From positions 1 through 64,000 of the forward strand of contig NZ_JAPKNI010000001.1 in NCBI RefSeq assembly GCF_026343955.1: 64,000 bases of DNA. The letters run 5' to 3'. Position numbers and translations under genes: made by a program. Under the pieces are notes generated by a model. That model saw only the letters and a list, made by a program, of their open reading frames with translations, was not told the DNA's origin and did not search any database. This stretch comes from Kaistia defluvii. Lineage in GTDB: Bacteria > Pseudomonadota > Alphaproteobacteria > Rhizobiales > Kaistiaceae. Positions within the stretch are counted from its first letter, which is position 1. Each line of letters begins with the position of its first letter. This document shows positions 1 to 64,000 of the stretch, in pieces.

Positions 1-17
1 GTTGCGGCGAGGCACGC

Positions 18-1175
18 ATGCACAGACGCAGATCCTATCTGACGACGGCACTCTCCGAACTTGGCGAGGTCGCGGATGCCGCCGCGCTCGAGCCGGGACG
101 CTGGGCCGACTTCATCGACCTGCTTCGCCGGAAGACGCTGGATTCGAAGATCATTTTCCAGGTCCTCGACCATGAGGCGTCCAAGTGCCTGCCGATCCAC
201 AGCATCGGCTTCATGGACAGCACGCTTCGCAACTACACCAACTATTATGCCGGGATATCGCCCTGGCGCGACCTGATGATCCGCTCTACCGTCAAGCGCG
301 CCGTCTGGTCCGACCACCTGTTGCCACAGGACGAACTCCGCAAGACCGAGTTCTACAACGACCTGCTGCGCCCGGAAGGGCAGATGGATGGCGCCACCGG
401 CATTTCCCTGATCAGCGAGGGAAGCCGCGCGGCCGTGCTGGCAGTGCATTACGACGGAAGATTCGGTCAGGAGATGCACAGCTTTGTCGGGTCGATCCTG
501 CAGGGCATCGCCGGACGAATGCGTCAATCGCTGGATGTGAACCGGGTGATCGCGCAGGCGACGCCCCGCTTCAGGGGGGATGTTTCCTTGCTGCACGCAC
601 TTGAAACGCCCGCCCTGATCGTCACGGCCAGCGGCAGGGTCATGGCGTCGAACCAGGCGCTGGCCGACATCCTGGGCCGCAACGACGCCGTCGCCATCGG
701 CAGTGGCGACCTGCTGCGCTTCGGGCTGCCCGAGGTCCAGGCGCTGTTTCTCGAAAGGCTGCGCCACCGCGCCGACGGCCTGCGCTATCAACCGCCGCCC
801 GACGACCTGGTGCTCAACCATCCCGAGACGCCGATGACGATCTCGATCCTGCCGATCGCCGGCCCTGTTCCCGATACAAGCGGCGTGGCCGTGCTCTTCC
901 CCTCACCCGCCAGCTTCCTGGTCGTGCTGCGCCCTTACGGCAAGGCCGATTCCGTCGACGAGGCGCGCAGGCGGCTGGTGTCGGACTTCCGACTCACCCA
1001 GGCCGAAATCCGTCTCGTGCTGGCGCTGGAACGGGGCGACAGCCTCGGCGCCTTCGCCGAAGCGAACAACCTGTCGCTCCACACCGTGCGGACGCATCTG
1101 AAGTCCATCTTCTCCAAGACGAACACGCATCGCCAGCATGAACTCGTGGCGCTGACGGGTCGCCTCCGGCGATAG
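18..1175 (+). CDS. LuxR-family transcriptional regulator
   Basis: A cytoplasmic DNA-binding regulator of 385 residues. The last ~65 residues form a LuxR/GerE helix-turn-helix: LTQAEIRLVLALERG followed by the recognition helix region LSLHTVRTHLKSIFSKT. The N-terminal ~300 residues have no recognisable phosphoacceptor domain; the middle (about 195-290, ETPALIVTASGRVMASNQAL) looks PAS-like. The start at 18 has a GAGG Shine-Dalgarno-like sequence just upstream, but only 17 bases precede it, so a longer N-terminus cannot be excluded. No cognate target is evident; the next gene is 160 bp downstream on the same strand. Family assignment is firm, the signal is unknown. Confidence 0.85.
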   Translation: MHRRRSYLTTALSELGEVADAAALEPGRWADFIDLLRRKTLDSKIIFQVLDHEASKCLPIHSIGFMDSTLRNYTNYYAGISPWRDLMIRSTVKRAVWSDHLLPQDELRKTEFYNDLLRPEGQMDGATGISLISEGSRAAVLAVHYDGRFGQEMHSFVGSILQGIAGRMRQSLDVNRVIAQATPRFRGDVSLLHALETPALIVTASGRVMASNQALADILGRNDAVAIGSGDLLRFGLPEVQALFLERLRHRADGLRYQPPPDDLVLNHPETPMTISILPIAGPVPDTSGVAVLFPSPASFLVVLRPYGKADSVDEARRRLVSDFRLTQAEIRLVLALERGDSLGAFAEANNLSLHTVRTHLKSIFSKTNTHRQHELVALTGRLRR

Positions 1176-1335
1176 GGCCGGCAGGGCCGCCTGCGACCCG
1201 AAGGGCGGCGATACGACCCAGCCCGACATTTGACCTTCAAATCCCCTCCCTCCCGCTGCTACATCGGCATGGGGGAATCGTGGCACCACGACGGCTCGCC
1301 CAAGCTTTGCAAGTCGAGCCATAAAGGGTGCTCCC

Positions 1336-2034
1336 ATGACCGATCCCGTTTCGCATCGCCAGGCCCTGGCGATGGAACCTTTTGCTGTCCTGAGCCGCGT
1401 GCCGGCCCTCGGCAATCTCATTCTCGGCGTGCGCGCGGATGGCGCCTTGCTGGAAGGCATCGGCGCGATCGATACCGCCACGCTGGAGGATGGCTACGCC
1501 GTGCTGCGCGGACCCGGCCGCGAAACGCGGCTCCAACTGGCCGCCATCGCCCAGATCATCACCGACCAGATGGTGATGAAGAACGTCCTGCCCTTCCTCG
1601 AAATCCTCGATGGCGGGGGCAACACGATCGCGAAGCTGACCGCGCTCGACGGGCTGGAGGGCTTCGACGCCGCGCTCGATGGCCTTGCGCGCACGCCGCT
1701 CGACGCCGCCCCGACCGCCCCGCGCCCCGGCCCGGGCGATGAGCCGGCCGATGGTCCGCTCAAGGCCGCGGAAGCCGCCGGCAAGCCGGTCACGCTCCAG
1801 GCCGTGAAGACCGGCATCGTCCACCGCTGGACCGGCATCCTGACCAGCGTTTCTTTCAGCCATGGCTTCCTGAATGCCATGCAGCCCGACATGCACCTGC
1901 ATATCCGCGCCGGGGCGATCGCCGCGTGGAACAAGGAAAGCATCGACGGATCCGACGTGTTCAGCGCCATCGACGACGCGGGCAAGGCGATCGGCCTGAC
2001 GCTGACGGCCGAGGCCGGCGCGCTCGCCGGCTAG
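1336..2034 (+). CDS. conserved hypothetical protein, faintly HemS/ChuX-like
   Basis: A soluble protein of 232 residues without signal peptide or membrane segment. Residues ~10-110 (RLQLAAIAQIITDQMVMKN, then a strand-rich FLEILDGGGNTIAKLT) recall the beta-sheet domain of HemS/ChuX/HutX haem-handling proteins, but key haem-ligand residues cannot be assigned, so this is only a resemblance. A low-complexity Ala/Pro linker (~115-150) separates this from a C-terminal half. It follows the LuxR gene by 160 bp and ends 6 bp before the convergent LysR gene. Function unknown. Confidence 0.6.
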   Translation: MTDPVSHRQALAMEPFAVLSRVPALGNLILGVRADGALLEGIGAIDTATLEDGYAVLRGPGRETRLQLAAIAQIITDQMVMKNVLPFLEILDGGGNTIAKLTALDGLEGFDAALDGLARTPLDAAPTAPRPGPGDEPADGPLKAAEAAGKPVTLQAVKTGIVHRWTGILTSVSFSHGFLNAMQPDMHLHIRAGAIAAWNKESIDGSDVFSAIDDAGKAIGLTLTAEAGALAG

Positions 2035-2040
2035 CCGACA

Positions 2041-2901
2041 TCAGGCGGCGCGCGCCAGGCCTTCCCGTTCGCAAAAGGCGATGACGAGGTCGGCCAGGTC
2101 CCGCACGGGACGGCGCGCGCCGGATGCCACCCGCAGCGCGAGCTCGGTGGGCGGCACGGGCGGAAAGCCGTCGCCCGACAGCACCGCATAGGCAGCACGC
2201 ACCGCCCGCGCCTCGACCAGCGCGACGCCGAGACCGCCTGCGATTGCCGCCTCGATGCCGATCAGGCTGGCGCTTTCATAGGCCAGCCGCCAGCGCCGGC
2301 CGGACGATTCCAGCGCGTGCACGGCGCGGTCGCGATAGCGGCAGCCCTGCGGAAAGACGATCAGCGGCACCGGATCGGCGCGTTTCCAGTCGAGATCGCG
2401 TGCGCCGACCCAGACCAGCCGCTCGGGCCAAACGCCTTCGGCCGGGCCGCCGCCGGCATCGCGCTTCATCAGCACGATATCGAGATCGCCGCGTTCCAGC
2501 CCGCGCTCCAGTTCCGCGGAAAGGTCGCAGCGAACGTCGAGCCGGCAGTCCGGGCGGAGCCGCGCGAATTGCGCCACCAGCCCGGTCAGTTCGGCCACCG
2601 CGAAATCCTCGGTCAGGCCGAGGCGGACATGCTCGGACGCCAGCGAGGCGCCGACGACGCTGCGCGCCTCGTCCGACAACGCCAGGATTCGGCGGGCGTA
2701 GCCGACCAGCCGCTCGCCTTCGCGCGTGAGCGTCACGCCCCGTCCCTCGCGCAGCAGGAGCGGCGTTCCCGCGAGGTCCTCGAGCTTGCGGATCTGCTGG
2801 CTGATCGTCGACTGCGTCCGGTGCACCCGCTCGCCGGCGCGGGTGAAGCCGCCGGCATCGACCACCGAGACGAAGGTTTTCAGGAGATCGAGATCGAACA
2901 T
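2041..2901 (-). CDS. LysR-family transcriptional regulator
   Basis: A 286-residue LysR-type regulator. Residues 1-60 hold the winged helix-turn-helix (MFDLDLLKTFVSVVDAGGF, then RVHRTQSTISQQIRKLEDL), followed by a periplasmic-binding-protein-like effector domain (~88-280). The start at 2901 is chosen because LysR proteins normally begin a few residues before the first helix; an in-frame ATG at 2952 would add an unusual 17-residue leader. It is divergent from the DMT exporter at 3035 with about 130 bp between them, the classical arrangement in which the LysR protein controls the divergent transporter, so the exporter is the likely target (inference). Confidence 0.88.
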   Translation of the reverse strand: MFDLDLLKTFVSVVDAGGFTRAGERVHRTQSTISQQIRKLEDLAGTPLLLREGRGVTLTREGERLVGYARRILALSDEARSVVGASLASEHVRLGLTEDFAVAELTGLVAQFARLRPDCRLDVRCDLSAELERGLERGDLDIVLMKRDAGGGPAEGVWPERLVWVGARDLDWKRADPVPLIVFPQGCRYRDRAVHALESSGRRWRLAYESASLIGIEAAIAGGLGVALVEARAVRAAYAVLSGDGFPPVPPTELALRVASGARRPVRDLADLVIAFCEREGLARAA

Positions 2902-3034
2902 GGCGCACCTCGAAGCAGGCATTCGATTATCGAATGCATAGCATCCGAACATTGAATTTCCAAATGATCCGCCACGCGCCTATTCCATGCCTTGCCCGGC
3001 TCCGGCCGGATGTTGAAACAGCAGGCAGGCGAAA

Positions 3035-3952
3035 ATGACGGATCGAGTGACGATGGCAGCGGCAACGCCGGGGGCGCGAGTGGAGCGGGGCAACAGCCTG
3101 GCCGATCTCGGACTCATCGCGCTGTTCTGCCTGATCTGGAGCTCGGCTTTCGCGGCGGCGAAGTTCGCGCTGCCGGATTGTCCGCCGCTGATCCTGCTGT
3201 CGAGCCGCTTCCTGGCGGCCGGGGCAATCCTGCTCCTCCTGGCCAAGGTCGCCTGCCGACTCGAACGGCTGGATCGGCGCACGGTCGCGCGTTGGGCCAT
3301 CCTCGGCGCCTTCAACAGCGCGCTCTATCTCGGGCTCAGCTATTCCGGCATGGCGACGGTGTCCTCCGCCTTCACGGCCGTGCTGATCAGCGCCAACCCG
3401 CTGCTCACCGCCCTGGTCGCGGCGCCGGTGCTGGGCGAAAAGCTTTCCGCGCTCAAGCTGGGCGGGCTGATGCTCGGCATGCTCGGCGTCGCCATCCTGC
3501 TGCGCTCGCGGCTCTCGGGCGGCATCGAGGACGGACACGGCACGCTTCTGGTCCTGGCAGGCCTGGTCGCGCTGGTCGCCGGCACCATCCTGTTCAAGAA
3601 GCTCAAGCCCGGCGGCGACCTGTGGACCGGAACGGCGATCCAGTCGCTGGCAGCGGGCATCCTGCTGCTGCCCGTTGCGCTCGCGACCGAGAGCCTCGCC
3701 GACCTGCGCCTGACGCCGGCGCTCATCGGCGGCTGGAGCTATCTGGTGGTCGCCGCCTCGATCGGCGGCTATCTGCTCTGGTTCCGCCTGCTGCAGAAGA
3801 AGACGGCGACGGAAGCCTCGTCGCTGCATTTCCTGATGCCGCCGCTCGGCCTCTTCTTCGGCTGGCTGATCTTTCGCGAGCCGGTCAGCCTCGTCGATTG
3901 CCTTGGGATCGTGCCGATCGCCATCGGGATCGCCATGGTGACGCGCGGCTAA
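3035..3952 (+). CDS. DMT-superfamily (EamA) transporter
   Basis: An inner-membrane protein of 305 residues with about ten hydrophobic segments arranged as two EamA repeats (LIALFCLIWSSAFAAAKFAL opens the first; the second begins near residue 165). Family members export amino acids, metabolites or drugs; the substrate cannot be read from sequence. It is divergent from a LysR regulator, which suggests induction by a small effector. The gene ends 70 bp before a convergent hypothetical gene, with a terminator hairpin in between. Confidence 0.85.
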   Translation: MTDRVTMAAATPGARVERGNSLADLGLIALFCLIWSSAFAAAKFALPDCPPLILLSSRFLAAGAILLLLAKVACRLERLDRRTVARWAILGAFNSALYLGLSYSGMATVSSAFTAVLISANPLLTALVAAPVLGEKLSALKLGGLMLGMLGVAILLRSRLSGGIEDGHGTLLVLAGLVALVAGTILFKKLKPGGDLWTGTAIQSLAAGILLLPVALATESLADLRLTPALIGGWSYLVVAASIGGYLLWFRLLQKKTATEASSLHFLMPPLGLFFGWLIFREPVSLVDCLGIVPIAIGIAMVTRG

Positions 3953-3956
3953 CCCG

Positions 3957-3992
3957 CAAAAAGAAAAGGCGGCGGCCCCGAGGGGAGCCGCC
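3957..3992 (-). terminator. Rho-independent terminator for the minus-strand hyp/gpt unit
   Basis: A GGCGGC / GCCGCC stem extended by CCCC-GA-GGGG with a small bulge lies at 3968-3992. On the minus strand it is followed by the complement of AAAAAGAAAA (3958-3967), giving a T-rich tail. It sits just past the stop of the minus-strand gene ending at 4023; the T-tract orientation fits that strand best. Confidence 0.7.
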
Positions 3993-4022
3993 ACCCTGAT
4001 CTAGCAGCGGGTTCAGCGCCGG

Positions 4023-4367
4023 TCAGGCGTTGGGCTCGCCGCCCTCTTCGCGCGAAGCCTTGACCTCGGCGATGAAGTCCTCGGCGTCCTGCTTGGCCGA
4101 ACGGGCGTGTTCCTCGGCGTCCTTGTTGAAGCGGTCGAGCTCCATCTTCAGGCCGCTGACCGACGGTTTCTCGACGCTGTTGGCATAGGCGATCATGCGC
4201 AGCGAGACGGCGAGATCGAGCACCATGGCGGCGAGCAGGCCGTCATCGAGCTGCTTGTCGTCGGCATAGTCCGAGATCAGGTCGTAGAGGGCGTCGCGGT
4301 GTTCCTCATATTCCTCGGCAAAAGCCTCGAAATCCTCGTCGTCGACGGGCGGGTTCGGATCGGTCAT
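4023..4367 (-). CDS. conserved hypothetical acidic protein
   Basis: A 114-residue, strongly acidic, mostly helical soluble protein (VDDEDFEAFAEEYEEHRDAL at the N-terminus; HARSAKQDAEDFIAEVKASR near the end, coiled-coil-like). No signal peptide, cysteine motif or known domain is recognised. It lies 72 bp downstream of gpt on the same strand with a terminator after it, so it is probably the last gene of the cinA-like/gpt unit. Function unknown; it resembles small conserved proteins common in Rhizobiales. Confidence 0.7.
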   Translation of the reverse strand: MTDPNPPVDDEDFEAFAEEYEEHRDALYDLISDYADDKQLDDGLLAAMVLDLAVSLRMIAYANSVEKPSVSGLKMELDRFNKDAEEHARSAKQDAEDFIAEVKASREEGGEPNA

Positions 4368-4439
4368 TTCGCTGTCTCCTGAGCGTGTTCGAACGAAGGG
4401 CGTGCAGTTCGCGTGAAGAAGACGCGACCGGTCGCGCTT

Positions 4440-4937
4440 CTAGCCGACGATCGGCGGTTGGAAGGTGAGACCCATGTCCCAGGGGAAATAGATCCACGTA
4501 TCCTGTGACACTTCGGTGATGAAGGTATCGACGATCGGGCGCCCCATGGGCTTCGAATAGAGCGTGGCATAATGCGCCTTCGGCAGCATTTCACGCACCA
4601 GCCGGGCCGTGCGGCCGGTGTCGACGAGATCGTCGATCACGAGCACGCCGGCGCCCTCGCCGCCGCCGAGATCGATGATCTCCTGGCTGACTGGCTTCAG
4701 GACCTTGAGCGAGCCCTGATCCTTGTAGTTGTGATAGGAGGCGACGCAGATCGTCTCGATCATGCGGATGCCGAGCTCCCGCGCCACGATCGCCGCCGGC
4801 ACCAGGCCGCCGCGGGTCACGCAGACAATGGCCTGCCACTTCTGGTCGCCGGAGAGGCGCCAGGTCAGCGCCCGCGCATCCCGATGGAACTGGTCCCAGG
4901 ATACGGGAAACGCCTTGTCGCTGCGAGCGTCCACCAT
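4440..4937 (-). CDS. gpt: xanthine(-guanine) phosphoribosyltransferase
   Basis: Purine-salvage enzyme that joins xanthine or guanine to PRPP to give XMP or GMP. The 165-residue protein has the type-I PRTase PRPP loop [20 protein letters not shown] around residues 95-115 and the typical N-terminal [20 protein letters not shown]. The start at 4937 is preceded by AGGAGA at ideal spacing; an upstream in-frame start at 5003 would add an unconserved leader. It lies between a CinA-like gene upstream and a small acidic protein downstream on the same strand. Length fits the bacterial Gpt family. Confidence 0.93.
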
Positions 4938-5033
4938 CAAAGTCTCCTGCGCGTGTTGGAAGGCGAACCCTTGGGATGCGGCTCCGCGCCTGGCAATCCG
5001 CACATCGGGCGATCCACAGAAATTCCGGTCATG

Positions 5034-5795
5034 TCAGCCATTCGCCTGCATCATGCCTGCCACCATCGCCTCGACGGCGCGGGCGGCCTCGTCGAGCCGG
5101 GCTTCGTCGCGCGAACGCAGCACGATGTCGGTGGCGAAGGCTCCGTCGAGCATCTTGGGATAGCTGCCGATCGAGACATCCGGGTAATCGAGCTGGATCT
5201 CGCCGAGCTGCCTGGCGATGCGGCCCTCGCCCATGCCGACCGGCACGGTGCGCGACAGCATCTTGGCGCCCGTCGGGATCTTGGCGGCCACCTCGTCGAA
5301 CATCGCCTGCATGATCGACGGCACGCCGGCCATCACATGCACGTTGCCGAGCGTGAAGCCGGGCGCCTTCGACACCTTGTTCAGGATCAGGTCGGCGCCG
5401 GCCGGAATGCGCGCCATGCGCATCCGCGCCTCGTTCAGCTGGCCGGTCGCATAGTGGTCGGTCAGGATGGCGACGGCGCGCGGATCATGGTCGATCGTCA
5501 CGCCGAAGGCCTTGGCCATCGAATCCGCGGTGATGTCGTCATGCGTCGGCCCGATGCCGCCAGTCGAAAAGACGTGGTCGTAGCGGGCGCGTAACGCGTT
5601 GACCGCAGCGACGATTTCATCCTCGATGTCCGGCACGATCCGCACTTCGCGGATGTCGACGCCGATCTGGGTGCAGTATTCGGCGATGTAGCCGATGTTC
5701 TTGTCCTTGGTCCGCCCCGAAAGGATCTCGTCGCCGATGACGAGGATCGCTGCGGTGACGACGACAGGCGCCGCTTCAGTGGCAGTTTCGGCCAT
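5034..5795 (-). CDS. CinA-like molybdopterin-binding (MoCF-domain) protein
   Basis: A 253-residue protein of the competence/damage-inducible CinA N-terminal type. The MoCF/MogA-like domain is visible as AAILVIGDEILSGRTKDKN and FSTGGIGPTHDDITADSMAK in the first ~100 residues. The C-terminal nicotinamide-nucleotide amidase domain of full-length CinA is absent, which is common for alphaproteobacterial single-domain versions. CinA-type MoCF domains are linked to ADP-ribose/NAD metabolite hydrolysis, but the activity of the short form is uncertain. It lies about 100 bp upstream of gpt on the same strand. Confidence 0.85.
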   Translation of the reverse strand: MAETATEAAPVVVTAAILVIGDEILSGRTKDKNIGYIAEYCTQIGVDIREVRIVPDIEDEIVAAVNALRARYDHVFSTGGIGPTHDDITADSMAKAFGVTIDHDPRAVAILTDHYATGQLNEARMRMARIPAGADLILNKVSKAPGFTLGNVHVMAGVPSIMQAMFDEVAAKIPTGAKMLSRTVPVGMGEGRIARQLGEIQLDYPDVSIGSYPKMLDGAFATDIVLRSRDEARLDEAARAVEAMVAGMMQANG

Positions 5796-5892
5796 TCACA
5801 AACTCCATCGGTCTGGAATGGGTTTAGCCTTCCCGCGCCGGGCGCTCAAGGGCGAGAGCACGATGCCGGCCAGGACTGCCTTCCAAATTCGA

Positions 5893-6018
5893 TCATCATC
5901 CTGAGGTGCCCGGCGTAGCCGGGCCTCGAAGGAGGGTTCAGGAACTTGCTTGCAGGAAAGCATCAGCCTGCTGGATGCTCTTCGAGGCTTCGCTCCGCGA
6001 AGCGCCTCAGGATGATGA
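5893..6018. repeat. REP-like long palindromic intergenic element
   Basis: The 383-bp gap between the cinA-like gene and map holds an imperfect inverted repeat with ~18-bp arms: TCATCATCCTGAGGTGCC at 5893-5910 and AGCGCCTCAGGATGATGA at 6001-6018 (16 of 18 paired). Smaller inner hairpins include one around AGCATC...GGATGCT near 5960-5978 and CTTCG...CGAAG near 5989-6002. The CCTGAGG...CCTCGAAGGAGG style is widespread between Rhizobiales genes. Its role (mRNA stability or a transposed palindromic unit) is not known here. No ORF in the gap is convincing. Confidence 0.75.
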
Positions 6019-6178
6019 CAGAGGGTGGCACGTCGCCCGGACGGTGTGGCACTGAGGCCGCCTGACGCGAATCCTCTTGTAACTCGCGGCCCGATACGCC
6101 AGATCGGGGGCAAATCTCATATTCAGGCTTGTCCCCGCGTCCACTCGATGATGTGCTGGCGGGGCACGGAGTACACTC

Positions 6179-7012
6179 ATGGTCACTTATGTCGATGCCG
6201 ATGCCACCCCGCTGAAGAACACCGGGCAGATCCGTCTCTACGGCCCGGAAGCCTTCGCGGCGATGCGGCGCGCCGGCCAACTGGCGGCGGCCTGCCTCGA
6301 CGGCCTCGCCGACATCGTCAAGCCGGGCATCGCCACCGACGAGATCGACCGCTTCGTCTACGAATTCGGCGCCGACCATGGCGCGCTGCCGGCGACGCTT
6401 GGCTATCGCGGCTATACCAAGTCGACCTGCACCTCGATCAATCATGTGGTCTGCCACGGCATTCCCGACGACAAGCCGCTCAAGGATGGCGACATCGTCA
6501 ATGTCGACGTCACCTATATCGTCGATGGCTGGTATGGCGATTCCAGCCGGATGTATCTGGTCGGCGACGTCAAGCGCGCTGCCGTCCGTCTGGTCGAGGT
6601 CACCTATGAATCGCTGATGCGCGGCATCGCGGCGGTGAAGCCCGGCAACACCACCGGAGACATCGGCTACGCGATCCAGTCCTATGCCGAAGCCGAGCGC
6701 TGCAGCGTCGTGCGCGATTTCTGCGGCCATGGCGTCGGCAAGGTGTTCCACGACACGCCGAACATCCTGCATTACGGCAATCCCGGGGAAGGCGTCGAAC
6801 TGCGCGCCGGCATGATCTTCACCATCGAGCCGATGATCAATCTCGGCCGGCCGCATGTGAAGGTGCTGCGCGACGGCTGGACCGCCGTCACCCGCGACCG
6901 CTCGCTCTCGGCCCAGTTCGAGCACACGGTCGGCGTCACCGACACGGGCTGCGAGATCTTCACCCTGTCGCCGCGCGGCTATACCTGCCCGCCCTATCCG
7001 ACCGGGGAATGA
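6179..7012 (+). CDS. map: type I methionine aminopeptidase
   Basis: Removes the N-terminal methionine from nascent proteins in the cytoplasm. The 277-residue protein has the pita-bread fold signatures: the substrate His in [18 protein letters not shown], metal ligands in [20 protein letters not shown], the His of [12 protein letters not shown], the Glu of [10 protein letters not shown] and the final Glu of [11 protein letters not shown]. It starts at the ATG at 6179 following the palindromic repeat region and overlaps radC by four bases (ATGA), so the two are translationally coupled. Confidence 0.96.
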
Positions 7013-7710
7013 GCGGGTTCGACGAGAACCTCGAAAATGTACCCCACTATGCGGGGCATCGGGAGCGGCTGAAGGCGCGCTTCCGCGAAAGCGGCCCCGA
7101 GGCCGTCGCCGACTACGAGCTGCTGGAACTGATCCTGTTCCAGGTCGTGCCCCGCCGCGACACCAAGCCGATCGCCAAGGCGCTGCTTAGCCGCTTCGGC
7201 ACGTTTTCCGACGTGCTGGCGGCGCCGGAAGCCCGGCTGGTCGAAATTTCCGGCGTCGGCGCCTCGGTCGCGACCCATCTGAAACTCGTCCATGCCGCCG
7301 CGACCCGCTACGCCCGGGGCGCGGTGCGCCAGCGCCCGTTGCTCGGCTCCTGGAGCTCGGTGATCGATTATTGCCGCGCCGCCATGGCCTATGAGGAAAA
7401 GGAGCAGTTCCGCATCCTGTTCCTCGACCGCAAGAACGTGCTGATCGCCGACGAAGTACAGCAGGTCGGCACCGTCGACCACACGCCGGTCTATCCGCGC
7501 GAAGTGGTCAAGCGCGCGCTGGAGCTGTCGGCCACGGCCATCGTCTTGGCGCATAACCATCCTTCCGGCGACCCGACGCCCTCGCGCGCCGATATCGAGA
7601 TGACCAAGACCATCGTCGACATCGCCGGCCCGCTCGGCATCGCCGTGCATGATCACATCATCGTCGGACGCAACGGCCACGCCAGCTTTCGCGGCCTCAA
7701 GCTGATCTGA
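7009..7710 (+). CDS. radC: RadC-family JAB-domain protein
   Basis: A 233-residue RadC protein. The N-terminal ~100 residues carry a helix-hairpin-helix-like region ([20 protein letters not shown]), and the C-terminal half carries the JAMM/MPN+ metal-binding motif [20 protein letters not shown]. The family was once tied to DNA repair but its biochemical role is unresolved. It overlaps the end of map by four bases and its own last 14 bases overlap the convergent MFS gene. Confidence 0.94.
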
Positions 7711-9181
7711 CGGCGGCTTTCGGATCGGTCGGCCTCGACGCGATGGCGTCGCCATGCCGGTCCTCAAGGCTTGCCGCGCCGCCCAGTTCCTCGACCAGCC
7801 ATGCCGTCACCAGCGCGCCGGCGAGGCTGACCACCGCCACCAGCAACAACACGGCTTCAAGCCCGTATTCGGCGCGGATGATCGGCAGCAGGAATGCGCC
7901 GAGCGCCGCGCCGACCTTGGCGGCCGCCGATGCGAAGCCGGAGCCGGCCCCGCGCAGCTGGGTCGGAAAAAGCTCGGCCGGCAGCGCAAAGGTCGTCGAA
8001 TGCGGCCCGATGTTCATGGCGAGGTTGAACAGGACGAAGCCGAGGAACACCGCCATAGCGCCGGGTCCCGCCGTTCCGCTGGTCCACAGCACGCCGACCA
8101 GCACCAGCATGCCGACCGCCATGCCGAGGAAGCCCAGCACCTGCGGGCGAATGTGGCCATAGCGCGGGACGACCCAGAACGCGACCAGGAAGCCGATCAG
8201 CAGGAACAGATCGATCAGCGACGAGCCGCTGATATCGGAGAAGTCCGCCGCAACGGGGCCGCGCGCAGCCTTGCCGAAATGCAGCTCGGCCAAGAGCAGC
8301 GGCGTGAACAGGCCGATGCCGTAGGACGCGATATCCATCAGGAACCAGGGCACGCAGGCCAGCGTCGTGCGACGGCGATAGCTGCGCCCGAACAAGGCGC
8401 CCATGCCCTGCGCCTTCACCGCCTCCGCGTCCTTGGCGACGAGATGCACGTTGGCGGCGGCGGCCTTGCCAAGCGCCTCCAGCTTCGCCCTGTCGGCGAC
8501 AACCACGGCGCCGATGGCCCGGGCCGCGTCCAGATTGCGCCCCTTGCCCATCAGCCAGCGCGGGCTTTCCTTCAGCGGCAGGCGCAACACGAGATAGAGG
8601 AGCGGCAGCGCCGCCAGCGCCAGCATGAAGCCGCGCCACGCCGAATCGCTTTCGACCCACCACAGCACCGAGCCGGTCATCGCCGCCGCCAGGACGAAGC
8701 CGACCGCCTGGAATGCGATGGTCGCGACCATCATCCGGCTGCGCGCCTCGATCGGCATCCATTCGGCGACATAGGCGCTGCCGACCGGATAATCGATGCC
8801 GACGCCGACGCCGAAAATGAACAGCCCGACCAGCAGCATGTCCGCGCTGCCGGCAAAGACGCAGATCAGCGCGCCCAGCGTGATCAGCGCCATGTCGAGG
8901 ATCATCAGCGGCTTGCGGCCGAAACGGTCGGCCAGCGGTCCGCCGAGCAGCGAGCCGGGCACGGCGCCGAACAGGAGGGCTGCGCCCAGCAGGCCCTGCA
9001 TGGTCGCGTCGATGACGAAGGTCTGCATCAGAAGCGGCAGCGCGACCCCGAGCGTGAAGACCGAGAAGCCGCCCAGCGTGGTGCCGCCGGTCGACAGCAG
9101 CCAATACCAGCGCTGCGCAAATCCCATCGGCGCGCGATCGAGCACAGCCAGCATCGCCTGCTGCTCTGGCGTCTGAAGCAT
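7697..9181 (-). CDS. MFS transporter (sugar-porter/metabolite-H+ symporter type)
   Basis: An inner-membrane protein of 494 residues with about 12 hydrophobic segments. The loop 2-3 signature is present as [20 protein letters not shown], and a central hydrophilic loop separates two six-helix halves. The start at 9181 ([20 protein letters not shown]) is chosen because the open frame further upstream reads through the sitA control region. The substrate is unknown; general family members import sugars, aromatic acids or phosphate esters. The gene is convergent with radC (14-bp overlap) and divergent from sitABCD. Confidence 0.88.
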
Positions 9182-9350
9182 ATTCCCGGATCCCTGTTTT
9201 CCGCCTGCGAAACGGCGTGTCGCCGGACCGAGAGTGTCGCCCCGGAGCGGCCTTTGCAACCGCCGGGTGGCCTCTATCCCGTCTTGCCGCCGCGCCGTGC
9301 GGGCGAACGCCAGGAGATTCCGGCACGGCTCGCTTCCGAAGTCCAATTTT

Positions 9351-9371
9351 GAGAATGAGTTGCAATTGCGA
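9351..9371. promoter_or_regulatory. possible Fur/Mur-type operator (weak)
   Basis: The sequence starting GAGAATGAGTTGCAATTGCG has one good Fur-box half (TGAGAAT against TGATAAT) and a poor second half (AGTTGCA). It lies ~57-77 bp before the sitA start. In alphaproteobacteria, manganese uptake genes of the sit type are commonly repressed by the Fur-family protein Mur. Assignment rests on position and partial similarity only. Confidence 0.35.
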
Positions 9372-9388
9372 TCCGGCCATGACAGCTT

Positions 9389-9407
9389 ATTGCGAGTAAG
9401 TCGCAAT
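9389..9407. promoter_or_regulatory. palindromic operator candidate upstream of sitA
   Basis: ATTGCGAGTAAGTCGCAAT is a perfect 7-5-7 inverted repeat ending 20 bp before the sitA start codon. Its position between promoter and start fits a repressor site, and the sit genes are usually controlled by Mn- or Fe-responsive regulators (Mur, Fur, MntR or Irr). The exact regulator cannot be named from this sequence. Confidence 0.55.
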
Positions 9408-9427
9408 TGCATAGACAGGATCCCGTC

Positions 9428-10360
9428 ATGTTCGACCGCCCCCGCCGCCGCTTCCTTGTCGCCCTTTCGGGAGCGCTGCTGGCCGCGTCGATATCGACGG
9501 CAGCCTGTGCGGGCGACGCCGAGAAGAAGTTCAAGGCCGTCACGACCTTCACCATCCTGGCCGACATGGCGCAGAACGTCGCCGGCGACGCCGCGATCGT
9601 GCAATCGATCACCAAGCCCGGCGCCGAGATCCACAATTACCAGCCGACGCCGCGCGACATCGTCAAGGCGCAGGACGCGCAGTTGATCCTCTGGAACGGG
9701 CTCGGCCTCGAACTCTGGTTCGAGAAGTTTTTCGCCAATTTGGACGGCGTCCCGCAGGCGACCGTCTCGGCCGGCGTGACGCCGATCGGCATTGGCGAGG
9801 GTCCCTATTCGGGCAAGCCGAACCCGCATGCCTGGATGTCGCCCGCCGCCGCCCTCACCTATGTCGACAACATCCGCGACGCCTTTGCCGAGCACGACCC
9901 GGCCAACGCCGCGACCTATGCCGCGAATGCCGAGGCCTACAAGGCCAAGATCACCGGCATCGTGGCACCGATTCGCGCATCGCTCGACGCGGTCCCGCCC
10001 GAGACGCGCTGGCTGGTGTCGAGTGAAGGCGCGTTCAGCTATCTCGCGCGCGATTTCGGCCTGAAGGAACTCTATCTCTGGCCGATCAACGCCGACCAGC
10101 AGGGCACGCCGCAGCAGGTGCGGAAGGTAATCGACGCGGTGCGCGCCAACGCCATCCCGGCCGTGTTCAGCGAAAGCACGATTTCGGCCAATCCGGCCAA
10201 GCAGGTGGCGCGCGAAACCGGCGCGGCGTATGGCGGCGTCCTCTATGTCGACAGCCTCAGCGAGGCCGGCGGGCCGGTGCCGACCTATCTCGACCTGCTG
10301 CGCGTCACGTCGGAGACGATCGCCAGGGGCATCGAACGGCCGGAGGCGGCCACGGAATGA
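9428..10360 (+). CDS. sitA: Mn2+/Fe2+ ABC transporter, periplasmic binding protein
   Basis: Metal-binding lipoprotein/periplasmic receptor of the cluster A-I (ZnuA/SitA) family, 310 residues from the ATG at 9428. It has an N-terminal signal ([19 protein letters not shown], with AAC giving a possible lipobox-like cysteine). Metal-ligand regions are visible: His in [13 protein letters not shown], His in NPHAWMSP, Glu in [10 protein letters not shown] and Asp in [10 protein letters not shown]. The signature [19 protein letters not shown] is characteristic of the SitA/YfeA group rather than ZnuA. There is no His-rich loop, which also argues against zinc. First gene of sitABCD; overlaps sitB by four bases. 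Confidence 0.93.
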
Positions 10361-11238
10361 ACGCCCCCATCCCCGCCCACGCCCGGCTCGCCGGCGGCAT
10401 CTCGGTCGCCAACGCCACCGTCACCTACCGCAACGGCCACACCGCGCTGCGCGACGCCAGCTTCCACATCCCGACCGGCACGATCACCGCGCTGGTCGGC
10501 GTCAATGGCAGCGGCAAGTCGACCCTGTTCAAGGCGATCATGGGCTTCGTCCGCATCTCGCGCGGCGAGATCACCATTCTCGGCCAGCCCGTCGAAAAGG
10601 CGCTGAAGCAGAACCTCGTCGCCTATGTGCCGCAGAGCGAGGATGTCGACTGGAACTTTCCCGTCCTGGTCGAGGACGTCGTCATGATGGGCCGATATGG
10701 CCACATGAATTTCATGCGTATCGCCTCGGCGCGCGATCAAGCGGCGGTCGACAAGGCGTTGGAGCGGGTCGGCATGAGCGCCATGCGCAAGCGCCAGATC
10801 GGCGAGCTTTCCGGCGGCCAGCGCAAGCGCGTCTTCCTCGCCCGCGCTCTGGCGCAGGATGGCCGCGTCATCCTGCTCGACGAACCCTTCACCGGCGTCG
10901 ACGTGCAGACGGAAGGCGCGATCATCGAGCTGCTGCGCGGGCTTCGCGACGAAGGCCGGGTAATGCTGGTCTCGACCCACAATCTCGGCAGCGTGCCGGA
11001 ATTCTGCGATCGCGCCGTACTGCTGAACCGCACGGTGCTGGCCTATGGCCCGACGCGCGAAACCTTCACCCGCGCCAATCTCGAAAAGACCTTTGGTGGC
11101 GTGCTGCGCCATATCGTTCTCGATCCGGCCGTCGATGGCGGAAAGATCGACATCATCAGCGACGACGAGAGCCCTCTGCTGCTGGACACCACCCCGGACG
11201 TCCACGCCCCCGACGAGAACCGGGAGGCCAGGCGCTGA
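10357..11238 (+). CDS. sitB: Mn2+/Fe2+ ABC transporter, ATPase
   Basis: Cytoplasmic ATP-hydrolysing subunit, 293 residues. Walker A is GVNGSGKST near residue 48, the ABC signature is [15 protein letters not shown] near 150 and Walker B is [14 protein letters not shown] near 170, followed by the switch His in VSTHNLG. Residues after ~245 form a charged tail that is longer than in many family members. It overlaps sitA by four bases and shares one base with sitC (TGATG), so the four genes form one coupled operon. Confidence 0.94.
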
Positions 11239-12095
11239 TGGCCCTGCTGCTCGAACCCTTCGGCTACAGCTACATGCTCAATGCCATGTGGGTCAGCGCG
11301 CTGGTCGGCGGGGTCTGCGCCTTCCTCTCCGCCTATCTGATGCTGAAAGGCTGGTCGCTGATCGGCGACGCGCTCTCCCACTCGATCGTGCCCGGGGTCG
11401 CCGGCGCCTACATGCTCGGCCTGCCCTTTTCCATCGGCGCCTTCTTCTCCGGCGGCCTCGCCGCCGCCGCCATGCTGTTCCTCAACCAGCGCACCAGGCT
11501 GAAGGAAGATGCGATCATCGGGCTGATCTTCACCGGCTTCTTCGGCCTCGGCCTGTTCATGGTGTCGCTGTCACCGACCGCGGTTAATATCCAGACGATC
11601 GTGCTCGGCAACATCCTGGCCATCACACCGGAGGACACGCTGCAGCTCGCCATCATCGGCTTCGTCTCGCTCGCGATCCTCATGGTCAAATGGAAAGACC
11701 TGATGGTGACCTTCTTCGACGAGAGCCACGCCCGCTCGATCGGCCTCAATCCCACCGCGCTGAAGGTCCTGTTCTTCACCCTGCTGTCGGCCTGCACCGT
11801 CGCGGCGCTGCAGACCGTCGGCGCCTTCCTGGTCATCGCCATGGTGGTGACCCCGGGCGCCACCGCCTATCTGCTCACCGATCGCTTCCCGCGACTGCTG
11901 GCGATCAGCGTTACCGTCGGCGCGATGACCAGCCTGGTCGGCGCTTATGCCAGCTATTTCCTCGATGGCGCCACCGGCGGAATCATCGTGATGCTCCAGA
12001 CGATGATCTTCCTTGGCGCCTTCGTCTTCGCCCCAAAGCACGGCCTGCTCGCCGCCCGCCGCCGCGCCGCCGAAGCGCTGGAGACATCCGCATGA
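11238..12095 (+). CDS. sitC: Mn2+/Fe2+ ABC transporter, permease 1
   Basis: Inner-membrane permease of the ABC-3 family, 285 residues, with about eight hydrophobic segments. It opens with LLEPFGYSYMLNAMWVSALV and carries the family's GWSLIGDALSHSIVPGVAGA segment. Start at 11238 overlaps the sitB stop by one base; the end overlaps sitD by four. It is paralogous to the following gene, and the two would form the membrane heterodimer. Confidence 0.93.
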   Translation: MALLLEPFGYSYMLNAMWVSALVGGVCAFLSAYLMLKGWSLIGDALSHSIVPGVAGAYMLGLPFSIGAFFSGGLAAAAMLFLNQRTRLKEDAIIGLIFTGFFGLGLFMVSLSPTAVNIQTIVLGNILAITPEDTLQLAIIGFVSLAILMVKWKDLMVTFFDESHARSIGLNPTALKVLFFTLLSACTVAALQTVGAFLVIAMVVTPGATAYLLTDRFPRLLAISVTVGAMTSLVGAYASYFLDGATGGIIVMLQTMIFLGAFVFAPKHGLLAARRRAAEALETSA

Positions 12096-12943
12096 CGCTC
12101 GTCGAAACGCTGCTCCAGCCCCTGCAGTTCGAGTTCATGCGCAACGCGCTGATCATCTCGGCGCTGGTCGCCGTGCCGACCGCCCTGCTCTCCTGCTATC
12201 TCGTGCTCAAGGGCTGGTCGCTGATGGGCGACGCCATCTCGCATGCCGTGCTGCCGGGTGTCGTCATCGCCTATATCGTCGGCGCCCCGCTCGCCGTCGG
12301 CGCCTTTGTCGCCGGCATGGGCTGCGCGCTCGCCAGCGGCTATCTCAAGGCGAACAGCCGCATCAAGCAGGATACGGTGATGGGCATCGTGTTCTCCGGC
12401 ATGTTCGGCCTCGGTATCGTGCTCTACACCAAGATCGAGACCGACGTTCACCTCGACCACATCCTGTTCGGCGACATGCTGGGCGTCGGATGGCGCGACA
12501 TCGCCGAGACGGGGATCATCGCGCTGGTCATCACCGGTATCCTCGCCCTCAAATGGCGGGATCTGCTGCTGCACAGCTTCGATCCGGTGCAGGCCAGGGT
12601 CGTGGGCCTGCGCGTCAACTGGCTGCATTACGGGCTGCTGGCGATCCTGTCTCTCGCCATCGTCGGCGCGCTGAAGGCGGTTGGCATCATCCTGGCCATC
12701 GCCATGCTGGTGTCGCCGGGCGCGATCGCCTTCCTGCTGACGCGAAAGTTCAGCACCATGCTGTGGCTCGCCACCGCGATCGCAGTAGTCGCCTCACTTT
12801 CCGGGGTCTATCTGAGCTTCTTCCTCGACAGCGCCCCGGCGCCGACCATCGTGCTGCTGCTGACGGCGAGCTTCATCGCCGCGTTCATCGTCTCGACGCG
12901 GCGCGCCGCGCGCACCGAGACGAAGGAAGTTGGGCTACCGTAG
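12092..12943 (+). CDS. sitD: Mn2+/Fe2+ ABC transporter, permease 2
   Basis: Second ABC-3 family permease, 283 residues, with the matching GWSLMGDAISHAVLPGVVIA segment and about eight membrane helices. Two permeases plus one ATPase and one receptor is the arrangement of SitABCD/YfeABCD importers for Mn2+ and Fe2+, different from the single-permease ZnuABC. It is the last gene of the operon and ends 46 bp before the convergent L,D-transpeptidase gene. Confidence 0.93.
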   Translation: MTLVETLLQPLQFEFMRNALIISALVAVPTALLSCYLVLKGWSLMGDAISHAVLPGVVIAYIVGAPLAVGAFVAGMGCALASGYLKANSRIKQDTVMGIVFSGMFGLGIVLYTKIETDVHLDHILFGDMLGVGWRDIAETGIIALVITGILALKWRDLLLHSFDPVQARVVGLRVNWLHYGLLAILSLAIVGALKAVGIILAIAMLVSPGAIAFLLTRKFSTMLWLATAIAVVASLSGVYLSFFLDSAPAPTIVLLLTASFIAAFIVSTRRAARTETKEVGLP

Positions 12944-12989
12944 CGAAGTCCCGCCGCGCCACATCGTCGATCGCCGCAAGGCTACGCCC

Positions 12990-14663
12990 TCACCAGGCCA
13001 GGGCCTTGCCATCGAGGGCGGCGAGCAGCTTGGCGTCCTGGCCGTAAATATCCTTGCGGAAATTGACGCCGTCCTCGTCCACCCAGGCGGTCAGGTAGGT
13101 CAAGTGGATGGGAAGCGGCGTGGCCAGCTTGACGACAGTGTTCTTCTCCGTCGCCACCACCTTGTTGATCCGGTCCATGTTCCATCCGGTGACCCCGCCG
13201 GCAGTCAGCACCTGCAGGGCCAGCTCGAGCGGCCGGCTCAGGCGGATGCAGCCATGGCTGAAGGCGCGCTCGGCCTTCGAAAAGGCGGCGCGCGACGGCG
13301 TATCGTGCAGATAGACATCGTGCTGGTTGGGGAACATGAACTTGACGCGGCCGAGCGCATTCTTCGGCCCCGGCTGCTGGCGCAGCTGGAACGGAAAATT
13401 GCCTGGCCCGTAATTCGCCCAATTGATCGAGGTGAGGTCGTAGACGTCCTTGCCGCGGACGGCCTGGAAGCCCTGCGCGGCGAGCCCGCCGGGGTTGGAG
13501 CGCAGTTTGCCGAGCTGTTCCTTGACGGCGATGCCGGACGGCACCGTCCAGTAGGGATTGATCTCGATGTAGCGGACCTGGTCGCTGAAGACCGGCGTGC
13601 GGCTATAGGGCTTGCCGACGACGACCGACATGCGCTCCTCGGCGCGGCCGTCCTTGACGCGGCGCAGTTCGAAGCCGGCGATGTTGACCATCAGGTACTG
13701 TTCGCCGAGGTCACGCGGCATCCAGCGCCAGCGCTCCATGGCCAGCTCGATCTCGGCAATGCGATCTTCGATCGGCACGTTCATCGCGACCAGCGCCGCC
13801 GGCCCGACCACGCCGTCGACATCGAGACCGTGACGGGCCTGGAAACGTTCAACCGCCTTCACCAGTTCGGCGTCGTAGACTTCCGCGCCGCCGGCCGGCG
13901 CCGGATCGGCGCCATCGGTCGTTGCCAGCCGCTCGCGAATGTCGGCGACGCGCGGATCGCTCATGCCCGGCTTCAGCGTCGGGCCGAGGGGAACGAGGTC
14001 CCACCCGCCCTCCACCGCGAGTTCGCGGTACTGCGCCAGCGCGCCGCGCAGGGACGCGTAATAGGTGGTCGGCGGCTGCAAGGCGTCGAAGAACTCGACG
14101 AGATCATCGGCCTTGGCGACCTCCTGCAGGGCCGCCGCCTGATCGAAGGTGCGGGTCTTCAGGAAGAAATTCGGGTCGACCTTCGCCGGCAGGAAGCGTC
14201 CGACCGACAGATCGCCGCTATATTCGAGAAAGGCGGCCGAGAAGAACAGCTCGATCAGGGCAAGACCGCGAACGTCTTCCGGATCGGTGTTCTGCATCAG
14301 CGACATCAGCTGGCGCGTCGGATAGTCGTCCGGCCGCAAGCCGTCCGAGCCGGCATCGTTGAGGATGGCGACCAGCGCCTCGGCGCGGTCGTCGCGCAGC
14401 CAGAGCAGGTCTCCGGCCTGCTCCTCGTAATAGGCGCGCAGCACCTCGCGGCGCTGCTGGATCGGCAGGGGCAGACGCTTCTCGCGCGCCAGGAGGTCGA
14501 TCGCATTGATGCGGATGACGGCGAGGTTGCGCTGCTGTTCCTGCACCGTGGCGGCCTCGGCGGCGGCAAGGGACGGCAACAGGGAAGCGAACGCCAGAAA
14601 GGCCCCCGCGCAGAGGCGGATCGAGACCTGACGGATCGGGGCGTTACTGAATGGGCGGCGCAT
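12990..14663 (-). CDS. L,D-transpeptidase (YcbB-like, with peptidoglycan-binding domain)
   Basis: Periplasmic enzyme that forms 3-3 cross-links in peptidoglycan. The 557-residue form starting at 14663 opens with a signal peptide (IRLCAGAFLAFASLLPSLAAAEA). A peptidoglycan-binding module lies mid-protein (YDAELVKAVERFQARHGLDV) and a YkuD catalytic domain follows, with the nucleophile in SHGCIRLSRPLELAL. Size and domain order match the large YcbB/LdtD class. The start overlaps the end of the upstream aapJ-like gene by 20 bases; an in-frame ATG at 14702 would give 13 more residues, but then a less typical signal sequence. Confidence 0.92.
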   Translation of the reverse strand: MRRPFSNAPIRQVSIRLCAGAFLAFASLLPSLAAAEAATVQEQQRNLAVIRINAIDLLAREKRLPLPIQQRREVLRAYYEEQAGDLLWLRDDRAEALVAILNDAGSDGLRPDDYPTRQLMSLMQNTDPEDVRGLALIELFFSAAFLEYSGDLSVGRFLPAKVDPNFFLKTRTFDQAAALQEVAKADDLVEFFDALQPPTTYYASLRGALAQYRELAVEGGWDLVPLGPTLKPGMSDPRVADIRERLATTDGADPAPAGGAEVYDAELVKAVERFQARHGLDVDGVVGPAALVAMNVPIEDRIAEIELAMERWRWMPRDLGEQYLMVNIAGFELRRVKDGRAEERMSVVVGKPYSRTPVFSDQVRYIEINPYWTVPSGIAVKEQLGKLRSNPGGLAAQGFQAVRGKDVYDLTSINWANYGPGNFPFQLRQQPGPKNALGRVKFMFPNQHDVYLHDTPSRAAFSKAERAFSHGCIRLSRPLELALQVLTAGGVTGWNMDRINKVVATEKNTVVKLATPLPIHLTYLTAWVDEDGVNFRKDIYGQDAKLLAALDGKALAW

Positions 14664-15660
14664 AGAGGATCCCGCCTTGTGTCCAGAGTGCGTTGATGCC
14701 ACGGCTCAATTGCATCGGCGTGTCCTCGCCGAGATTGCGCTCGAAAATCTCGCCCATATTGCCGACCCCGCCCAGCACCTGGGTGAGCCAGCCATCCGGC
14801 AAGCCGAGGGACGGCCCGCTCAGCGAACCGAGCATGGCCGCCTGCTGCGCCTTGTCGGCGGCGATGGAATCGGACGTCAGCCCGACCTCCTCCGCGTCGA
14901 TCAGGCCGAACAGCACCCAGCGCACGAGGTTGACCCATTTCGGATCGTCATCGCGCACCACGGGTCCGAGCGGCTCCTTCGAGATGACATCCTTGAGAAT
15001 CACATGGTCGTCCGGCTTCGGCAGGTCGGCCCGCTCGCCGGCGAGCGCCGAGCGATCGGCGGTATAGGCGTCGCACTTGCCGTCCGCATAGGCCTTGCGC
15101 GCATCCTGCCGCTCGGCGAAGGGCAGGAACGAAACCTTGAGTCCGGCCCGCTCGAAATAGGCGCTGGCGTTGTCCTGGGTCGTCGTTCCGCTGACCACGC
15201 AGATGGTGGCCCCGTTCAGTTGCAGCGGGCTGGTCGCGCCATAGAGCGCCGGCACCATGAAGCCCTGGCCGTCGAAATAGCTGACCCCGACGAATTCCAG
15301 CGACTGTCCGGCATCGCGCGAAAGCGTCCAGGTGCTGTTGCGGGAGAGCAGGTCCACCTTTCGGTCCGTCAGCGCCTGGAAGCGGTCGGATGCCGACAAC
15401 GGCACATAGTCGACCTTGCCGGCGTCGGCGAAGATGGCGAGCGCGACCGCCTTGCAGAAGTCGACGTCGAAGCCGCGCCAGGTTCCCTGCTCGTCCTTCT
15501 CCGAGAAGCCGCCGAGCCCCTCGCTGACGCCACACACCAGCGTGCCGCGCGCCTTGACGTCCTCCAGCGTTCCCGCCGTGGCGGCGGAGCCGGCGGCCAG
15601 CAGCAGGCCGAGGGCCGTGGCGCACGCCGACAGGCGCGGGAAAAGGATTGGCAACTTCAT
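14644..15660 (-). CDS. amino-acid ABC transporter substrate-binding protein (AapJ-like)
   Basis: Periplasmic binding protein of the general L-amino-acid (AapJ/BztA) class, 338 residues. A signal peptide (LSACATALGLLLAAGSAATAG) is followed by the family N-terminus VKARGTLVCGVSEGLGGFSE and by SRNSTWTLSRDAG, hallmarks of AapJ. The C-terminus MGEIFERNLGE also matches. No permease or ATPase gene is beside it, so it is an orphan receptor here. It overlaps the following L,D-transpeptidase by 20 bases on the same strand. Confidence 0.93.
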   Translation of the reverse strand: MKLPILFPRLSACATALGLLLAAGSAATAGTLEDVKARGTLVCGVSEGLGGFSEKDEQGTWRGFDVDFCKAVALAIFADAGKVDYVPLSASDRFQALTDRKVDLLSRNSTWTLSRDAGQSLEFVGVSYFDGQGFMVPALYGATSPLQLNGATICVVSGTTTQDNASAYFERAGLKVSFLPFAERQDARKAYADGKCDAYTADRSALAGERADLPKPDDHVILKDVISKEPLGPVVRDDDPKWVNLVRWVLFGLIDAEEVGLTSDSIAADKAQQAAMLGSLSGPSLGLPDGWLTQVLGGVGNMGEIFERNLGEDTPMQLSRGINALWTQGGILYAPPIQ

Positions 15661-15833
15661 CGACGGACCCCGGATATCGCTACGGCAGTGCGGCCATGAT
15701 ACATCCCCGCGCGCGCTCAACAAGGCCACAACCAAAGATGTCGGCGGCGCGGCGTTTCCCGCCCGGAACGTACATGGCCGGGACAAGCCCGGCCATGCAG
15801 CCATCATCGCGTCGGTCGGGCGGACTGGTCCGC

Positions 15834-16823
15834 CTAGTAGCGGGCCGGCGCCGCCGGCTTGTTGCCGAGAATCGCGTCGATCTTGTCGAGCACCTCGGGC
15901 GTCAGCTTGTCGCGGCTGTCGAGGGCGGCGAGATTGTCCTGCAGCTGGCTCTTCTTCGATGCGCCGAGGATGACGGTCGAGACATTCTTGTTGGCGAGGC
16001 ACCAGAGCAGCGCCATGTGGTGGATCGGCAGGCCGATCTCCTCGGCCAGCGCCGCCAGCTTCTCGACCTGGGCGATGCGCTGCTTGCCCTTTTCGCCCTG
16101 CCACAGTTCCTTGAGCCACTCATAGCCCGGCAGGTCCAGGCGGCTGCCGGCCGGAATGCCCTTGTTGTACTTGCCGGTCAGGATGCCGGAAGCGAGCGGC
16201 GACCAGATGGTCGTGCCGAGACCCATCAGCTCATAGAGCGGGCGATAGTCGCCCTCGACCTTGTCGCGCTCGAACAGATTGTACTGCGGCTGCTCCATGG
16301 TCGGCGGCGTGATCTTCAGATCCTTCGCCACGGCCCAGGCCTCGGTCAGCTGCTGCGCCGACCATTCCGACGTGCCCCAGTAGAGCACCTTGCCCTGCTG
16401 CACGAGGTCGTGCATGGCGCGCACCGTTTCCTCGATCGGGGTATCGATGTCGGGGCGATGGCAGAAATAGAGGTCGAGATACTCGACCTGCAGGCGCTTC
16501 AGCGCCGCATGGCAGGCGTCGGTGACGTGCTTGCGCGAAAGGCCGCGCTGCGTCGGCTTCGAGCCGCCCCAGAACACCTTGCTGGAGACGATGTAGGAAT
16601 CGCGGCTCCAGGCGAGCTTGGCGAGCGCCTCGCCCATCAGCGTCTCGGAGACGCCGGCCTCATAGCCCTCGGCATTGTCGAAGAAGTTGATTCCGCTGTC
16701 ATAGGCCAGCGTCATGATGTCGAGCGCGTCGCGCTGGTCGACCTGCTTGCCGAACGTGACCCAGGAGCCGAGCGAAAACTCGCTGACCTGCAGGCCCGAC
16801 TTGCCCAAACGGCGATACTGCAT
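15834..16823 (-). CDS. aldo/keto reductase (Kv-beta-like, AKR6-type)
   Basis: Soluble NADPH-dependent aldehyde/ketone reductase of 329 residues. The start MQYRRLGKSGLQVSEFSLG at 16823 is the family N-terminus; the reading frame extends upstream without conservation. Catalytic residues can be placed: Asp and Tyr in NFFDNAEGYEAG, Lys in IVSSKVFWGG and His in DLYFCHRPDID. The family resemblance is to potassium-channel beta-subunit-like and MgrA/YghZ-type reductases. It is 173 bp downstream of nothing on its strand and appears monocistronic. Confidence 0.92.
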   Translation of the reverse strand: MQYRRLGKSGLQVSEFSLGSWVTFGKQVDQRDALDIMTLAYDSGINFFDNAEGYEAGVSETLMGEALAKLAWSRDSYIVSSKVFWGGSKPTQRGLSRKHVTDACHAALKRLQVEYLDLYFCHRPDIDTPIEETVRAMHDLVQQGKVLYWGTSEWSAQQLTEAWAVAKDLKITPPTMEQPQYNLFERDKVEGDYRPLYELMGLGTTIWSPLASGILTGKYNKGIPAGSRLDLPGYEWLKELWQGEKGKQRIAQVEKLAALAEEIGLPIHHMALLWCLANKNVSTVILGASKKSQLQDNLAALDSRDKLTPEVLDKIDAILGNKPAAPARY

Positions 16824-16925
16824 CTTGAATCCGATCTTTCTGGAAATCTTTGTGCGGCGCACGCGCCGCGACTGCAAACTAGTGGAGTTGCTCGCGCCGC
16901 GCCACCATCCGCCCCATGAGGGACG

Positions 16926-17411
16926 TCACGACTCGACCGGCTGGCCCGCGAAGGCCTGCTCCAGCGTCGCAATGTCGATCTTGGTCATTTTCAGCAACGC
17001 CTCCATGACGCGCTGCGATTTCCGGGCATCCGGATCGGTCAGCATCGGCGTGAGCGTGCTGGGCACGATCTGCCAGGAAATGCCGAACCGGTCCGTGACC
17101 CAGCCACAGCGCCTTTCCTGTCCATCCTCGGAGAGCCGCTCCCAGAGATCGTCCAGTTCCGCCTGCTCCTCGCATTTGACCACGAAGGAGATCGCCTCGT
17201 TGAACTGGAAGTGGGGACCACCGTTCAGAGCCGTGAACTCCAGCCCCTCCAGTTCGAAGGACGCGGCCATGACGCTACCCTTGGGGCCGGGGCCCGCCTC
17301 GCCATAGCGAGCGACCTTGCCGACCTTCGCACTCTTGAAGATCGAGACGTAGAAGATGATCGCCTCTTCGACCTGGTTGTCGAACCAAAGAAAAGGAGTG
17401 ATCTTTTGCAT
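16926..17411 (-). CDS. VOC-family protein (PhnB/3-dmu-9_3-mt type)
   Basis: A 161-residue cytoplasmic protein of the vicinal-oxygen-chelate fold. It opens with MQKITPFLWFDNQVEEAI and FYVSIFKSAKVGKVARYGE, and contains the characteristic VTDRFGISWQIVPSTL segment. These PhnB-like proteins are usually of unknown activity. The ATG at 17411 is preceded by a GAGGAT Shine-Dalgarno sequence; the frame continues to 17483, but without a better start. It is divergent from the Anbu operon, sharing a 425-bp control region. Confidence 0.9.
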   Translation of the reverse strand: MQKITPFLWFDNQVEEAIIFYVSIFKSAKVGKVARYGEAGPGPKGSVMAASFELEGLEFTALNGGPHFQFNEAISFVVKCEEQAELDDLWERLSEDGQERRCGWVTDRFGISWQIVPSTLTPMLTDPDARKSQRVMEALLKMTKIDIATLEQAFAGQPVES

Positions 17412-17440
17412 GGCGATATCCTCTTTTCCGATCGGGCTGT

Positions 17441-17468
17441 TCCAAGGGTCCGCGTCCAAGGGTCCGCG
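17441..17468. repeat. tandem 14-bp direct repeat (two copies)
   Basis: TCCAAGGGTCCGCG occurs twice without spacer at 17441-17454 and 17455-17468, in the leader/promoter region of the VOC gene. It may be replication slippage or a doubled binding site; nothing else supports a function. Confidence 0.7.
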
Positions 17469-17641
17469 CCGAGCCGGCCGCACTTCGGCGCGCGATGACT
17501 GGCTAGGTCGGCCCGGCGGGGCGTGTCCCGAGATCGACGCGGCAAGGTCGCCCTGGCGAGAAACCGGAAAACGCCATCACCGCCTTTGCGTTCCCTGCGA
17601 GGCAAGGCGGCCTCTCGCCCCGGCCGCCTGCCTTCTAATTA

Positions 17642-17693
17642 GGCAAATGGTGCCTTCCGCGCCGCGTCAATGCGGAACTGCCGAATTTGGCAG
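17642..17693. promoter_or_regulatory. candidate upstream activator sites for the sigma-54 promoter
   Basis: Two inverted repeats lie 90-140 bp before the sigma-54 promoter: GGCAAATGGTGCC (17642-17654, GGCA-N5-TGCC) and CTGCCGAATTTGGCAG (17678-17693, a 16-bp near-palindrome). Enhancer-binding proteins bind in this distance range. TGGTGC resembles an NtrC half-site but no complete NtrC box is present. The remainder of the 17412-17836 gap shows no gene. Confidence 0.4.
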
Positions 17694-17782
17694 ATAGCCC
17701 CTAGCCAAGAATGCCCGGCTCATATGCAATGGTGCTCGCGCTCCCATGCTGGATGCGCCGTGGCACCCGGGAGAATTCCTGT

Positions 17783-17797
17783 TGGCACGGGGCTTGC
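17783..17797 (+). promoter_or_regulatory. sigma-54 (RpoN) promoter of the Anbu operon
   Basis: TGGCACGGGGCTTGC matches the -24/-12 consensus TGGCACG-N4-TTGC at every defined position, with exactly ten bases between the invariant GG and GC. It lies 40 bp upstream of the ATP-grasp start codon at 17837, so transcription would begin ~25 bp before the start codon. It is in the correct orientation for the four-gene operon. Confidence 0.75.
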
Positions 17798-17836
17798 GGT
17801 TGGGGAGTGACGGCAACCAAAGGGGGATAGCGCGCA

Positions 17837-19255
17837 ATGGTCGTCGCCTTCGATGAGATGAGCGCGAGCCGCGAAAGCTGCCGGCCCGGCTACGAGATCC
17901 TCAAGCGCTGGCTGGATGCGACGCCGCCGGATCTCCTTTCGACCCGCCGCGCCGAGGCGGAACTCCTGTTCCGCCGCATCGGCATCACCTTCGCCGTCTA
18001 TGGCGACAATGATGGCGAGGAGCGGATCATTCCGTTCGACATCATTCCGCGCATCATCACCGCGCCGGAATGGACCAAGCTTTCGAAGGGACTGGAACAG
18101 CGGGTCAAGGCGCTCAACGCCTTCCTGACCGACATCTATTCCAAGGGAGACATCCTGCGCGCCGGCATCGTGCCGCAGGACCTGATCTACCAGAACCCCT
18201 ACTACCAGCCGGAAATGGCCGGGGTGAAGCTGGCGCATGACATCTATGTGATGATCGCCGGCATCGACATCGTCCGCGTCGACCCCGACACCTTCTACGT
18301 GCTCGAGGACAATGCCCGCACGCCTTCCGGAGTCTCCTACATGCTGGAGAACCGGGAAGTGATGATGAAGCTGTTCCCGGACCTGTTCGCCGAGCACCGC
18401 ATCGCCCCGGTCGAGAATTATCCGGACGCGCTGCTCGCCACGCTGAAATCGGTCGCGCCGCGCTCGGCGCCGGGCGACCCGACGGTGGCCCTGCTCACGC
18501 CCGGCCCGTTCAATTCGGCCTTCTACGAGCACTCGTTCCTGGCCGACAAGCTCGGCATCGAACTGGTCGAGGGTCGCGATCTCCAGGTTCGCGACAATGT
18601 CGTCTACATGCGCACGACCGAGGGGCCGAAGCGCGTCGACGTGCTCTATCGCCGCCTCGACGACGACTTCCTCGATCCCCTCACCTTCCGCCCCGATTCG
18701 ATCCTCGGCGTGCCGGGGCTGATGAACGCCTACCGCGCCGGCAACATCACGCTGTCCAACGCCGTCGGCACCGGCGTCGCCGACGACAAGGCGGTCTACT
18801 CCTACATGCCGGAGATCGTCCGCTTCTATCTCGGCGAGGAGCCGATCCTGAAGAACGTGCCGACCTGGCGCTGCCGCGAGCCCGACGCGCTGAAATACGT
18901 CCTCGAGCATCTCGATACCATGGTGGTCAAGGAGGTGGCGGGCTCCGGCGGCTATGGCATGCTGATCGGCCCGGCCGCCGACAAGAAGACCCGCGAGGAA
19001 TTCGGCGCCAAGCTGCGCGCCAATCCGGACGACTTCATTGCCCAGCCGACGCTGGCGCTCTCCACCTCGCCGACCTTCGTCGATGCCGGCATCGCGCCCC
19101 GCCATGTCGACCTGCGTCCCTTCGTGCTTTCGGGCAAGGACAAGGTCCGCATCGTTCCCGGCGGCTTGACCCGCGTCGCCCTCAAGGAGGGCTCGCTGGT
19201 GGTCAATTCGAGCCAGGGCGGCGGCACCAAGGACACGTGGGTGCTCGATGCCTGA
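17837..19255 (+). CDS. circularly permuted ATP-grasp protein (COG2308-type)
   Basis: A 472-residue protein of the circularly permuted ATP-grasp family (COG2308; DUF404/DUF407 regions). Recognisable stretches are QDLIYQNPYYQPEMAGVKL, the nucleotide-site region VLEDNARTPSGVSYMLENRE, and NAVGTGVADDKAVYSYMPEI. Family members are predicted to form amide or peptide bonds with ATP, but no substrate has been shown. It is the first gene of a set with alpha-E, transglutaminase-like and Anbu genes, an association seen in many proteobacteria. It sits 40 bp downstream of a strong sigma-54 promoter match. Confidence 0.92.
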   Translation: MVVAFDEMSASRESCRPGYEILKRWLDATPPDLLSTRRAEAELLFRRIGITFAVYGDNDGEERIIPFDIIPRIITAPEWTKLSKGLEQRVKALNAFLTDIYSKGDILRAGIVPQDLIYQNPYYQPEMAGVKLAHDIYVMIAGIDIVRVDPDTFYVLEDNARTPSGVSYMLENREVMMKLFPDLFAEHRIAPVENYPDALLATLKSVAPRSAPGDPTVALLTPGPFNSAFYEHSFLADKLGIELVEGRDLQVRDNVVYMRTTEGPKRVDVLYRRLDDDFLDPLTFRPDSILGVPGLMNAYRAGNITLSNAVGTGVADDKAVYSYMPEIVRFYLGEEPILKNVPTWRCREPDALKYVLEHLDTMVVKEVAGSGGYGMLIGPAADKKTREEFGAKLRANPDDFIAQPTLALSTSPTFVDAGIAPRHVDLRPFVLSGKDKVRIVPGGLTRVALKEGSLVVNSSQGGGTKDTWVLDA

Positions 19256-19263
19256 ACTGGATA

Positions 19264-19385
19264 GCCCCCGGCCCCATCCCTTCTCCCGTCATCGGGCGAG
19301 GCATGCGGCGCGCGGGCTGGATCGACTTGCGACAGCCGCTCCCTCCCTCCCCCTCGCGGGGCGGGATCGGAGCGAGGGTCTTACC
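19264..19385. repeat. Rhizobiales-type GC-rich intergenic repeat (candidate)
   Basis: The 147-bp gap between the ATP-grasp and alpha-E genes contains CCCTTCTCCCGTCATCGGGC and CTCCCTCCCCCTCGCGGGG, the style of dispersed palindromic elements common in Rhizobiales. It breaks an otherwise compact operon. Repeat status cannot be shown from a single copy. Confidence 0.35.
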
Positions 19386-19402
19386 ATCCGGAGTTGTTTT
19401 CC

Positions 19403-20344
19403 GTGCTGAGCCGTACCGCCGATAATCTGTTCTGGCTTGCCCGCTATGTGGAGCGCGCCGAAAACACCGCCCGCATCATCGACGCCGCGAACCGCCTCGC
19501 CGCCATGCCGATCGCCTATGCCGGCGGTTCGAACGAATGGGAATCCGCCGTCGCCGCCACCGGCGCGCTCGGCCTCTTCAAATCGCTGAACCGCGAGCCG
19601 ACGGCCGAGAACATCATCGATTTCCTCGCCTTCTCGCCGGAAAACCCCTCTTCCATCCGATCCTGCCTTGAGCGCGCCCGCGTCAATGCGCGGACCGTGC
19701 GAACGGCGCTGACATCGGAAATGTGGGACGCGATCAACGGCGCCTGGCTCGGACTGCGCGATTTCAACGGCGCCTCGCGCGACCGGATGAAGCTCAACGA
19801 ATTCCTCGTCTATGTGAAGGAAGCCTCGCTGCGCTTCGATGGTTCGGCCTACCGCACCATGATCCGCAATGACGTCTATTTCTTCTCCAGCCTCGGCACC
19901 TTCATCGAGCGGGCCGACAACACGGCGCGCATTCTCGACGTCAAATACCATCTGCTGCTGCCGGCGGAGGAAAGCGTCGGCGGCGGCCTCGACTTCTTCC
20001 AGTGGTCGTCGATCCTGCGCTCGGTCTCGGCCAACACCGCCTATCACTGGGTCTATCGCGAGAGCCTGAAGCCCTGGCTGGTCGCCGATCTCCTGGTGCT
20101 GAACGACCAACTGCCGCGCTCGCTCGCCTCCTGCTACGACAATATCTGCGCCTTTCTCGACGAGCTCTCGCTCGCCTACGGCCGGCAGGGCCAGGCCCAG
20201 CGCGTCGCGCGCTCGACCCGAAACCGGCTGCAGAACGCCAGTATCGACGACGTGTTCAGCGGCGGCCTGCATGAGTTCCTGACCGAGTTCATCGCCGATA
20301 ACGGTCGTCTTGGACAGGCGATCACCGACCAGTATCTGGCCTGA
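19403..20344 (+). CDS. alpha-E domain protein (COG2307/DUF403)
   Basis: A 313-residue all-helical protein with two internal copies of the alpha-E motif: NLFWLARYVERAENTARIID at the N-terminus and FSSLGTFIERADNTARILDV near residue 165. Its biochemical role is unknown; it nearly always accompanies the COG2308 ATP-grasp protein. The GTG at 19403 is chosen because CGGAG lies nine bases upstream and LSRTADNLFW matches the usual start; a TTG at 19394 has no correctly spaced ribosome site. The next gene follows after 12 bp. Confidence 0.9.
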   Translation: MLSRTADNLFWLARYVERAENTARIIDAANRLAAMPIAYAGGSNEWESAVAATGALGLFKSLNREPTAENIIDFLAFSPENPSSIRSCLERARVNARTVRTALTSEMWDAINGAWLGLRDFNGASRDRMKLNEFLVYVKEASLRFDGSAYRTMIRNDVYFFSSLGTFIERADNTARILDVKYHLLLPAEESVGGGLDFFQWSSILRSVSANTAYHWVYRESLKPWLVADLLVLNDQLPRSLASCYDNICAFLDELSLAYGRQGQAQRVARSTRNRLQNASIDDVFSGGLHEFLTEFIADNGRLGQAITDQYLA

Positions 20345-20356
20345 CGGGAACGGTTC

Positions 20357-21172
20357 ATGCGCCTCCGGATCGTTCACGAGACCGCCTACAGCTTCGATCC
20401 GCCCGCCCTGGGCGCCATCCAGACGCTTCGGCTGACGCCGCGTGGCCATGACGGCCAGTTCGTCGTCAACTGGCGCATCGAGGTCGATCACGACTGCCGG
20501 CTCGATACCGCTACCGACCCGTTCGGCAATGTCGTGCAGTCCTTCACCACCCAGGGAAAGCTCGACGGGTTGGTCATCACCGCGCTCGGCGATGTGGAGA
20601 CCCATGACATGGCCGGCATGGTGCGCGGCCAGACCGAGCGCTTTCCGGTTGGCGTCTTCCTGCGCAGCACGCCGCTGACGGTGCCCGACGCCGGGATCCG
20701 CGCCTTTGCCGAGGATGTCGCCGCCTCCGCGCCAACCGACCGGCTGTCGCGCCTGCACTGGCTGATGAACAGCCTGCACGAGCGGATCCTGCCCGGCGAG
20801 ACGGCCGATGACAGCGCCAGGGCCACATTCGCCGCCGGCAAGGGCGACGCCCGCGCGATGGCGCATGTCATGATCGCCGCCGCCCGTCATCTCGGTATTC
20901 CGGCGCGCTATGCGAGCGGCTATCTGTTCCGGCCCGACGCAGAGACGCCGGCGACCCACGAGCATGGCTGGGCGGAGGCCCATCTCGACGGTGTCGGCTG
21001 GGTCGGATTCGATGTGGCAACGAATCTCTGTCCGACCGATACTCACGTCAGGCTGGCCATCGGTCTGGACCGAATCGGTTCCTCTCCGGTGCGCGGGGCG
21101 GCCTATGGCGACGGGGTGACCGCGCCCACGGTCTCGATCAGCGTATCGGAAGCGCGCTCGGCCCGAAGTTAG
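20357..21172 (+). CDS. transglutaminase-like protein lacking the catalytic cysteine
   Basis: A 271-residue protein with the bacterial transglutaminase N-terminal domain (MRLRIVHETAYSFDPPALGA) and a transglutaminase/protease core. In active relatives the nucleophile lies in a GVCxDxAH motif; here the aligned stretch is GKGDARAMAHVMIAAARHLG, with Ala165 where Cys is expected and Ala167 where Asp is expected. The His (His203, THEHGWAEAHL) and Asp (Asp219, GWVGFD) are kept. It is therefore probably a binding or scaffolding member rather than a protease. Located between alpha-E (12 bp upstream) and Anbu (78 bp downstream). Confidence 0.88.
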   Translation: MRLRIVHETAYSFDPPALGAIQTLRLTPRGHDGQFVVNWRIEVDHDCRLDTATDPFGNVVQSFTTQGKLDGLVITALGDVETHDMAGMVRGQTERFPVGVFLRSTPLTVPDAGIRAFAEDVAASAPTDRLSRLHWLMNSLHERILPGETADDSARATFAAGKGDARAMAHVMIAAARHLGIPARYASGYLFRPDAETPATHEHGWAEAHLDGVGWVGFDVATNLCPTDTHVRLAIGLDRIGSSPVRGAAYGDGVTAPTVSISVSEARSARS

Positions 21173-21250
21173 TCCGGCGTCGATTTTTCACTTGCACCTC
21201 AATTTTTGCGGCCTAAAACTCCGGCCGGGGTGGGGCAGGATAAAGAGTCT

Positions 21251-21994
21251 ATGACTTATTGCGTTGGAATCCTGGTTCGCGAAGGCCTTGTGATGTTGGC
21301 CGATACGCGCACCAATGCCGGCCTCGACAACATTGCGACGTACCGCAAGCTGCACCTCTACCAGACCGAGGGCGAGCGCGTGATCGCGATCGCCACGGCG
21401 GGCAACCTTGCCGTCAGCCAGTCGGTTCTGAACGTCCTGACCGAAGGCCTGGAAAACCCGGAAACGGGCAAGATCGACACGATCCACACCATCCCGACGA
21501 TGTTCAAGGTGGCGCAGTTCGTCGGGCGGGCGATCCGCGAGGTCTACCGCATCCATGGCAAGTCGATGGAGCAGCAGGCCGCCAGCTTCGACGTCACCAT
21601 GCTGCTCGCCGGCCAGGTCAAGGGCGGGCGTCTGCGTCTGTTCATGGTCTACTCCGCCGGCAATTTCATCGAGGCGACGACCGACACGCCCTATCTGCAG
21701 ATCGGCGAGCACAAATACGGCAAGCCGATCCTGGACCGCGCCGTCACCGCCGACACGCCGATTTCCGAAGCGCTGAAGCTCGGGCTGGTGTCGATGGATT
21801 CGACGCTGCGCTCCAATCTCGGCGTCGGCATGCCGATCGACGTCGTGGTCGTCCGTCGCGACGAGCTGAAGATCTCGATCTCGCACCGCATCGATGACAA
21901 CGACGCCTATTTCGCGGGCCTGCGCGAACGCTGGTCGGCAGCGCTGCGCGCCGCGCACCAGGCAATCCCCGATCCGCCATACGGCCCGATCTAG
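21251..21994 (+). CDS. anbu: Anbu (ancestral beta subunit) proteasome-like protein
   Basis: A 247-residue member of the Ntn-hydrolase/20S-proteasome beta-subunit family of the Anbu type, related to HslV. It opens MTYCVGILVREGLVMLADTR; Thr2 would become the N-terminal nucleophile after methionine removal, with Asp18 (ADTRTNAG) and Lys33 (TYRKL) at the positions corresponding to catalytic Asp17 and Lys33 of proteasome beta subunits. Known Anbu proteins form open helical assemblies rather than closed rings, and natural substrates are unknown. The ATG at 21251 gives the conserved N-terminus; an upstream frame at 21206 would block the Thr. Last gene of the operon. Confidence 0.93.
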   Translation: MTYCVGILVREGLVMLADTRTNAGLDNIATYRKLHLYQTEGERVIAIATAGNLAVSQSVLNVLTEGLENPETGKIDTIHTIPTMFKVAQFVGRAIREVYRIHGKSMEQQAASFDVTMLLAGQVKGGRLRLFMVYSAGNFIEATTDTPYLQIGEHKYGKPILDRAVTADTPISEALKLGLVSMDSTLRSNLGVGMPIDVVVVRRDELKISISHRIDDNDAYFAGLRERWSAALRAAHQAIPDPPYGPI

Positions 21995-22146
21995 CGGCGG
22001 GCCGCGCTCCGGCCCCGGAATCGCCTCCCCTGCCGGGCCGAGGCGCCCCGGCGGCTTCGATTGACAGGCGGGGTGGCGGCATCGATACCAGCGTCGAGGG
22101 CGGCGCCGTTCGGCCGTCCCGACGATTTCGTGGAGCACCCATCATC

Positions 22147-22590
22147 ATGACCGACAAGCCCAGCCTGACGCTGAAGCGCCAGTTGAAGGCGTCGCCCGCC
22201 CGGATCTTCAAGGCCTGGACCGACCCTGCCAAGCTCGTCCATTGGTGGGGCCCGCATGATACCGAGGAAGGCAGCGTCGAGGCCGAGACGGATCTCCGCG
22301 TCGGCGGCGCCTTCCGCATTCGCCTCAAGACGTCCGACGGCCGGTCGCACGAGGCCAGCGGCACCTACCAGGAGATCGCCCCCAACGAGGGGCTGGTGAT
22401 GACCTGGCTTGCCTCGGCCGACGCGCCCGGCCTCGTCACCGTGACGTTCCGCGGTGAAGCAGGCGGCACCATGCTGACGCTGACCCATGACGGCCTTGCC
22501 GACGAGGCAAGCCGCGCCAGCCACCAGGCCATCTGGGCCGGCGCGATCGAACGGCTCGAACGGTTCGTCACCCGCGGCGGCAAGAAATAG
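22147..22590 (+). CDS. SRPBCC / AHSA1-family protein
   Basis: A 147-residue START-like fold protein of the activator-of-Hsp90-ATPase (AHSA1/CalC) type: LTLKRQLKASPARIFKAWTD, the loop LVHWWGPHDTEEG and a C-terminal amphipathic helix. Such proteins bind small hydrophobic molecules; a specific ligand is unknown. The start follows 152 bp after Anbu. Often found with ArsR-type regulators, but none is present here. Confidence 0.88.
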   Translation: MTDKPSLTLKRQLKASPARIFKAWTDPAKLVHWWGPHDTEEGSVEAETDLRVGGAFRIRLKTSDGRSHEASGTYQEIAPNEGLVMTWLASADAPGLVTVTFRGEAGGTMLTLTHDGLADEASRASHQAIWAGAIERLERFVTRGGKK

Positions 22591-22815
22591 CGGCGGCCTG
22601 CCGCCCGCGATCACCAGCGCGCGCGACGTTCTGTACCGTTTCCTCGGGCTTTAGGAGGCCCGGGGGAGATCGGGTTGGCAGGATGGCCCGATCGATCCAG
22701 CCTCTTGGCCGAACCAGTTCGCTTATATAGGCTGGCGCCAGCACGGCTCTTGTCAGGAGCGTGCCGCCATCCTGCGGGCCGACCCGATCCGCTGGCAAGT
22801 TCGACGGGGTTTCTC

Positions 22816-23601
22816 ATGCCACTGATCGCTATGGACGATCGCATCCGACTGAATGTCGAGGCAGATCCGGACAATGGCAAACCACCACTCCTCCTGACCA
22901 ACGCCCTCGGCACCAATCTCGGCATGTGGGAGCCGCAGCTCCCGGCGCTGCGCGAGCATTTCCGCGTGATCCGCTTCGACGACCGGGGCCATGGCGGGTC
23001 GGACGTGCCCGATACGCCCTACACGATCGACCGGCTCGGGCGCGACGCGCGCGGCGTGCTCGACGCGGTCGAGGTCGAGACCGCGCATGTCGTGGGCCTG
23101 TCCAAGGGCGGCATGGTCGCGGCCTGGCTCGCGGCCAACAAGCCGGATTATGTCGAGAAGCTCGTGATCTGCGCCTCGGCGCCGCATCTGCCGCCGCGCG
23201 ACATGTGGGAAGGCCGGGCCAAGACGGCGCGCAGCGAGGGCCTGTCGGCGCTCGTCGACGCCGTGATCGGCCGCTGGTTCCAGGAAGGTTTTCGCGCCGC
23301 CCACCCGGAGACGGTAGCCCGTATCCGCGAGATGATTCTCGATACGCCGGCCGAGGGCTACGCCGCCTGCTGCGAGGCGCTGGGCGAGATGGACCTGCGC
23401 GAGGACATCGCCCTGATCCAGACGCCGACGCTGGTGATCTGCGCCGACCATGATGCGACGGTTCAACCGGCCAAGGCGCGGGAATGGGTGGCGCATATCG
23501 ACGGCGCCCGGATGGAGGTCATCCGGAACGCCGCGCATCTTTGCAATGTCGAGCAGCCGGAAGCGTTCAACCGCGTCCTGCTCGACTTCCTGCTGGCCTG
23601 A
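22816..23601 (+). CDS. pcaD: 3-oxoadipate enol-lactonase-like alpha/beta hydrolase
   Basis: A 261-residue alpha/beta-hydrolase close in length and sequence to PcaD, which hydrolyses beta-ketoadipate enol-lactone in the protocatechuate pathway. The oxyanion region (LLLTNALGTNLGMWEPQL), nucleophile elbow GLSKGGMV, catalytic Asp (ICADHDATV) and His (NAAHLCNVEQPE) are all visible. PcaD usually has GLSMGG; the Lys is a variant. No other pca genes are near, so this may be an isolated esterase/lactonase. The ATG at 22816 is used rather than an upstream TTG at 22675. It ends exactly where the convergent DoxX gene ends. Confidence 0.82.
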   Translation: MPLIAMDDRIRLNVEADPDNGKPPLLLTNALGTNLGMWEPQLPALREHFRVIRFDDRGHGGSDVPDTPYTIDRLGRDARGVLDAVEVETAHVVGLSKGGMVAAWLAANKPDYVEKLVICASAPHLPPRDMWEGRAKTARSEGLSALVDAVIGRWFQEGFRAAHPETVARIREMILDTPAEGYAACCEALGEMDLREDIALIQTPTLVICADHDATVQPAKAREWVAHIDGARMEVIRNAAHLCNVEQPEAFNRVLLDFLLA

Positions 23602-24015
23602 TCAGGCGCGCTCGCGCTTCAGCAGCGCGTCGACGCTCCAGCGGCCGGGGCCGGCGAAGACCAGATACAGGAAGATGAAGCAATAGAGGATGGCGGCGTC
23701 GCCGCCGTTCAGCACCGGGTAGACGCTCCGCGGCGCGTGGGCCAGCCAGTAGGCGAAGGCCATCAGGCCGGACAGCACGAAGGCGACCGGGCGCGAGAAC
23801 AGGCCGATCAGCAGCAGGAAACCGCCGACCAGTTCCAGCATGCCCGCGGTCCAGGAAAGACTGAACATCGCCGGCGCTTTATCCGAGGCCGGGAAACCGA
23901 GAATTTTCTGCGTTCCATGCGCCATGAAGATCAACGAAGAAACGATGCGCAACAACCCAAGCGTATAAGGCTGAAACTTAGAAACCTTCTCAAATAGCAC
24001 TGTCAACATCTCCAT
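23602..24015 (-). CDS. DoxX-family membrane protein
   Basis: A 137-residue inner-membrane protein with four hydrophobic segments and the DoxX pattern (LRIVSSLIFMAHGTQKILGF, then LELVGGFLLLIGLFSRPVAF). DoxX/DoxD-type proteins are linked to quinone-dependent redox and oxidative-stress functions, but this member's role is unknown. A second in-frame ATG lies at 24009; neither start has a strong ribosome site. Its upstream region contains a 20-bp palindrome shared with the end of the ETF-QO gene. Confidence 0.86.
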   Translation of the reverse strand: MEMLTVLFEKVSKFQPYTLGLLRIVSSLIFMAHGTQKILGFPASDKAPAMFSLSWTAGMLELVGGFLLLIGLFSRPVAFVLSGLMAFAYWLAHAPRSVYPVLNGGDAAILYCFIFLYLVFAGPGRWSVDALLKRERA

Positions 24016-24100
24016 GTGATCGGTGCGGCCCTGCTAACACAGCATCAGGGATCGCGCCTAGCACAGGGCGACATCGAGACGGGGACAGAAGATAAACTTA

Positions 24101-24120
24101 TGATCACGCAAACGTGATCA
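24101..24120. promoter_or_regulatory. perfect palindrome between DoxX and ETF-QO
   Basis: TGATCACGCAAACGTGATCA is an 8-4-8 perfect inverted repeat that includes the stop codon of the ETF-QO gene (24118) and lies 86 bp before the DoxX start. It could act as an operator for DoxX or as the stem of a weak terminator for the ETF-QO transcript, which is followed on the minus strand by only a short T-rich stretch. Confidence 0.5.
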
Positions 24121-25779
24121 CATATTGGGGTAGTTGGGTCCCCCGGCGCCCTCGGGCGTCGTCCAGTTGATGTTCTGGTTCGGGTCCTTGATATCGCAGG
24201 TCTTGCAGTGGACGCAGTTCTGCGCGTTGATCACGAAGCGCGGCCCGCCCGGCTCTTCGACCCATTCATAGACACCGGCCGGGCAATAGCGGGCCGAGGG
24301 ACCGGCATAGACGTCATGCTCGGACGTCTTCTGCAGCGCGGGGTCCAGCACCTTCAGATGGATCGGCTGGTCCTCCTCATGGTTGGTGTTCGACAGGAAC
24401 ACCGAGGAAAGGCGATCGAAGGTCAGCACGCCGTCCGGCTTCGGATAGGCGATCTTCTGGCACTCGGCCGCCGGACGGGTCGCGGCGAAATCCGGCTTGC
24501 CGTGCTTCAGAGTGCCGAAGATCGTGAAGCCGAGCGTGTTAGCCCACATGTCGATCCCGCCGGCGAGAATGCCGCCCAGCGTGCCGAGCTTCGACCAGAG
24601 CGGCTTGACGTTGCGCACCTTCTTCAGGTCGCGGCCGATCGGCCCCTTGCGCCAGTTCGCCTCATAGCCCAGCAACTCGTCGCCCGAGCGGCCGGCCGCC
24701 AGCGCTTCGGCGACGTTCTCCGCCGCCTCCATGCCGGAGAGCATGGCGTTGTGGCTGCCCTTGATGCGGGGCAGGTTGACGAAACCGGCCGAGCAGCCGA
24801 TCAGCGCGCCGCCGGGGAAAACCAGCTTCGGAACCGACTGGTAGCCGCCCTCGGTGATCGCGCGCGCGCCATAGGACAGCCGCTTGCCACCGGCGAAAAC
24901 GGGCGCAATCGCGGGGTGCGTCTTGAAGCGCTGGAATTCCTCGAAGGGCGACAGATAAGGGTTCTTGTAGTTCAGGTGGACGACGAAGCCGACGACGACC
25001 TGGTTGTCCTCGAGGTGATAGAGGAACGAGCCGCCGCCGGTCGAGAAATCGAGCGGCCAGCCGAAGGAATGCTGGACCAGACCCGGCTTGTGCAGCTTCG
25101 GATCGACCTGCCAGAGCTCCTTGATGCCGAGGCCGTATTTCTGCGGCTCGCGGCCTTCCGCCAGGCCGAACGAGCCGATCAGCTGCTTGGCGAGCGATCC
25201 GCGCGCGCCCTCGCCGATCAGCGTGTACTTGCCGCGCAGCTCCATGCCGCGCTGAAAATTGGGGCCCGGCTCGCCATCGCGGCCGACGCCCATGTCGCCG
25301 GTCGCGACACCGGCGACGGCGCCCTTCTCGTCGAAAAGCAGTTCCGCGGCGGCGAAGCCCGGATAGATCTCGACGCCCAGCGCCTCGGCCTTGGCCGCCA
25401 GCCAGCGGCAGACATTGCCGAGCGAGACGACATAATTGCCGTGATTCGACATCAGCGGCGGCATCATAAAGTTCGGCAGCCGAACCGATCCGCCGGGCCC
25501 CAGAAACAGGAACTGGTCCTCGATCACCGGCGTCTTCAGCGGCGTGTCGCTCTCCTGCCGCCATTCCGGCAGCAGCTTGTCGAGCGCGATCGGATCGATC
25601 ACGGCGCCGGACAGGATGTGCGCGCCGACTTCCGAACCCTTCTCGACCACGACGACCGAGACGTCCGGATCGAGCTGCTTCAAACGGATGGCCGCCGCGA
25701 GCCCGGCCGGACCGGCGCCCACGATCACAACGTCAAATTCCATCGCTTCGCGATCGGGAAGCTCTGCCGAGATTGCCAT
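24118..25779 (-). CDS. electron-transfer flavoprotein-ubiquinone oxidoreductase
   Basis: Membrane-associated FAD/[4Fe-4S] enzyme (ETF-QO) that passes electrons from reduced ETF, produced in fatty-acid and amino-acid oxidation, to ubiquinone. The 553-residue protein has the FAD-binding VVIVGAGPAGLAAAIRL near residue 18 and cluster cysteines in the C-terminus (RYCPAGVYEWVEE, then NAQNCVHCKTCDIKDPNQ). Length equals the family. No etfAB genes are adjacent. It appears monocistronic. Confidence 0.96.
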   Translation of the reverse strand: MAISAELPDREAMEFDVVIVGAGPAGLAAAIRLKQLDPDVSVVVVEKGSEVGAHILSGAVIDPIALDKLLPEWRQESDTPLKTPVIEDQFLFLGPGGSVRLPNFMMPPLMSNHGNYVVSLGNVCRWLAAKAEALGVEIYPGFAAAELLFDEKGAVAGVATGDMGVGRDGEPGPNFQRGMELRGKYTLIGEGARGSLAKQLIGSFGLAEGREPQKYGLGIKELWQVDPKLHKPGLVQHSFGWPLDFSTGGGSFLYHLEDNQVVVGFVVHLNYKNPYLSPFEEFQRFKTHPAIAPVFAGGKRLSYGARAITEGGYQSVPKLVFPGGALIGCSAGFVNLPRIKGSHNAMLSGMEAAENVAEALAAGRSGDELLGYEANWRKGPIGRDLKKVRNVKPLWSKLGTLGGILAGGIDMWANTLGFTIFGTLKHGKPDFAATRPAAECQKIAYPKPDGVLTFDRLSSVFLSNTNHEEDQPIHLKVLDPALQKTSEHDVYAGPSARYCPAGVYEWVEEPGGPRFVINAQNCVHCKTCDIKDPNQNINWTTPEGAGGPNYPNM

Positions 25780-25957
25780 GCGTGCCCATCCGGTTCGGTT
25801 GTCGGCCCCTCTTTAGAAGAGCAGCAAACCTCAGGCAATGCCGAAAATATAGTGAAGCGAAGGACTTGATGAGCCTCGTGCATCAACATGATGCCCATCG
25901 GACAAGGTTCGCTCCTGCCTGCCGGCGGCCGGCCCAGCACTCGCGGCAGGCGTCGAA

Positions 25958-27271
25958 TTATTTCACCTTCCGAACCCGCCACACCGATCCATTGGCGTCT
26001 TCCGAGACATAGAGCGCGCCGTCCTTGCCGGTGGTAACGCCAACCGGGCGGCCCCACAGGCTGTGATCGGAGAGAACGAAGCCGGTCATGAAGTCCTCGT
26101 AGGCGCCTGTCGGCTTGCCATCCTTCATGAGCAGGCGGACTACCTTGTAGCCTGTGGGCTTGCCGCGATTCCACGAGCCATGCAGGGCGACGAAACCGTC
26201 GCCGCGATAATCCTGAGGAAAGGCCTCGCCCTCATAGAAGGTGATGCCGAGCGGCGCCGAATGCGGCTGGATCAGCACGTCCGGCACGGTCACCCGCGCG
26301 CCCAGATCGGCGCGCGCGCCGTCATGCCGCGGGTCCTGGTTGGCGCCGATATAGAACCAGGGCCAGCCATAGAAAGCGCCCTCCTCGACGCTCGTCGCAT
26401 AGTCGGGCGGAAGATTGTCGCCGAGGCCGTCGCGCTCGTTGGTGGCGCACCACAGCGCCCCGCTGGCAGGCTCGATCGCGAGCCCGGAGCAATTGCGGAT
26501 GCCGGTCGCGAAGCTGCGGAGATTCGCGCCATCGGGATCGGCGGTCAGGACGGCGGCGCGCCCGGCCTCCGGCCCCCAGGCGGCGCCCATTCCGTGCCGT
26601 GCCTCCCATTCGGCGATCGCCGGCTTGTCCTTCTGCCCCATCCGTTCGCCGGCATTGGAGGCCGAGCCGACGGAAACGAACAGCTTGCTGCCATCCGGCG
26701 AAAAAGCGATGTCGCGCGTCCAGTGCGAGCCGCCATTCGGCAATCCCTTCACGATGACCGCGCTCTTGCCGCGCGCCTGCCGGTCGCCGGCCCCATAAGG
26801 GAAGCGCACCACCTTGTCGGTCTCGGCGACATAGACGAAGTGCGGGTCCGGACCGGGCGGGTAGAAAGCGATGCCGAAGGGCCGGTTGAGGCCGCTGGCG
26901 AAGACGGCGGGCTCGCCGCCCCCGGCCGGCAGAACCCGTATCTGCCCGGCGCCGCTTTCGGCCAGGAAGATATCGCCGTTCGGCGCCGTGCGCAGGACGC
27001 GCGGGATCCTGAGCCCTTCCGCGACCCGTTCCGCCACGAAACCGGGGGGAACCTGCGGCACCCGGTTCTTCGGCCGCGCCACGACATCGGGCTGGGTGGC
27101 GACCGATTCCGTCGCATAGGGGGCCGGCAGGTCTCCGGGGCGGATCCAGCGCTGCGCGCCGGGGCGGTCGGCTCGCCAGTCGCCAAAGGCTGCCGCTCCC
27201 GTCTTTGGCGCATCGGCAAGGGCCATGGCGGGAACGAGGATAAGGGCGGCGGCCCACAGGCGTCGGATCAC
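25958..27271 (-). CDS. sorbosone dehydrogenase-like PQQ-type beta-propeller protein
   Basis: A secreted 437-residue beta-propeller of the soluble glucose/sorbosone-dehydrogenase family (residues TAPNGDIFLAESGAGQIRVL and RDIAFSPDGSKLFVSVGSAS in successive blades; DGALYVSEDANGSVWRVRKV at the end). These bind PQQ and oxidise sugars in the periplasm. The GTG at 27271 is chosen: AAGGAG lies eight bases upstream and the protein then opens with a normal signal peptide (RRLWAAALILVPAMALADA). The ATG at 27292 overlaps the ribosome site. No PQQ-synthesis gene is nearby, so the cofactor would come from elsewhere. Confidence 0.86.
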   Translation of the reverse strand: MIRRLWAAALILVPAMALADAPKTGAAAFGDWRADRPGAQRWIRPGDLPAPYATESVATQPDVVARPKNRVPQVPPGFVAERVAEGLRIPRVLRTAPNGDIFLAESGAGQIRVLPAGGGEPAVFASGLNRPFGIAFYPPGPDPHFVYVAETDKVVRFPYGAGDRQARGKSAVIVKGLPNGGSHWTRDIAFSPDGSKLFVSVGSASNAGERMGQKDKPAIAEWEARHGMGAAWGPEAGRAAVLTADPDGANLRSFATGIRNCSGLAIEPASGALWCATNERDGLGDNLPPDYATSVEEGAFYGWPWFYIGANQDPRHDGARADLGARVTVPDVLIQPHSAPLGITFYEGEAFPQDYRGDGFVALHGSWNRGKPTGYKVVRLLMKDGKPTGAYEDFMTGFVLSDHSLWGRPVGVTTGKDGALYVSEDANGSVWRVRKVK

Positions 27272-27354
27272 GGCGGCATCTCCTTGAAACATGCTATGCT
27301 GAGGCGGCTCCCCAGGGTCGACATCGGCGACGGATACGCCTACTCAAGAACGAT

Positions 27355-28203
27355 ATGATGGCTCCCGAGTTGCAATCCCCGTCCCCCGAAGCGCTGGCGG
27401 CGCTGCTGGATTGGTACGTCGCCAATGATGTCGACGTGGCGATCGAGGAGGAGCCTGTCAATCGCCTGGTGGCGAGGCTAGCCGAGGAACCCGCGCCGGA
27501 GCCGGCTCATCGCCCCCTGCCAACCTTCGAGCCCGCCGCCCGCCCCCACCCGCAACCGACCGTCGCCACGGCGATTGCCACCGCCCCGTCGCCGGAGGCG
27601 GACGCGCTCGCCGCCCGGGAAGCCGCAGCCAGCGCGGATACGCTGGAAGCGCTCAAGGACGTGCTGACGCGATTCGAGGGCTGCGCGCTGAAGACGACGG
27701 CGAAGTCGCTGGTCTTTGCCAGCGGCAACCCCGCCGCCCGGGTCATGCTGGTGGGCGATCCGCCCGGCCGCGACGAGGACCTGCAGGGCGAGCCCTTCGT
27801 CGGGCCGCCGGGCCCCCTGCTCGACCGCATGCTGACGGCGATCGGCCTGTCGCGGGCCGAGGTCTGCCTGACCAACATCGTTCCGTGGCGGCCGCCGGGA
27901 AACCGGGCGCCGACCCCGCAGGAGACCGCCATCTGCCGGCCGTTCCTCGACCGCCAGATCGAACTCGTCGATCCGGACTATCTGATCTGCCTCGGGCCGA
28001 TGGCCGCCAAGGAATTGCTGCCGACGAATGAAGGTCTTTTGCGGGTCCGAGGCCAATGGTTCCCCTACGACACCGGAAAGCGCAAGATCCAGGCGATGGC
28101 AACGCTGCATCCGTCCTATCTGCTGCTGCAACCGCTGCAGAAGCGTCTGGTCTGGCGGGATCTTCTGGTTTTGAAGGCTGCTTTGGCCACCGCTCCAGTC
28201 TAA
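27355..28203 (+). CDS. uracil-DNA glycosylase, family 4-like
   Basis: Base-excision-repair glycosylase of 282 residues. Residues 1-95 are a Pro/Ala-rich extension; the UDG core starts near 95. Motifs include VGDPPGRDEDLQGEPFVGPP, NIVPWRPPGNRAPTPQE and the C-terminal motif TLHPSYLLLQPLQKRLVWRD. Family-4 enzymes bind a [4Fe-4S] cluster through four cysteines; here Cys110 (FEGCALK) and a Cys in ICRPFL remain, but the partner positions are Lys113 and Trp, so the cluster is probably absent. It is divergent from the sorbosone-dehydrogenase-like gene, 84 bp apart. Confidence 0.88.
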   Translation: MMAPELQSPSPEALAALLDWYVANDVDVAIEEEPVNRLVARLAEEPAPEPAHRPLPTFEPAARPHPQPTVATAIATAPSPEADALAAREAAASADTLEALKDVLTRFEGCALKTTAKSLVFASGNPAARVMLVGDPPGRDEDLQGEPFVGPPGPLLDRMLTAIGLSRAEVCLTNIVPWRPPGNRAPTPQETAICRPFLDRQIELVDPDYLICLGPMAAKELLPTNEGLLRVRGQWFPYDTGKRKIQAMATLHPSYLLLQPLQKRLVWRDLLVLKAALATAPV

Positions 28204-28342
28204 AGATCTGGCGCAACGCAGGTTTTTCATTCTGTAAACCTGATATTCACCATAGAGTGCCATCTTTTGGACATGCGGGCGGCTGACAAAGTCAGTCGTC
28301 ACCTCAAATCGAATTGGCCGCAATTCGGCGCCCCCGGTCAAA

Positions 28343-29641
28343 ATGGCATCCCAGCTCCTTCCTGTCGCCGCGCTCCTCATCGGATCGGCACTTCTCCTCA
28401 TCGCAGGCGGAATCCACGGCCTGCTCCTCCCGATCCGGGGAGCGATCGAAGGGTTCTCGACCACGGAACTGGGCCTGATCGGCACGGGCTGGGCGGTCGG
28501 TTTCGTGCTGGGCTGCATCATCGTCCCGCGCATCGTGCGCCGGGTCGGCCATGTCCGCGCCTATGGCGTCATGGCCTCGATCGCCGGCGTCGTCATCCTG
28601 ATCAACCTGCTGTGGATCTCGCCCTGGGCCTGGATCGGGCTGCGCGCCTTTTCCGGATTCTGCTTCGCCGGCGCCCAGATGATCGTGGAAAGCTGGCTCA
28701 ACGAACGCGCCACCCGCGAGAACCGGGGCACGATCTTTTCCGTCTACCAGATGGTGAATTTCGCCGCCTCGACAGCGGGCCAGCTGCTGCTCGCCACCGC
28801 CCCCGCCGAGGGCTTCTTCTTCTTCGTGCTGGGCGCCATCTTCTACTGCCTGGCGATCCTGCCTTCCGCGCTCTCGACGGCGCAGACGCCGCGCCCGCTG
28901 AAGACCACCTCGCTCGATCTGCGCGGCCTGTTTCGCAATTCACCCGTCTCGGCGGTCGGCTGCTTCCTGATCGGCCTCGTCAATGGCGCCTTCGGCACGC
29001 TCGGCGCCGTCTATGGCCAGAAAATCGGCCTTCCGACAGCGGTGATAGCCTTCTTCATGAGCGCGGCCGTCCTCGGCGGCGCCATCACGCAGGTGCCGCT
29101 CGGCAAGCTGTCCGACAAGATCGATCGCCGCCTCGTTCTGATCGGCGTCGCCGTGGCGGCGATCGTCATGAGCCTCGCCATCGCCTTTGTCAGCCCGACC
29201 CAGCCCACCGTCATCATCGGGATGATCGCCCTGTTCGGCGGCATGATCTATCCGATGTACGGCCTCACCGTCGCGCATGCCAACGACTACGCCGCGCCGG
29301 ACGACTTCGTGAAGGTGGCGAGCGGGCTGCTGCTGATGTCCGGCTTCGGCACCATGATCGGCCCGATCATCGGCGCGCTCGCCATGACGCATCTCGGCCC
29401 CTCCGGTCTGTTTTCCTTCTTCTCGATCGTCCATGTCGTGCTGATCGGCTACACCGCCTATCGCATGTCGCGCCGTCCGGCGCCGCGCGACGTGCCCCGC
29501 GACGCGTTCCAGTCGATGCCGCTGTTGAAGAACGCCACGCCGGAGACCATCGCGCTCGATCCGCGCGCCGAGGAAACGAAGCCCGCCCCGACGGTGGCCC
29601 CGCCCACCGCGCCCCTGCCGGTCTTGCCGCCGGCAGCCTGA
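28343..29641 (+). CDS. MFS transporter (YcaD/MFS_1 type)
   Basis: A 432-residue inner-membrane protein with about 12 hydrophobic segments. It opens MASQLLPVAALLIGSALLLI and has the conserved SRPPAPRD-like loop region late in the protein (YRMSRRPAPRDVPRDAFQ); residues ~405-432 are a Pro/Ala-rich tail. The resemblance is to YcaD-like and MFS_1 exporters. The substrate is unknown. It lies 139 bp downstream of the UDG gene on the same strand. Confidence 0.85.
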   Translation: MASQLLPVAALLIGSALLLIAGGIHGLLLPIRGAIEGFSTTELGLIGTGWAVGFVLGCIIVPRIVRRVGHVRAYGVMASIAGVVILINLLWISPWAWIGLRAFSGFCFAGAQMIVESWLNERATRENRGTIFSVYQMVNFAASTAGQLLLATAPAEGFFFFVLGAIFYCLAILPSALSTAQTPRPLKTTSLDLRGLFRNSPVSAVGCFLIGLVNGAFGTLGAVYGQKIGLPTAVIAFFMSAAVLGGAITQVPLGKLSDKIDRRLVLIGVAVAAIVMSLAIAFVSPTQPTVIIGMIALFGGMIYPMYGLTVAHANDYAAPDDFVKVASGLLLMSGFGTMIGPIIGALAMTHLGPSGLFSFFSIVHVVLIGYTAYRMSRRPAPRDVPRDAFQSMPLLKNATPETIALDPRAEETKPAPTVAPPTAPLPVLPPAA

Positions 29642-29681
29642 AGGGACACCGGCCTCGCGGCCGGCGAGCCCCGCGCAGGCT

Positions 29682-30179
29682 TCAGACCCGGTGGTAGCTG
29701 CGGTCGAGATAGACCAGCGCGCTGTCATGCGGCCCCACCCGGACCGCCTCGACGAGACCGAACAGCACGGAATGCGACCCCTGCTCGATCACTTCGGTCA
29801 GGCGGCAATCGAAGCTGGCGCGGGCCGATTCCAGCACCGGGGCGCCGGTTGCCAGCGTCACCCAGGAGCCGAGCGCGAAGCGCTCCGGCATGGTCAGGCC
29901 CGTGCGGCCGGCAAACGCCTCGGCCAGGCCCTGCTGGGTTCCGTCGAGCGTATTGATGCAGAAGCTGCCATTCAGCTTGAAGGCGGCATTGGTCAGGCTC
30001 TTGCGGTTGACGCAGACCAGCACGATCGGCGGACGGTCCGAAACGGATGTCACGGCCGAAGCCGTCAGCCCGCAGGCGCCGCCCTCGCCGGACGTGGTCA
30101 CCACGTGGACCGGAGCGACAAGGCGACTCATCGCCTCGCGGAACATTGCCGGATCGACCAGATCCGTGAGCGTATCCAT
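29682..30179 (-). CDS. flavin reductase-like (FMN-binding) protein
   Basis: A 165-residue protein of the flavin-reductase/RutF fold that supplies reduced FMN to two-component monooxygenases. Conserved stretches are PVHVVTTSGEGGACGLTASA and PIVLVCVNRKSLTNAAFKLN; NTLDGTQQGLAEAFAGRTG follows. The start at 30179 is the first one preceding conserved sequence; a frame extending to 30449 lacks conservation. It is divergent from livH, sharing a 273-bp intergenic region that shows no gene. Confidence 0.87.
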   Translation of the reverse strand: MDTLTDLVDPAMFREAMSRLVAPVHVVTTSGEGGACGLTASAVTSVSDRPPIVLVCVNRKSLTNAAFKLNGSFCINTLDGTQQGLAEAFAGRTGLTMPERFALGSWVTLATGAPVLESARASFDCRLTEVIEQGSHSVLFGLVEAVRVGPHDSALVYLDRSYHRV

Positions 30180-30452
30180 GCCTGTATCTATCCCAATCCT
30201 GCTGGCGCCGTCACGTCTGGTCGTATCGGGTCGGGCCGGTGACGACAAGCCAGACGGCGCTTGGCCCGGCAAAAATCGGCCGACCATTTTATATGGATGA
30301 CTTACTGTTTCGACCGCGTCGCCGACAGTGTTCGGCGATGGCTTGTTGTTTTGTTCGGTTCGTGTACCTAATCGAGGTTCAATGAGAGGCTGGTCTACGG
30401 ACACAACCTCCGGGAACAATAAAGCACTGCGCTGCACGCGGGGATCCACGAG

Positions 30453-31370
30453 ATGGAAGTTTTCCTACAACAACTGATCAATGGCATCACGCTTGGGTCC
30501 ATATACGGCCTGATTGCGATCGGATACACGATGGTGTTCGGCATCATCGGAATGGTGAACTTCGCGCATGGCGACGTCTTCATGACGTCCGCGTTTATCG
30601 CGCTGATTTTCCTGCTGGTGCTGACCACAGTTCTCGGCATGTCATCGATGATACTGGCGCTGATCATCGTCATGGTCATTGCCATGGTTCTGACGAGCCT
30701 GATGAGCTGGGCGATCGAGCGGGTCGCCTACCGGCCGCTTCGCGGCTCGTTCCGCCTCGCGCCGCTGATTTCGGCCATCGGCATGTCGATCGTGCTGTCC
30801 AACTTCGTGCAGGTCGCCCAGGGCCCGCGCAACAAGCCGATCCCGCCCATGCTCAGCGGCGGCATCGAGGTGATGAACTCCAACAATTTCGCGGTCACGC
30901 TCTCCTACAAGCAGATCCTGATCTGGGTCGTCACCGCCGTGCTGCTGGCCGGCTTCTGGTATCTCGTGCAGAAGACCTCGCTCGGCCGCGCCCAGCGCGC
31001 CTGCGAGCAGGACCGCAAGATGGCGGCGCTGCTCGGCGTCAATGTCGACCGCACGATCTCGCTGACCTTCGTGATGGGCGCCGCGCTCGCCGCCGTCGCC
31101 GGCACGCTGTTCCTCGCCTATTACGGCGTCGTCAACTTCTCGGACGGCTTCGTGCCGGGCGTCAAGGCGTTCACCGCCGCGGTTCTGGGCGGCATCGGCT
31201 CGCTGCCGGGCGCCGTGATCGGCGGGCTGCTGATCGGCCTGATCGAGACCTTCTGGTCCGGCTATTTCTCGATCGACTACAAGGACGTCGCCGCCTTCTC
31301 GATCCTGGCGATCGTGCTGATCTTCATGCCGCAGGGCCTGCTCGGACGACCTGAAGTCGAGAAGGTGTGA
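30453..31370 (+). CDS. livH: branched-chain amino-acid ABC transporter, permease LivH
   Basis: Inner-membrane permease of the HAAT family, 305 residues, with about eight hydrophobic segments. The start MEVFLQQLINGITLGSIYGL and the GYTMVFGIIGMVNFAHGDVF segment are typical of LivH. First gene of livHMGF; one base separates it from livM. The 273-bp upstream region includes TTGT-rich sequence but no convincing promoter hexamers. Confidence 0.95.
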   Translation: MEVFLQQLINGITLGSIYGLIAIGYTMVFGIIGMVNFAHGDVFMTSAFIALIFLLVLTTVLGMSSMILALIIVMVIAMVLTSLMSWAIERVAYRPLRGSFRLAPLISAIGMSIVLSNFVQVAQGPRNKPIPPMLSGGIEVMNSNNFAVTLSYKQILIWVVTAVLLAGFWYLVQKTSLGRAQRACEQDRKMAALLGVNVDRTISLTFVMGAALAAVAGTLFLAYYGVVNFSDGFVPGVKAFTAAVLGGIGSLPGAVIGGLLIGLIETFWSGYFSIDYKDVAAFSILAIVLIFMPQGLLGRPEVEKV

Positions 31371-31371
31371 C

Positions 31372-32751
31372 ATGGCAGACGCTATCGCGAAAAGACATGG
31401 CCCGGATATGTCCGCGGCCGTGAAGGATGCCCTGTTGTCCGGGCTGATCGCCCTCGGCCTGTTCGGGCCGCTGGTCGGGCTCAGGACCGAACAGAACATG
31501 CGCAACGAGCTGGTGGTGCAGGGACGCTGGGGCCTGCTTGCCTCCGTCATCGGCGTGATCGTCGTCGGCCGCTTCCTGCTGCTGACGCTGGTGTGGCCGG
31601 CCATGGCGGCCCGCAAGGAGCGGGCGGGCCCCGCCTCCGAGACGCCCTCCGCCGTCCGCCAGGCCGTCTCCCGCTGGTTCGCGCCGACCTCGCTGGTCTT
31701 CCTGTTCCTCTATCCGGTGATCATCGTCAGCCTGCTCGGCTTCCAGGGCTCGCTGAAATGGGTCGACAATTTCGGCATCCAGATCCTGATCTACGTCATG
31801 CTGGGCTGGGGCCTGAACATCGTCGTCGGCCTCGCCGGCCTGCTCGACCTCGGCTATGTCGCCTTCTACGCCGTGGGCGCCTATTCCTATGCGCTGCTGT
31901 CGAGCCATTTCGGCCTGTCGTTCTGGATCCTGCTGCCCATGGCCGGCATCTTCGCCGCGCTCTGGGGCATCCTGCTGGGTTTCCCGGTGCTGCGCCTGCG
32001 CGGCGACTATCTGGCCATCGTCACGCTCGCCTTCGGCGAGATCATCCGCCTCGTGCTGATCAACTGGCGCGAACTCACCAACGGCTCCTCCGGCATCAGC
32101 TCGATCCCGAAGATCACGCTGTTCGGCATCAAGTTCGACGCCTCGCCGGACGGGTTCGCCAAGATCATGGATCTGCCGATCTCCTCGGCCTACTACAAGA
32201 TCTTCCTCTACTACCTGATCCTGCTGCTGGCGCTGCTCACCGCCTTCGTCACGATCCGGCTGCGCAAGCTGCCGGTCGGCCGCGCCTGGGAAGCGCTGCG
32301 CGAGGATGAGATCGCCTGCCGCTCTCTGGGCATCAACACCACCAACACCAAGCTGACCGCCTTCGCGCTCGGCGCGATGTTCGCGGGCTTCGCCGGGTCG
32401 TTCTTCGCCGCGCGCCAGGGCTTCGTCAGCCCCGAATCCTTCACCTTCATGGAATCGGCGATCATCGTGGCGATCGTCGTTCTGGGCGGCATGGGATCGA
32501 TGGTGGGCGTGGCGCTCGCCGCCGTGGCCATGATCGGTGGCACGGAACTGCTGCGCGAACTCGCCTTCCTCAAGACGATCTTCGGCGACAATTTCAACCC
32601 CGACCAGTTCCGCATGCTGATCTTCGGCCTCGCCATGGTTGGCATCATGATCTGGAAGCCGCGCGGCTTCGTGTCCTCGCGGGAGCCGACGATCTTCCTG
32701 GCAGAGCGCAAGACGATCTCCGGCTCGCTCGTCAAAGAGGGGCATGGCTGA
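31372..32751 (+). CDS. livM: branched-chain amino-acid ABC transporter, permease LivM
   Basis: Inner-membrane permease partner of LivH, 459 residues, with an N-terminal extension (residues 1-~135) as in rhizobial LivM. Key stretches are WGLNIVVGLAGLLDLGYVAF and the cytoplasmic coupling segment GRAWEALREDEIACRSLGIN. It overlaps livG by one base, so the operon is coupled. Confidence 0.95.
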   Translation: MADAIAKRHGPDMSAAVKDALLSGLIALGLFGPLVGLRTEQNMRNELVVQGRWGLLASVIGVIVVGRFLLLTLVWPAMAARKERAGPASETPSAVRQAVSRWFAPTSLVFLFLYPVIIVSLLGFQGSLKWVDNFGIQILIYVMLGWGLNIVVGLAGLLDLGYVAFYAVGAYSYALLSSHFGLSFWILLPMAGIFAALWGILLGFPVLRLRGDYLAIVTLAFGEIIRLVLINWRELTNGSSGISSIPKITLFGIKFDASPDGFAKIMDLPISSAYYKIFLYYLILLLALLTAFVTIRLRKLPVGRAWEALREDEIACRSLGINTTNTKLTAFALGAMFAGFAGSFFAARQGFVSPESFTFMESAIIVAIVVLGGMGSMVGVALAAVAMIGGTELLRELAFLKTIFGDNFNPDQFRMLIFGLAMVGIMIWKPRGFVSSREPTIFLAERKTISGSLVKEGHG

Positions 32752-33646
32752 TGAGCGAAACCCTCACCATGACCCGTGACGCGCCGATGCCGTGGGAGAA
32801 CCGCCCGGTGCTGAAGGTCGAGCATGTGTTCATGCGCTTCGGCGGCCTGATCGCCGTCAACGACCTGTCCTTCAGCGTCGGCCGCGGCGACATCACGGCG
32901 CTGATCGGCCCGAACGGCGCCGGCAAGACCACGGTGTTCAACTGCATCACCGGCTTCTACAAGCCGACGCAGGGAATGCTGCGGCTGGAGCACGCCGACG
33001 GCTCGACCTTCCTGCTTGAGCGCATGCCCGACTTCAAGATCTCGGCCAAGGCCAAGGTGGCGCGGACGTTCCAGAACATCCGCCTGTTCTCCGGCATGAC
33101 CTTGCTCGAAAACCTGCTGGTCGCGCAGCACAACACGCTGATGCTCGCCTCCGGCATGACGATCCTCGGCGTGCTCGGCCTGCCGGGCTATCGCAATGCC
33201 GAGAGAAAGGCCGTCGAAAAGGCGAAGTACTGGTTGGAAAAGACCGGCCTGACGGCACGCGCCGACGACCCGGCCGGCGACCTGCCCTATGGCGCCCAGC
33301 GCCGGCTCGAAATCGCCCGCGCCATGTGCACGGAGCCGGAGCTGCTCTGCCTGGATGAGCCGGCCGCGGGCCTCAATCCGCGCGAATCGGCGGAGCTGAA
33401 CGCCCTGCTGCTCGGCATCCGCGAAACCGAGAAGACCTCGATCCTGCTGATCGAGCACGACATGTCGGTGGTCATGGAGATTTCCGACCATGTCATCGTG
33501 CTCGAATACGGCACCAAGATCGCCGACGGCTCGCCGACCGAGGTGCGCAACGATCCGCGCGTGATCGCGGCCTATCTCGGCGTCGATGACGAAGAGGTGG
33601 AGGTCGTCGAGGAGACGCTGGACGAGATCATCGAGGGAGCGGCGAC

Positions 33647-33650
<4 letters not shown>
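32751..33650 (+). CDS. livG: branched-chain amino-acid ABC transporter, ATPase LivG
   Basis: Cytoplasmic ATPase, 299 residues. Walker A is GPNGAGKTTVFNCITGFYKP near residue 50, the signature motif is the LivG variant LPYGAQRRLEIARAM, and Walker B is LLCLDEPAAGLNP. The extended C-terminus (EEVEVVEETLDEIIEG) is acidic. It overlaps livF by four bases. Confidence 0.95.
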
Positions 33651-34384
<734 letters not shown>

Positions 34385-34421
34385 TCCCCTCCCCGTCCTG
34401 CACGCCAAGGAGGCATTCCTG

Positions 34422-34766
34422 ATGTCGGGCATCCTCTACGAAGAAGCCTCGCTGGCAACCTTTCTGTTCGTCACCGTCATCCTGGGCGGCGCCGGCGCCT
34501 GGATGACCGGGCGGGCCTGCGCCATGACATGGCGGCCCTTCTACCTGCTGCTCTTCTACCTGCTGCTGCTGTCGTTGGGCGTGCGCTTCATCCACTTCTC
34601 GCTGTTCCAGGCGACGCTGCTGTCGGTGCACTACTGGATCGTCGACGCGATCTTCGTGCTCGCCGTCGGATCGATCGCCTATCGCTACACCCGCACCAAC
34701 CAGATGGTGTCGCAATATTACTGGCTTTACGCAAAGTCGGGGCCGTTTGCCTGGCGATCGATCTGA
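34422..34766 (+). CDS. DUF6867 membrane protein
   Basis: A 114-residue inner-membrane protein with about three hydrophobic segments: LATFLFVTVILGGAGAWMTG, FYLLLFYLLLLSLGVRFIHF and IVDAIFVLAVGSIAYRYTRT. It corresponds to DUF6867, whose function is unknown. An AAGGAGG sequence nine bases before the ATG at 34422 decides the start. It is embedded between livF and the binding-protein gene, so it may be an accessory subunit of the liv transporter (inference). Confidence 0.8.
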   Translation: MSGILYEEASLATFLFVTVILGGAGAWMTGRACAMTWRPFYLLLFYLLLLSLGVRFIHFSLFQATLLSVHYWIVDAIFVLAVGSIAYRYTRTNQMVSQYYWLYAKSGPFAWRSI

Positions 34767-34780
34767 CGATCGCCTGTCCC

Positions 34781-34796
34781 TTGCACAATTGCGCAA
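34781..34796. promoter_or_regulatory. near-palindrome upstream of the binding-protein gene
   Basis: TTGCACAATTGCGCAA is a 16-bp inverted repeat with a single mismatched pair, 14 bp after the DUF6867 stop and 132 bp before the livK start codon. The following gene could have its own promoter and regulator in this 162-bp gap. No regulator can be named. Confidence 0.4.
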
Positions 34797-34928
34797 AGTT
34801 GAGCCAAGATTGAATTTCGAATCCGGATGACAGACCTAATGAAATCGGCAAGATAACCGACCAAGGCGACCCGTCATCCGCCGATAGGGCAGCAAGCCCA
34901 CCTTCCAGATCAACCGGGAGACTTAAGA

Positions 34929-36047
34929 ATGAAGAAGACCCTCATTTCAGGCCTGGCGCTCGCCGCGGGCCTGACACTGGCCGGACTGGCCCATGCCGAC
35001 GATATCAAGATCGCCGCCGCGGGCCCGCTGACCGGTCCGAACGCCGCCTTCGGCGCCCAGATCCAGAAGGGCACCGAGCAGGCCATCGCCGATCTCAATG
35101 CCGCCGGCGGCATCAATGGCAACAAGTTCGTCCTGACGCTGGGCGACGACGTTTCCGATCCGAAGCAGGGCGTCTCGGTCGCCAACAAGTTCGTCGGCGA
35201 CGGCGTGACCTTCGTTGTCGGCCACTTCAACTCGGGCGTGTCGATCCCGGCCTCGGAAGTCTATGCCGAGAACGGCATCCTCCAGATCTCGCCGGCCTCG
35301 ACCAATCCGAAATTCACCGAGCGGGACCTCTGGAACACCTTCCGTACCTGCGGTCGTGACGACCAGCAGGGCGCGGTGGCCGGCCAGTACATCATCGACC
35401 ACCTGAAGGACAAGAAGCTCGCCATCATCCACGACAAGACCCCCTATGGTCAGGGCCTTGCCGACGAGACCAAGAAGACCGCCAATGCCGGTGGCGTGAC
35501 CGAGGTCGTCTATGAAGGCATCAATGTCGGCGACAAGGACTTCTCCGCCCTCATCTCCAAGATGAAGTCGGCCGGCGTCGAGGTCATCTATTACGGCGGC
35601 CTGCATCAGGAAGCCGGCCTCATCGTCCGCCAGGCGGCCGAGCAGGGCCTGAAGGCCGTGCTCTTCTCCGGCGACGGCATCACCGACCGCGAATTCGCGG
35701 CGATCGCCGGCCCGGCTGCCGACGGCACGCTGATGACCTTCGGTCCCGATCCGCGCCTGAACCCCGACGCCAAGGAAGTGGTGGAACGCTTCCGTGCCTC
35801 GGGCTTCGAGCCGGAAGCCTACACGCTCTACTCCTATGCCAGCGTGCAGGTCATCGCCCAGGCGATCGAGAAGGCCGGCACGACCGATCCGCAGAAGGTC
35901 GCGGAAGTCATCAAGTCCGGCGGCCCGTGGAAGACGGTTCTCGGCCCGCTCTCCTATGACGCCAAGGGCGACCGCACCACGGCCGACTATGTCGTCTACT
36001 CCTGGGTCAAGGACGCCGACGGCAAGCTGGACTACAAGCAGCTCTAA
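34929..36047 (+). CDS. livK: branched-chain amino-acid ABC transporter, binding protein
   Basis: Periplasmic receptor of 372 residues with a classical signal peptide (MKKTLISGLALAAGLTLAGL, cleavage after AHA). The mature protein begins DDIKIAAAGPLTGPNAAFGA and contains the Leu/Ile/Val-family patterns RTCGRDDQQGAVAGQYI and ADGTLMTFGPDPRLNPDAKE. Substrate (Leu/Ile/Val or related) is inferred from the family and neighbours. It is 162 bp downstream of DUF6867 and ends at a strong terminator. Confidence 0.94.
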   Translation: MKKTLISGLALAAGLTLAGLAHADDIKIAAAGPLTGPNAAFGAQIQKGTEQAIADLNAAGGINGNKFVLTLGDDVSDPKQGVSVANKFVGDGVTFVVGHFNSGVSIPASEVYAENGILQISPASTNPKFTERDLWNTFRTCGRDDQQGAVAGQYIIDHLKDKKLAIIHDKTPYGQGLADETKKTANAGGVTEVVYEGINVGDKDFSALISKMKSAGVEVIYYGGLHQEAGLIVRQAAEQGLKAVLFSGDGITDREFAAIAGPAADGTLMTFGPDPRLNPDAKEVVERFRASGFEPEAYTLYSYASVQVIAQAIEKAGTTDPQKVAEVIKSGGPWKTVLGPLSYDAKGDRTTADYVVYSWVKDADGKLDYKQL

Positions 36048-36071
36048 GCCGATCGCCGTTTGAATGCGAAG

Positions 36072-36107
36072 CGCCCGCCTCTCTCGCAGATGCGGGCGTT
36101 TTCTTTT
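36072..36107 (+). terminator. Rho-independent terminator after livK
   Basis: CGCCCGC (36072-36078) pairs with GCGGGCG (36092-36098) and is followed by TTTTCTTTT. It separates livK from the second binding-protein gene, so the two can be expressed separately. Confidence 0.85.
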
Positions 36108-36153
36108 GCGCCGCCGCCGGGCATGATCGCGCCAAGCCCGAAAAGGACCTCTG

Positions 36154-37266
36154 ATGTTGCGCGTCAATTGCCTGCCCGCCTGCCTCGCCATTCTGCTCGC
36201 CACCACTGCCGGCCCGGCGCTGGCCGATATCCGCATCCTGGCGGTCGGCCCCATGACCGGCCCCTACCAGGCGCTTGGCAAGCAGATCCGCGCCGGCGTC
36301 GAAACGGCCGTCGATGCGCTCAATGCGAAGGGCGGCATCAACGGCGAACGGATCAGCGTCGACATCGAGGACGATGCCTGCAAGCCGGACGCGGCGGTGG
36401 CCGCCGCCAACCGCGCGGTCGGACGCGGCGACCAGCTCGTGGTCGGCCATGTCTGCGCCGAAGCAGCGATTGCGGCCGCCAGCGTCTATGCCGACAACAA
36501 GCTGCTCGCCATCACGCCGGCCGTCACCGCCAACCGCTACACCGACCAGCGCGCGGGACCGACGATCTTCCGCCTCGCCACGCGCGACGACGCGCAGGCG
36601 CCCACGGCCGGATCATTTCTGGCCGAGCGCTTCGGCAACAAGCGCATCGCCGTGTTGAATGACGGTTCGCCCTATGGCAAGCCGCTCACAGAGGCCACCC
36701 GGCAGGCGATGAACGAAGCCGGCAAGCGCGAGGCCCGGCTCGACACGTTCGACCCCGGCGCCAAGGAATATAACGCGCTTGCCGACCGCCTGGTCGCCGA
36801 TGCGATCGACGTCGTCTTCGTCGGCGGCGATCCGGGCGACATCGCGCTCATCCTGAAGGCGCTGCGCGCCAAGGGCTCGCCGGCGATCGTCATGGGCGGC
36901 GATTCGCTTGCCACCAGCGAGTTCGTCAGCGCCGCGGGCGATGCCGCCAACGGCACGCTGCTGACCTTCTTCACCGACTGGCGCCTGCAGCCCCCGGCCG
37001 AGGCGGCCAACGCCGCCCTGCGCCGCGCCGGCGTCGAGCCGCAGGGCTACGTCCTGCCGGCCTATGCCGCCGTCCAGCTCTGGGCCGCCGCGCGCCAGTC
37101 GAGCGGATCGGACGCTGGCGAGACACTGGCCGCGACGCTCTCGGCCGCCTCGACCCCGACGGTCCTGGGCACCGTCGCCTTCGACGGCAAGGGCGACGCC
37201 CAGCTTGCCGGCTTCTCGGTCTACCGCTGGAAGGACGGCCTGCTGGTGCCGGAGACGGGTCAGTAA
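36154..37266 (+). CDS. second branched-chain amino-acid binding protein
   Basis: A 370-residue periplasmic binding protein of the Leu/Ile/Val receptor family, paralogous to the preceding gene. Signal peptide LPACLAILLATTAGPALA, then the mature start DIRILAVGPMTGPYQALGKQ. The internal stretch NRYTDQRAGPTIFRLATRDD corresponds to the RxxxRDD loop of LivK. A second receptor suggests altered substrate range. The terminator upstream makes independent expression likely. It is convergent with the D-amino-acid dehydrogenase gene. Confidence 0.92.
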   Translation: MLRVNCLPACLAILLATTAGPALADIRILAVGPMTGPYQALGKQIRAGVETAVDALNAKGGINGERISVDIEDDACKPDAAVAAANRAVGRGDQLVVGHVCAEAAIAAASVYADNKLLAITPAVTANRYTDQRAGPTIFRLATRDDAQAPTAGSFLAERFGNKRIAVLNDGSPYGKPLTEATRQAMNEAGKREARLDTFDPGAKEYNALADRLVADAIDVVFVGGDPGDIALILKALRAKGSPAIVMGGDSLATSEFVSAAGDAANGTLLTFFTDWRLQPPAEAANAALRRAGVEPQGYVLPAYAAVQLWAAARQSSGSDAGETLAATLSAASTPTVLGTVAFDGKGDAQLAGFSVYRWKDGLLVPETGQ

Positions 37267-37331
37267 GCGTCGGATCCTTCAAGTGGGATGAGCCGACCAC
37301 GATGAACTGCTTGAAGGGCAAGAGGCTCTCT

Positions 37332-37356
37332 TCACCTCTCCCTGAGGGAGAGGTGA
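37332..37356. repeat. perfect palindrome between convergent genes
   Basis: TCACCTCTCCCT (37332-37343) and AGGGAGAGGTGA (37345-37356) are perfectly inverted around one base. It lies in the 94-bp gap between two convergent genes. The CACCTCTCCCTGAGGGAGAGGTG form is a common dispersed palindrome in Rhizobiales. It could act as a bidirectional terminator stem, although there is no clear T-tract. Confidence 0.75.
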
Positions 37357-37360
37357 GAAG

Positions 37361-38608
37361 TCAGCCAAACCGCGTCGCGCTGAACGGGGCCGGGTCGACG
37401 AACGGCATCTCGCGGGTGATCAGTTCGGCCAGCAGCCTGCCGGTGGCGGGCCCCAGCGTGAAGCCGAGATGGCCATGGCCGATATTCAGCCACAGGCCGG
37501 GATGATGCGGCGCCGGCCCGACGATCGGCATCGAATCCGGCAGACAGGGCCGCGAACCCATCCATGGAGCTTCCTCGATCGGCTCGCCGAGCGGAAACAG
37601 CGCCTTGACCTGCGGCAGGATCTTGGCGATCTGCACCGGGGTCGGCGGCGCATCGCGCGCGTCGAACTCGATGCCCGAGGTAATCCGGTATCCCTGCCGC
37701 ATCGGCGTCAGCGCATAGCCATGCGCGACGTCGACGACCGGCCGCTCGAGGACGGCGTCGCCGCGCGGCTTGAAATGCAGGTGATAGCCGCGCTTGACGG
37801 CGAACGGGTAGCGGTAGCCGAGCGGCTTGAGCAGGTCCATCGCCCAGGGCCCCAGCGCGACGACGACATCCGGCGCGGTCGCCTTGCGGCCGTCCATGTC
37901 GACCACCCAGAGATCGTTCTCGCGCCGCAGCGACATCGCGTCGCCATGCGCGAAGGTGCCGCCCATCGCCTCGAAAAGCCGCGCATAGGCCTTGGTGACG
38001 CCGCCGGGGCTCGCTACCGAGACGGTGTCGGGCCAGAACACGGCGCGGGCGAACACCGGCGCGAGGTCGGGTTCGAGATCCGTGATCTCGTGATTGTCGA
38101 GGATCTCGTAGCGCACGCCGAAACGCTTGGCCAAGGCCAGTTGGGCCTTGGTGTCGGCCTCGAAGGCGGCGATGCTGCGATAGCCCTTGAGCCATCCCGT
38201 GCCGCGGAAGAACTCGACCGCCCTGCCCTTGCCGGCCAGCACGCCATGCTCGCTCGCCGCATGCGCCAGGATCGGGTTCATCGCCTCGGCATAGGCGTCG
38301 ATGGCGCGCGGCGAGGATTCGGCCCTGAGTTTCAGCAGCCAGGGCGCGATCTTCGGCAGGAAGCGGCGATTGTAGTGCAGCGCGGTTTCGTCGTTGCGGC
38401 CATATTTCCACAGCGCCCCGAGCTGGCGCGGAAACACGATCGGATAGAAACCCTCGCGTTCGATCACGCCGGCATTGCCATAGGACGTGGCCTCGCCCGG
38501 ATCACGCCGGTCGATCAGGACCACGTTGCGGTTGCGCTTCTGCAGGTTGAGCGCGGCCGAGACGCCGACGATGCCTGCGCCGAGCACGATCGCGTCGAAA
38601 CGCTCCAT
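37361..38608 (-). CDS. FAD-dependent D-amino-acid dehydrogenase-like oxidoreductase
   Basis: A 415-residue DadA-like flavoprotein that oxidatively deaminates D-amino acids. Residues 1-30 hold the dinucleotide fold (MERFDAIVLGAGIVGVSAAL) and DRRDPGEATSYGNAGVIERE. The C-terminal FAD contact GHGHLGFTLGPATGRLLAEL is typical. The start at 38608 is the first ATG before the conserved GxGxxG and is preceded by CAGGAA; the open frame extends to 38815 without conservation. Convergent with the binding protein, divergent from rpe. Confidence 0.9.
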   Translation of the reverse strand: MERFDAIVLGAGIVGVSAALNLQKRNRNVVLIDRRDPGEATSYGNAGVIEREGFYPIVFPRQLGALWKYGRNDETALHYNRRFLPKIAPWLLKLRAESSPRAIDAYAEAMNPILAHAASEHGVLAGKGRAVEFFRGTGWLKGYRSIAAFEADTKAQLALAKRFGVRYEILDNHEITDLEPDLAPVFARAVFWPDTVSVASPGGVTKAYARLFEAMGGTFAHGDAMSLRRENDLWVVDMDGRKATAPDVVVALGPWAMDLLKPLGYRYPFAVKRGYHLHFKPRGDAVLERPVVDVAHGYALTPMRQGYRITSGIEFDARDAPPTPVQIAKILPQVKALFPLGEPIEEAPWMGSRPCLPDSMPIVGPAPHHPGLWLNIGHGHLGFTLGPATGRLLAELITREMPFVDPAPFSATRFG

Positions 38609-38787
38609 TTCCTGGGTGCCGAAATCCGGTTGATTCGCGGGAATCGCTTTGATCCTCTCCTGGGCCGGCCTGAGTTTGCCCGTCCCGGGGCAGGCCGGCA
38701 ATTGCCGAGGCCCGATTGCCGTGTTACGGCCGAACGAACCCCGTCCCGCCCCGCTGATCGAGGGGCTCGAAGCTGAAAGCTGATACC

Positions 38788-39456
38788 ATGGCCGCACCCC
38801 TGCTGATCTCGCCATCCATCCTCGCTTCGGACTTTTCCCGTCTCGGCGAGGAAGTGCGCGCGGTCGAGGCGGCGGGTGCCGACTGGATCCATCTCGACAT
38901 CATGGACGGGCATTTCGTCCCCAACATCACCTTCGGCCCGCCGGTCGTGCGCGCGCTGCGGCCGCTGACCGATGCCGTGTTCGACGTGCATCTGATGATC
39001 GCGCCGGCCGATCCCTACCTAGCCGAGTTCGCCGAAGCCGGCGCCGATCTGATCACGGTGCATGCCGAGGCCGGCCCGCATCTGCACCGCTCGCTGCAGA
39101 CCATCCGCCATCTCGGCAAGAAGGCCGGCGTCGCGCTCAATCCCTCGACGCCGGAAAGCGCCATCGCCTATGTCCTCGACATGATCGACCTGGTGCTGGT
39201 GATGAGCGTCAATCCGGGCTTCGGGGGCCAGAGCTTCATCCCGGAATCGGTCGACAAGGTCGCCCGCATCAAGGCGATGATCGGCGACCGTCCGGTCCAT
39301 ATCGAAGTGGATGGCGGCGTCGCCCCGGATACCGCCCCGGCGCTGGTAAAGGCGGGCGCCGACGTGCTCGTGGCCGGCTCCTCGATCTTCAAGGGCGGCA
39401 GCAACGCCTTTGCCGGCAACATTTCCGCCATCCGTGACGCGGTCGCCCGGGGCTGA
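38788..39456 (+). CDS. rpe: ribulose-phosphate 3-epimerase
   Basis: Interconverts ribulose-5-phosphate and xylulose-5-phosphate in the pentose-phosphate or Calvin cycle. The 222-residue TIM-barrel has the signatures [49 protein letters not shown] and [10 protein letters not shown], with metal-binding His and Asp visible. The start gives the usual length. No other pentose-phosphate gene is adjacent; a DUF2259 gene follows after 38 bp. Confidence 0.97.
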
Positions 39457-39494
39457 TCCCCGCGCGCGCCCGAAGCCAAAGGAGAGATAAGTCC

Positions 39495-40205
39495 ATGCGC
39501 ATCCTTGCCAGGTTTTTCGCGGCAGGTGTCCTCGCCGGCGCGCCCACCCTCGCCATGGCCGGCGATTTCGCCGAGCGTTCGATCCTCGGCTTCTCGCCGG
39601 ACGGCAGCCGTTTCGCCTTCGAGGAGTTCGGCATCCAGGACGGCTCCGGCTTCCCCTATTCCAACCTCTTCGTGCTCGACACGCAGAAGGACGCCTGGGT
39701 CGCCGGCACGCCGGTGCGCGTCCGGCTGGACGACGAGACCGCCGGCATCGCCGCGGCCCGCGCTGCCGCCCGCAAGCAGGCCGGCGACAAGCTGAACGGC
39801 CTCGACCAGCCCGGCACGCTGCTCGCCTCCAACCCGATCACCGAAAGCGGCCGCGATCCCTATTCGGTCACTTTCCGTCGCCATCCGGTCCAGCAACTCG
39901 AGGGGCCGGAACTTACCGTCTCGCTACAGACGATCCCGCTCGACGCCCCGAACAACGACGACCCGGATTACAAGACCCAGGGCTTCCGCCTCGTGCTCAA
40001 GGACGAGCGCGGCGAGACGGTCCTGCATGAGGACAAGGCGCTGCCGGCGAGCCGCGGCACCGCGCTCGACTACCGCATCAACGACGTCATCATCCAGCAG
40101 CGCTTCGGCCAGCCGGCGACCCTCGTCGTGCTGGTCATGGTGCTGACGCGCGGTTTCGAGGGCCCCGATGGCCGCTACCTGGCGGTGACGGCGCAACTAC
40201 CCTGA
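39495..40205 (+). CDS. DUF2259 secreted protein
   Basis: A 236-residue exported protein with signal peptide ILARFFAAGVLAGAPTLAMA. The mature part begins GDFAERSILGFSPDGSRFAF and is beta-rich, matching the DUF2259 family of predicted secreted proteins with no known function. GGAGA lies before the ATG. It follows rpe by 38 bp on the same strand, likely in one transcript. Confidence 0.87.
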   Translation: MRILARFFAAGVLAGAPTLAMAGDFAERSILGFSPDGSRFAFEEFGIQDGSGFPYSNLFVLDTQKDAWVAGTPVRVRLDDETAGIAAARAAARKQAGDKLNGLDQPGTLLASNPITESGRDPYSVTFRRHPVQQLEGPELTVSLQTIPLDAPNNDDPDYKTQGFRLVLKDERGETVLHEDKALPASRGTALDYRINDVIIQQRFGQPATLVVLVMVLTRGFEGPDGRYLAVTAQLP

Positions 40206-40289
40206 TCGCCCGCCCGCGCCGGCCGATCATCCTGGGAACGCCTCTGCCTGCCCACCGTTGAAGCTCGGGGCAGACAAGAGGATCATTCC

Positions 40290-40625
40290 ATGACATTGCA
40301 TCCGAACCACCGCGGTTTGGCATCGAGACCGGCGTGGCTCTCAGCCCTGGCCGTCGTCGCCTGCACGGTTGGCGCGCTGGCGGTGCCATCCGCCGCTTCG
40401 GCCGGAAACATCGTGCTGGCCGAAGACATCGAAGTGCCACCGCCCCCTTCCGTTCGCGACGAGCCGCCCCCGCCGCCGCCGGGCTGCAGCCAGACGACGA
40501 TCGAGACACAGGACGAAACCGGCACGACCACCGAACGCCGCACCGACTGCAGGACCCCGCCCCCGCTGCCCCCGGATGGCTATATGGATCCGGACGAGCC
40601 GCCGCCGCCCCCGCCGCTCGATTAG
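40290..40625 (+). CDS. secreted proline-rich small protein
   Basis: A 111-residue protein with a signal peptide (LSALAVVACTVGALAVPSAA, probable cleavage after ASA near 38) and two polyproline blocks (EVPPPPSVRDEPPPPPPG and DPDEPPPPPPLD). Two cysteines flank a Thr/Glu-rich stretch (CSQTTIETQDETGTTTERRT) and could form a disulfide in the periplasm. No homolog is recognised; the proline stretches suggest an envelope-spanning or extended protein. Lies between DUF2259 and purB. Confidence 0.65.
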   Translation: MTLHPNHRGLASRPAWLSALAVVACTVGALAVPSAASAGNIVLAEDIEVPPPPSVRDEPPPPPPGCSQTTIETQDETGTTTERRTDCRTPPPLPPDGYMDPDEPPPPPPLD

Positions 40626-40693
40626 GCACCGCATCGGGTTGTTCGGGCCCTCCTGGTCTGGTATTGGCCGGGCGAAACCAAGAGGGCCCGCCT

Positions 40694-42001
<1,308 letters not shown>

Positions 42002-42070
42002 GCATTCGTCCGCTTTTCCAATCTTCGGCCGGTCTGGTAGGATCGGCCGAAGCTGCGGCGGGAGCGTGCG

Positions 42071-42298
42071 ATGCAGGATCTCGATCGGATTACCCAGATT
42101 CCCGGCCTTATGGGCGGCAAGGCGACGATCCGCGGATTGCGGGTCTCCGTGGGCATGATTGTGGAGCAGATCGCGGCGGGCAGAAGCATCGAGGCGCTGC
42201 TGGCGGACTATCCCTACCTTGAGCGGGAAGACATCCTTCAGGCCCTGCGTTACGCCGCATGGCGCGCCGAAGAGCGTGAAATCGCCCTCGCGCGGTGA
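42071..42298 (+). CDS. DUF433 antitoxin
   Basis: A 75-residue DUF433 protein: LMGGKATIRGLRVSVGMIVE followed by LLADYPYLEREDILQALRYA. DUF433 proteins are VapB-like antitoxins that pair with PIN-like DUF5615 toxins. Its stop overlaps the start of the next gene by four bases, so the two are coupled. The spacing after purB (70 bp) suggests its own promoter. The predicted role is binding and neutralising the downstream protein. Confidence 0.85.
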   Translation: MQDLDRITQIPGLMGGKATIRGLRVSVGMIVEQIAAGRSIEALLADYPYLEREDILQALRYAAWRAEEREIALAR

Positions 42299-42672
42299 AG
42301 ATTCTCATCGACATGAACCTATCGCCGCGATGGCGCGGCACGTTGGAAAGCTCCGGCTACGCGGCGGTTCATTGGTCCGATCTTGGCGACCCGGCAGCCT
42401 TCGATTCAGTCATCATGGACTACGCGGCGGCGCATGATTTCGTCGTCTTGACGAGCGACCTCGATTTCAGCGCCATCCTTGCCGCGACGGGCGGAAGAAG
42501 CCCAAGCGTCGTCCAGATACGATCGGGCAATCTAGACCCCGACAGCATCGCCGACCGAATCCTTTCGGCACTCGCTCAATCCGCAGAAGCGCTCCGCAAC
42601 GGTGCGCTCGTCACCATTGACGCCGATCGCGCGCGGCTACGTTTGCTGCCGCTGCATCGCTCTTCGTCCTGA
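42295..42672 (+). CDS. DUF5615 PIN-like toxin
   Basis: A 125-residue PIN-fold protein (DUF5615). The N-terminal acidic motif MKILIDMNLSPRWRGTLESS and the central DFVVLTSDLDFSAILAATGG carry the Asp residues expected for a nuclease active site. Together with the upstream DUF433 gene it forms a two-gene type II toxin-antitoxin module. It is typical of Rhizobiales and cyanobacteria. It overlaps the antitoxin gene by four bases. Confidence 0.85.
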   Translation: MKILIDMNLSPRWRGTLESSGYAAVHWSDLGDPAAFDSVIMDYAAAHDFVVLTSDLDFSAILAATGGRSPSVVQIRSGNLDPDSIADRILSALAQSAEALRNGALVTIDADRARLRLLPLHRSSS

Positions 42673-42752
42673 TCCCTTTACGACGGTTGCGTATTCGTTT
42701 CCGCCCCATATCTTCGATATTCTTCCCTGCCATCAGACCGCGAGATCCCAGC

Positions 42753-43229
42753 ATGTCCTCCCCGCTCTACGACATTCCCGTCAACCGCATCGACGGCAGC
42801 CAGGCTTCGCTTGGCGACTATGCCGGGCGCGTCCTGCTCGTCGTCAACGTCGCCTCGAAATGCGGACTGACGCCGCAATATGACGGGCTGGAAGCGCTCT
42901 ATCGCACCTACAAGGACAAGGGACTGACGGTCGTCGGCTTCCCGGCCAACAACTTCATGGGCCAGGAGCCGGGCACCAATGCAGAGATCCAGGACTTCTG
43001 CCGGCTGACCTATGGCGTCGACTTCCCGATGTTCGCCAAGATCTCGGTCAAGGGCGACGACCGCCACCCGCTCTATGACGCGCTGGCCGGCGACGAGGAT
43101 ATCTCGTGGAACTTCGAAAAGTTCCTGATCGGCCGCGATGGCAAGGTCGTCGCGCGTTTTGCGCCCAAGACCGAGCCGCAGGATCCGGCCGTCGTCGAAG
43201 CGATCGAGACGGAACTGTTGAAGGGCTGA
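42753..43229 (+). CDS. glutathione peroxidase
   Basis: Thiol peroxidase of 158 residues that reduces peroxides with glutathione or thioredoxin. The peroxidatic residue is Cys37 (VNVASKCGLTPQYDGLEALY) rather than selenocysteine. The Gln of FPANNFMGQEPG and the Trp of ISWNFEKFLIGRDGKV complete the catalytic set. The start at 42753 follows normal family length; the frame opens earlier at 42687. It ends at a strong terminator. Confidence 0.94.
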   Translation: MSSPLYDIPVNRIDGSQASLGDYAGRVLLVVNVASKCGLTPQYDGLEALYRTYKDKGLTVVGFPANNFMGQEPGTNAEIQDFCRLTYGVDFPMFAKISVKGDDRHPLYDALAGDEDISWNFEKFLIGRDGKVVARFAPKTEPQDPAVVEAIETELLKG

Positions 43230-43239
43230 AGACAAGGGA

Positions 43240-43270
43240 AAGCCCGCCAAAGGCGGGCTTGTTCTTCTTT
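43240..43270 (+). terminator. Rho-independent terminator after glutathione peroxidase
   Basis: AAGCCCGCC (43240-43248) pairs with GGCGGGCTT (43252-43260), with a three-base loop and the T-rich run GTTCTTCTTT after it. It begins 10 bp after the stop codon. Confidence 0.85.
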
Positions 43271-43280
43271 CGGGACGTCG

Positions 43281-43310
43281 AGGGGCCGGCTTCGACCGGC
43301 CCCTTTGCTT
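43281..43310. terminator. second hairpin between gpx and aqpZ
   Basis: AGGGGCCGG (43281-43289) pairs with CCGGCCCCT (43296-43304) around a six-base loop, followed by TTGCTT. Its T-tract is poor on both strands. It lies 14 bp from the aqpZ stop and probably serves that convergent gene as well. Confidence 0.6.
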
Positions 43311-43323
43311 GGCCTCGAAGGCG

Positions 43324-44025
43324 CTACGCCGCGTCGCCGTGATAGAGAATGCCCGCCTTGTAGACGAAGCCCGCCAGGGCCGCGCCGATGAGCGGCGCCA
43401 CGATGAACAGCCAGAGCTGCGACAGCGCCGCGCCGCCGCCGAACAGGGCCGGGCCGAGGCTGCGGGCCGGATTGACCGACACGCCGGTGACGTTGATGCC
43501 GACGATGTGGATCATGACCAGCGTCAGGCCGATGGCGAGACCCGCGAAGTGGTGCGGCACCAGCTTGTGCGTGACGCCGAGGATGACGACCAGGAAGATG
43601 AAGGTCGCGACCACTTCGAAGATGAACGCCGAGACGACGTTGTATTCGCCGAGATAGCCGGGGCCCCAGCCATTGGTTCCCATGCCGCCATCCCAGCCGG
43701 ATGCCTTGCCCTTCATGATGATGAAGAGAACCAGTGCGCCGACGATGGCGCCCGCCACCTGGGCGATGACGTAGGTGATGAAATCGCCGGCATTCATGCG
43801 GCCGGCGATGAGAGCGCCGAGGCTGACGGCGGGATTGACGTGGCAACCGGAAATCGGGCCGATCGCATAGGCCATCGCGACGATCGCCAGGCCAAAGGAG
43901 AATGCAATGCCCAGCACACCGACCGTATTGGCGGCAGCGATCGAGGGCCCCGCGATAACGGCCGCTCCGCAGCCGAACAGAACGAGTGTAAAAGTTCCGA
44001 TAAACTCTGCGATGGCTTTTTGCAT
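43324..44025 (-). CDS. aqpZ: aquaporin Z
   Basis: Water channel of the inner membrane, 233 residues with six membrane segments. Both half-helix motifs are intact: SGCHVNPAVSLGALIAG and GVSVNPARSLGPALFGGG. The start MQKAIAEFIGTFTLVLFGCG at 44025 is the family N-terminus and has GGGGAAG upstream; an in-frame ATG at 44055 adds ten unconserved residues. It appears monocistronic and is convergent with the peroxidase. Confidence 0.95.
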   Translation of the reverse strand: MQKAIAEFIGTFTLVLFGCGAAVIAGPSIAAANTVGVLGIAFSFGLAIVAMAYAIGPISGCHVNPAVSLGALIAGRMNAGDFITYVIAQVAGAIVGALVLFIIMKGKASGWDGGMGTNGWGPGYLGEYNVVSAFIFEVVATFIFLVVILGVTHKLVPHHFAGLAIGLTLVMIHIVGINVTGVSVNPARSLGPALFGGGAALSQLWLFIVAPLIGAALAGFVYKAGILYHGDAA

Positions 44026-44103
44026 GTGTATCTTCCCCGAAAAACAGCGAATCACTGCTCGGAAAAGGTACGCCTGATCTTGAACTTGTAAAATAGTGCC
44101 GGT

Positions 44104-44877
44104 TTAGTCGGCGCGCGCTTCTGCAAGCATCGTAGAGGCACCCAGGTGGAAATACATGCCATCGGTGCCCAGCGCGATGAAATCGTAGCCGAGCGAACGA
44201 TAAAGACGGCCCTGCTCGCCGGTAATGGCAAAGATGCCGACCAGCTTGCCGGCCTTGCGGGCCCGGGCCAGGATATCGGCTGCGGCGGCCTGGTTGTCGG
44301 GGCGCATCGGATTGACGTCGGCACCGTCCGAAAGAGCGATCGAGAGATCGGACGGGCCGATGAAGACCGCGTCGATGCCGGGCACGGCGAGAATGTCGTC
44401 GAGGGCGGCGAGCGCCGCGCGCGTCTCGATCATCGCGAATGTCAGCGTCTCGGCATTGGTGTCGCGCAGGAAGGCCGCGCCGTCCGTGGCACCGGCGAGT
44501 TGCATGGCCCGCACGGGCCCCCAGCTCCGCTCGCCAAGCGGCTGGTACTTGGTCGCGGCGGCGAAGGCACGCGCATCCTCGGCCGAATTGATCATCGGCG
44601 CGATGATGGCGCTAGCGCCCATGTCGAGCGCGCGGCTCGCCATGGCGAAATCACCGACAGGAATGCGGACGATCGCCGGGACACCGCCAAGCGCGATCGC
44701 GCCGATGCCCCGCATGATGCTGCCCGGATCATGCAGGCCGTGCTGCATGTCGAGCGTGACGCAATCGAAGCCGGCCCGCGCCGCGCTCTCGGCGATCAGC
44801 GGCTCGGGACTGGCCAGCCATGCGGTGAGGCAGCTGCCGCGTGAACGGAGCACCGAAACCAGGGAAATAGACGCCAT
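44104..44877 (-). CDS. HpcH/HpaI-family class II aldolase
   Basis: A 257-residue metal-dependent pyruvate aldolase of the HpcH/HpaI (2-dehydro-3-deoxyglucarate aldolase) family. Conserved stretches are GFDCVTLDMQHGLHDPGSIM with the catalytic His, TFAMIETRAALAALDDILAV with the metal-binding Glu, and AVFIGPSDLSIALSDG with the metal-binding Asp. The donor/acceptor sugar acid is unknown; no sugar-acid pathway gene is near. It lies 27 bp after the zeta-subunit gene on the same strand, probably co-transcribed with it. Confidence 0.92.
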   Translation of the reverse strand: MASISLVSVLRSRGSCLTAWLASPEPLIAESAARAGFDCVTLDMQHGLHDPGSIMRGIGAIALGGVPAIVRIPVGDFAMASRALDMGASAIIAPMINSAEDARAFAAATKYQPLGERSWGPVRAMQLAGATDGAAFLRDTNAETLTFAMIETRAALAALDDILAVPGIDAVFIGPSDLSIALSDGADVNPMRPDNQAAAADILARARKAGKLVGIFAITGEQGRLYRSLGYDFIALGTDGMYFHLGASTMLAEARAD

Positions 44878-44908
44878 TTTTCGGTGCTCCGAAGGATCTG
44901 GGAAAGGC

Positions 44909-45232
44909 TCAGCCTTCGGACTTGATCTGCTCGACGGCCTGGGCCAGCAGTTCAGCCATGGTGCGGCGGATCTGGTGGTCCGACTGCTGAACGCCGGCGG
45001 CGTCGAAATCGGCGCGGATCTTGCGGAACACGTCCTCGTCGCCGGCCTCCTCGAAATCGGCGGCGATCACTTCGGAGGCGTAGGTTTCGGCGTCGACGCC
45101 GGACTTGCCCAGAAGCGCCGCGGCCCAGATACCGAGCTGCTTGTTCCGCCGCGAGACGGCCTTGAACTGAAGCGCCGCATCAAGGGCAAAACGGTTCTCG
45201 AAAGCGTCCTTGCGCTGGTCGAACGTCGTCAT
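44909..45232 (-). CDS. F1-ATPase inhibitor zeta subunit (DUF1476)
   Basis: A 107-residue helical protein of family DUF1476, identified in Paracoccus as the zeta subunit that inhibits ATP hydrolysis by the F1-ATPase of alphaproteobacteria. The N-terminal inhibitory segment MTTFDQRKDAFENRFALDAA is clear. The start at 45232 is the conserved one; the open frame extends to 45364. It is not beside an atp operon here. It is divergent from purC with 284 bp between. Confidence 0.92.
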   Translation of the reverse strand: MTTFDQRKDAFENRFALDAALQFKAVSRRNKQLGIWAAALLGKSGVDAETYASEVIAADFEEAGDEDVFRKIRADFDAAGVQQSDHQIRRTMAELLAQAVEQIKSEG

Positions 45233-45516
45233 TCGCAGTCTCTCCACTCGGTCAACTTGTTGGCCACGGCCATGATATGGGCCTTGCATATCTTCCTCGC
45301 CACCCCAAATCAACGATGGTACCGAAAGGGAACTCGTTGCTCGAAGGTGCTCAAAGCGCCGCATTTATCCGTCATTGTGAATTGGCGAGTGATCGAGTAG
45401 GTTCACGCCGCGCAAGCGACCCTCTTGAAGAGTCGTTTGCCTGAAGCTTCGCCGCGGCGAATCCCTGACATTGGAACCCCGGCTCTATGGATTTCCTCAA
45501 ACCACGGTATGTGCCC

Positions 45517-46284
45517 ATGAACCGTCGTCGGCGCATCTATGAAGGCAAAGGCAAGATCCTTTTCGAAGGACCGGAGCCTGGGACGCTGATCCAGTTCTTC
45601 AAAGACGATGCGACTGCCTTCAACAACAAGAAGCATGAGGTTGTTGACGGAAAGGGCGTGTTGAACAACCGCATTTCCGAGCACATTTTCACGCATCTGA
45701 ACCGGATGGGCATCCCGACGCATTTCATCCGTCGGTTGAACATGCGCGAACAGCTGATCCGCGAAGTCGAGATCATCCCGCTCGAAATCGTCGTCCGCAA
45801 CGTCGCGGCCGGCTCGCTTGCCAAGCGCCTTGGCCTCGAGGAAGGCACGGTCCTGCCGCGCTCGATCATCGAGTTCTACTACAAGGCGGACGCGCTCGAC
45901 GACCCGATGGTCTCGGAAGAGCACATCACGGCATTCGGCTGGGCCACGCCGCAGGAAATCGACGACATCATGGCGCTTGCCATCCGCGTCAACGACTTCC
46001 TGTCCGGCCTCTTCCTGGGCGCCGGCATCCAGCTCGTCGATTTCAAGATCGAGTGCGGACGCCTCTGGGAAGCCGACATGATGCGGATCGTCGTCGCCGA
46101 CGAGATCTCGCCCGATTCGTGCCGGCTCTGGGACGTTCAGACCCAGAACAAGCTCGACAAGGACCGCTTCCGCCGCGACATGGGCGGCCTCGTCGAGGCC
46201 TACCAGGAAGTCGCGCGCCGTCTCGGCATCCTGACCGAAGAGCAGGAGCGGCCGCAGGGCGGCGGGCCTGTCCTCGTTCAGTAG
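45517..46284 (+). CDS. purC: phosphoribosylaminoimidazole-succinocarboxamide synthase
   Basis: SAICAR synthase of de novo purine biosynthesis, 255 residues. The start [20 protein letters not shown] at 45517 is the alphaproteobacterial N-terminus; an ATG at 45487 would add ten residues. Characteristic residues are [20 protein letters not shown] and the C-terminal [11 protein letters not shown]-like segment ([16 protein letters not shown]). It ends at a terminator, so purS has its own promoter or reads through weakly. Confidence 0.97.
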
Positions 46285-46300
46285 TCACCCGTTCATGGCA

Positions 46301-46330
46301 ACGGCCGCCGCGAGGCGGCCGTTTGCATTT
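46301..46330 (+). terminator. Rho-independent terminator after purC
   Basis: ACGGCCGCC (46301-46309) pairs with GGCGGCCGT (46314-46322) with a GCGA tetraloop, then TTGCATTT. It starts 16 bp after the purC stop. The weak T-tract may allow partial readthrough to purS. Confidence 0.7.
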
Positions 46331-46371
46331 CTGGATCTCTCGACTTTCCCTACCCCGACTTGGAGTTATCG

Positions 46372-46614
46372 ATGAAGGCCCGCGTCACCGTCACCCTGAA
46401 GAACGGCGTTCTGGACCCCCAGGGCAAGGCAATCGAAGGCGCCCTCGGCGCGTTGGGCTTTGCCGGCGTCGGCAGCGTCCGCCAGGGCAAGGTGTTCGAC
46501 ATCGAGGTCGAATCGACCGATGCCGCCAAGGCCAAGACCGAGCTCGAAGCCATGGCCGCCAAGCTTCTGGCCAATACGGTCATCGAGAACTATCGTGTGG
46601 AGATCGTGGACTGA
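46372..46614 (+). CDS. purS: phosphoribosylformylglycinamidine synthase subunit PurS
   Basis: Small 80-residue subunit of the three-part FGAM synthase (PurSQL). MKARVTVTLKNGVLDPQGKA and the second half KLLANTVIENYRVEIVD match the family. The ATG at 46372 is used rather than a TTG at 46360. PurS bridges PurQ and PurL; all three lie here within 3.5 kb. Confidence 0.95.
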   Translation: MKARVTVTLKNGVLDPQGKAIEGALGALGFAGVGSVRQGKVFDIEVESTDAAKAKTELEAMAAKLLANTVIENYRVEIVD

Positions 46615-46639
46615 GCTTTTGCCGCAAAAGGAAGCCATC

Positions 46640-46873
46640 ATGGTCGACGCATCCCTCGAGCCCATGCTCGAAATTCTGAAGTCCGTTCAGGAACGTCAGA
46701 TCAAGACAGATGCCAAGATCGATGAGCTCCGCGGCGAAATGCAGGCCTATCGCGGCCACATGATCTCGCTGCAGCAGGACGTCCACAACATCTACGGCAT
46801 CCTTGCGCGGTACGAGACTCGATTTGATCGCATCGAGCGGCGGCTGGAGCTCTCCTCCCCCGCCCAGCCCTGA
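46640..46873 (+). CDS. small coiled-coil protein between purS and purQ
   Basis: A 77-residue, highly charged protein ([20 protein letters not shown], then a heptad-like [20 protein letters not shown]) with predicted coiled-coil character and no signal peptide. Its ATG is preceded by AAAAGGAAG. It is 25 bp after purS and 23 bp before purQ on the same strand, so it is certainly in the same transcript. Function is unknown; it may be a genuine accessory protein of the operon. Confidence 0.7.
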
Positions 46874-46896
46874 GCAACTTTGATTTGGGATCGCCC

Positions 46897-47559
46897 ATGA
46901 AATCCGCTGTCGTCGTCTTCCCCGGATCCAATCGCGAGCGCGACATGGTCGCGGCGATCGAGAAGATCACCGGCCACCGGCCCGTCACCGTCTGGCACGG
47001 GGACCATGACCTGCCCAAGGTCGACCTGATCGTCATCCCCGGCGGCTTCTCCTATGGCGACTATCTGCGCTCCGGCGCGATCGCCGCGCGCGAGCCGATC
47101 ATGGGCGCCATCGCCCGCGAGGCCGAACGCGGCGTCGCCGTTCTCGGCGTCTGCAACGGCTTCCAGATCCTGTGCGAGGCGGGCCTGCTGCCGGGCGTGC
47201 TGATGCGCAATGCCGGGCTCAAGTTCATCTGCAAGGAAGTCGAGCTGCGCGTCGAGACGACGGCGAGCCAGTTCACGCGCGGCTACGCCAAGGGCCAGGT
47301 GATCCGCTCGCCGGTCGCGCATGGCGACGGCAACTACCGCACCGACGACGAGACGCTGGCCCGCCTGAAGGGCGAGGATCGCATCGCCTTCCGCTATGTC
47401 GCCAATCCCAACGGGTCGGTTGACGACATTGCCGGCGTCCTTTCGGAGAAGCGCAACATCCTCGGCATGATGCCGCATCCCGAAAACCTGATCGAGCCGC
47501 TGAATGGCGGCACCGACGGCCGGCCGCTGTTCGAGGCAGCGCTTTCCGCCGTCGCCTGA
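46897..47559 (+). CDS. purQ: phosphoribosylformylglycinamidine synthase subunit PurQ
   Basis: Glutamine-amidotransferase subunit, 220 residues, giving ammonia to PurL. The class I triad is visible: the Cys of [18 protein letters not shown] and the His/Glu of [13 protein letters not shown]. The ATG at 46897 gives the conserved [20 protein letters not shown]; a TTG at 46885 is rejected. The gap to purL is 76 bp. Confidence 0.97.
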
Positions 47560-47635
47560 CTTTCGCCCGACTGATCCCGACAGCCAAGATCCCGACCGCC
47601 CGCCGGTCCGCGACCCGATTGCCCCTGAGGTTTCC

Positions 47636-49849
<2,214 letters not shown>

Positions 49850-49889
49850 TCGGCAGACCTACCATACCGACGGCTGAGGGGATTGACTG

Positions 49890-50123
49890 ATGGCAATGGA
49901 CGCACGCGACATTGAGGCTCTGATCAAGGAGGCTCTCCCGGACGCGACGGTCACGATCCGCGATCTCGCGGGTGACGGTGACCATTATGCTGCCGAAGTT
50001 GTGTCCGAGGCTTTTCGCGGAAAGAACCGCGTACAGCAGCACCAGATGATCTACGCTGCGCTCAAGGGAAACATGGGCGGCGTCCTCCACGCGCTCGCCC
50101 TGCAGACCAGCGCTCCGGATTGA
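49890..50123 (+). CDS. BolA-family protein
   Basis: A 77-residue BolA-like protein (MDARDIEALIKEALPDATVT, then the loop GDGDHYAAEVVSEAFRGKNR and the helix QQHQMIYAALKGNMGG). BolA proteins bind monothiol glutaredoxins at a shared [2Fe-2S] cluster. The grxD gene follows after 36 bp, supporting a functional pair in Fe-S trafficking or iron signalling. Confidence 0.93.
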   Translation: MAMDARDIEALIKEALPDATVTIRDLAGDGDHYAAEVVSEAFRGKNRVQQHQMIYAALKGNMGGVLHALALQTSAPD

Positions 50124-50159
50124 GATCGGCCAGCGGCCGGCAAAAAGGAAATAGTTGAG

Positions 50160-50495
50160 ATGAGCGATATCCACGCCCTTATCCAGAACGAAGTCAGCTC
50201 CAACGATGTCGTGCTCTTCCTGAAGGGCACGCCGGCCTTCCCGCAGTGCGGTTTTTCCGGCCAGGTCGTCCAGATCCTCGATTTCCTCGGCGTCGACTAC
50301 AAGGGCATCAACGTGCTCGCCGACCCGGAAATCCGCCAGGGCATCAAGGACTTCTCCAACTGGCCGACCATTCCGCAGCTCTACGTCAAGGGCGAGTTCG
50401 TCGGCGGCTGCGACATCATCCGCGAGATGTTCCAGGCCGGTGAAATGCAGACCTTCCTGACGGAAAAGGGCATCACGGTCGCCAAGTCGGCCTGA
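50160..50495 (+). CDS. grxD: monothiol glutaredoxin, Grx4 family
   Basis: A 111-residue CGFS-type glutaredoxin involved in iron-sulfur cluster transfer. The active-site motif [20 protein letters not shown] and the GSH-binding [20 protein letters not shown] are present. Its partner is the BolA protein encoded 36 bp upstream. It is the last gene before a strong terminator. Confidence 0.96.
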
Positions 50496-50520
50496 TCCTT
50501 TTCTTTCCGCGACCCCATTA

Positions 50521-50556
50521 AACCGCGCGTGACGCCGTCCCGCGCGGTTTTTCTTT
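50521..50556 (+). terminator. Rho-independent terminator after grxD
   Basis: AACCGCGCG (50521-50529) pairs with CGCGCGGTT (50541-50549) and is followed by TTTTCTTT. It ends the purS-grxD transcription unit. Confidence 0.85.
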
Positions 50557-50645
50557 GCGCCGCGTTCCGTCCCGATGCCCCCGCGCGGGGTTTCCCGTAG
50601 CCGGACTGAAATAATCTCCCGCGTCACAAGGAATGTTCGACGGAA

Positions 50646-50670
50646 GGAACTATCTCCTGCGTTCAACGTT
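50646..50670 (+). promoter_or_regulatory. EcfG (general stress) promoter of the BA14K gene
   Basis: GGAAC (50646-50650), a 16-base spacer and CGTT (50667-50670) exactly match the alphaproteobacterial EcfG/sigma-ECF15 consensus GGAAC-N16/17-cGTT. It lies 92 bp before the ATG of the BA14K gene, leaving an 80-bp leader. Confidence 0.7.
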
Positions 50671-50761
50671 GGTAAGTCATCCAATGGACCGTCTGTCTTT
50701 GATGCCAACCGTGTGTCGATCCTGCCCACGGTCCTTCACTCGACCTTTGAGGAGCGATCCA

Positions 50762-51220
50762 ATGCTGACGAAGATGAAGAATGTTCTGAAGGCGAGCCTG
50801 ATTGCATCGGTTGTTGCTACGTCTTTCCTGGCCGTGCCGGCAACGGCGCAGGCTCAGTCGAGCGTGAGGTCTGACGGATCCTTCCAGGTCGCGGACCACA
50901 GGGGCTGGCATGGTGGCAAGGATTGGCGCCGTCATCGCGGTGGCCACTGGCGCGGCCACCATGGCTACCGCAACGACCGTCGCTACTATGGCAACCGCGG
51001 CTACTATTACCGCGACAACAACAATTGGGGCGGCGCTGCGGCTGCCGGCATCATCGGCCTGGCGGCCGGCGCCATGATCGCCAATTCGGCCAATCAGCCG
51101 CGCTATTATGCCGGCGACGACTACATCGCCTACTGCTCGAACCGCTACCGGTCGTTCAATCCGCGTACCGGCACCTATACCGGCTATGACGGCCGGCAGC
51201 ATCGTTGCGTGATGCGCTGA
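50762..51220 (+). CDS. BA14K-family secreted protein
   Basis: A 152-residue exported protein. The signal peptide is KASLIASVVATSFLAVPATA, followed by a Gly/His/Arg/Tyr-rich segment (residues ~40-85), a hydrophobic AAAAGIIGLAAGAMIA stretch near 90 and the C-terminal BA14K motif YCSNRYRSFNPRTGTYTGYD with flanking cysteines. BA14K proteins of Rhizobiales are surface/immunoreactive proteins with suggested lectin-like activity. The start at 50762 has GGAGCG upstream. The promoter matches the general stress response, so stress induction is likely. Confidence 0.85.
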   Translation: MLTKMKNVLKASLIASVVATSFLAVPATAQAQSSVRSDGSFQVADHRGWHGGKDWRRHRGGHWRGHHGYRNDRRYYGNRGYYYRDNNNWGGAAAAGIIGLAAGAMIANSANQPRYYAGDDYIAYCSNRYRSFNPRTGTYTGYDGRQHRCVMR

Positions 51221-51240
51221 CCGACACGAAGATCTCGCGA

Positions 51241-51268
51241 AAGCGGCGCACGTTGCGCCGCTTTTTTT
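51241..51268 (+). terminator. Rho-independent terminator after the BA14K gene
   Basis: AAGCGGCGCA (51241-51250) pairs with TGCGCCGCTT (51254-51263), followed by a run of Ts. It is 20 bp after the stop codon. Confidence 0.88.
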
Positions 51269-51533
51269 GTCGGCTCGGCTCAGCGACGGGCGATCGCGAG
51301 GGTGACGATGACGAAGTGGCGCCGGGCCGACTGATCCACGACGATGGACGCGCCGAGGCGATCGGCCCGGCTGGCCTCCGCCGCCTCCGCATGGGTCTCG
51401 AGCCCGGCTCAAGACGGGAGCGAAAGTGCGCAACGCCGCATGGAAGCGCCGCTGTGGATATGGCACAAGCGTGCGGGCGACGGCGGAAGCCGCCTCCCGA
51501 CAACCGTTTCCCCGCCAAGCACGAGACCTGACC
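51269..51533. other. intergenic region upstream of the ArsB-like gene
   Basis: The gap between the BA14K terminator and the next start is ~265 bp (313 bp including the hairpin). I see no convincing ORF, tRNA or promoter pair in it. Frame extensions of the next gene through here show no conservation. Confidence 0.5.
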
Positions 51534-52790
51534 ATGGGTGCGCCCGTCGCCATCTGGAGCATTGCCGCCATCTCTCTCGGGGGCGTCCTGGTGCGTCCCT
51601 GGAACCTGCCGGAGGCGATCTGGGCGTTTGGCGGCGCCGCCCTGCTGGTGCTGTTCGGGCTGATGCCGCTCTCGGCCGCGCTGGAAGGCATCGGCCGCGG
51701 CAGCGACGTCTATCTCTTCCTGATCGGCATGATGCTTCTGGCCGAGCTGGCGCGGAAGGAAGGTCTGTTCGACTGGCTGGCAACGCTGGCGGTCCGCCAA
51801 GCGCGCGGCTCGGGCACGCGCCTGTTCTGGCTGATCTATGTCGTCGGCATCGTCGTCACGGTCTTCCTGTCGAACGACGCCACCGCCGTCGTGCTGACGC
51901 CGGCCGTCTATGCCGCCGCCCGCGCCGCCGACGCCGAGCCGCTGCCCTACCTGTTCATCTGCGCCTTCATCGCCAATGCCGCGAGCTTCGTGCTGCCAAT
52001 CTCCAACCCGGCCAATCTGGTGATCTTCGGCAGCCAGATGCCGCCGCTCACCTCTTGGCTCGCGACCTTCACCCTGCCCTCGATCGCCGCGATCGGCCTG
52101 ACCTATCTGATGCTGCGACTGACGCTGCGCCGGTCCATCCCGGACAGGCTGAGAACGGACATCCCGCCCGTCGTCCTGACCTTCGGCGGCAAGCTCGCGG
52201 CCGGCGGCATCGGCGCGACGGCGCTCGTGCTGCTGGTCGCTTCCGCGCTCGACTGGCAGCTCGGCCTGCCGACCTTCATCGCCGGAACGCTGACCGCCGC
52301 CGGCATCCTGCTCGGCAGCCGGCAGTCGCCCTGGCCGGTGCTGCGGGACATTTCCTGGGGCGTGCTGCCGCTGGTGGCGGGCCTGTTCGTGCTGGTCGAG
52401 GCGCTGCAATTGACCGGCGTCATCGACGCGCTGGCACGCTTGGCCCAGCAATGGGCGGCGCATTCGATCGGCTGGGCCGCGACGGGCGCCGGCATCATCG
52501 TCGCCATCGCCAGCAATCTGCTCAACAACCTGCCGACCGGCCTGATCGCCGGTGCGACCATCGAGGCGGCGCAGCTGCCGCATTCGGTCACCAGCGCGGT
52601 ACTGGTCGGCGTCGATCTCGGACCGAACCTTTCGATCACCGGTTCGCTGGCGACGATCCTTTGGTTGGTCGCGCTGCGGCGCGAGGGCCAGCGCGTCGGC
52701 GCCTGGACCTTCCTGAAGCTCGGCATCCTCGTCATGCCGCCGGCCCTGATCGGCGCGCTTCTGGCGCTCTGGCTGACGACGGCGGGATAG
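51534..52790 (+). CDS. ArsB/NhaD-type anion permease
   Basis: A 418-residue inner-membrane protein of the ArsB/ion-transporter superfamily with about eleven hydrophobic segments. Family hallmarks are the NDATAVVLTPAVYAAAR region after the second segment, ISNPANLVIFG and SNLLNNLPTGLIAGATIE in the two re-entrant halves. ArsB exports arsenite/antimonite; no ars regulator or reductase is near, so other anions are possible. The ATG at 51534 is preferred over the frame opening at 51426. Convergent with ttcA. Confidence 0.82.
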   Translation: MGAPVAIWSIAAISLGGVLVRPWNLPEAIWAFGGAALLVLFGLMPLSAALEGIGRGSDVYLFLIGMMLLAELARKEGLFDWLATLAVRQARGSGTRLFWLIYVVGIVVTVFLSNDATAVVLTPAVYAAARAADAEPLPYLFICAFIANAASFVLPISNPANLVIFGSQMPPLTSWLATFTLPSIAAIGLTYLMLRLTLRRSIPDRLRTDIPPVVLTFGGKLAAGGIGATALVLLVASALDWQLGLPTFIAGTLTAAGILLGSRQSPWPVLRDISWGVLPLVAGLFVLVEALQLTGVIDALARLAQQWAAHSIGWAATGAGIIVAIASNLLNNLPTGLIAGATIEAAQLPHSVTSAVLVGVDLGPNLSITGSLATILWLVALRREGQRVGAWTFLKLGILVMPPALIGALLALWLTTAG

Positions 52791-52805
52791 GCGCGCGGCT
52801 GCTGG

Positions 52806-53684
52806 CTACCCCTTGCCGACCAGGCTTTCGAAGTCGAACAGGTTGCGGTCGAGCAGATGCGACGGGTTCGCCTTGCCGAGCGCCCGCAGCATGATTTCCT
52901 TGCGGCCGGGCGTCTGCTTTTCCCAGTCGGCCAGCATCTGCTTGACGACATTGCGCTGCAGGCCCTCCTGCGAGCCGCAGAGGTCGCAGGGAATGATCGG
53001 AAACTGCATCGCCGTGGCGAAGCGGGCAATGTCGTCCTCAGCCGCATAGGCGAGCGGCCGCAGCACCAGCCGGTCGCCCTCCTCGTTCAGCAGCTTCGGC
53101 GGCATGGAGGCGAGCTTGCCGCCATGGAACAGGTTGAGGAAGAACGTCTCGAGAATGTCCTCGCGGTGATGGCCGAGCACCACGGCCTGGCACCCCTCCT
53201 CCCGCGCGATCCGGTAGAGATGACCGCGCCGCAGCCGGGAGCAGAGCGCGCAATAAGTCTTGCCGGGCTCGATCTTGGACGTGACGATCGAATAGGTGTC
53301 CTGCCGCTCGATCCGGTGCGGCACGCCGAGGTCGGTCAGGTAATTGGGCAGGATCTCGGCCGGAAATCCGGGCTGCGCCTGGTCGAGATTGCAGGCGAGC
53401 AGGTCGACCGGCAGCATGCCGCGCCATTTCAGATCGAGCAGCAGCGCCAGCAGCGTGTAGGAATCCTTGCCGCCGGAGAGGCAGACCAGCCAGCGATCGC
53501 CCGGCCGCACCATGGCGAAATCGTCCAGCGCCTGCCGCACCTGCCGGATCAGCCGCTTGCGCAGCTTGCCGAACTCGACGCTGTCCGGCCCCTTGCGGAA
53601 CATCGGATGGCACGCGTCGCTGCTCTCCGCCTCCAGCGGGTCCGAGGCCGCGATGCGGCGGGCGATGTCGAGCAGTTCGGTCAT
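52806..53684 (-). CDS. ttcA: tRNA 2-thiocytidine(32) synthetase
   Basis: Iron-sulfur enzyme that thiolates C32 of certain tRNAs, 292 residues. The PP-loop [18 protein letters not shown], the cysteine pair in [13 protein letters not shown] and the later [13 protein letters not shown] are present. The start [20 protein letters not shown] at 53684 follows normal family length. It is 74 bp downstream of the EamA gene on the same strand. Confidence 0.95.
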
Positions 53685-53758
53685 GGTGTGTGGGTTCCGG
53701 CTGTTGTCGCCTTGATGCCGCTTCGCGAGCCGCCCGGCAAGCCCAAACGCCCGCGACC

Positions 53759-54652
53759 CTATCGCCGGCGGACGAGATTGACGATGACGACGCCGCCGAT
53801 CGCCATGGCGCCGCCGAGCAGGCTGATGAGCGACGGCACTTCGCCGAGCCACAGATAGCCGATCAGCGTCGCAGTCGGGGCGATGCAGTAAAGGAAGTTG
53901 GAGGCGCGCGAGGCCGGGAAGCGCTTCAGCGCGATCGCCCAGGTCAGGTAGCCGATGACGGTGGGCAGCACGACGAGATAGGCGATCGACCAGAGGACGG
54001 CGGGGGGCGCCAGTTTCAGCGCGGCCAGCGTGTCGGGGATCGCCGGGGTTAACGGAAGGCTACCAAGAAGCAGCACCCAGGCGGTGACAGCCAGCGCCGG
54101 CATGCGCGCCAAGAGCGGCTTCTGCAGGATGGTCGAGACCGAGGTGCAAAGCGCCGCGCCGAGGATCAGCAGCGCCCCGATATTCAGCCCGAGCCCGTCG
54201 CCGCTGCCATAGGCGATCAGCCCGACGCCCAGGAACGACACCAGCGTGCCGACCCAACCGCCGAGCCCGAAGCGCTCGCCGAGCAGCGGCATCGCGATCA
54301 GCGCCACGATGATCGGATTGATCTGGATGATGAACGAGGCGGGCCCTGCCGCAATCGTCTGCTCGCCGGTGTTGAGCAGCACCGCATAGGCGGCGATGAA
54401 CAGCACGCCGATGACGATCAGGCGCAGGAAATCCCGGAGCGAAGGCAGCGGTGGCCGGGCGACGAGCAGATAGAGGGCGGCCGGAACGGCGGCGGCGAGA
54501 TAGCGCGCGGCGGCCAGTTCGACCGGCGTCAGCGCGGTAAGACCCACGCGGATGGCCGCGAAGGCCGATGCCCAGCCGATGATCGTCGTGGCGATGGCCG
54601 CGAAGCCGACGAGATCGCCCCCGCGCCGCGTCTCGATCCCGATTTCGGTCAT
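53759..54652 (-). CDS. EamA/DMT-family transporter
   Basis: A 297-residue inner-membrane protein with about ten hydrophobic segments in two EamA repeats: [20 protein letters not shown] and the later [20 protein letters not shown]. Probable metabolite exporter of unknown substrate. It lies upstream of ttcA on the same strand and downstream of rpsD. Different from the EamA protein at 3035. Confidence 0.86.
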
Positions 54653-54736
54653 GTCGCACCCTCTCGGCCGGATTCGTCCTTGATACGCCGCCCAACCGCC
54701 AATCCGAAGGTCGGAAATGTCGATCGAGACGGCCGC

Positions 54737-54768
54737 AAAAAGAAAAGGCCGCCCGAAGGCGGCCTTTT
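54737..54768 (-). terminator. Rho-independent terminator of rpsD
   Basis: AAAAGGCCGCC (54743-54753) pairs with GGCGGCCTTTT (54758-54768) with a CGAA loop. On the minus strand it is followed by a T-rich run (complement of AAAAAGAAAA). It begins 25 bp after the rpsD stop. Confidence 0.88.
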
Positions 54769-54792
54769 CCAGAACTCGATAACGCTGACGGA

Positions 54793-55410
54793 TCAGCGCG
54801 AATAGAATTCGACGACCAGGTTCGGTTCCATGTGAACCGGATACGGCACGTCGGCCAGAGCCGGCACGCGCGAGAACTTGGCGCTCATCTTGTGATGATC
54901 GACTTCGATGTAGTCGGGAACGTCACGCTCAGCGAGCTGGGTCGCCTCGAGGACGATCGTCAGCTGACGCGAAGCTTCCTTGACCTCGATCACATCGCCG
55001 ACCTTCGCCTGGAAGGACGGAATGTTGACGCGGCGGCCGTTGACCTTGATGTGACCGTGCGAGATGAACTGGCGCGCGGCGAACACGGTCGGGACGAACT
55101 TGGCGCGATAGACGATCGCGTCCAGACGGCACTCGAGGAGGCCGATCAGGTTCTCCGACGAATCGCCCTTGCGACGGGTCGCATCGGCATAGATCTTCCG
55201 GAACTGCTTCTCGGAGATGTTGCCGTAGTAGCCCTTGAGCTTCTGCTTGGCGCGGAGCTGGGTACCGTAATCGGAAACCTTGCCCTTGCGGCGCTGGCCA
55301 TGCTGGCCGGGGCCGTATTCGCGCTTGTTGACCGGAGACTTGGGGCGACCCCAGAGGTTTTCGCCAAGACGGCGGTCAATCTTGTGTTTAGACGAAGCAC
55401 GCTTCGACAT
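54793..55410 (-). CDS. rpsD: 30S ribosomal protein S4
   Basis: Primary 16S-rRNA-binding protein of the small subunit, 205 residues. The N-terminal [20 protein letters not shown], the S4 RNA-binding domain ([40 protein letters not shown]) and the C-terminus are complete. In alphaproteobacteria it is often apart from the other ribosomal genes, as here. Its own terminator follows; upstream is a ~190-bp leader that may carry autoregulatory structure. Confidence 0.98.
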
Positions 55411-55601
55411 CGCATATCCCTTGGATACGAGTTACAGGGACACGTGCCCTCCTCTGCCGGTCTTTTGGGCCGGCCGACAGGAAACGAAGAACGTTTCCGC
55501 GGGTGCGTGAAATACCACGCCGGCCCGAACGAGCCGACGCGATGGGCCGGGGTGTAGAGGAGAAGCCCCGAGGAGTCAAATGTCGGAGACGGTTCGCCGC
55601 C

Positions 55602-56378
55602 TCAGGTAGCCGACATCAGCAATCCGCCTTCAACCCGCAGCGCCGCGCCATTCGTGACCGCCCCGAGCGGGCTCGCGACATAGGCGACCAGCGCGGCGAT
55701 CTCCTTGGGATCGATCATCCGCTGCAGCAGCGACGACGACCGATACTGCCGGAAGAATTCCTTCTCCAGTTCCGCCTCGCTGCCGGGATTTCCCGGGAAG
55801 ACGGAACGCAGGAAATCGCCGATTCCGGCCGAACGCGTCGGCCCCGGCAAAACGGAATTGACCGTTACGGCGGTGCCCTTGGTGAGCTCGGCCAAACCGC
55901 GCGCCACGGAAAGCTGCGCCGTCTTGGTCATGCCGTAGTGGATCATGTCCGGCGGCACCTGCAGCGCCGATTCGCTGGAGACGAAGATGATCCGGCCCCA
56001 GTTGCGCTCGAGCATGGCCGGGAAATAGTGCCGCGCCAGCCGGATGCCGGAGAGCACGTTGACATCGAAGAAATGCAGCCAGTCCGCGTCGGTGATCTCG
56101 GCGAAGGGCTTCACTTCGTAGATGCCGAGATTGTTGACGAGAATATCGATCGAGGGCACGGCACTGGTCAGCGCGGCGGCGCCTTCGGCCGTGGCGGGAT
56201 CGGCGACGATGCCGCGCGCCGCGCCAATCTCCTGCACGGTCCTCTCGACCGACTCGGCCGAGCGGCCGGTGACGATGACGGCCGCGCCTTCCTCGGCCAG
56301 GGTCCTGGCAATCGCCAGCCCGATCCCGCCGGTCGAGCCGGTCACCAGCGCCGTCTTGTTCGACAGTTTGAGGTCCAT
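55602..56378 (-). CDS. SDR-family oxidoreductase
   Basis: A 258-residue short-chain dehydrogenase. The coenzyme motif TGSTGGIGLAIARTLAEEGA near residue 12, the NAG-like motif ILVNNLGIYEVKPF, Ser in FVSSESALQVP and the catalytic Tyr/Lys in HYGMTKTAQLSVARG are all present. CAGGAG precedes the start at 56378. The substrate is unknown. It follows the Gfo/Idh gene by 76 bp on the same strand. Confidence 0.92.
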   Translation of the reverse strand: MDLKLSNKTALVTGSTGGIGLAIARTLAEEGAAVIVTGRSAESVERTVQEIGAARGIVADPATAEGAAALTSAVPSIDILVNNLGIYEVKPFAEITDADWLHFFDVNVLSGIRLARHYFPAMLERNWGRIIFVSSESALQVPPDMIHYGMTKTAQLSVARGLAELTKGTAVTVNSVLPGPTRSAGIGDFLRSVFPGNPGSEAELEKEFFRQYRSSSLLQRMIDPKEIAALVAYVASPLGAVTNGAALRVEGGLLMSAT

Positions 56379-56454
56379 TGCAATCTCCTGAGGGTTGCGG
56401 CCGCGCCGCGTCAAAAAGCTCGTGAAAGGCTTGAGATTGGGCAGCGCCGACGCT

Positions 56455-57450
56455 TCAGGCGAAGGCGCTGCGGATATCCGCCTCCCACTCGGTCAGCATC
56501 TCCATGATCTCGATCGAGTCCGCCGGTCTCGGCGAAGGCCGGTCCGCGACCCTCGAGCCAGCGGCAAGGCTGCGCTCGACCATTCGCACCTGATGCAGGA
56601 AAGCGTCCGCATCGCTGTCGACCCGGATCTCCTCGATGATGCCATCGAAGCCGGTGAACAGCAGCCGGCTGGTGCCCGCCTGCGGCAGCCAGGGATTGTC
56701 GAGGAAGCGCAGGCTGCCCTTGTCGCCGACGACGATGAAATCCGGATGCATGCCATAGGTCTCGGCGGTCTGGACGGTCGCCAGAATGCCGTTGCCGAAG
56801 CGAACCGCCAGCGCCGCCTCGCTCACATTGCCGTCATGGGAGGAGATCGAGCCGGTGCCGGTCTGGCGGCGATCCCGGAACGCCCCCTCGCCGGCCACGG
56901 TCTGCACCGCGAGTTGCAGCAGCGAGACCGGATAGCAGCCAAGATTGTACAGCGTGCCCCGGCCTTGCGGATTGACGACCTGCCGAATATCGGCCGCGTA
57001 GCTGGCGTGGATCGACTTCACGGTCCCGAGCCTGCCATCCCTCAGAATATCGACGAAACGCGCGATCAGCGGGTGGGCGAGATACATCAGCCCCTCGACG
57101 AAGAAGACGTCGTTCGCCGCGACCGCATCGACCAGCGCGCGGCTCCTTTCCATGTCGATCGAGAGCGACTTTTCGCTGAGGACCGCCTTGCCGGCCGCGG
57201 CCGCCTCGGCGACGGAGCCGTGGTGCAGATGGTTCGGCAGGCCGACATAGACGATGTCGACGGCGGGATCGGCGAGCAATTCGGTGACATCGCCATAGGC
57301 GCGGTTCCCGCCGAAGCGGGCGCGGAAGTCTTCGGTGCGGGCGACATCGCGACCGGCAACGGCGGCAAGCCGAGACCCCGGGCTTTTGCCGATCGCGTCC
57401 GCGACGGTATCGGAGATGAACCCCGTGCCCAGAATGCCCCAACCGATCAT
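56455..57450 (-). CDS. Gfo/Idh/MocA-family oxidoreductase
   Basis: A 331-residue NAD(P)-dependent sugar/inositol dehydrogenase-like protein. The N-terminal GWGILGTGFISDTVADAIGK holds the dinucleotide fold, and VLSEKSLSIDMERSRALVDA aligns with the EKP motif, with Ser in place of Pro. The C-terminal half supplies the substrate domain. It may act in sequence with the downstream SDR on a carbohydrate. Confidence 0.91.
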   Translation of the reverse strand: MIGWGILGTGFISDTVADAIGKSPGSRLAAVAGRDVARTEDFRARFGGNRAYGDVTELLADPAVDIVYVGLPNHLHHGSVAEAAAAGKAVLSEKSLSIDMERSRALVDAVAANDVFFVEGLMYLAHPLIARFVDILRDGRLGTVKSIHASYAADIRQVVNPQGRGTLYNLGCYPVSLLQLAVQTVAGEGAFRDRRQTGTGSISSHDGNVSEAALAVRFGNGILATVQTAETYGMHPDFIVVGDKGSLRFLDNPWLPQAGTSRLLFTGFDGIIEEIRVDSDADAFLHQVRMVERSLAAGSRVADRPSPRPADSIEIMEMLTEWEADIRSAFA

Positions 57451-57615
57451 CGCCAGATCCCTTGCCTGCCCGCCATGCCTTCAGCGTCGCACAGACGCCG
57501 CGAAAAGGGGCACAGAATTATGTACTGATCAATACAAAAAATTTCGTTGCCCGCCCTTCCCGATCCGGCCACGGCTTCCCACATGGAAGTCACATTTGCC
57601 CCACCGGATCGATCC

Positions 57616-58617
57616 ATGCCCCAGCCATCCCCCATTCCGCTCTCCGTCCTCGACCTCGCGCCGGTTCGCCAGAACGGCACCGTCGCCGCTGCGCTGAACA
57701 ACTCGCTCGATCTGGCGCGCCATGTCGAAAAGCTTGGCTACAATCGCTTCTGGGTGGCCGAGCACCACAACATGCCGGGCATCGCCAGTTCGGCGACGTC
57801 GGTGCTGATCGGCTATCTCGCCGGCGGCACCTCGACGATCCGCGTCGGCTCCGGCGGCGTGATGCTGCCGAACCATGCGCCGCTCGTCATCGCCGAGCAG
57901 TTCGGCACGCTGGAAGCGCTCTATCCCGGGCGCATCGACCTCGGCCTCGGCCGCGCGCCAGGTGGTGACCCGATGACGATGCGGGCGCTCCGCCGCGACA
58001 TGACCGACGACGACAATGCGTTTCCGCAGAATGTGCAGGAGCTCCTGGCGCTGCTGGGGCCCGCCGCCGAGGGCCAGAAGCTTCGCGCCGTTCCCGGCGA
58101 GGGTTCCAACGTACCTGTCTGGCTGCTCGGATCCTCGACCTTCAGCGCCCAACTCGCTGCGCTGCTCGGCCTGCCCTTCTCCTTCGCCAGCCATTTCGCG
58201 CCGCAGCGGCTGATGGAGGCGCTGGAGACCTACCGCCACTTCTTCCGCCCGTCCGAATATCTGGAGAAGCCCTATGTGATGGTCGGGTTGCCCGTCATTG
58301 CCGCCGAAACCGACGAGGCAGCGAATTACCAGGTGACGACGCAGTACCAGCGCCTGGTCAATCTCGTGCGCGGCCAGCCGACCGTGCTGATGCCGCCGGT
58401 CGACAGCATGGAAGGCCGCTGGGAGCCGCGCGAAGAAGCCTATGTCCGCTCGCATCTCGGCGTCGCGATCATCGGCGGCCCGGAGACGGTGAAGCAGAAG
58501 CTCGCGGCCGTGATCGAGCAGACCGGTGCCGACGAACTGATCGTCACGACGGACTTCTACGATCCGGCCGACCGCAAGCGTTCCTTCGAGATCCTGATGG
58601 ACGCCCATCGCGGCTGA
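57616..58617 (+). CDS. LLM-class flavin-dependent oxidoreductase
   Basis: A 333-residue luciferase-like (F420/FMN) monooxygenase of the MsnO8-type subfamily. [40 protein letters not shown] and [20 protein letters not shown] are diagnostic. The start at 57616 is the first ATG adjacent to conserved sequence; an earlier TTG at 57547 adds 23 residues. It is divergent from the Gfo/Idh gene with ~165 bp between, and convergent with murI. Confidence 0.91.
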
Positions 58618-58648
58618 CGCGCCCGGGCGCGGCGAGCCCGCGCTCGTT

Positions 58649-59446
58649 TCAGTCCAGGATCGCGCCGGTCAGGCCGAACTGCGACAGCAGGCGCAATTGG
58701 GCAGGCGCCCAGGCCTTGCCCGAGGTGAGGAAGGCCTGCCCCTCCGCCATCGGCGCGCCCGGCGGCTCGGCCGTCAGGGACAGGACCGACAGGACCCGGC
58801 GCGCGATCGCCTCGGCGGGGTCGATCCAGGTCACCGGCCAGGGCGCCACGGCTTCCATCCGGTCGATCAGGAAGGGATAATGCGTGCAGGCGAGTACGAT
58901 CGTATCGGTTCGCCTGCCCTCGACCTCGATGAAGGCCGGCTCGATCTCGGTGCGAAGGGCGGCATCGTCGACGGGGTCGCCGCGCATCGCCGCTTCCGCC
59001 AACGGCGCCAGCTCCGACGAGCCGACGAGCCGGACGTGGCAATCCCGCGCGAAGCTGCGTATCAGGTCGCGCGTGTAATCCCGCTTCATCGTTCCGGGAG
59101 TCGCCAGCACCCCGACGACATGACTGCCGGAACGCTCCGCCGCCGGCTTGATCGCGGGAACCGTGCCGATGAAGGGGATCGCATGCAGCGCCCGCAGGGG
59201 CGGCAGCACCAGCGTCGAGGCCGTATTGCAGGCGATCACCACCGCATCTGGCCCAAAGCGCTCGATCAACCGCCCCATCAGAGCGACGATATGATCGGAA
59301 AGCGGACCGGCCTCCCAGTCGCCGTAGGGAAAGGCGGCATCATCCGCGACATAAGTGATGTCGGCCGACGGCAATTGGCGACGGATCTCGCGCAGAACCG
59401 AGAGGCCCCCTATGCCCGAATCGAAGACCAGCAGCCTGGCGCTCAA
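58649..59446 (-). CDS. murI: glutamate racemase
   Basis: Converts L- to D-glutamate for peptidoglycan, 265 residues. LLVFDSGIGGLSVLREIRRQ supplies the catalytic Asp region, VIACNTASTLVLPP the first Cys and VLACTHYPFLIDRM the second Cys/His. The TTG at 59446 is the best start: it overlaps the stop of the upstream trmJ (TTGA), and GAGG lies upstream; no ATG or GTG precedes the conserved DSGIGG. Translational coupling to trmJ is likely. Confidence 0.92.
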   Translation of the reverse strand: MSARLLVFDSGIGGLSVLREIRRQLPSADITYVADDAAFPYGDWEAGPLSDHIVALMGRLIERFGPDAVVIACNTASTLVLPPLRALHAIPFIGTVPAIKPAAERSGSHVVGVLATPGTMKRDYTRDLIRSFARDCHVRLVGSSELAPLAEAAMRGDPVDDAALRTEIEPAFIEVEGRRTDTIVLACTHYPFLIDRMEAVAPWPVTWIDPAEAIARRVLSVLSLTAEPPGAPMAEGQAFLTSGKAWAPAQLRLLSQFGLTGAILD

Positions 59447-60252
59447 TCCTCGGCCTCGCGGCTGGTGGTTTCCGTGCCATCGGCGCGGCGGCGCGGCCGG
59501 GTCGGCCGGTTTTCCAGCGCCGCGACGACGCCGCGCAGCGTGCGGATATCGGCCTCGGTGAACTGGGCCTTCTGCAGCATGGCCCGCAAGGTCTGCACCA
59601 CGACGGGCCGCTTCTCGACCGGGCGGAAGAAGGTGACTGCGTCGAGCGCGCCTTCCAGATGCTCGAACAGGCCGATCAATTCCTGCTTGGTCGCCGGGCG
59701 GCTGTCGTTCGGCGTGGTGAAGCGAAGCCCTGCCTCCTCCGTCTCGAGCCCGCTGCGCCGCCATTCATAGGCGAGGATCAGCACGGCCTGGGCGATGTTG
59801 AGCGAGGCGAATTGCGGATCGATCGGCAGCGTCACGATCTCGTCGGCGAGCGAGATCTCCTCATTGGTGAGGCCGATGCGCTCGCGTCCGAACAGGATGC
59901 CGGTCTTCACCCCGCCGGCCATGTGCCCGCGCATGATGCCGGCCGCGGCGGCGGGGCCGCGCACCGCCTTGGCGAGCTCGCGCGAACGGGCCGTGGTCGC
60001 GACGAGATAACCGAGATCGGCGACGGCTTCCTCGACCGTCTGGAACAGGCGGATGCGGTCGAAGACATGGTCGGCGCGGCTGGCGGCGCGGCGCGCGCTC
60101 TCGCTCGGCCAGCCGTCGCGCGGATTGACGATGCGCAGATCGCGCAGACCGAAATTCGCCATGGCGCGGGCGGCGGTGCCGATGTTCTCGCCAAGCTGCG
60201 GTTCGACGAGAATGACGGCGGGCCCGTCGACGAGAAGTTCAGAAGCGACCAT
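59443..60252 (-). CDS. trmJ: tRNA (cytidine/uridine-2'-O-)-methyltransferase TrmJ-like
   Basis: SPOUT-class RNA methyltransferase, 269 residues, modifying the ribose at position 32 of some tRNAs. The knot motifs are VILVEPQLGENIGTAARAMA near residue 15, GILFGRERIGLTNEEISLAD near 117 and PQFASLNIAQAVLILAYEWR. The C-terminal ~90 residues form the helical extension of TrmJ. It overlaps murI by four bases and is divergent from the HdeD gene. Confidence 0.93.
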   Translation of the reverse strand: MVASELLVDGPAVILVEPQLGENIGTAARAMANFGLRDLRIVNPRDGWPSESARRAASRADHVFDRIRLFQTVEEAVADLGYLVATTARSRELAKAVRGPAAAAGIMRGHMAGGVKTGILFGRERIGLTNEEISLADEIVTLPIDPQFASLNIAQAVLILAYEWRRSGLETEEAGLRFTTPNDSRPATKQELIGLFEHLEGALDAVTFFRPVEKRPVVVQTLRAMLQKAQFTEADIRTLRGVVAALENRPTRPRRRADGTETTSREAED

Positions 60253-60394
60253 TGCGTCCGTGCATCATGTTGATTTCGCCCTCTCCTAGCCCATAGAGAG
60301 CTCTCACGCTATATTCGCACTGCGTGAAGCAGGTTGCAGGACTTAACCGAGTCGCAACCTTGGGAACTGGGATCGTTCAAGGGGAGGACGCGAA

Positions 60395-60958
60395 ATGCCC
60401 GCGGATCTGACAGCCAGCAAGAGCTTTTCGGCGAGCGTACGAGAAAAGTGGGGCTGGTTCCTGTTTCTCGGCATCGTGTTCGTGATCGGCGGCATCTGCG
60501 CCATCGCCATGCCGCTGATTTCCAGCGTCACCGTCACGATCTTCCTCGCGGTCGTGCTGGTCATCGCCGGGGCGGTCCAGATCTTCCAGTCGTTCAGCGT
60601 CCAGGGCTGGGGCGGCTTCCTTTGGCAACTGGTCGTCGGCATCGTCATTCTGATCGGCGGCGTCGCCATCTACATGTCGCCGGTTGTCGGCAGCGTTGCG
60701 CTCACCCTGATCATCGCGTCCGTCTTCATGGCCAAGGGCATTTTCCAGATCGCCCTTTCGATGCGGGTCCGGCCGATGGACGGCTGGGGCTGGATCCTCG
60801 CCGCCGGCATCATCGCCTTCCTGGCCGGCCTCTTCATCCTGCTTCAGTATCCGTTCTCCGGCCTCTGGGTCCCCGGCACGCTGGCTGGCATCTCGCTGCT
60901 CTTCACCGGCTGGAGCTACATCGCGCTGGCCCTGGCCGCGCGTCGCATCCTTGCATGA
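60395..60958 (+). CDS. HdeD-family membrane protein (DUF308)
   Basis: A 187-residue inner-membrane protein with six hydrophobic segments in three DUF308 repeats: FLGIVFVIGGICAIAMPLIS, LVVGIVILIGGVAIYMSPVV and ILAAGIIAFLAGLFILLQYP. HdeD protects enteric bacteria at low pH and high density; functions in alphaproteobacteria are unknown. GGGGAGG precedes the ATG. It overlaps the glycosyltransferase start by four bases, an unusual pairing. Confidence 0.9.
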   Translation: MPADLTASKSFSASVREKWGWFLFLGIVFVIGGICAIAMPLISSVTVTIFLAVVLVIAGAVQIFQSFSVQGWGGFLWQLVVGIVILIGGVAIYMSPVVGSVALTLIIASVFMAKGIFQIALSMRVRPMDGWGWILAAGIIAFLAGLFILLQYPFSGLWVPGTLAGISLLFTGWSYIALALAARRILA

Positions 60959-61845
60959 ACGAGGCGGAGTGGCGCCAGACCTACGGCGTGAGCGGCAGCG
61001 AAAACCTGCCGCTCGTGACGATCATCGCCATCAACTGGAACTATGCCACCTATCTTCTGACCGCGCTTCGATCCGCAGTGGCGCAAGATTATCCGCGGCT
61101 GGAGATCATCGTCCTCGACAATGGTTCGCAGGACGACAGCCCCTCGCTGATCAGCGCCTTTGTCGAGCAGCATCCGCAGGTCCGCTTCATTCAACTGATG
61201 CGCAATATCGGCCAGTTTGGCGCCGCGCACCACATTCTCACGCAGCATCGGGTTGCGGGTGACTTCGCCTCCTTCCTCGACACCGACGATTTCCTGTTTC
61301 CGCATTTCATCAGCCATCACATTCGGGCGCATCTGCTGCTGAACAACGGCGCCGACGTCTCGACCGGCGACACGTTGCAGATCGACCAAAACGGGACGAT
61401 CGTCGCGGGCAACATGCCGCATTGGTGGAAGAAGCCGGCAGCGGATCGGCCTGGCTGGGTCGAGACGCGGGTCTCGACCCACCATGATACCCCTCGGCAG
61501 CTCTCCCTGACGCTGATCCCGCCGAGCCAGCGGCGCTGGTTCTGGCATCCGGGAACCTCGATCGTCTACCGCCGGCAGAAGATCGAGCGCCTGATGCAGG
61601 CGATCCGCGATCCGATCGAGGTCAAATTCGCGCTCGACGCCTCAGCGGCCCCCTTCTGCCACACCGAAGGCGGGAGCATCATGCTGAATGAGCCCCTGTC
61701 CGGTTACCGGATCCATGGCAGGAACTCGAGTGTGACCGCGCCCCAGCTGCAGCATCTCGACTCCGGCCGCGCTTCGTTCGTGAAGGGCAACAAGAGGCAG
61801 GAACGCTGGTTCCGCAAGAACTTCCGCAAACAGCGAACGGCATGA
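60955..61845 (+). CDS. family-2 glycosyltransferase
   Basis: A 296-residue GT-A glycosyltransferase (GT2). VTIIAINWNYATYLLTALRS opens the nucleotide-sugar fold, IVLDNGSQDDSPSLI gives the first Asp motif and ASFLDTDDFLFPHF the DXD-type metal site. Its target is unknown; it resembles transferases of surface polysaccharide synthesis. It is the first of three tandem paralogues and is translationally coupled to HdeD through an ATGA overlap. Confidence 0.9.
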   Translation: MNEAEWRQTYGVSGSENLPLVTIIAINWNYATYLLTALRSAVAQDYPRLEIIVLDNGSQDDSPSLISAFVEQHPQVRFIQLMRNIGQFGAAHHILTQHRVAGDFASFLDTDDFLFPHFISHHIRAHLLLNNGADVSTGDTLQIDQNGTIVAGNMPHWWKKPAADRPGWVETRVSTHHDTPRQLSLTLIPPSQRRWFWHPGTSIVYRRQKIERLMQAIRDPIEVKFALDASAAPFCHTEGGSIMLNEPLSGYRIHGRNSSVTAPQLQHLDSGRASFVKGNKRQERWFRKNFRKQRTA

Positions 61846-61876
61846 CACGAGCGGCCCGGTGGGCAAGCCAGTCTGA

Positions 61877-61912
61877 ATCCGACCAGGTCTCACCATCCGA
61901 CCAGGTCTCACC
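61877..61912. repeat. tandem 18-bp direct repeat before the second GT gene
   Basis: ATCCGACCAGGTCTCACC occurs twice in tandem at 61877-61894 and 61895-61912, within the 81-bp gap between two glycosyltransferase genes. This is consistent with recent slippage or a doubled element. Confidence 0.8.
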
Positions 61913-61926
61913 GGATCGAAAGCGCC

Positions 61927-63153
61927 ATGGATAGATCCGATTTCTTCATTCAGAACCGCGGCGAATCGGCCCTTGCCCACCCGGGCGCGATCCAGGTGCC
62001 TCTGGTTTCCTTTGTCCTCACGGGGAAGCCTGACGACGACTTCGCCCAGGTCATCGAGGCGGTGCGGAAGCAGAGCTACCCGCGTTTCGAGGCGATCCTT
62101 GTCGACGCAAGCGCAACGGCTTCCAGTCACGCCGCCCTCGAGCGCCAGATCGCCGGCGATCGCCGCTTCCAGATCGTATCCGTGGACACGGATCCGGGGC
62201 CGTTTGGCCGAGCGTCTCTTGGGCTTGCCGCCGCCGAAGGAGAGTTCATCACCTTCCTGGAGGCGACGGAACTTCCCCTGCCGAACTTCGCCGCCATCCA
62301 TATCCAGACCCATCTCGCGAGCCGTCACAGCGTCGCCTTCACCGCTTCGCCGTTCTTCACGGCCAGACCGGAGCGCGACGGCCCGCCCTCGCCGCTGTCC
62401 GAACCATCCGCCGCCTGGCCGCAACCGGGGACGCCGGTCCTGCGGCTCGCCTGTATCGACGACAGTGCTTTCGCGGACCTGGCATCGCGCGTGGCGCTGA
62501 TCGAACCGACGAGGCAGGGCTGGACGACGTCTCCCGATGCCGCAAAGATGTATCGGCGCTTCATCCTCGATCTTCTGGATCCGCAGGCCGTCGCCGCGAC
62601 GGAACAGCCATCCTCGGCGTCCACGCACTATGCGCCGCTGTGCCAAATGCTGGGCGGGTCGGCGTCGATCGGGATCCCGCTTTCGAGCCCACGGCTCACC
62701 GCCCTTCCCGAGCCGACAGCCAGCCGCGAGGCCGGATCGCGGACGGCCATCGACGAGCGGAACACGCTTCGCGTCTGGGCGGCCAACGGCTCGGACTTTG
62801 TCCGTCGCATCGGTTCGCAACGCTACTGGAACGGGCTGGCTCTGCTGCTGGTCGGCCCGCAGCCGGGCCCGAGCCAGATGCCAGGCCCCGCGCAGATCGC
62901 GGCGCGGGCGGACGGCCTGCTGCCTCTGCTATCCAGCGCCTTTGGCGAGCGCCAAGCGATTCACCAGCTCGATGAACGGCTGCCGCGCCCGGCCGTCCTG
63001 GCCGTGCTCAAGGAGCAATACGGGAGTCGCCTGCCCCTCCACGTGCAGATCGCTCTGCGCACGACCGTCCTCCGTCGGATGCGTGAGGCCGTACGCCAGT
63101 ATCTCCGCGCGCGCAAAGCCAGGGGCCGCAAACGTCGGGCGATGCGAGGATAG
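61927..63153 (+). CDS. degenerate family-2 glycosyltransferase paralogue
   Basis: A 408-residue protein with a GT2-like N-terminal fold (VPLVSFVLTGKPDDDFAQVI, RFEAILVDASATASSHAALE). The stretch IHIQTHLASRHSVAFTASPF is clearly paralogous to the third gene at 63530. The catalytic positions have changed: where the paralogues have FLDTDD or FIDSDD, this protein has TFLEATELPLPNF, and the first motif lacks the usual IVDN. It is thus probably inactive, and the C-terminal ~200 residues are a different, basic tail (RKARGRKRRAMRG). Confidence 0.78.
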   Translation: MDRSDFFIQNRGESALAHPGAIQVPLVSFVLTGKPDDDFAQVIEAVRKQSYPRFEAILVDASATASSHAALERQIAGDRRFQIVSVDTDPGPFGRASLGLAAAEGEFITFLEATELPLPNFAAIHIQTHLASRHSVAFTASPFFTARPERDGPPSPLSEPSAAWPQPGTPVLRLACIDDSAFADLASRVALIEPTRQGWTTSPDAAKMYRRFILDLLDPQAVAATEQPSSASTHYAPLCQMLGGSASIGIPLSSPRLTALPEPTASREAGSRTAIDERNTLRVWAANGSDFVRRIGSQRYWNGLALLLVGPQPGPSQMPGPAQIAARADGLLPLLSSAFGERQAIHQLDERLPRPAVLAVLKEQYGSRLPLHVQIALRTTVLRRMREAVRQYLRARKARGRKRRAMRG

Positions 63154-63529
63154 TCCTGGATGAACCAGGCCGGCGCGCCGGGTTCGGTCACGATCGGTTG
63201 GTTGAGATCGACCCCGGCGCCGTTGATGTCGATAGCGAGGTGGAGCGCTTGGATCGGGCCCAACCCGCTCGCAGCGCCGACGAAGGGAATTCAGGTCCCT
63301 GCCGAATGGCAAATCAGGCGCTGCATTCCGGGGGATCGCGCATCGGTAGGGTCTGCTGATCGACTATACTGGATGAATTCCAATCCAGTCATTGCGTCCC
63401 GCCCGGCACGTGCATACCAATGGGCGGCTACCGGGCAACCGCCACGCAGTCGCCCGATGGCGGCTCTATTCAGCGGCAGCCTCTCAAGTCGACAGAGATC
63501 GGCACCCAGAAAAAGGCCTACCTCAAGCC
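63154..63529. other. 376-bp gap between GT genes with a coding-like minus-strand trace
   Basis: No convincing complete gene is seen. On the minus strand, from about 63290 down to ~63150, a frame opened by a TGA reads PFVGAASGLGPIQALHLAID and GAGVDLNQPIVTEPGAPAWF with high third-position GC, as in real genes here. It then runs into the antisense of the preceding gene. It could be a remnant of a lost gene; no family is recognised. Confidence 0.35.
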
Positions 63530-64000
63530 ATGCAAGACCGCCTGGAAGTCTCAGGTTCCGGGAATCTGCCGCCCCCGAGCGATGCCGGCGGCGAAGATCT
63601 GACGATCGGCGGTATCGCGGCTTCCAGGCTGGCGATCGCCGGAGAAGCGCGGCTTCCCAAGGTCTCTTTCATCGTTCGAAACTGGAACTATGGCCGGTAT
63701 ATCGGGCGCACGATCGACTCGATCCTGAGGCAGGATTATCCGGACTTCGAGGTCGTGATCGTCGACAATGCCTCGACGGATGAAAGCCGGGACGTCATCG
63801 CGCGTCACGTCGGCGACGACCCGCACTTTCGCATCCGTCATGCCGAGGTCAACCTGGGTTCCTTGGGCGCCGGCTTGCTCGGACTGGAACAGGCATCAGG
63901 CGAATTCGTTGCGTTCATCGATTCGGACGATACGCTCCTGTCGAACTTTGCCTCGGTGCATATCCAGGTCCATCTGGCCAGTCGCCACAACATTGCGTTC
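63530..64000 (+). CDS. family-2 glycosyltransferase, N-terminal part (cut by window end)
   Basis: A frame open from the ATG at 63530 to the window end gives 157 residues and no stop, so the gene continues. After a ~42-residue leader it shows a complete GT2 core: KVSFIVRNWNYGRYIGRTID, FEVVIVDNASTDESRDVI, EFVAFIDSDDTLLSNFASVH and IQVHLASRHNIAF at the edge. The DXD-type motif (DSDD) is intact, unlike in the preceding paralogue. Its start is the first ATG; an earlier GTG cannot be excluded. Confidence 0.85.
   Translation, partial: MQDRLEVSGSGNLPPPSDAGGEDLTIGGIAASRLAIAGEARLPKVSFIVRNWNYGRYIGRTIDSILRQDYPDFEVVIVDNASTDESRDVIARHVGDDPHFRIRHAEVNLGSLGAGLLGLEQASGEFVAFIDSDDTLLSNFASVHIQVHLASRHNIAF

Follow-up and report, generated by a model that had tools for sequence, protein, structure and literature searches.

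Anbu is a bacterial relative of the proteasome for which we know of no substrate, and Anbu structures have already been solved. In the gene descriptions below, DUF404/407 is presumably equivalent to ATP-grasp and DUF403 to Alpha-E. For Yersinia bercovieri and in surveys, two reports place Anbu in the same four-gene set as that considered here, with genes for ATP-grasp, Alpha-E and transglutaminase-like proteins, and name Thr1, Asp17 and Lys32(33) as candidate catalytic residues (PMC6376114, PMC5666114); peptidase assays of Anbu are given as negative (PMC6376114).

The initial annotation had stated that the trigger of this system is not known. This is wrong, as induction of the Anbu operon by nitrogen limitation in Pseudomonas putida is described in three papers (PMC5666114, PMC6376114, PMC7801951; citing Hervas et al. 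2008/2009). In strain KT2440, proteasome-beta-like and transglutaminase genes likewise lie in one operon, PP_2685-PP_2688, whose nitrogen-limitation induction is ascribed to NtrB/NtrC (PMC7801951). According to a table in that paper, induction of PP_2686-2688 is seen both when rpoN is mutated and in the wild type (14.2/16.0/19.6 vs 12.6/11.0/14.7), PP_2685, encoding Anbu, hardly changes (1.12 in wild type, 1.45 in the rpoN mutant), and urtA-D, put under NtrB/NtrC in the same table, are also still induced in the mutant (PMC7801951). A sister cluster of like genes in Burkholderia cenocepacia H111, I35_5080-83, is reported to depend on NtrC and sigma-54, but the four genes listed (DUF404/407, DUF403 and two transglutaminase-like genes) include no Anbu (PMC5491218).

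The Anbu operon and its products

The window, i.e. the whole stretch of 64,000 nucleotides of Kaistia defluvii that was analysed, contains the following features of the operon and its upstream region:

17629..17645, no strand assigned: distal putative NtrC-like dyad TGC-N11-GCA (TGCCTTCTAATTAGGCA), conserved
17701..17730, + strand: conserved 30-bp block CTAGCCAAGAnTGCnCGnnTnATATGCAAT holding the proximal dyad, from the genus alignment
17712..17728, no strand assigned: proximal putative NtrC-like dyad TGC-N11-GCA (TGCCCGGCTCATATGCA), conserved
17783..17797, + strand: predicted sigma-54 -24/-12 promoter element TGGCACGGGGCTTGC, from motif match and conservation
17820..17826, + strand: ribosome-binding-site-like AAGGGGG, read from the sequence
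17837..19255, + strand: circularly permuted ATP-grasp protein (peptide-ligase-like), 472 aa (PF14403 CP_ATPgrasp_2, 558 bits, 1.1e-167)
19403..20344, + strand: Alpha-E protein (PF04168, 318 bits, 9.9e-95)
20357..21172, + strand: transglutaminase-like protein, 271 aa (Bact_transglu_N PF08379 and Transglut_core PF01841)
21251..21994, + strand: Anbu, proteasome-like Ntn hydrolase (Pfam Proteasome, 7.7e-7)

These Pfam profile matches confirm the four-gene set, with Anbu next to the same three neighbours as in the described operons. Among solved structures, chains labelled Anbu or 'peptidase' match the product of the Anbu gene with E-values of 7.3e-66 to 1.6e-81, and the candidate catalytic residues Thr1, Asp17 and Lys32 are all kept. 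For Alpha-E, the GTG start at 19403 was preferred over the TTG at 19394 of the ORF list (genome match 19403-20338). The GC-rich gap between the ATP-grasp and Alpha-E genes was probed as a repeat and proved to be single copy (19343-19361), and no Rfam family reached its gathering score in the window.

Residues were compared across 134 loci (the window, L100-L172 and L210-L269, with L033-L099 left out), 114 of which have a transglutaminase-like match. The Anbu threonine is present in 133/134 of these loci, and the aspartate and lysine in 134/134. The transglutaminase-like protein of the window has alanine in place of the catalytic cysteine (GDARAMAH, compared to GVCQDFAH in relatives) and keeps the histidine and aspartate, so that it lacks the complete Cys-His-Asp triad of an active transglutaminase or cysteine protease. 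The cysteine is found in 94 of the 114 proteins and missing from 20. In this respect the operon differs from the described Anbu operon, the Y. bercovieri partner being outside the comparison. Loss of this cysteine in the host genus is new here.

A second ATP-grasp/Alpha-E pair, without Anbu, is encoded elsewhere in the genome (C3:144747-146927). This pair is probably not co-regulated with the Anbu operon, since a scan of its own locus gave neither a dyad nor a sigma-54 site above 9/11.

A conserved sigma-54-type promoter element

A near-consensus sigma-54 promoter in the right orientation had been noted 40 bp before the first gene, and this element was found at 17783-17797. It matches TGGCACG-N4-TTGC at 11/11 positions (GGGC as spacer) with exact GG-N10-GC spacing, and is the sole exact match in the window. 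Genome-wide motif counts as such were rejected as promoter evidence, as they are at about chance level. The window holds 27 matches with at most 2 mismatches (shuffle mean 26.5), and the number of exact matches in the 4.9-Mb genome is not above chance, because there are 2 of them against 4 for the reversed pattern. The evidence for the predicted promoter is instead its position, orientation and conservation. The genome's other exact site precedes an ABC-transporter ATPase gene by about 30 bp and has two NtrC-like dyads upstream.

Conservation was assessed in 14 upstream regions: that of the window, those of 12 same-genus relatives and that of one relative from another genus of the family. All 14 share TGGCA and TTGC without any change, both in a MAFFT alignment that did not use the motif and when the upstreams were registered on it, while most flanking and most spacer columns vary. 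Thirteen same-genus relatives have Anbu, one of them (G006) incomplete; the element is present in all 12 with an available operon start, so that the alignment of relatives, proposed earlier as a means of refuting the promoter, did not do so. The element thus has what is expected of a sigma-54-dependent promoter, namely conserved -24 and -12 sequences with GG-N10-GC spacing, and transcription would start near 17809, judging from its position.

Anbu was found in 66 genomes (the host's included), and the regions of 60 relatives among them were used (G024, G058, G064, G082 and G094 were left out). In a wider scan of 141 Anbu loci, the window included, 19 had no ATP-grasp match and 5 were incomplete, leaving 117 upstreams; some of these represent the same genome twice, and a few (e.g. 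L152, L154) have ATP-grasp on the strand opposite Anbu. The best match was at least 10/11 in 54/117 upstreams, mostly from the order, a count that includes an 11/11 match at -315 (L171) that is probably no promoter. Control scans of the same upstreams gave 0 (minus strand), 0 (N3), 4 (N5) and 1 (reversed motif). From the class and phylum, 60 of 145 matches were picked by hand for family spread; 15 had no ATP-grasp match, and 5 of the remaining 45 loci (L238, L239, L240, L249, L262) have ATP-grasp on the strand opposite Anbu. Here 5/45 upstreams reached at least 10/11, and each control 0. It is hardly credible, given these relatives, that the match arose by chance and that there is no functional promoter at 17783, a reading that they already disfavour. 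The two exact matches in 4.9 Mb do equal the chance expectation, and a relaxed pattern is even rarer genome-wide than its reversed control (19 vs 60), but neither the 14/14 conservation amid variable surroundings nor the 54/117 upstreams, against 0-4 in controls, would be expected by chance.

For the dyad counts below, 162 upstreams were reduced to 132 by dropping near-duplicates and those of less than 300 bp. A sigma-54 site (at least 9/11 with GG and GC) was found in 49 of these and not in the other 83, so that a sigma-54 promoter of the Anbu operon is not universal.

NtrC-like dyads and candidate activators

The window holds two TGC-N11-GCA dyads, 83 bp apart. We take this form to be that of an NtrC box, its spacing being that of the E. 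coli consensus TGCACC-N5-GGTGCA. The proximal dyad precedes the -24 element by 71 bp and lies 109-125 bp before the ATG; it is exact in 10/14 aligned upstreams and has at most one mismatch in 14/14. The distal dyad is exact in 6/14 and within one mismatch in 13/14 (none in L125); its distance to the proximal dyad is 82-83 bp in 12 of those 13 upstreams and 73 bp in L117. Palindromes 90-140 bp upstream had been suggested as enhancer sites. This holds for the proximal dyad, whereas the distal one is further out, and the palindrome CTGCCGAATTTGGCAG (17678-17693), striking by eye, was dropped because it occurs in only 2/14 aligned upstreams. Two other readings of the 30-bp block were dropped on inspection of the alignment: a sigma-70 promoter in either orientation, for which the hexamers did not fit, and a further sigma-54 site, for which the GG/GC spacing did not. 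A genome search that allowed up to 3 mismatches gave no second copy of the block's core.

The N11 spacing is preferred, albeit in counts that are not independent because they come from related species. In a test of 39 upstreams, TGC-N11-GCA occurred in 25, compared to 1-8 for the same half-sites at other spacings, while the GC-rich pairs GGC/GCC and CGC/GCG reached 15/39 at some spacing. Among the non-redundant sigma-54-positive upstreams it occurred in 31/49 (other spacings 1-10), or in 22/39 with the host genus excluded (0-10), and among the sigma-54-negative ones in 28/83 (2-8). The background was 442/6550 random 170-bp windows. Upstreams of Microvirga have kept the dyad, and no sigma-54 site was seen in them. 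Conserved NtrC-like boxes at the Anbu operon, also where there is no sigma-54 site, are new here.

The promoters of the nitrogen-assimilation genes glnBA (glnB being a standard NtrC target) and glnK served as controls in 14 genus genomes and, like the Anbu operon, carry sigma-54-type elements. These are TGGCACG-N4-CTGC at glnB (14/14) and TGGCACG-N4-TTGA at glnK (12/14), differing from the Anbu operon in the -12 part (CTGC and TTGA vs TTGC). NtrC-like dyads, of the same form as the distal dyad, also precede glnK, with exact N11 counts of 8/14 that are hardly above those of N12 (7/14). The Anbu operon has dyads as predicted for an NtrC target, though glnB itself has an exact one within 450 bp in only 4/14 genomes, the host's own being without.

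The host genome has one copy of RpoN (PF04552, 2.7e-71), and its NtrC (L203; TIGR01818, 722 bits, cut-off 558.6) carries the motif EKGAFTGAQ and is therefore predicted to be able to contact sigma-54. A check of the four strong sigma-54 activators, with three weak PF00158 matches outside it, found GAFTGA only in NtrC and in one LuxO/TacA-like protein (G000:C20). In our estimate it is improbable that the -24/-12 element is real but that its enhancer sites serve a different activator, for which this protein would be the prime candidate, so that the signal would not be nitrogen. It is the only other strong activator with GAFTGA, the conserved block has a left arm, CTAGCCAAG, that lies outside any TGC-N11-GCA dyad, and the host glnB has no exact dyad; yet the operon dyad has NtrC spacing and recurs at glnK of the host genus, and the P. 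putida operon is nitrogen-induced according to the papers cited above.

Proposed regulation and function

We propose that the four genes probably form one transcription unit with a sigma-54 promoter that is activated by phosphorylated NtrC at nitrogen shortage. The nitrogen control read from the promoter and its upstream activator sites is supported by the 12/12 same-genus conservation and by the NtrC dyad spacing. At nitrogen shortage NtrC would be phosphorylated and its dimers would occupy the two dyads, whose centres precede the -24 element by about 63 and 146 bp. NtrC would then assemble and, by DNA looping, remodel the RpoN-dependent polymerase at 17783-17797, with co-transcription of the operon beginning near 17809. 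The products may constitute a peptide-handling system of nitrogen-starved cells, in which the ATP-grasp enzyme would make or add a peptide bond and Anbu would act on the amide.

The P. putida operon differs from this model in that, in the table mentioned, induction of PP_2686-2688 does not need RpoN. Together with the enrichment of dyads in upstreams without a sigma-54 site (28/83) and with NtrC of Caulobacter and Rhodobacter, which is reported to lack GAFTGA and to act at sigma-70 promoters (PMC10274813), this would speak for NtrC control exerted chiefly at a promoter of another type than sigma-54, with a minor or redundant part for the -24/-12 match. For the host we regard this as very unlikely, as -24 and -12 are invariant in its genus, its NtrC keeps GAFTGA, and a sigma-70 scan of 16800-22600 gave one weak site, on the opposite strand. 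Under the preferred sigma-54/NtrC model, nitrogen-starved cells are the condition in which Anbu should be studied, and an effect of operon loss is predicted to show while nitrogen is limiting or while cells recover.

Nitrogen control seems to be no peculiarity of Pseudomonas, to judge from the NtrC-like boxes that precede the operon in many families. Tentatively, and at slightly below an even chance, the Anbu operon may have long belonged to the NtrC nitrogen-starvation regulon, throughout Alphaproteobacteria and in some other Pseudomonadota. In this broader reading the NtrC boxes would outlast changes of promoter type (sigma-54 or other), and the ancestral job of Anbu would therefore lie in nitrogen starvation; the transglutaminase-like partner of the host genus would be a non-catalytic, selectively kept pseudoenzyme. 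The missing cysteine itself speaks against any model that always requires this partner to act by cysteine catalysis.

A conserved sigma-54 promoter element

The ATP-grasp, Alpha-E, transglutaminase-like and Anbu genes are preceded by an exact match to the sigma-54 consensus, of which the 4.9-Mb genome contains one other:

17783-17797, + strand: sigma-54 -24/-12 element TGGCACGGGGCTTGC, consensus match 11/11
L002 1501-1515 (G000:C12:313494-313508, same genome): second exact sigma-54 consensus, the only other exact match

With two exact sites genome-wide and four for the reversed pattern, the motif count alone is unremarkable; conservation is what sets this promoter apart. TGGCA and TTGC are identical in 14 of 14 upstream regions (the window and 13 relatives) in a MAFFT alignment that did not use the motif, and equally when the upstreams are registered on it, with clear variation in most flanking columns and in two of the four spacer columns. 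The sigma-54 promoter element that the initial annotation had placed before this operon, and had proposed to look for in orthologous upstream regions, is confirmed in the window and present in the aligned relatives.

Among 117 upstream regions, mainly from the order and with some genomes fetched twice, 54 carry a site of at least 10/11 on the coding strand. In the controls the figure is 0 for the minus strand, 0 for an N3 spacer, 4 for an N5 spacer and 1 when the motif is reversed. At a threshold of at least 9/11 the contrast is smaller (66 versus 13, 9, 38 and 7, respectively), the N5 figure being owed largely to the Bradyrhizobium group. Bradyrhizobium loci mostly have TGGCCCG-N4-TTGC, and no such sigma-54 site was found in seven aligned Microvirga loci. 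In a sample from the class and phylum, 5 of 45 upstreams reach at least 10/11, and none does so in any control. The relaxed pattern TGGCAYR-N4-YTGC occurs at 19 sites in the whole genome versus 60 for its reverse, which could reflect avoidance of stray sigma-54 sites or simply coding bias.

The identity of Anbu is backed by matches to solved structures, and Thr1, Asp17 and Lys32 are kept. A scan of 16800-22600 gave no terminator-like site. The gap between the ATP-grasp and Alpha-E genes (19256-19402) is GC-rich, and its length varies strongly within the genus, ranging between roughly 12 and 148 bp. Elsewhere the genome has another ATP-grasp/Alpha-E pair, contained in a single open frame of 881 aa (L290, G000:C3:144747-146927); a scan of that locus found neither an NtrC-like dyad nor any sigma-54 site above 9/11.

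NtrC-like dyads upstream of the promoter

A set of 39 non-redundant sequences, each covering 200 bp on the upstream side of the -24 element, was scanned for 14 half-site pairs at spacings 2-21. The top value was TGC-N11-GCA, in 25 of 39; these half-sites reach 1-8 when spaced differently, and no other pair exceeds 15. This spacing is that of the E. coli NtrC consensus TGCACC-N5-GGTGCA. In a wider sample the dyad occurs in 31 of 49 sigma-54-positive upstreams (1-10 upstreams at each of the other spacings from 5 to 17; shuffled sequences average 2.4, with a maximum of 11), and in 22 of 39 without the genus. Unexpectedly, it is also present in 28 of 83 sigma-54-negative upstreams (2-8 upstreams at the other spacings; shuffled sequences average 3.8, with a maximum of 11). 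These dyad counts are not independent, as related species have common ancestry; the background is 442 of 6550 random 170-bp windows from the same loci.

Within the genus and L125, a locus from another genus of the family, the proximal dyad (17712..17728) is exact in 10 of 14 upstreams and has at most one mismatch in all 14; for the distal dyad (17629..17645) the figures are 6 and 13. The distance between the two dyads is 82-83 bp in 12 of 13 upstreams and 73 bp in the remaining one, or about eight and seven helical turns. The CTAGCCAAG sequence (17701-17709), which is the left arm of the conserved block, almost invariant in the genus and part of no TGC-N11-GCA dyad, may bind a further factor. 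Six Microvirga loci (L044, L047, L051, L054, L059, L061) lack a recognisable sigma-54 site and keep an NtrC-like dyad some 164-171 bp upstream of the ATP-grasp start; closer to the gene, the sequence around AGGCAACTAA is likewise conserved.

Of the positive controls, glnB shows TGGCACG-N4-CTGC in all 14 genomes of the genus, and only four of these, the window's own genome not being among them, have TGC-N11-GCA in exact form within 450 bp. The glnK gene has TGGCACG-N4-TTGA in 12 of 14; its upstreams carry exact TGC-N11-GCA in 8 of 14 and N12 in 7, so exact counting discriminates poorly there, and the other six show GCC-N9-GGC around an AT-rich core, which was adopted as a criterion post hoc. 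Caulobacter NtrC ChIP-seq places binding at the glnBA and glnK promoters (PMC10274813). The L002 site lies about 30 bp 5' of an ABC-transporter ATPase gene, with two TGC-N11-GCA dyads upstream and a divergent dihydropyrimidine-dehydrogenase-like gene. A dyad within 200 bp upstream is found for 4 of the 19 TGGCAYR-N4-YTGC sites: the operon promoter, the L002 site and two others.

Activators and probable nitrogen control

The genome encodes one RpoN and seven PF00158 matches, three of them weak (4.4e-6 to 1.4e-4). Among the four strong ones, NtrC, which scores 722 bits against TIGR01818, carries GAFTGA, as does a LuxO-like protein, and the motif is absent from NtrX and the fourth protein; therefore two of these four activators could, judging from this motif, drive the promoter.

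The initial annotation had regarded the trigger as not known, a view that earlier publications overturn. Passages in PMC5666114 and PMC6376114, citing Pseudomonas putida work, describe Anbu as upregulated in nitrogen-limited or -starved cells, and PMC7801951 (text and Table 2) assigns PP_2685-2688 to NtrB/NtrC. An Anbu-free sister cluster of B. cenocepacia is placed under NtrC and sigma-54 in PMC5491218. On the other side, Table 2 of PMC7801951 lists PP_2686-2688 as induced as strongly in an rpoN mutant as in the wild type, and PP_2685 as hardly induced, which speaks against RpoN dependence. Since urtA-D behave in the same way in that table, these data may not isolate sigma-54 control. Nitrogen control with NtrC as activator is the best supported reading, and because nitrogen induction is already in print, the operon represents a new case of a known regulatory pattern. 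At the level of titles and abstract openings, no paper pairing Anbu with NtrC dealt with this operon, nor did any describe a sigma-54 promoter or NtrC boxes for an alphaproteobacterial Anbu operon, subscription journals being mostly outside this scope. Three features merit follow-up: the boxes conserved in upstreams that have no sigma-54 site, the CTAGCCAAG arm, as yet unexplained, and the pseudo-transglutaminase.

A transglutaminase-like protein without its catalytic cysteine

In the transglutaminase-like protein (20357-21172), GDARAMAH replaces the GVCQDFAH of relatives, so that the catalytic Cys is Ala, with His and Asp retained. The Cys is missing (A, P or G) in 13 of 14 genus copies, all with His and Asp kept; the exception is L161, whose adjoining Anbu is 50% identical to that of the window. 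Beyond the genus it is missing in seven more loci (L125, L126, L130, L131, L138, L140, L141), and overall in 20 of 114 proteins examined; the loci listed without it are the window, L113-L126, L130, L131, L138, L140 and L141. Six genus pairs give dN/dS of 0.055-0.21, in each pair higher than for the three neighbouring genes and not above two Cys-keeping pairs of the family (0.16, 0.33). With these low values and no stop codons in the window copy or L113-L125, the sequences indicate continuing purifying selection on the protein, which appears to be retained for a role other than cysteine catalysis.
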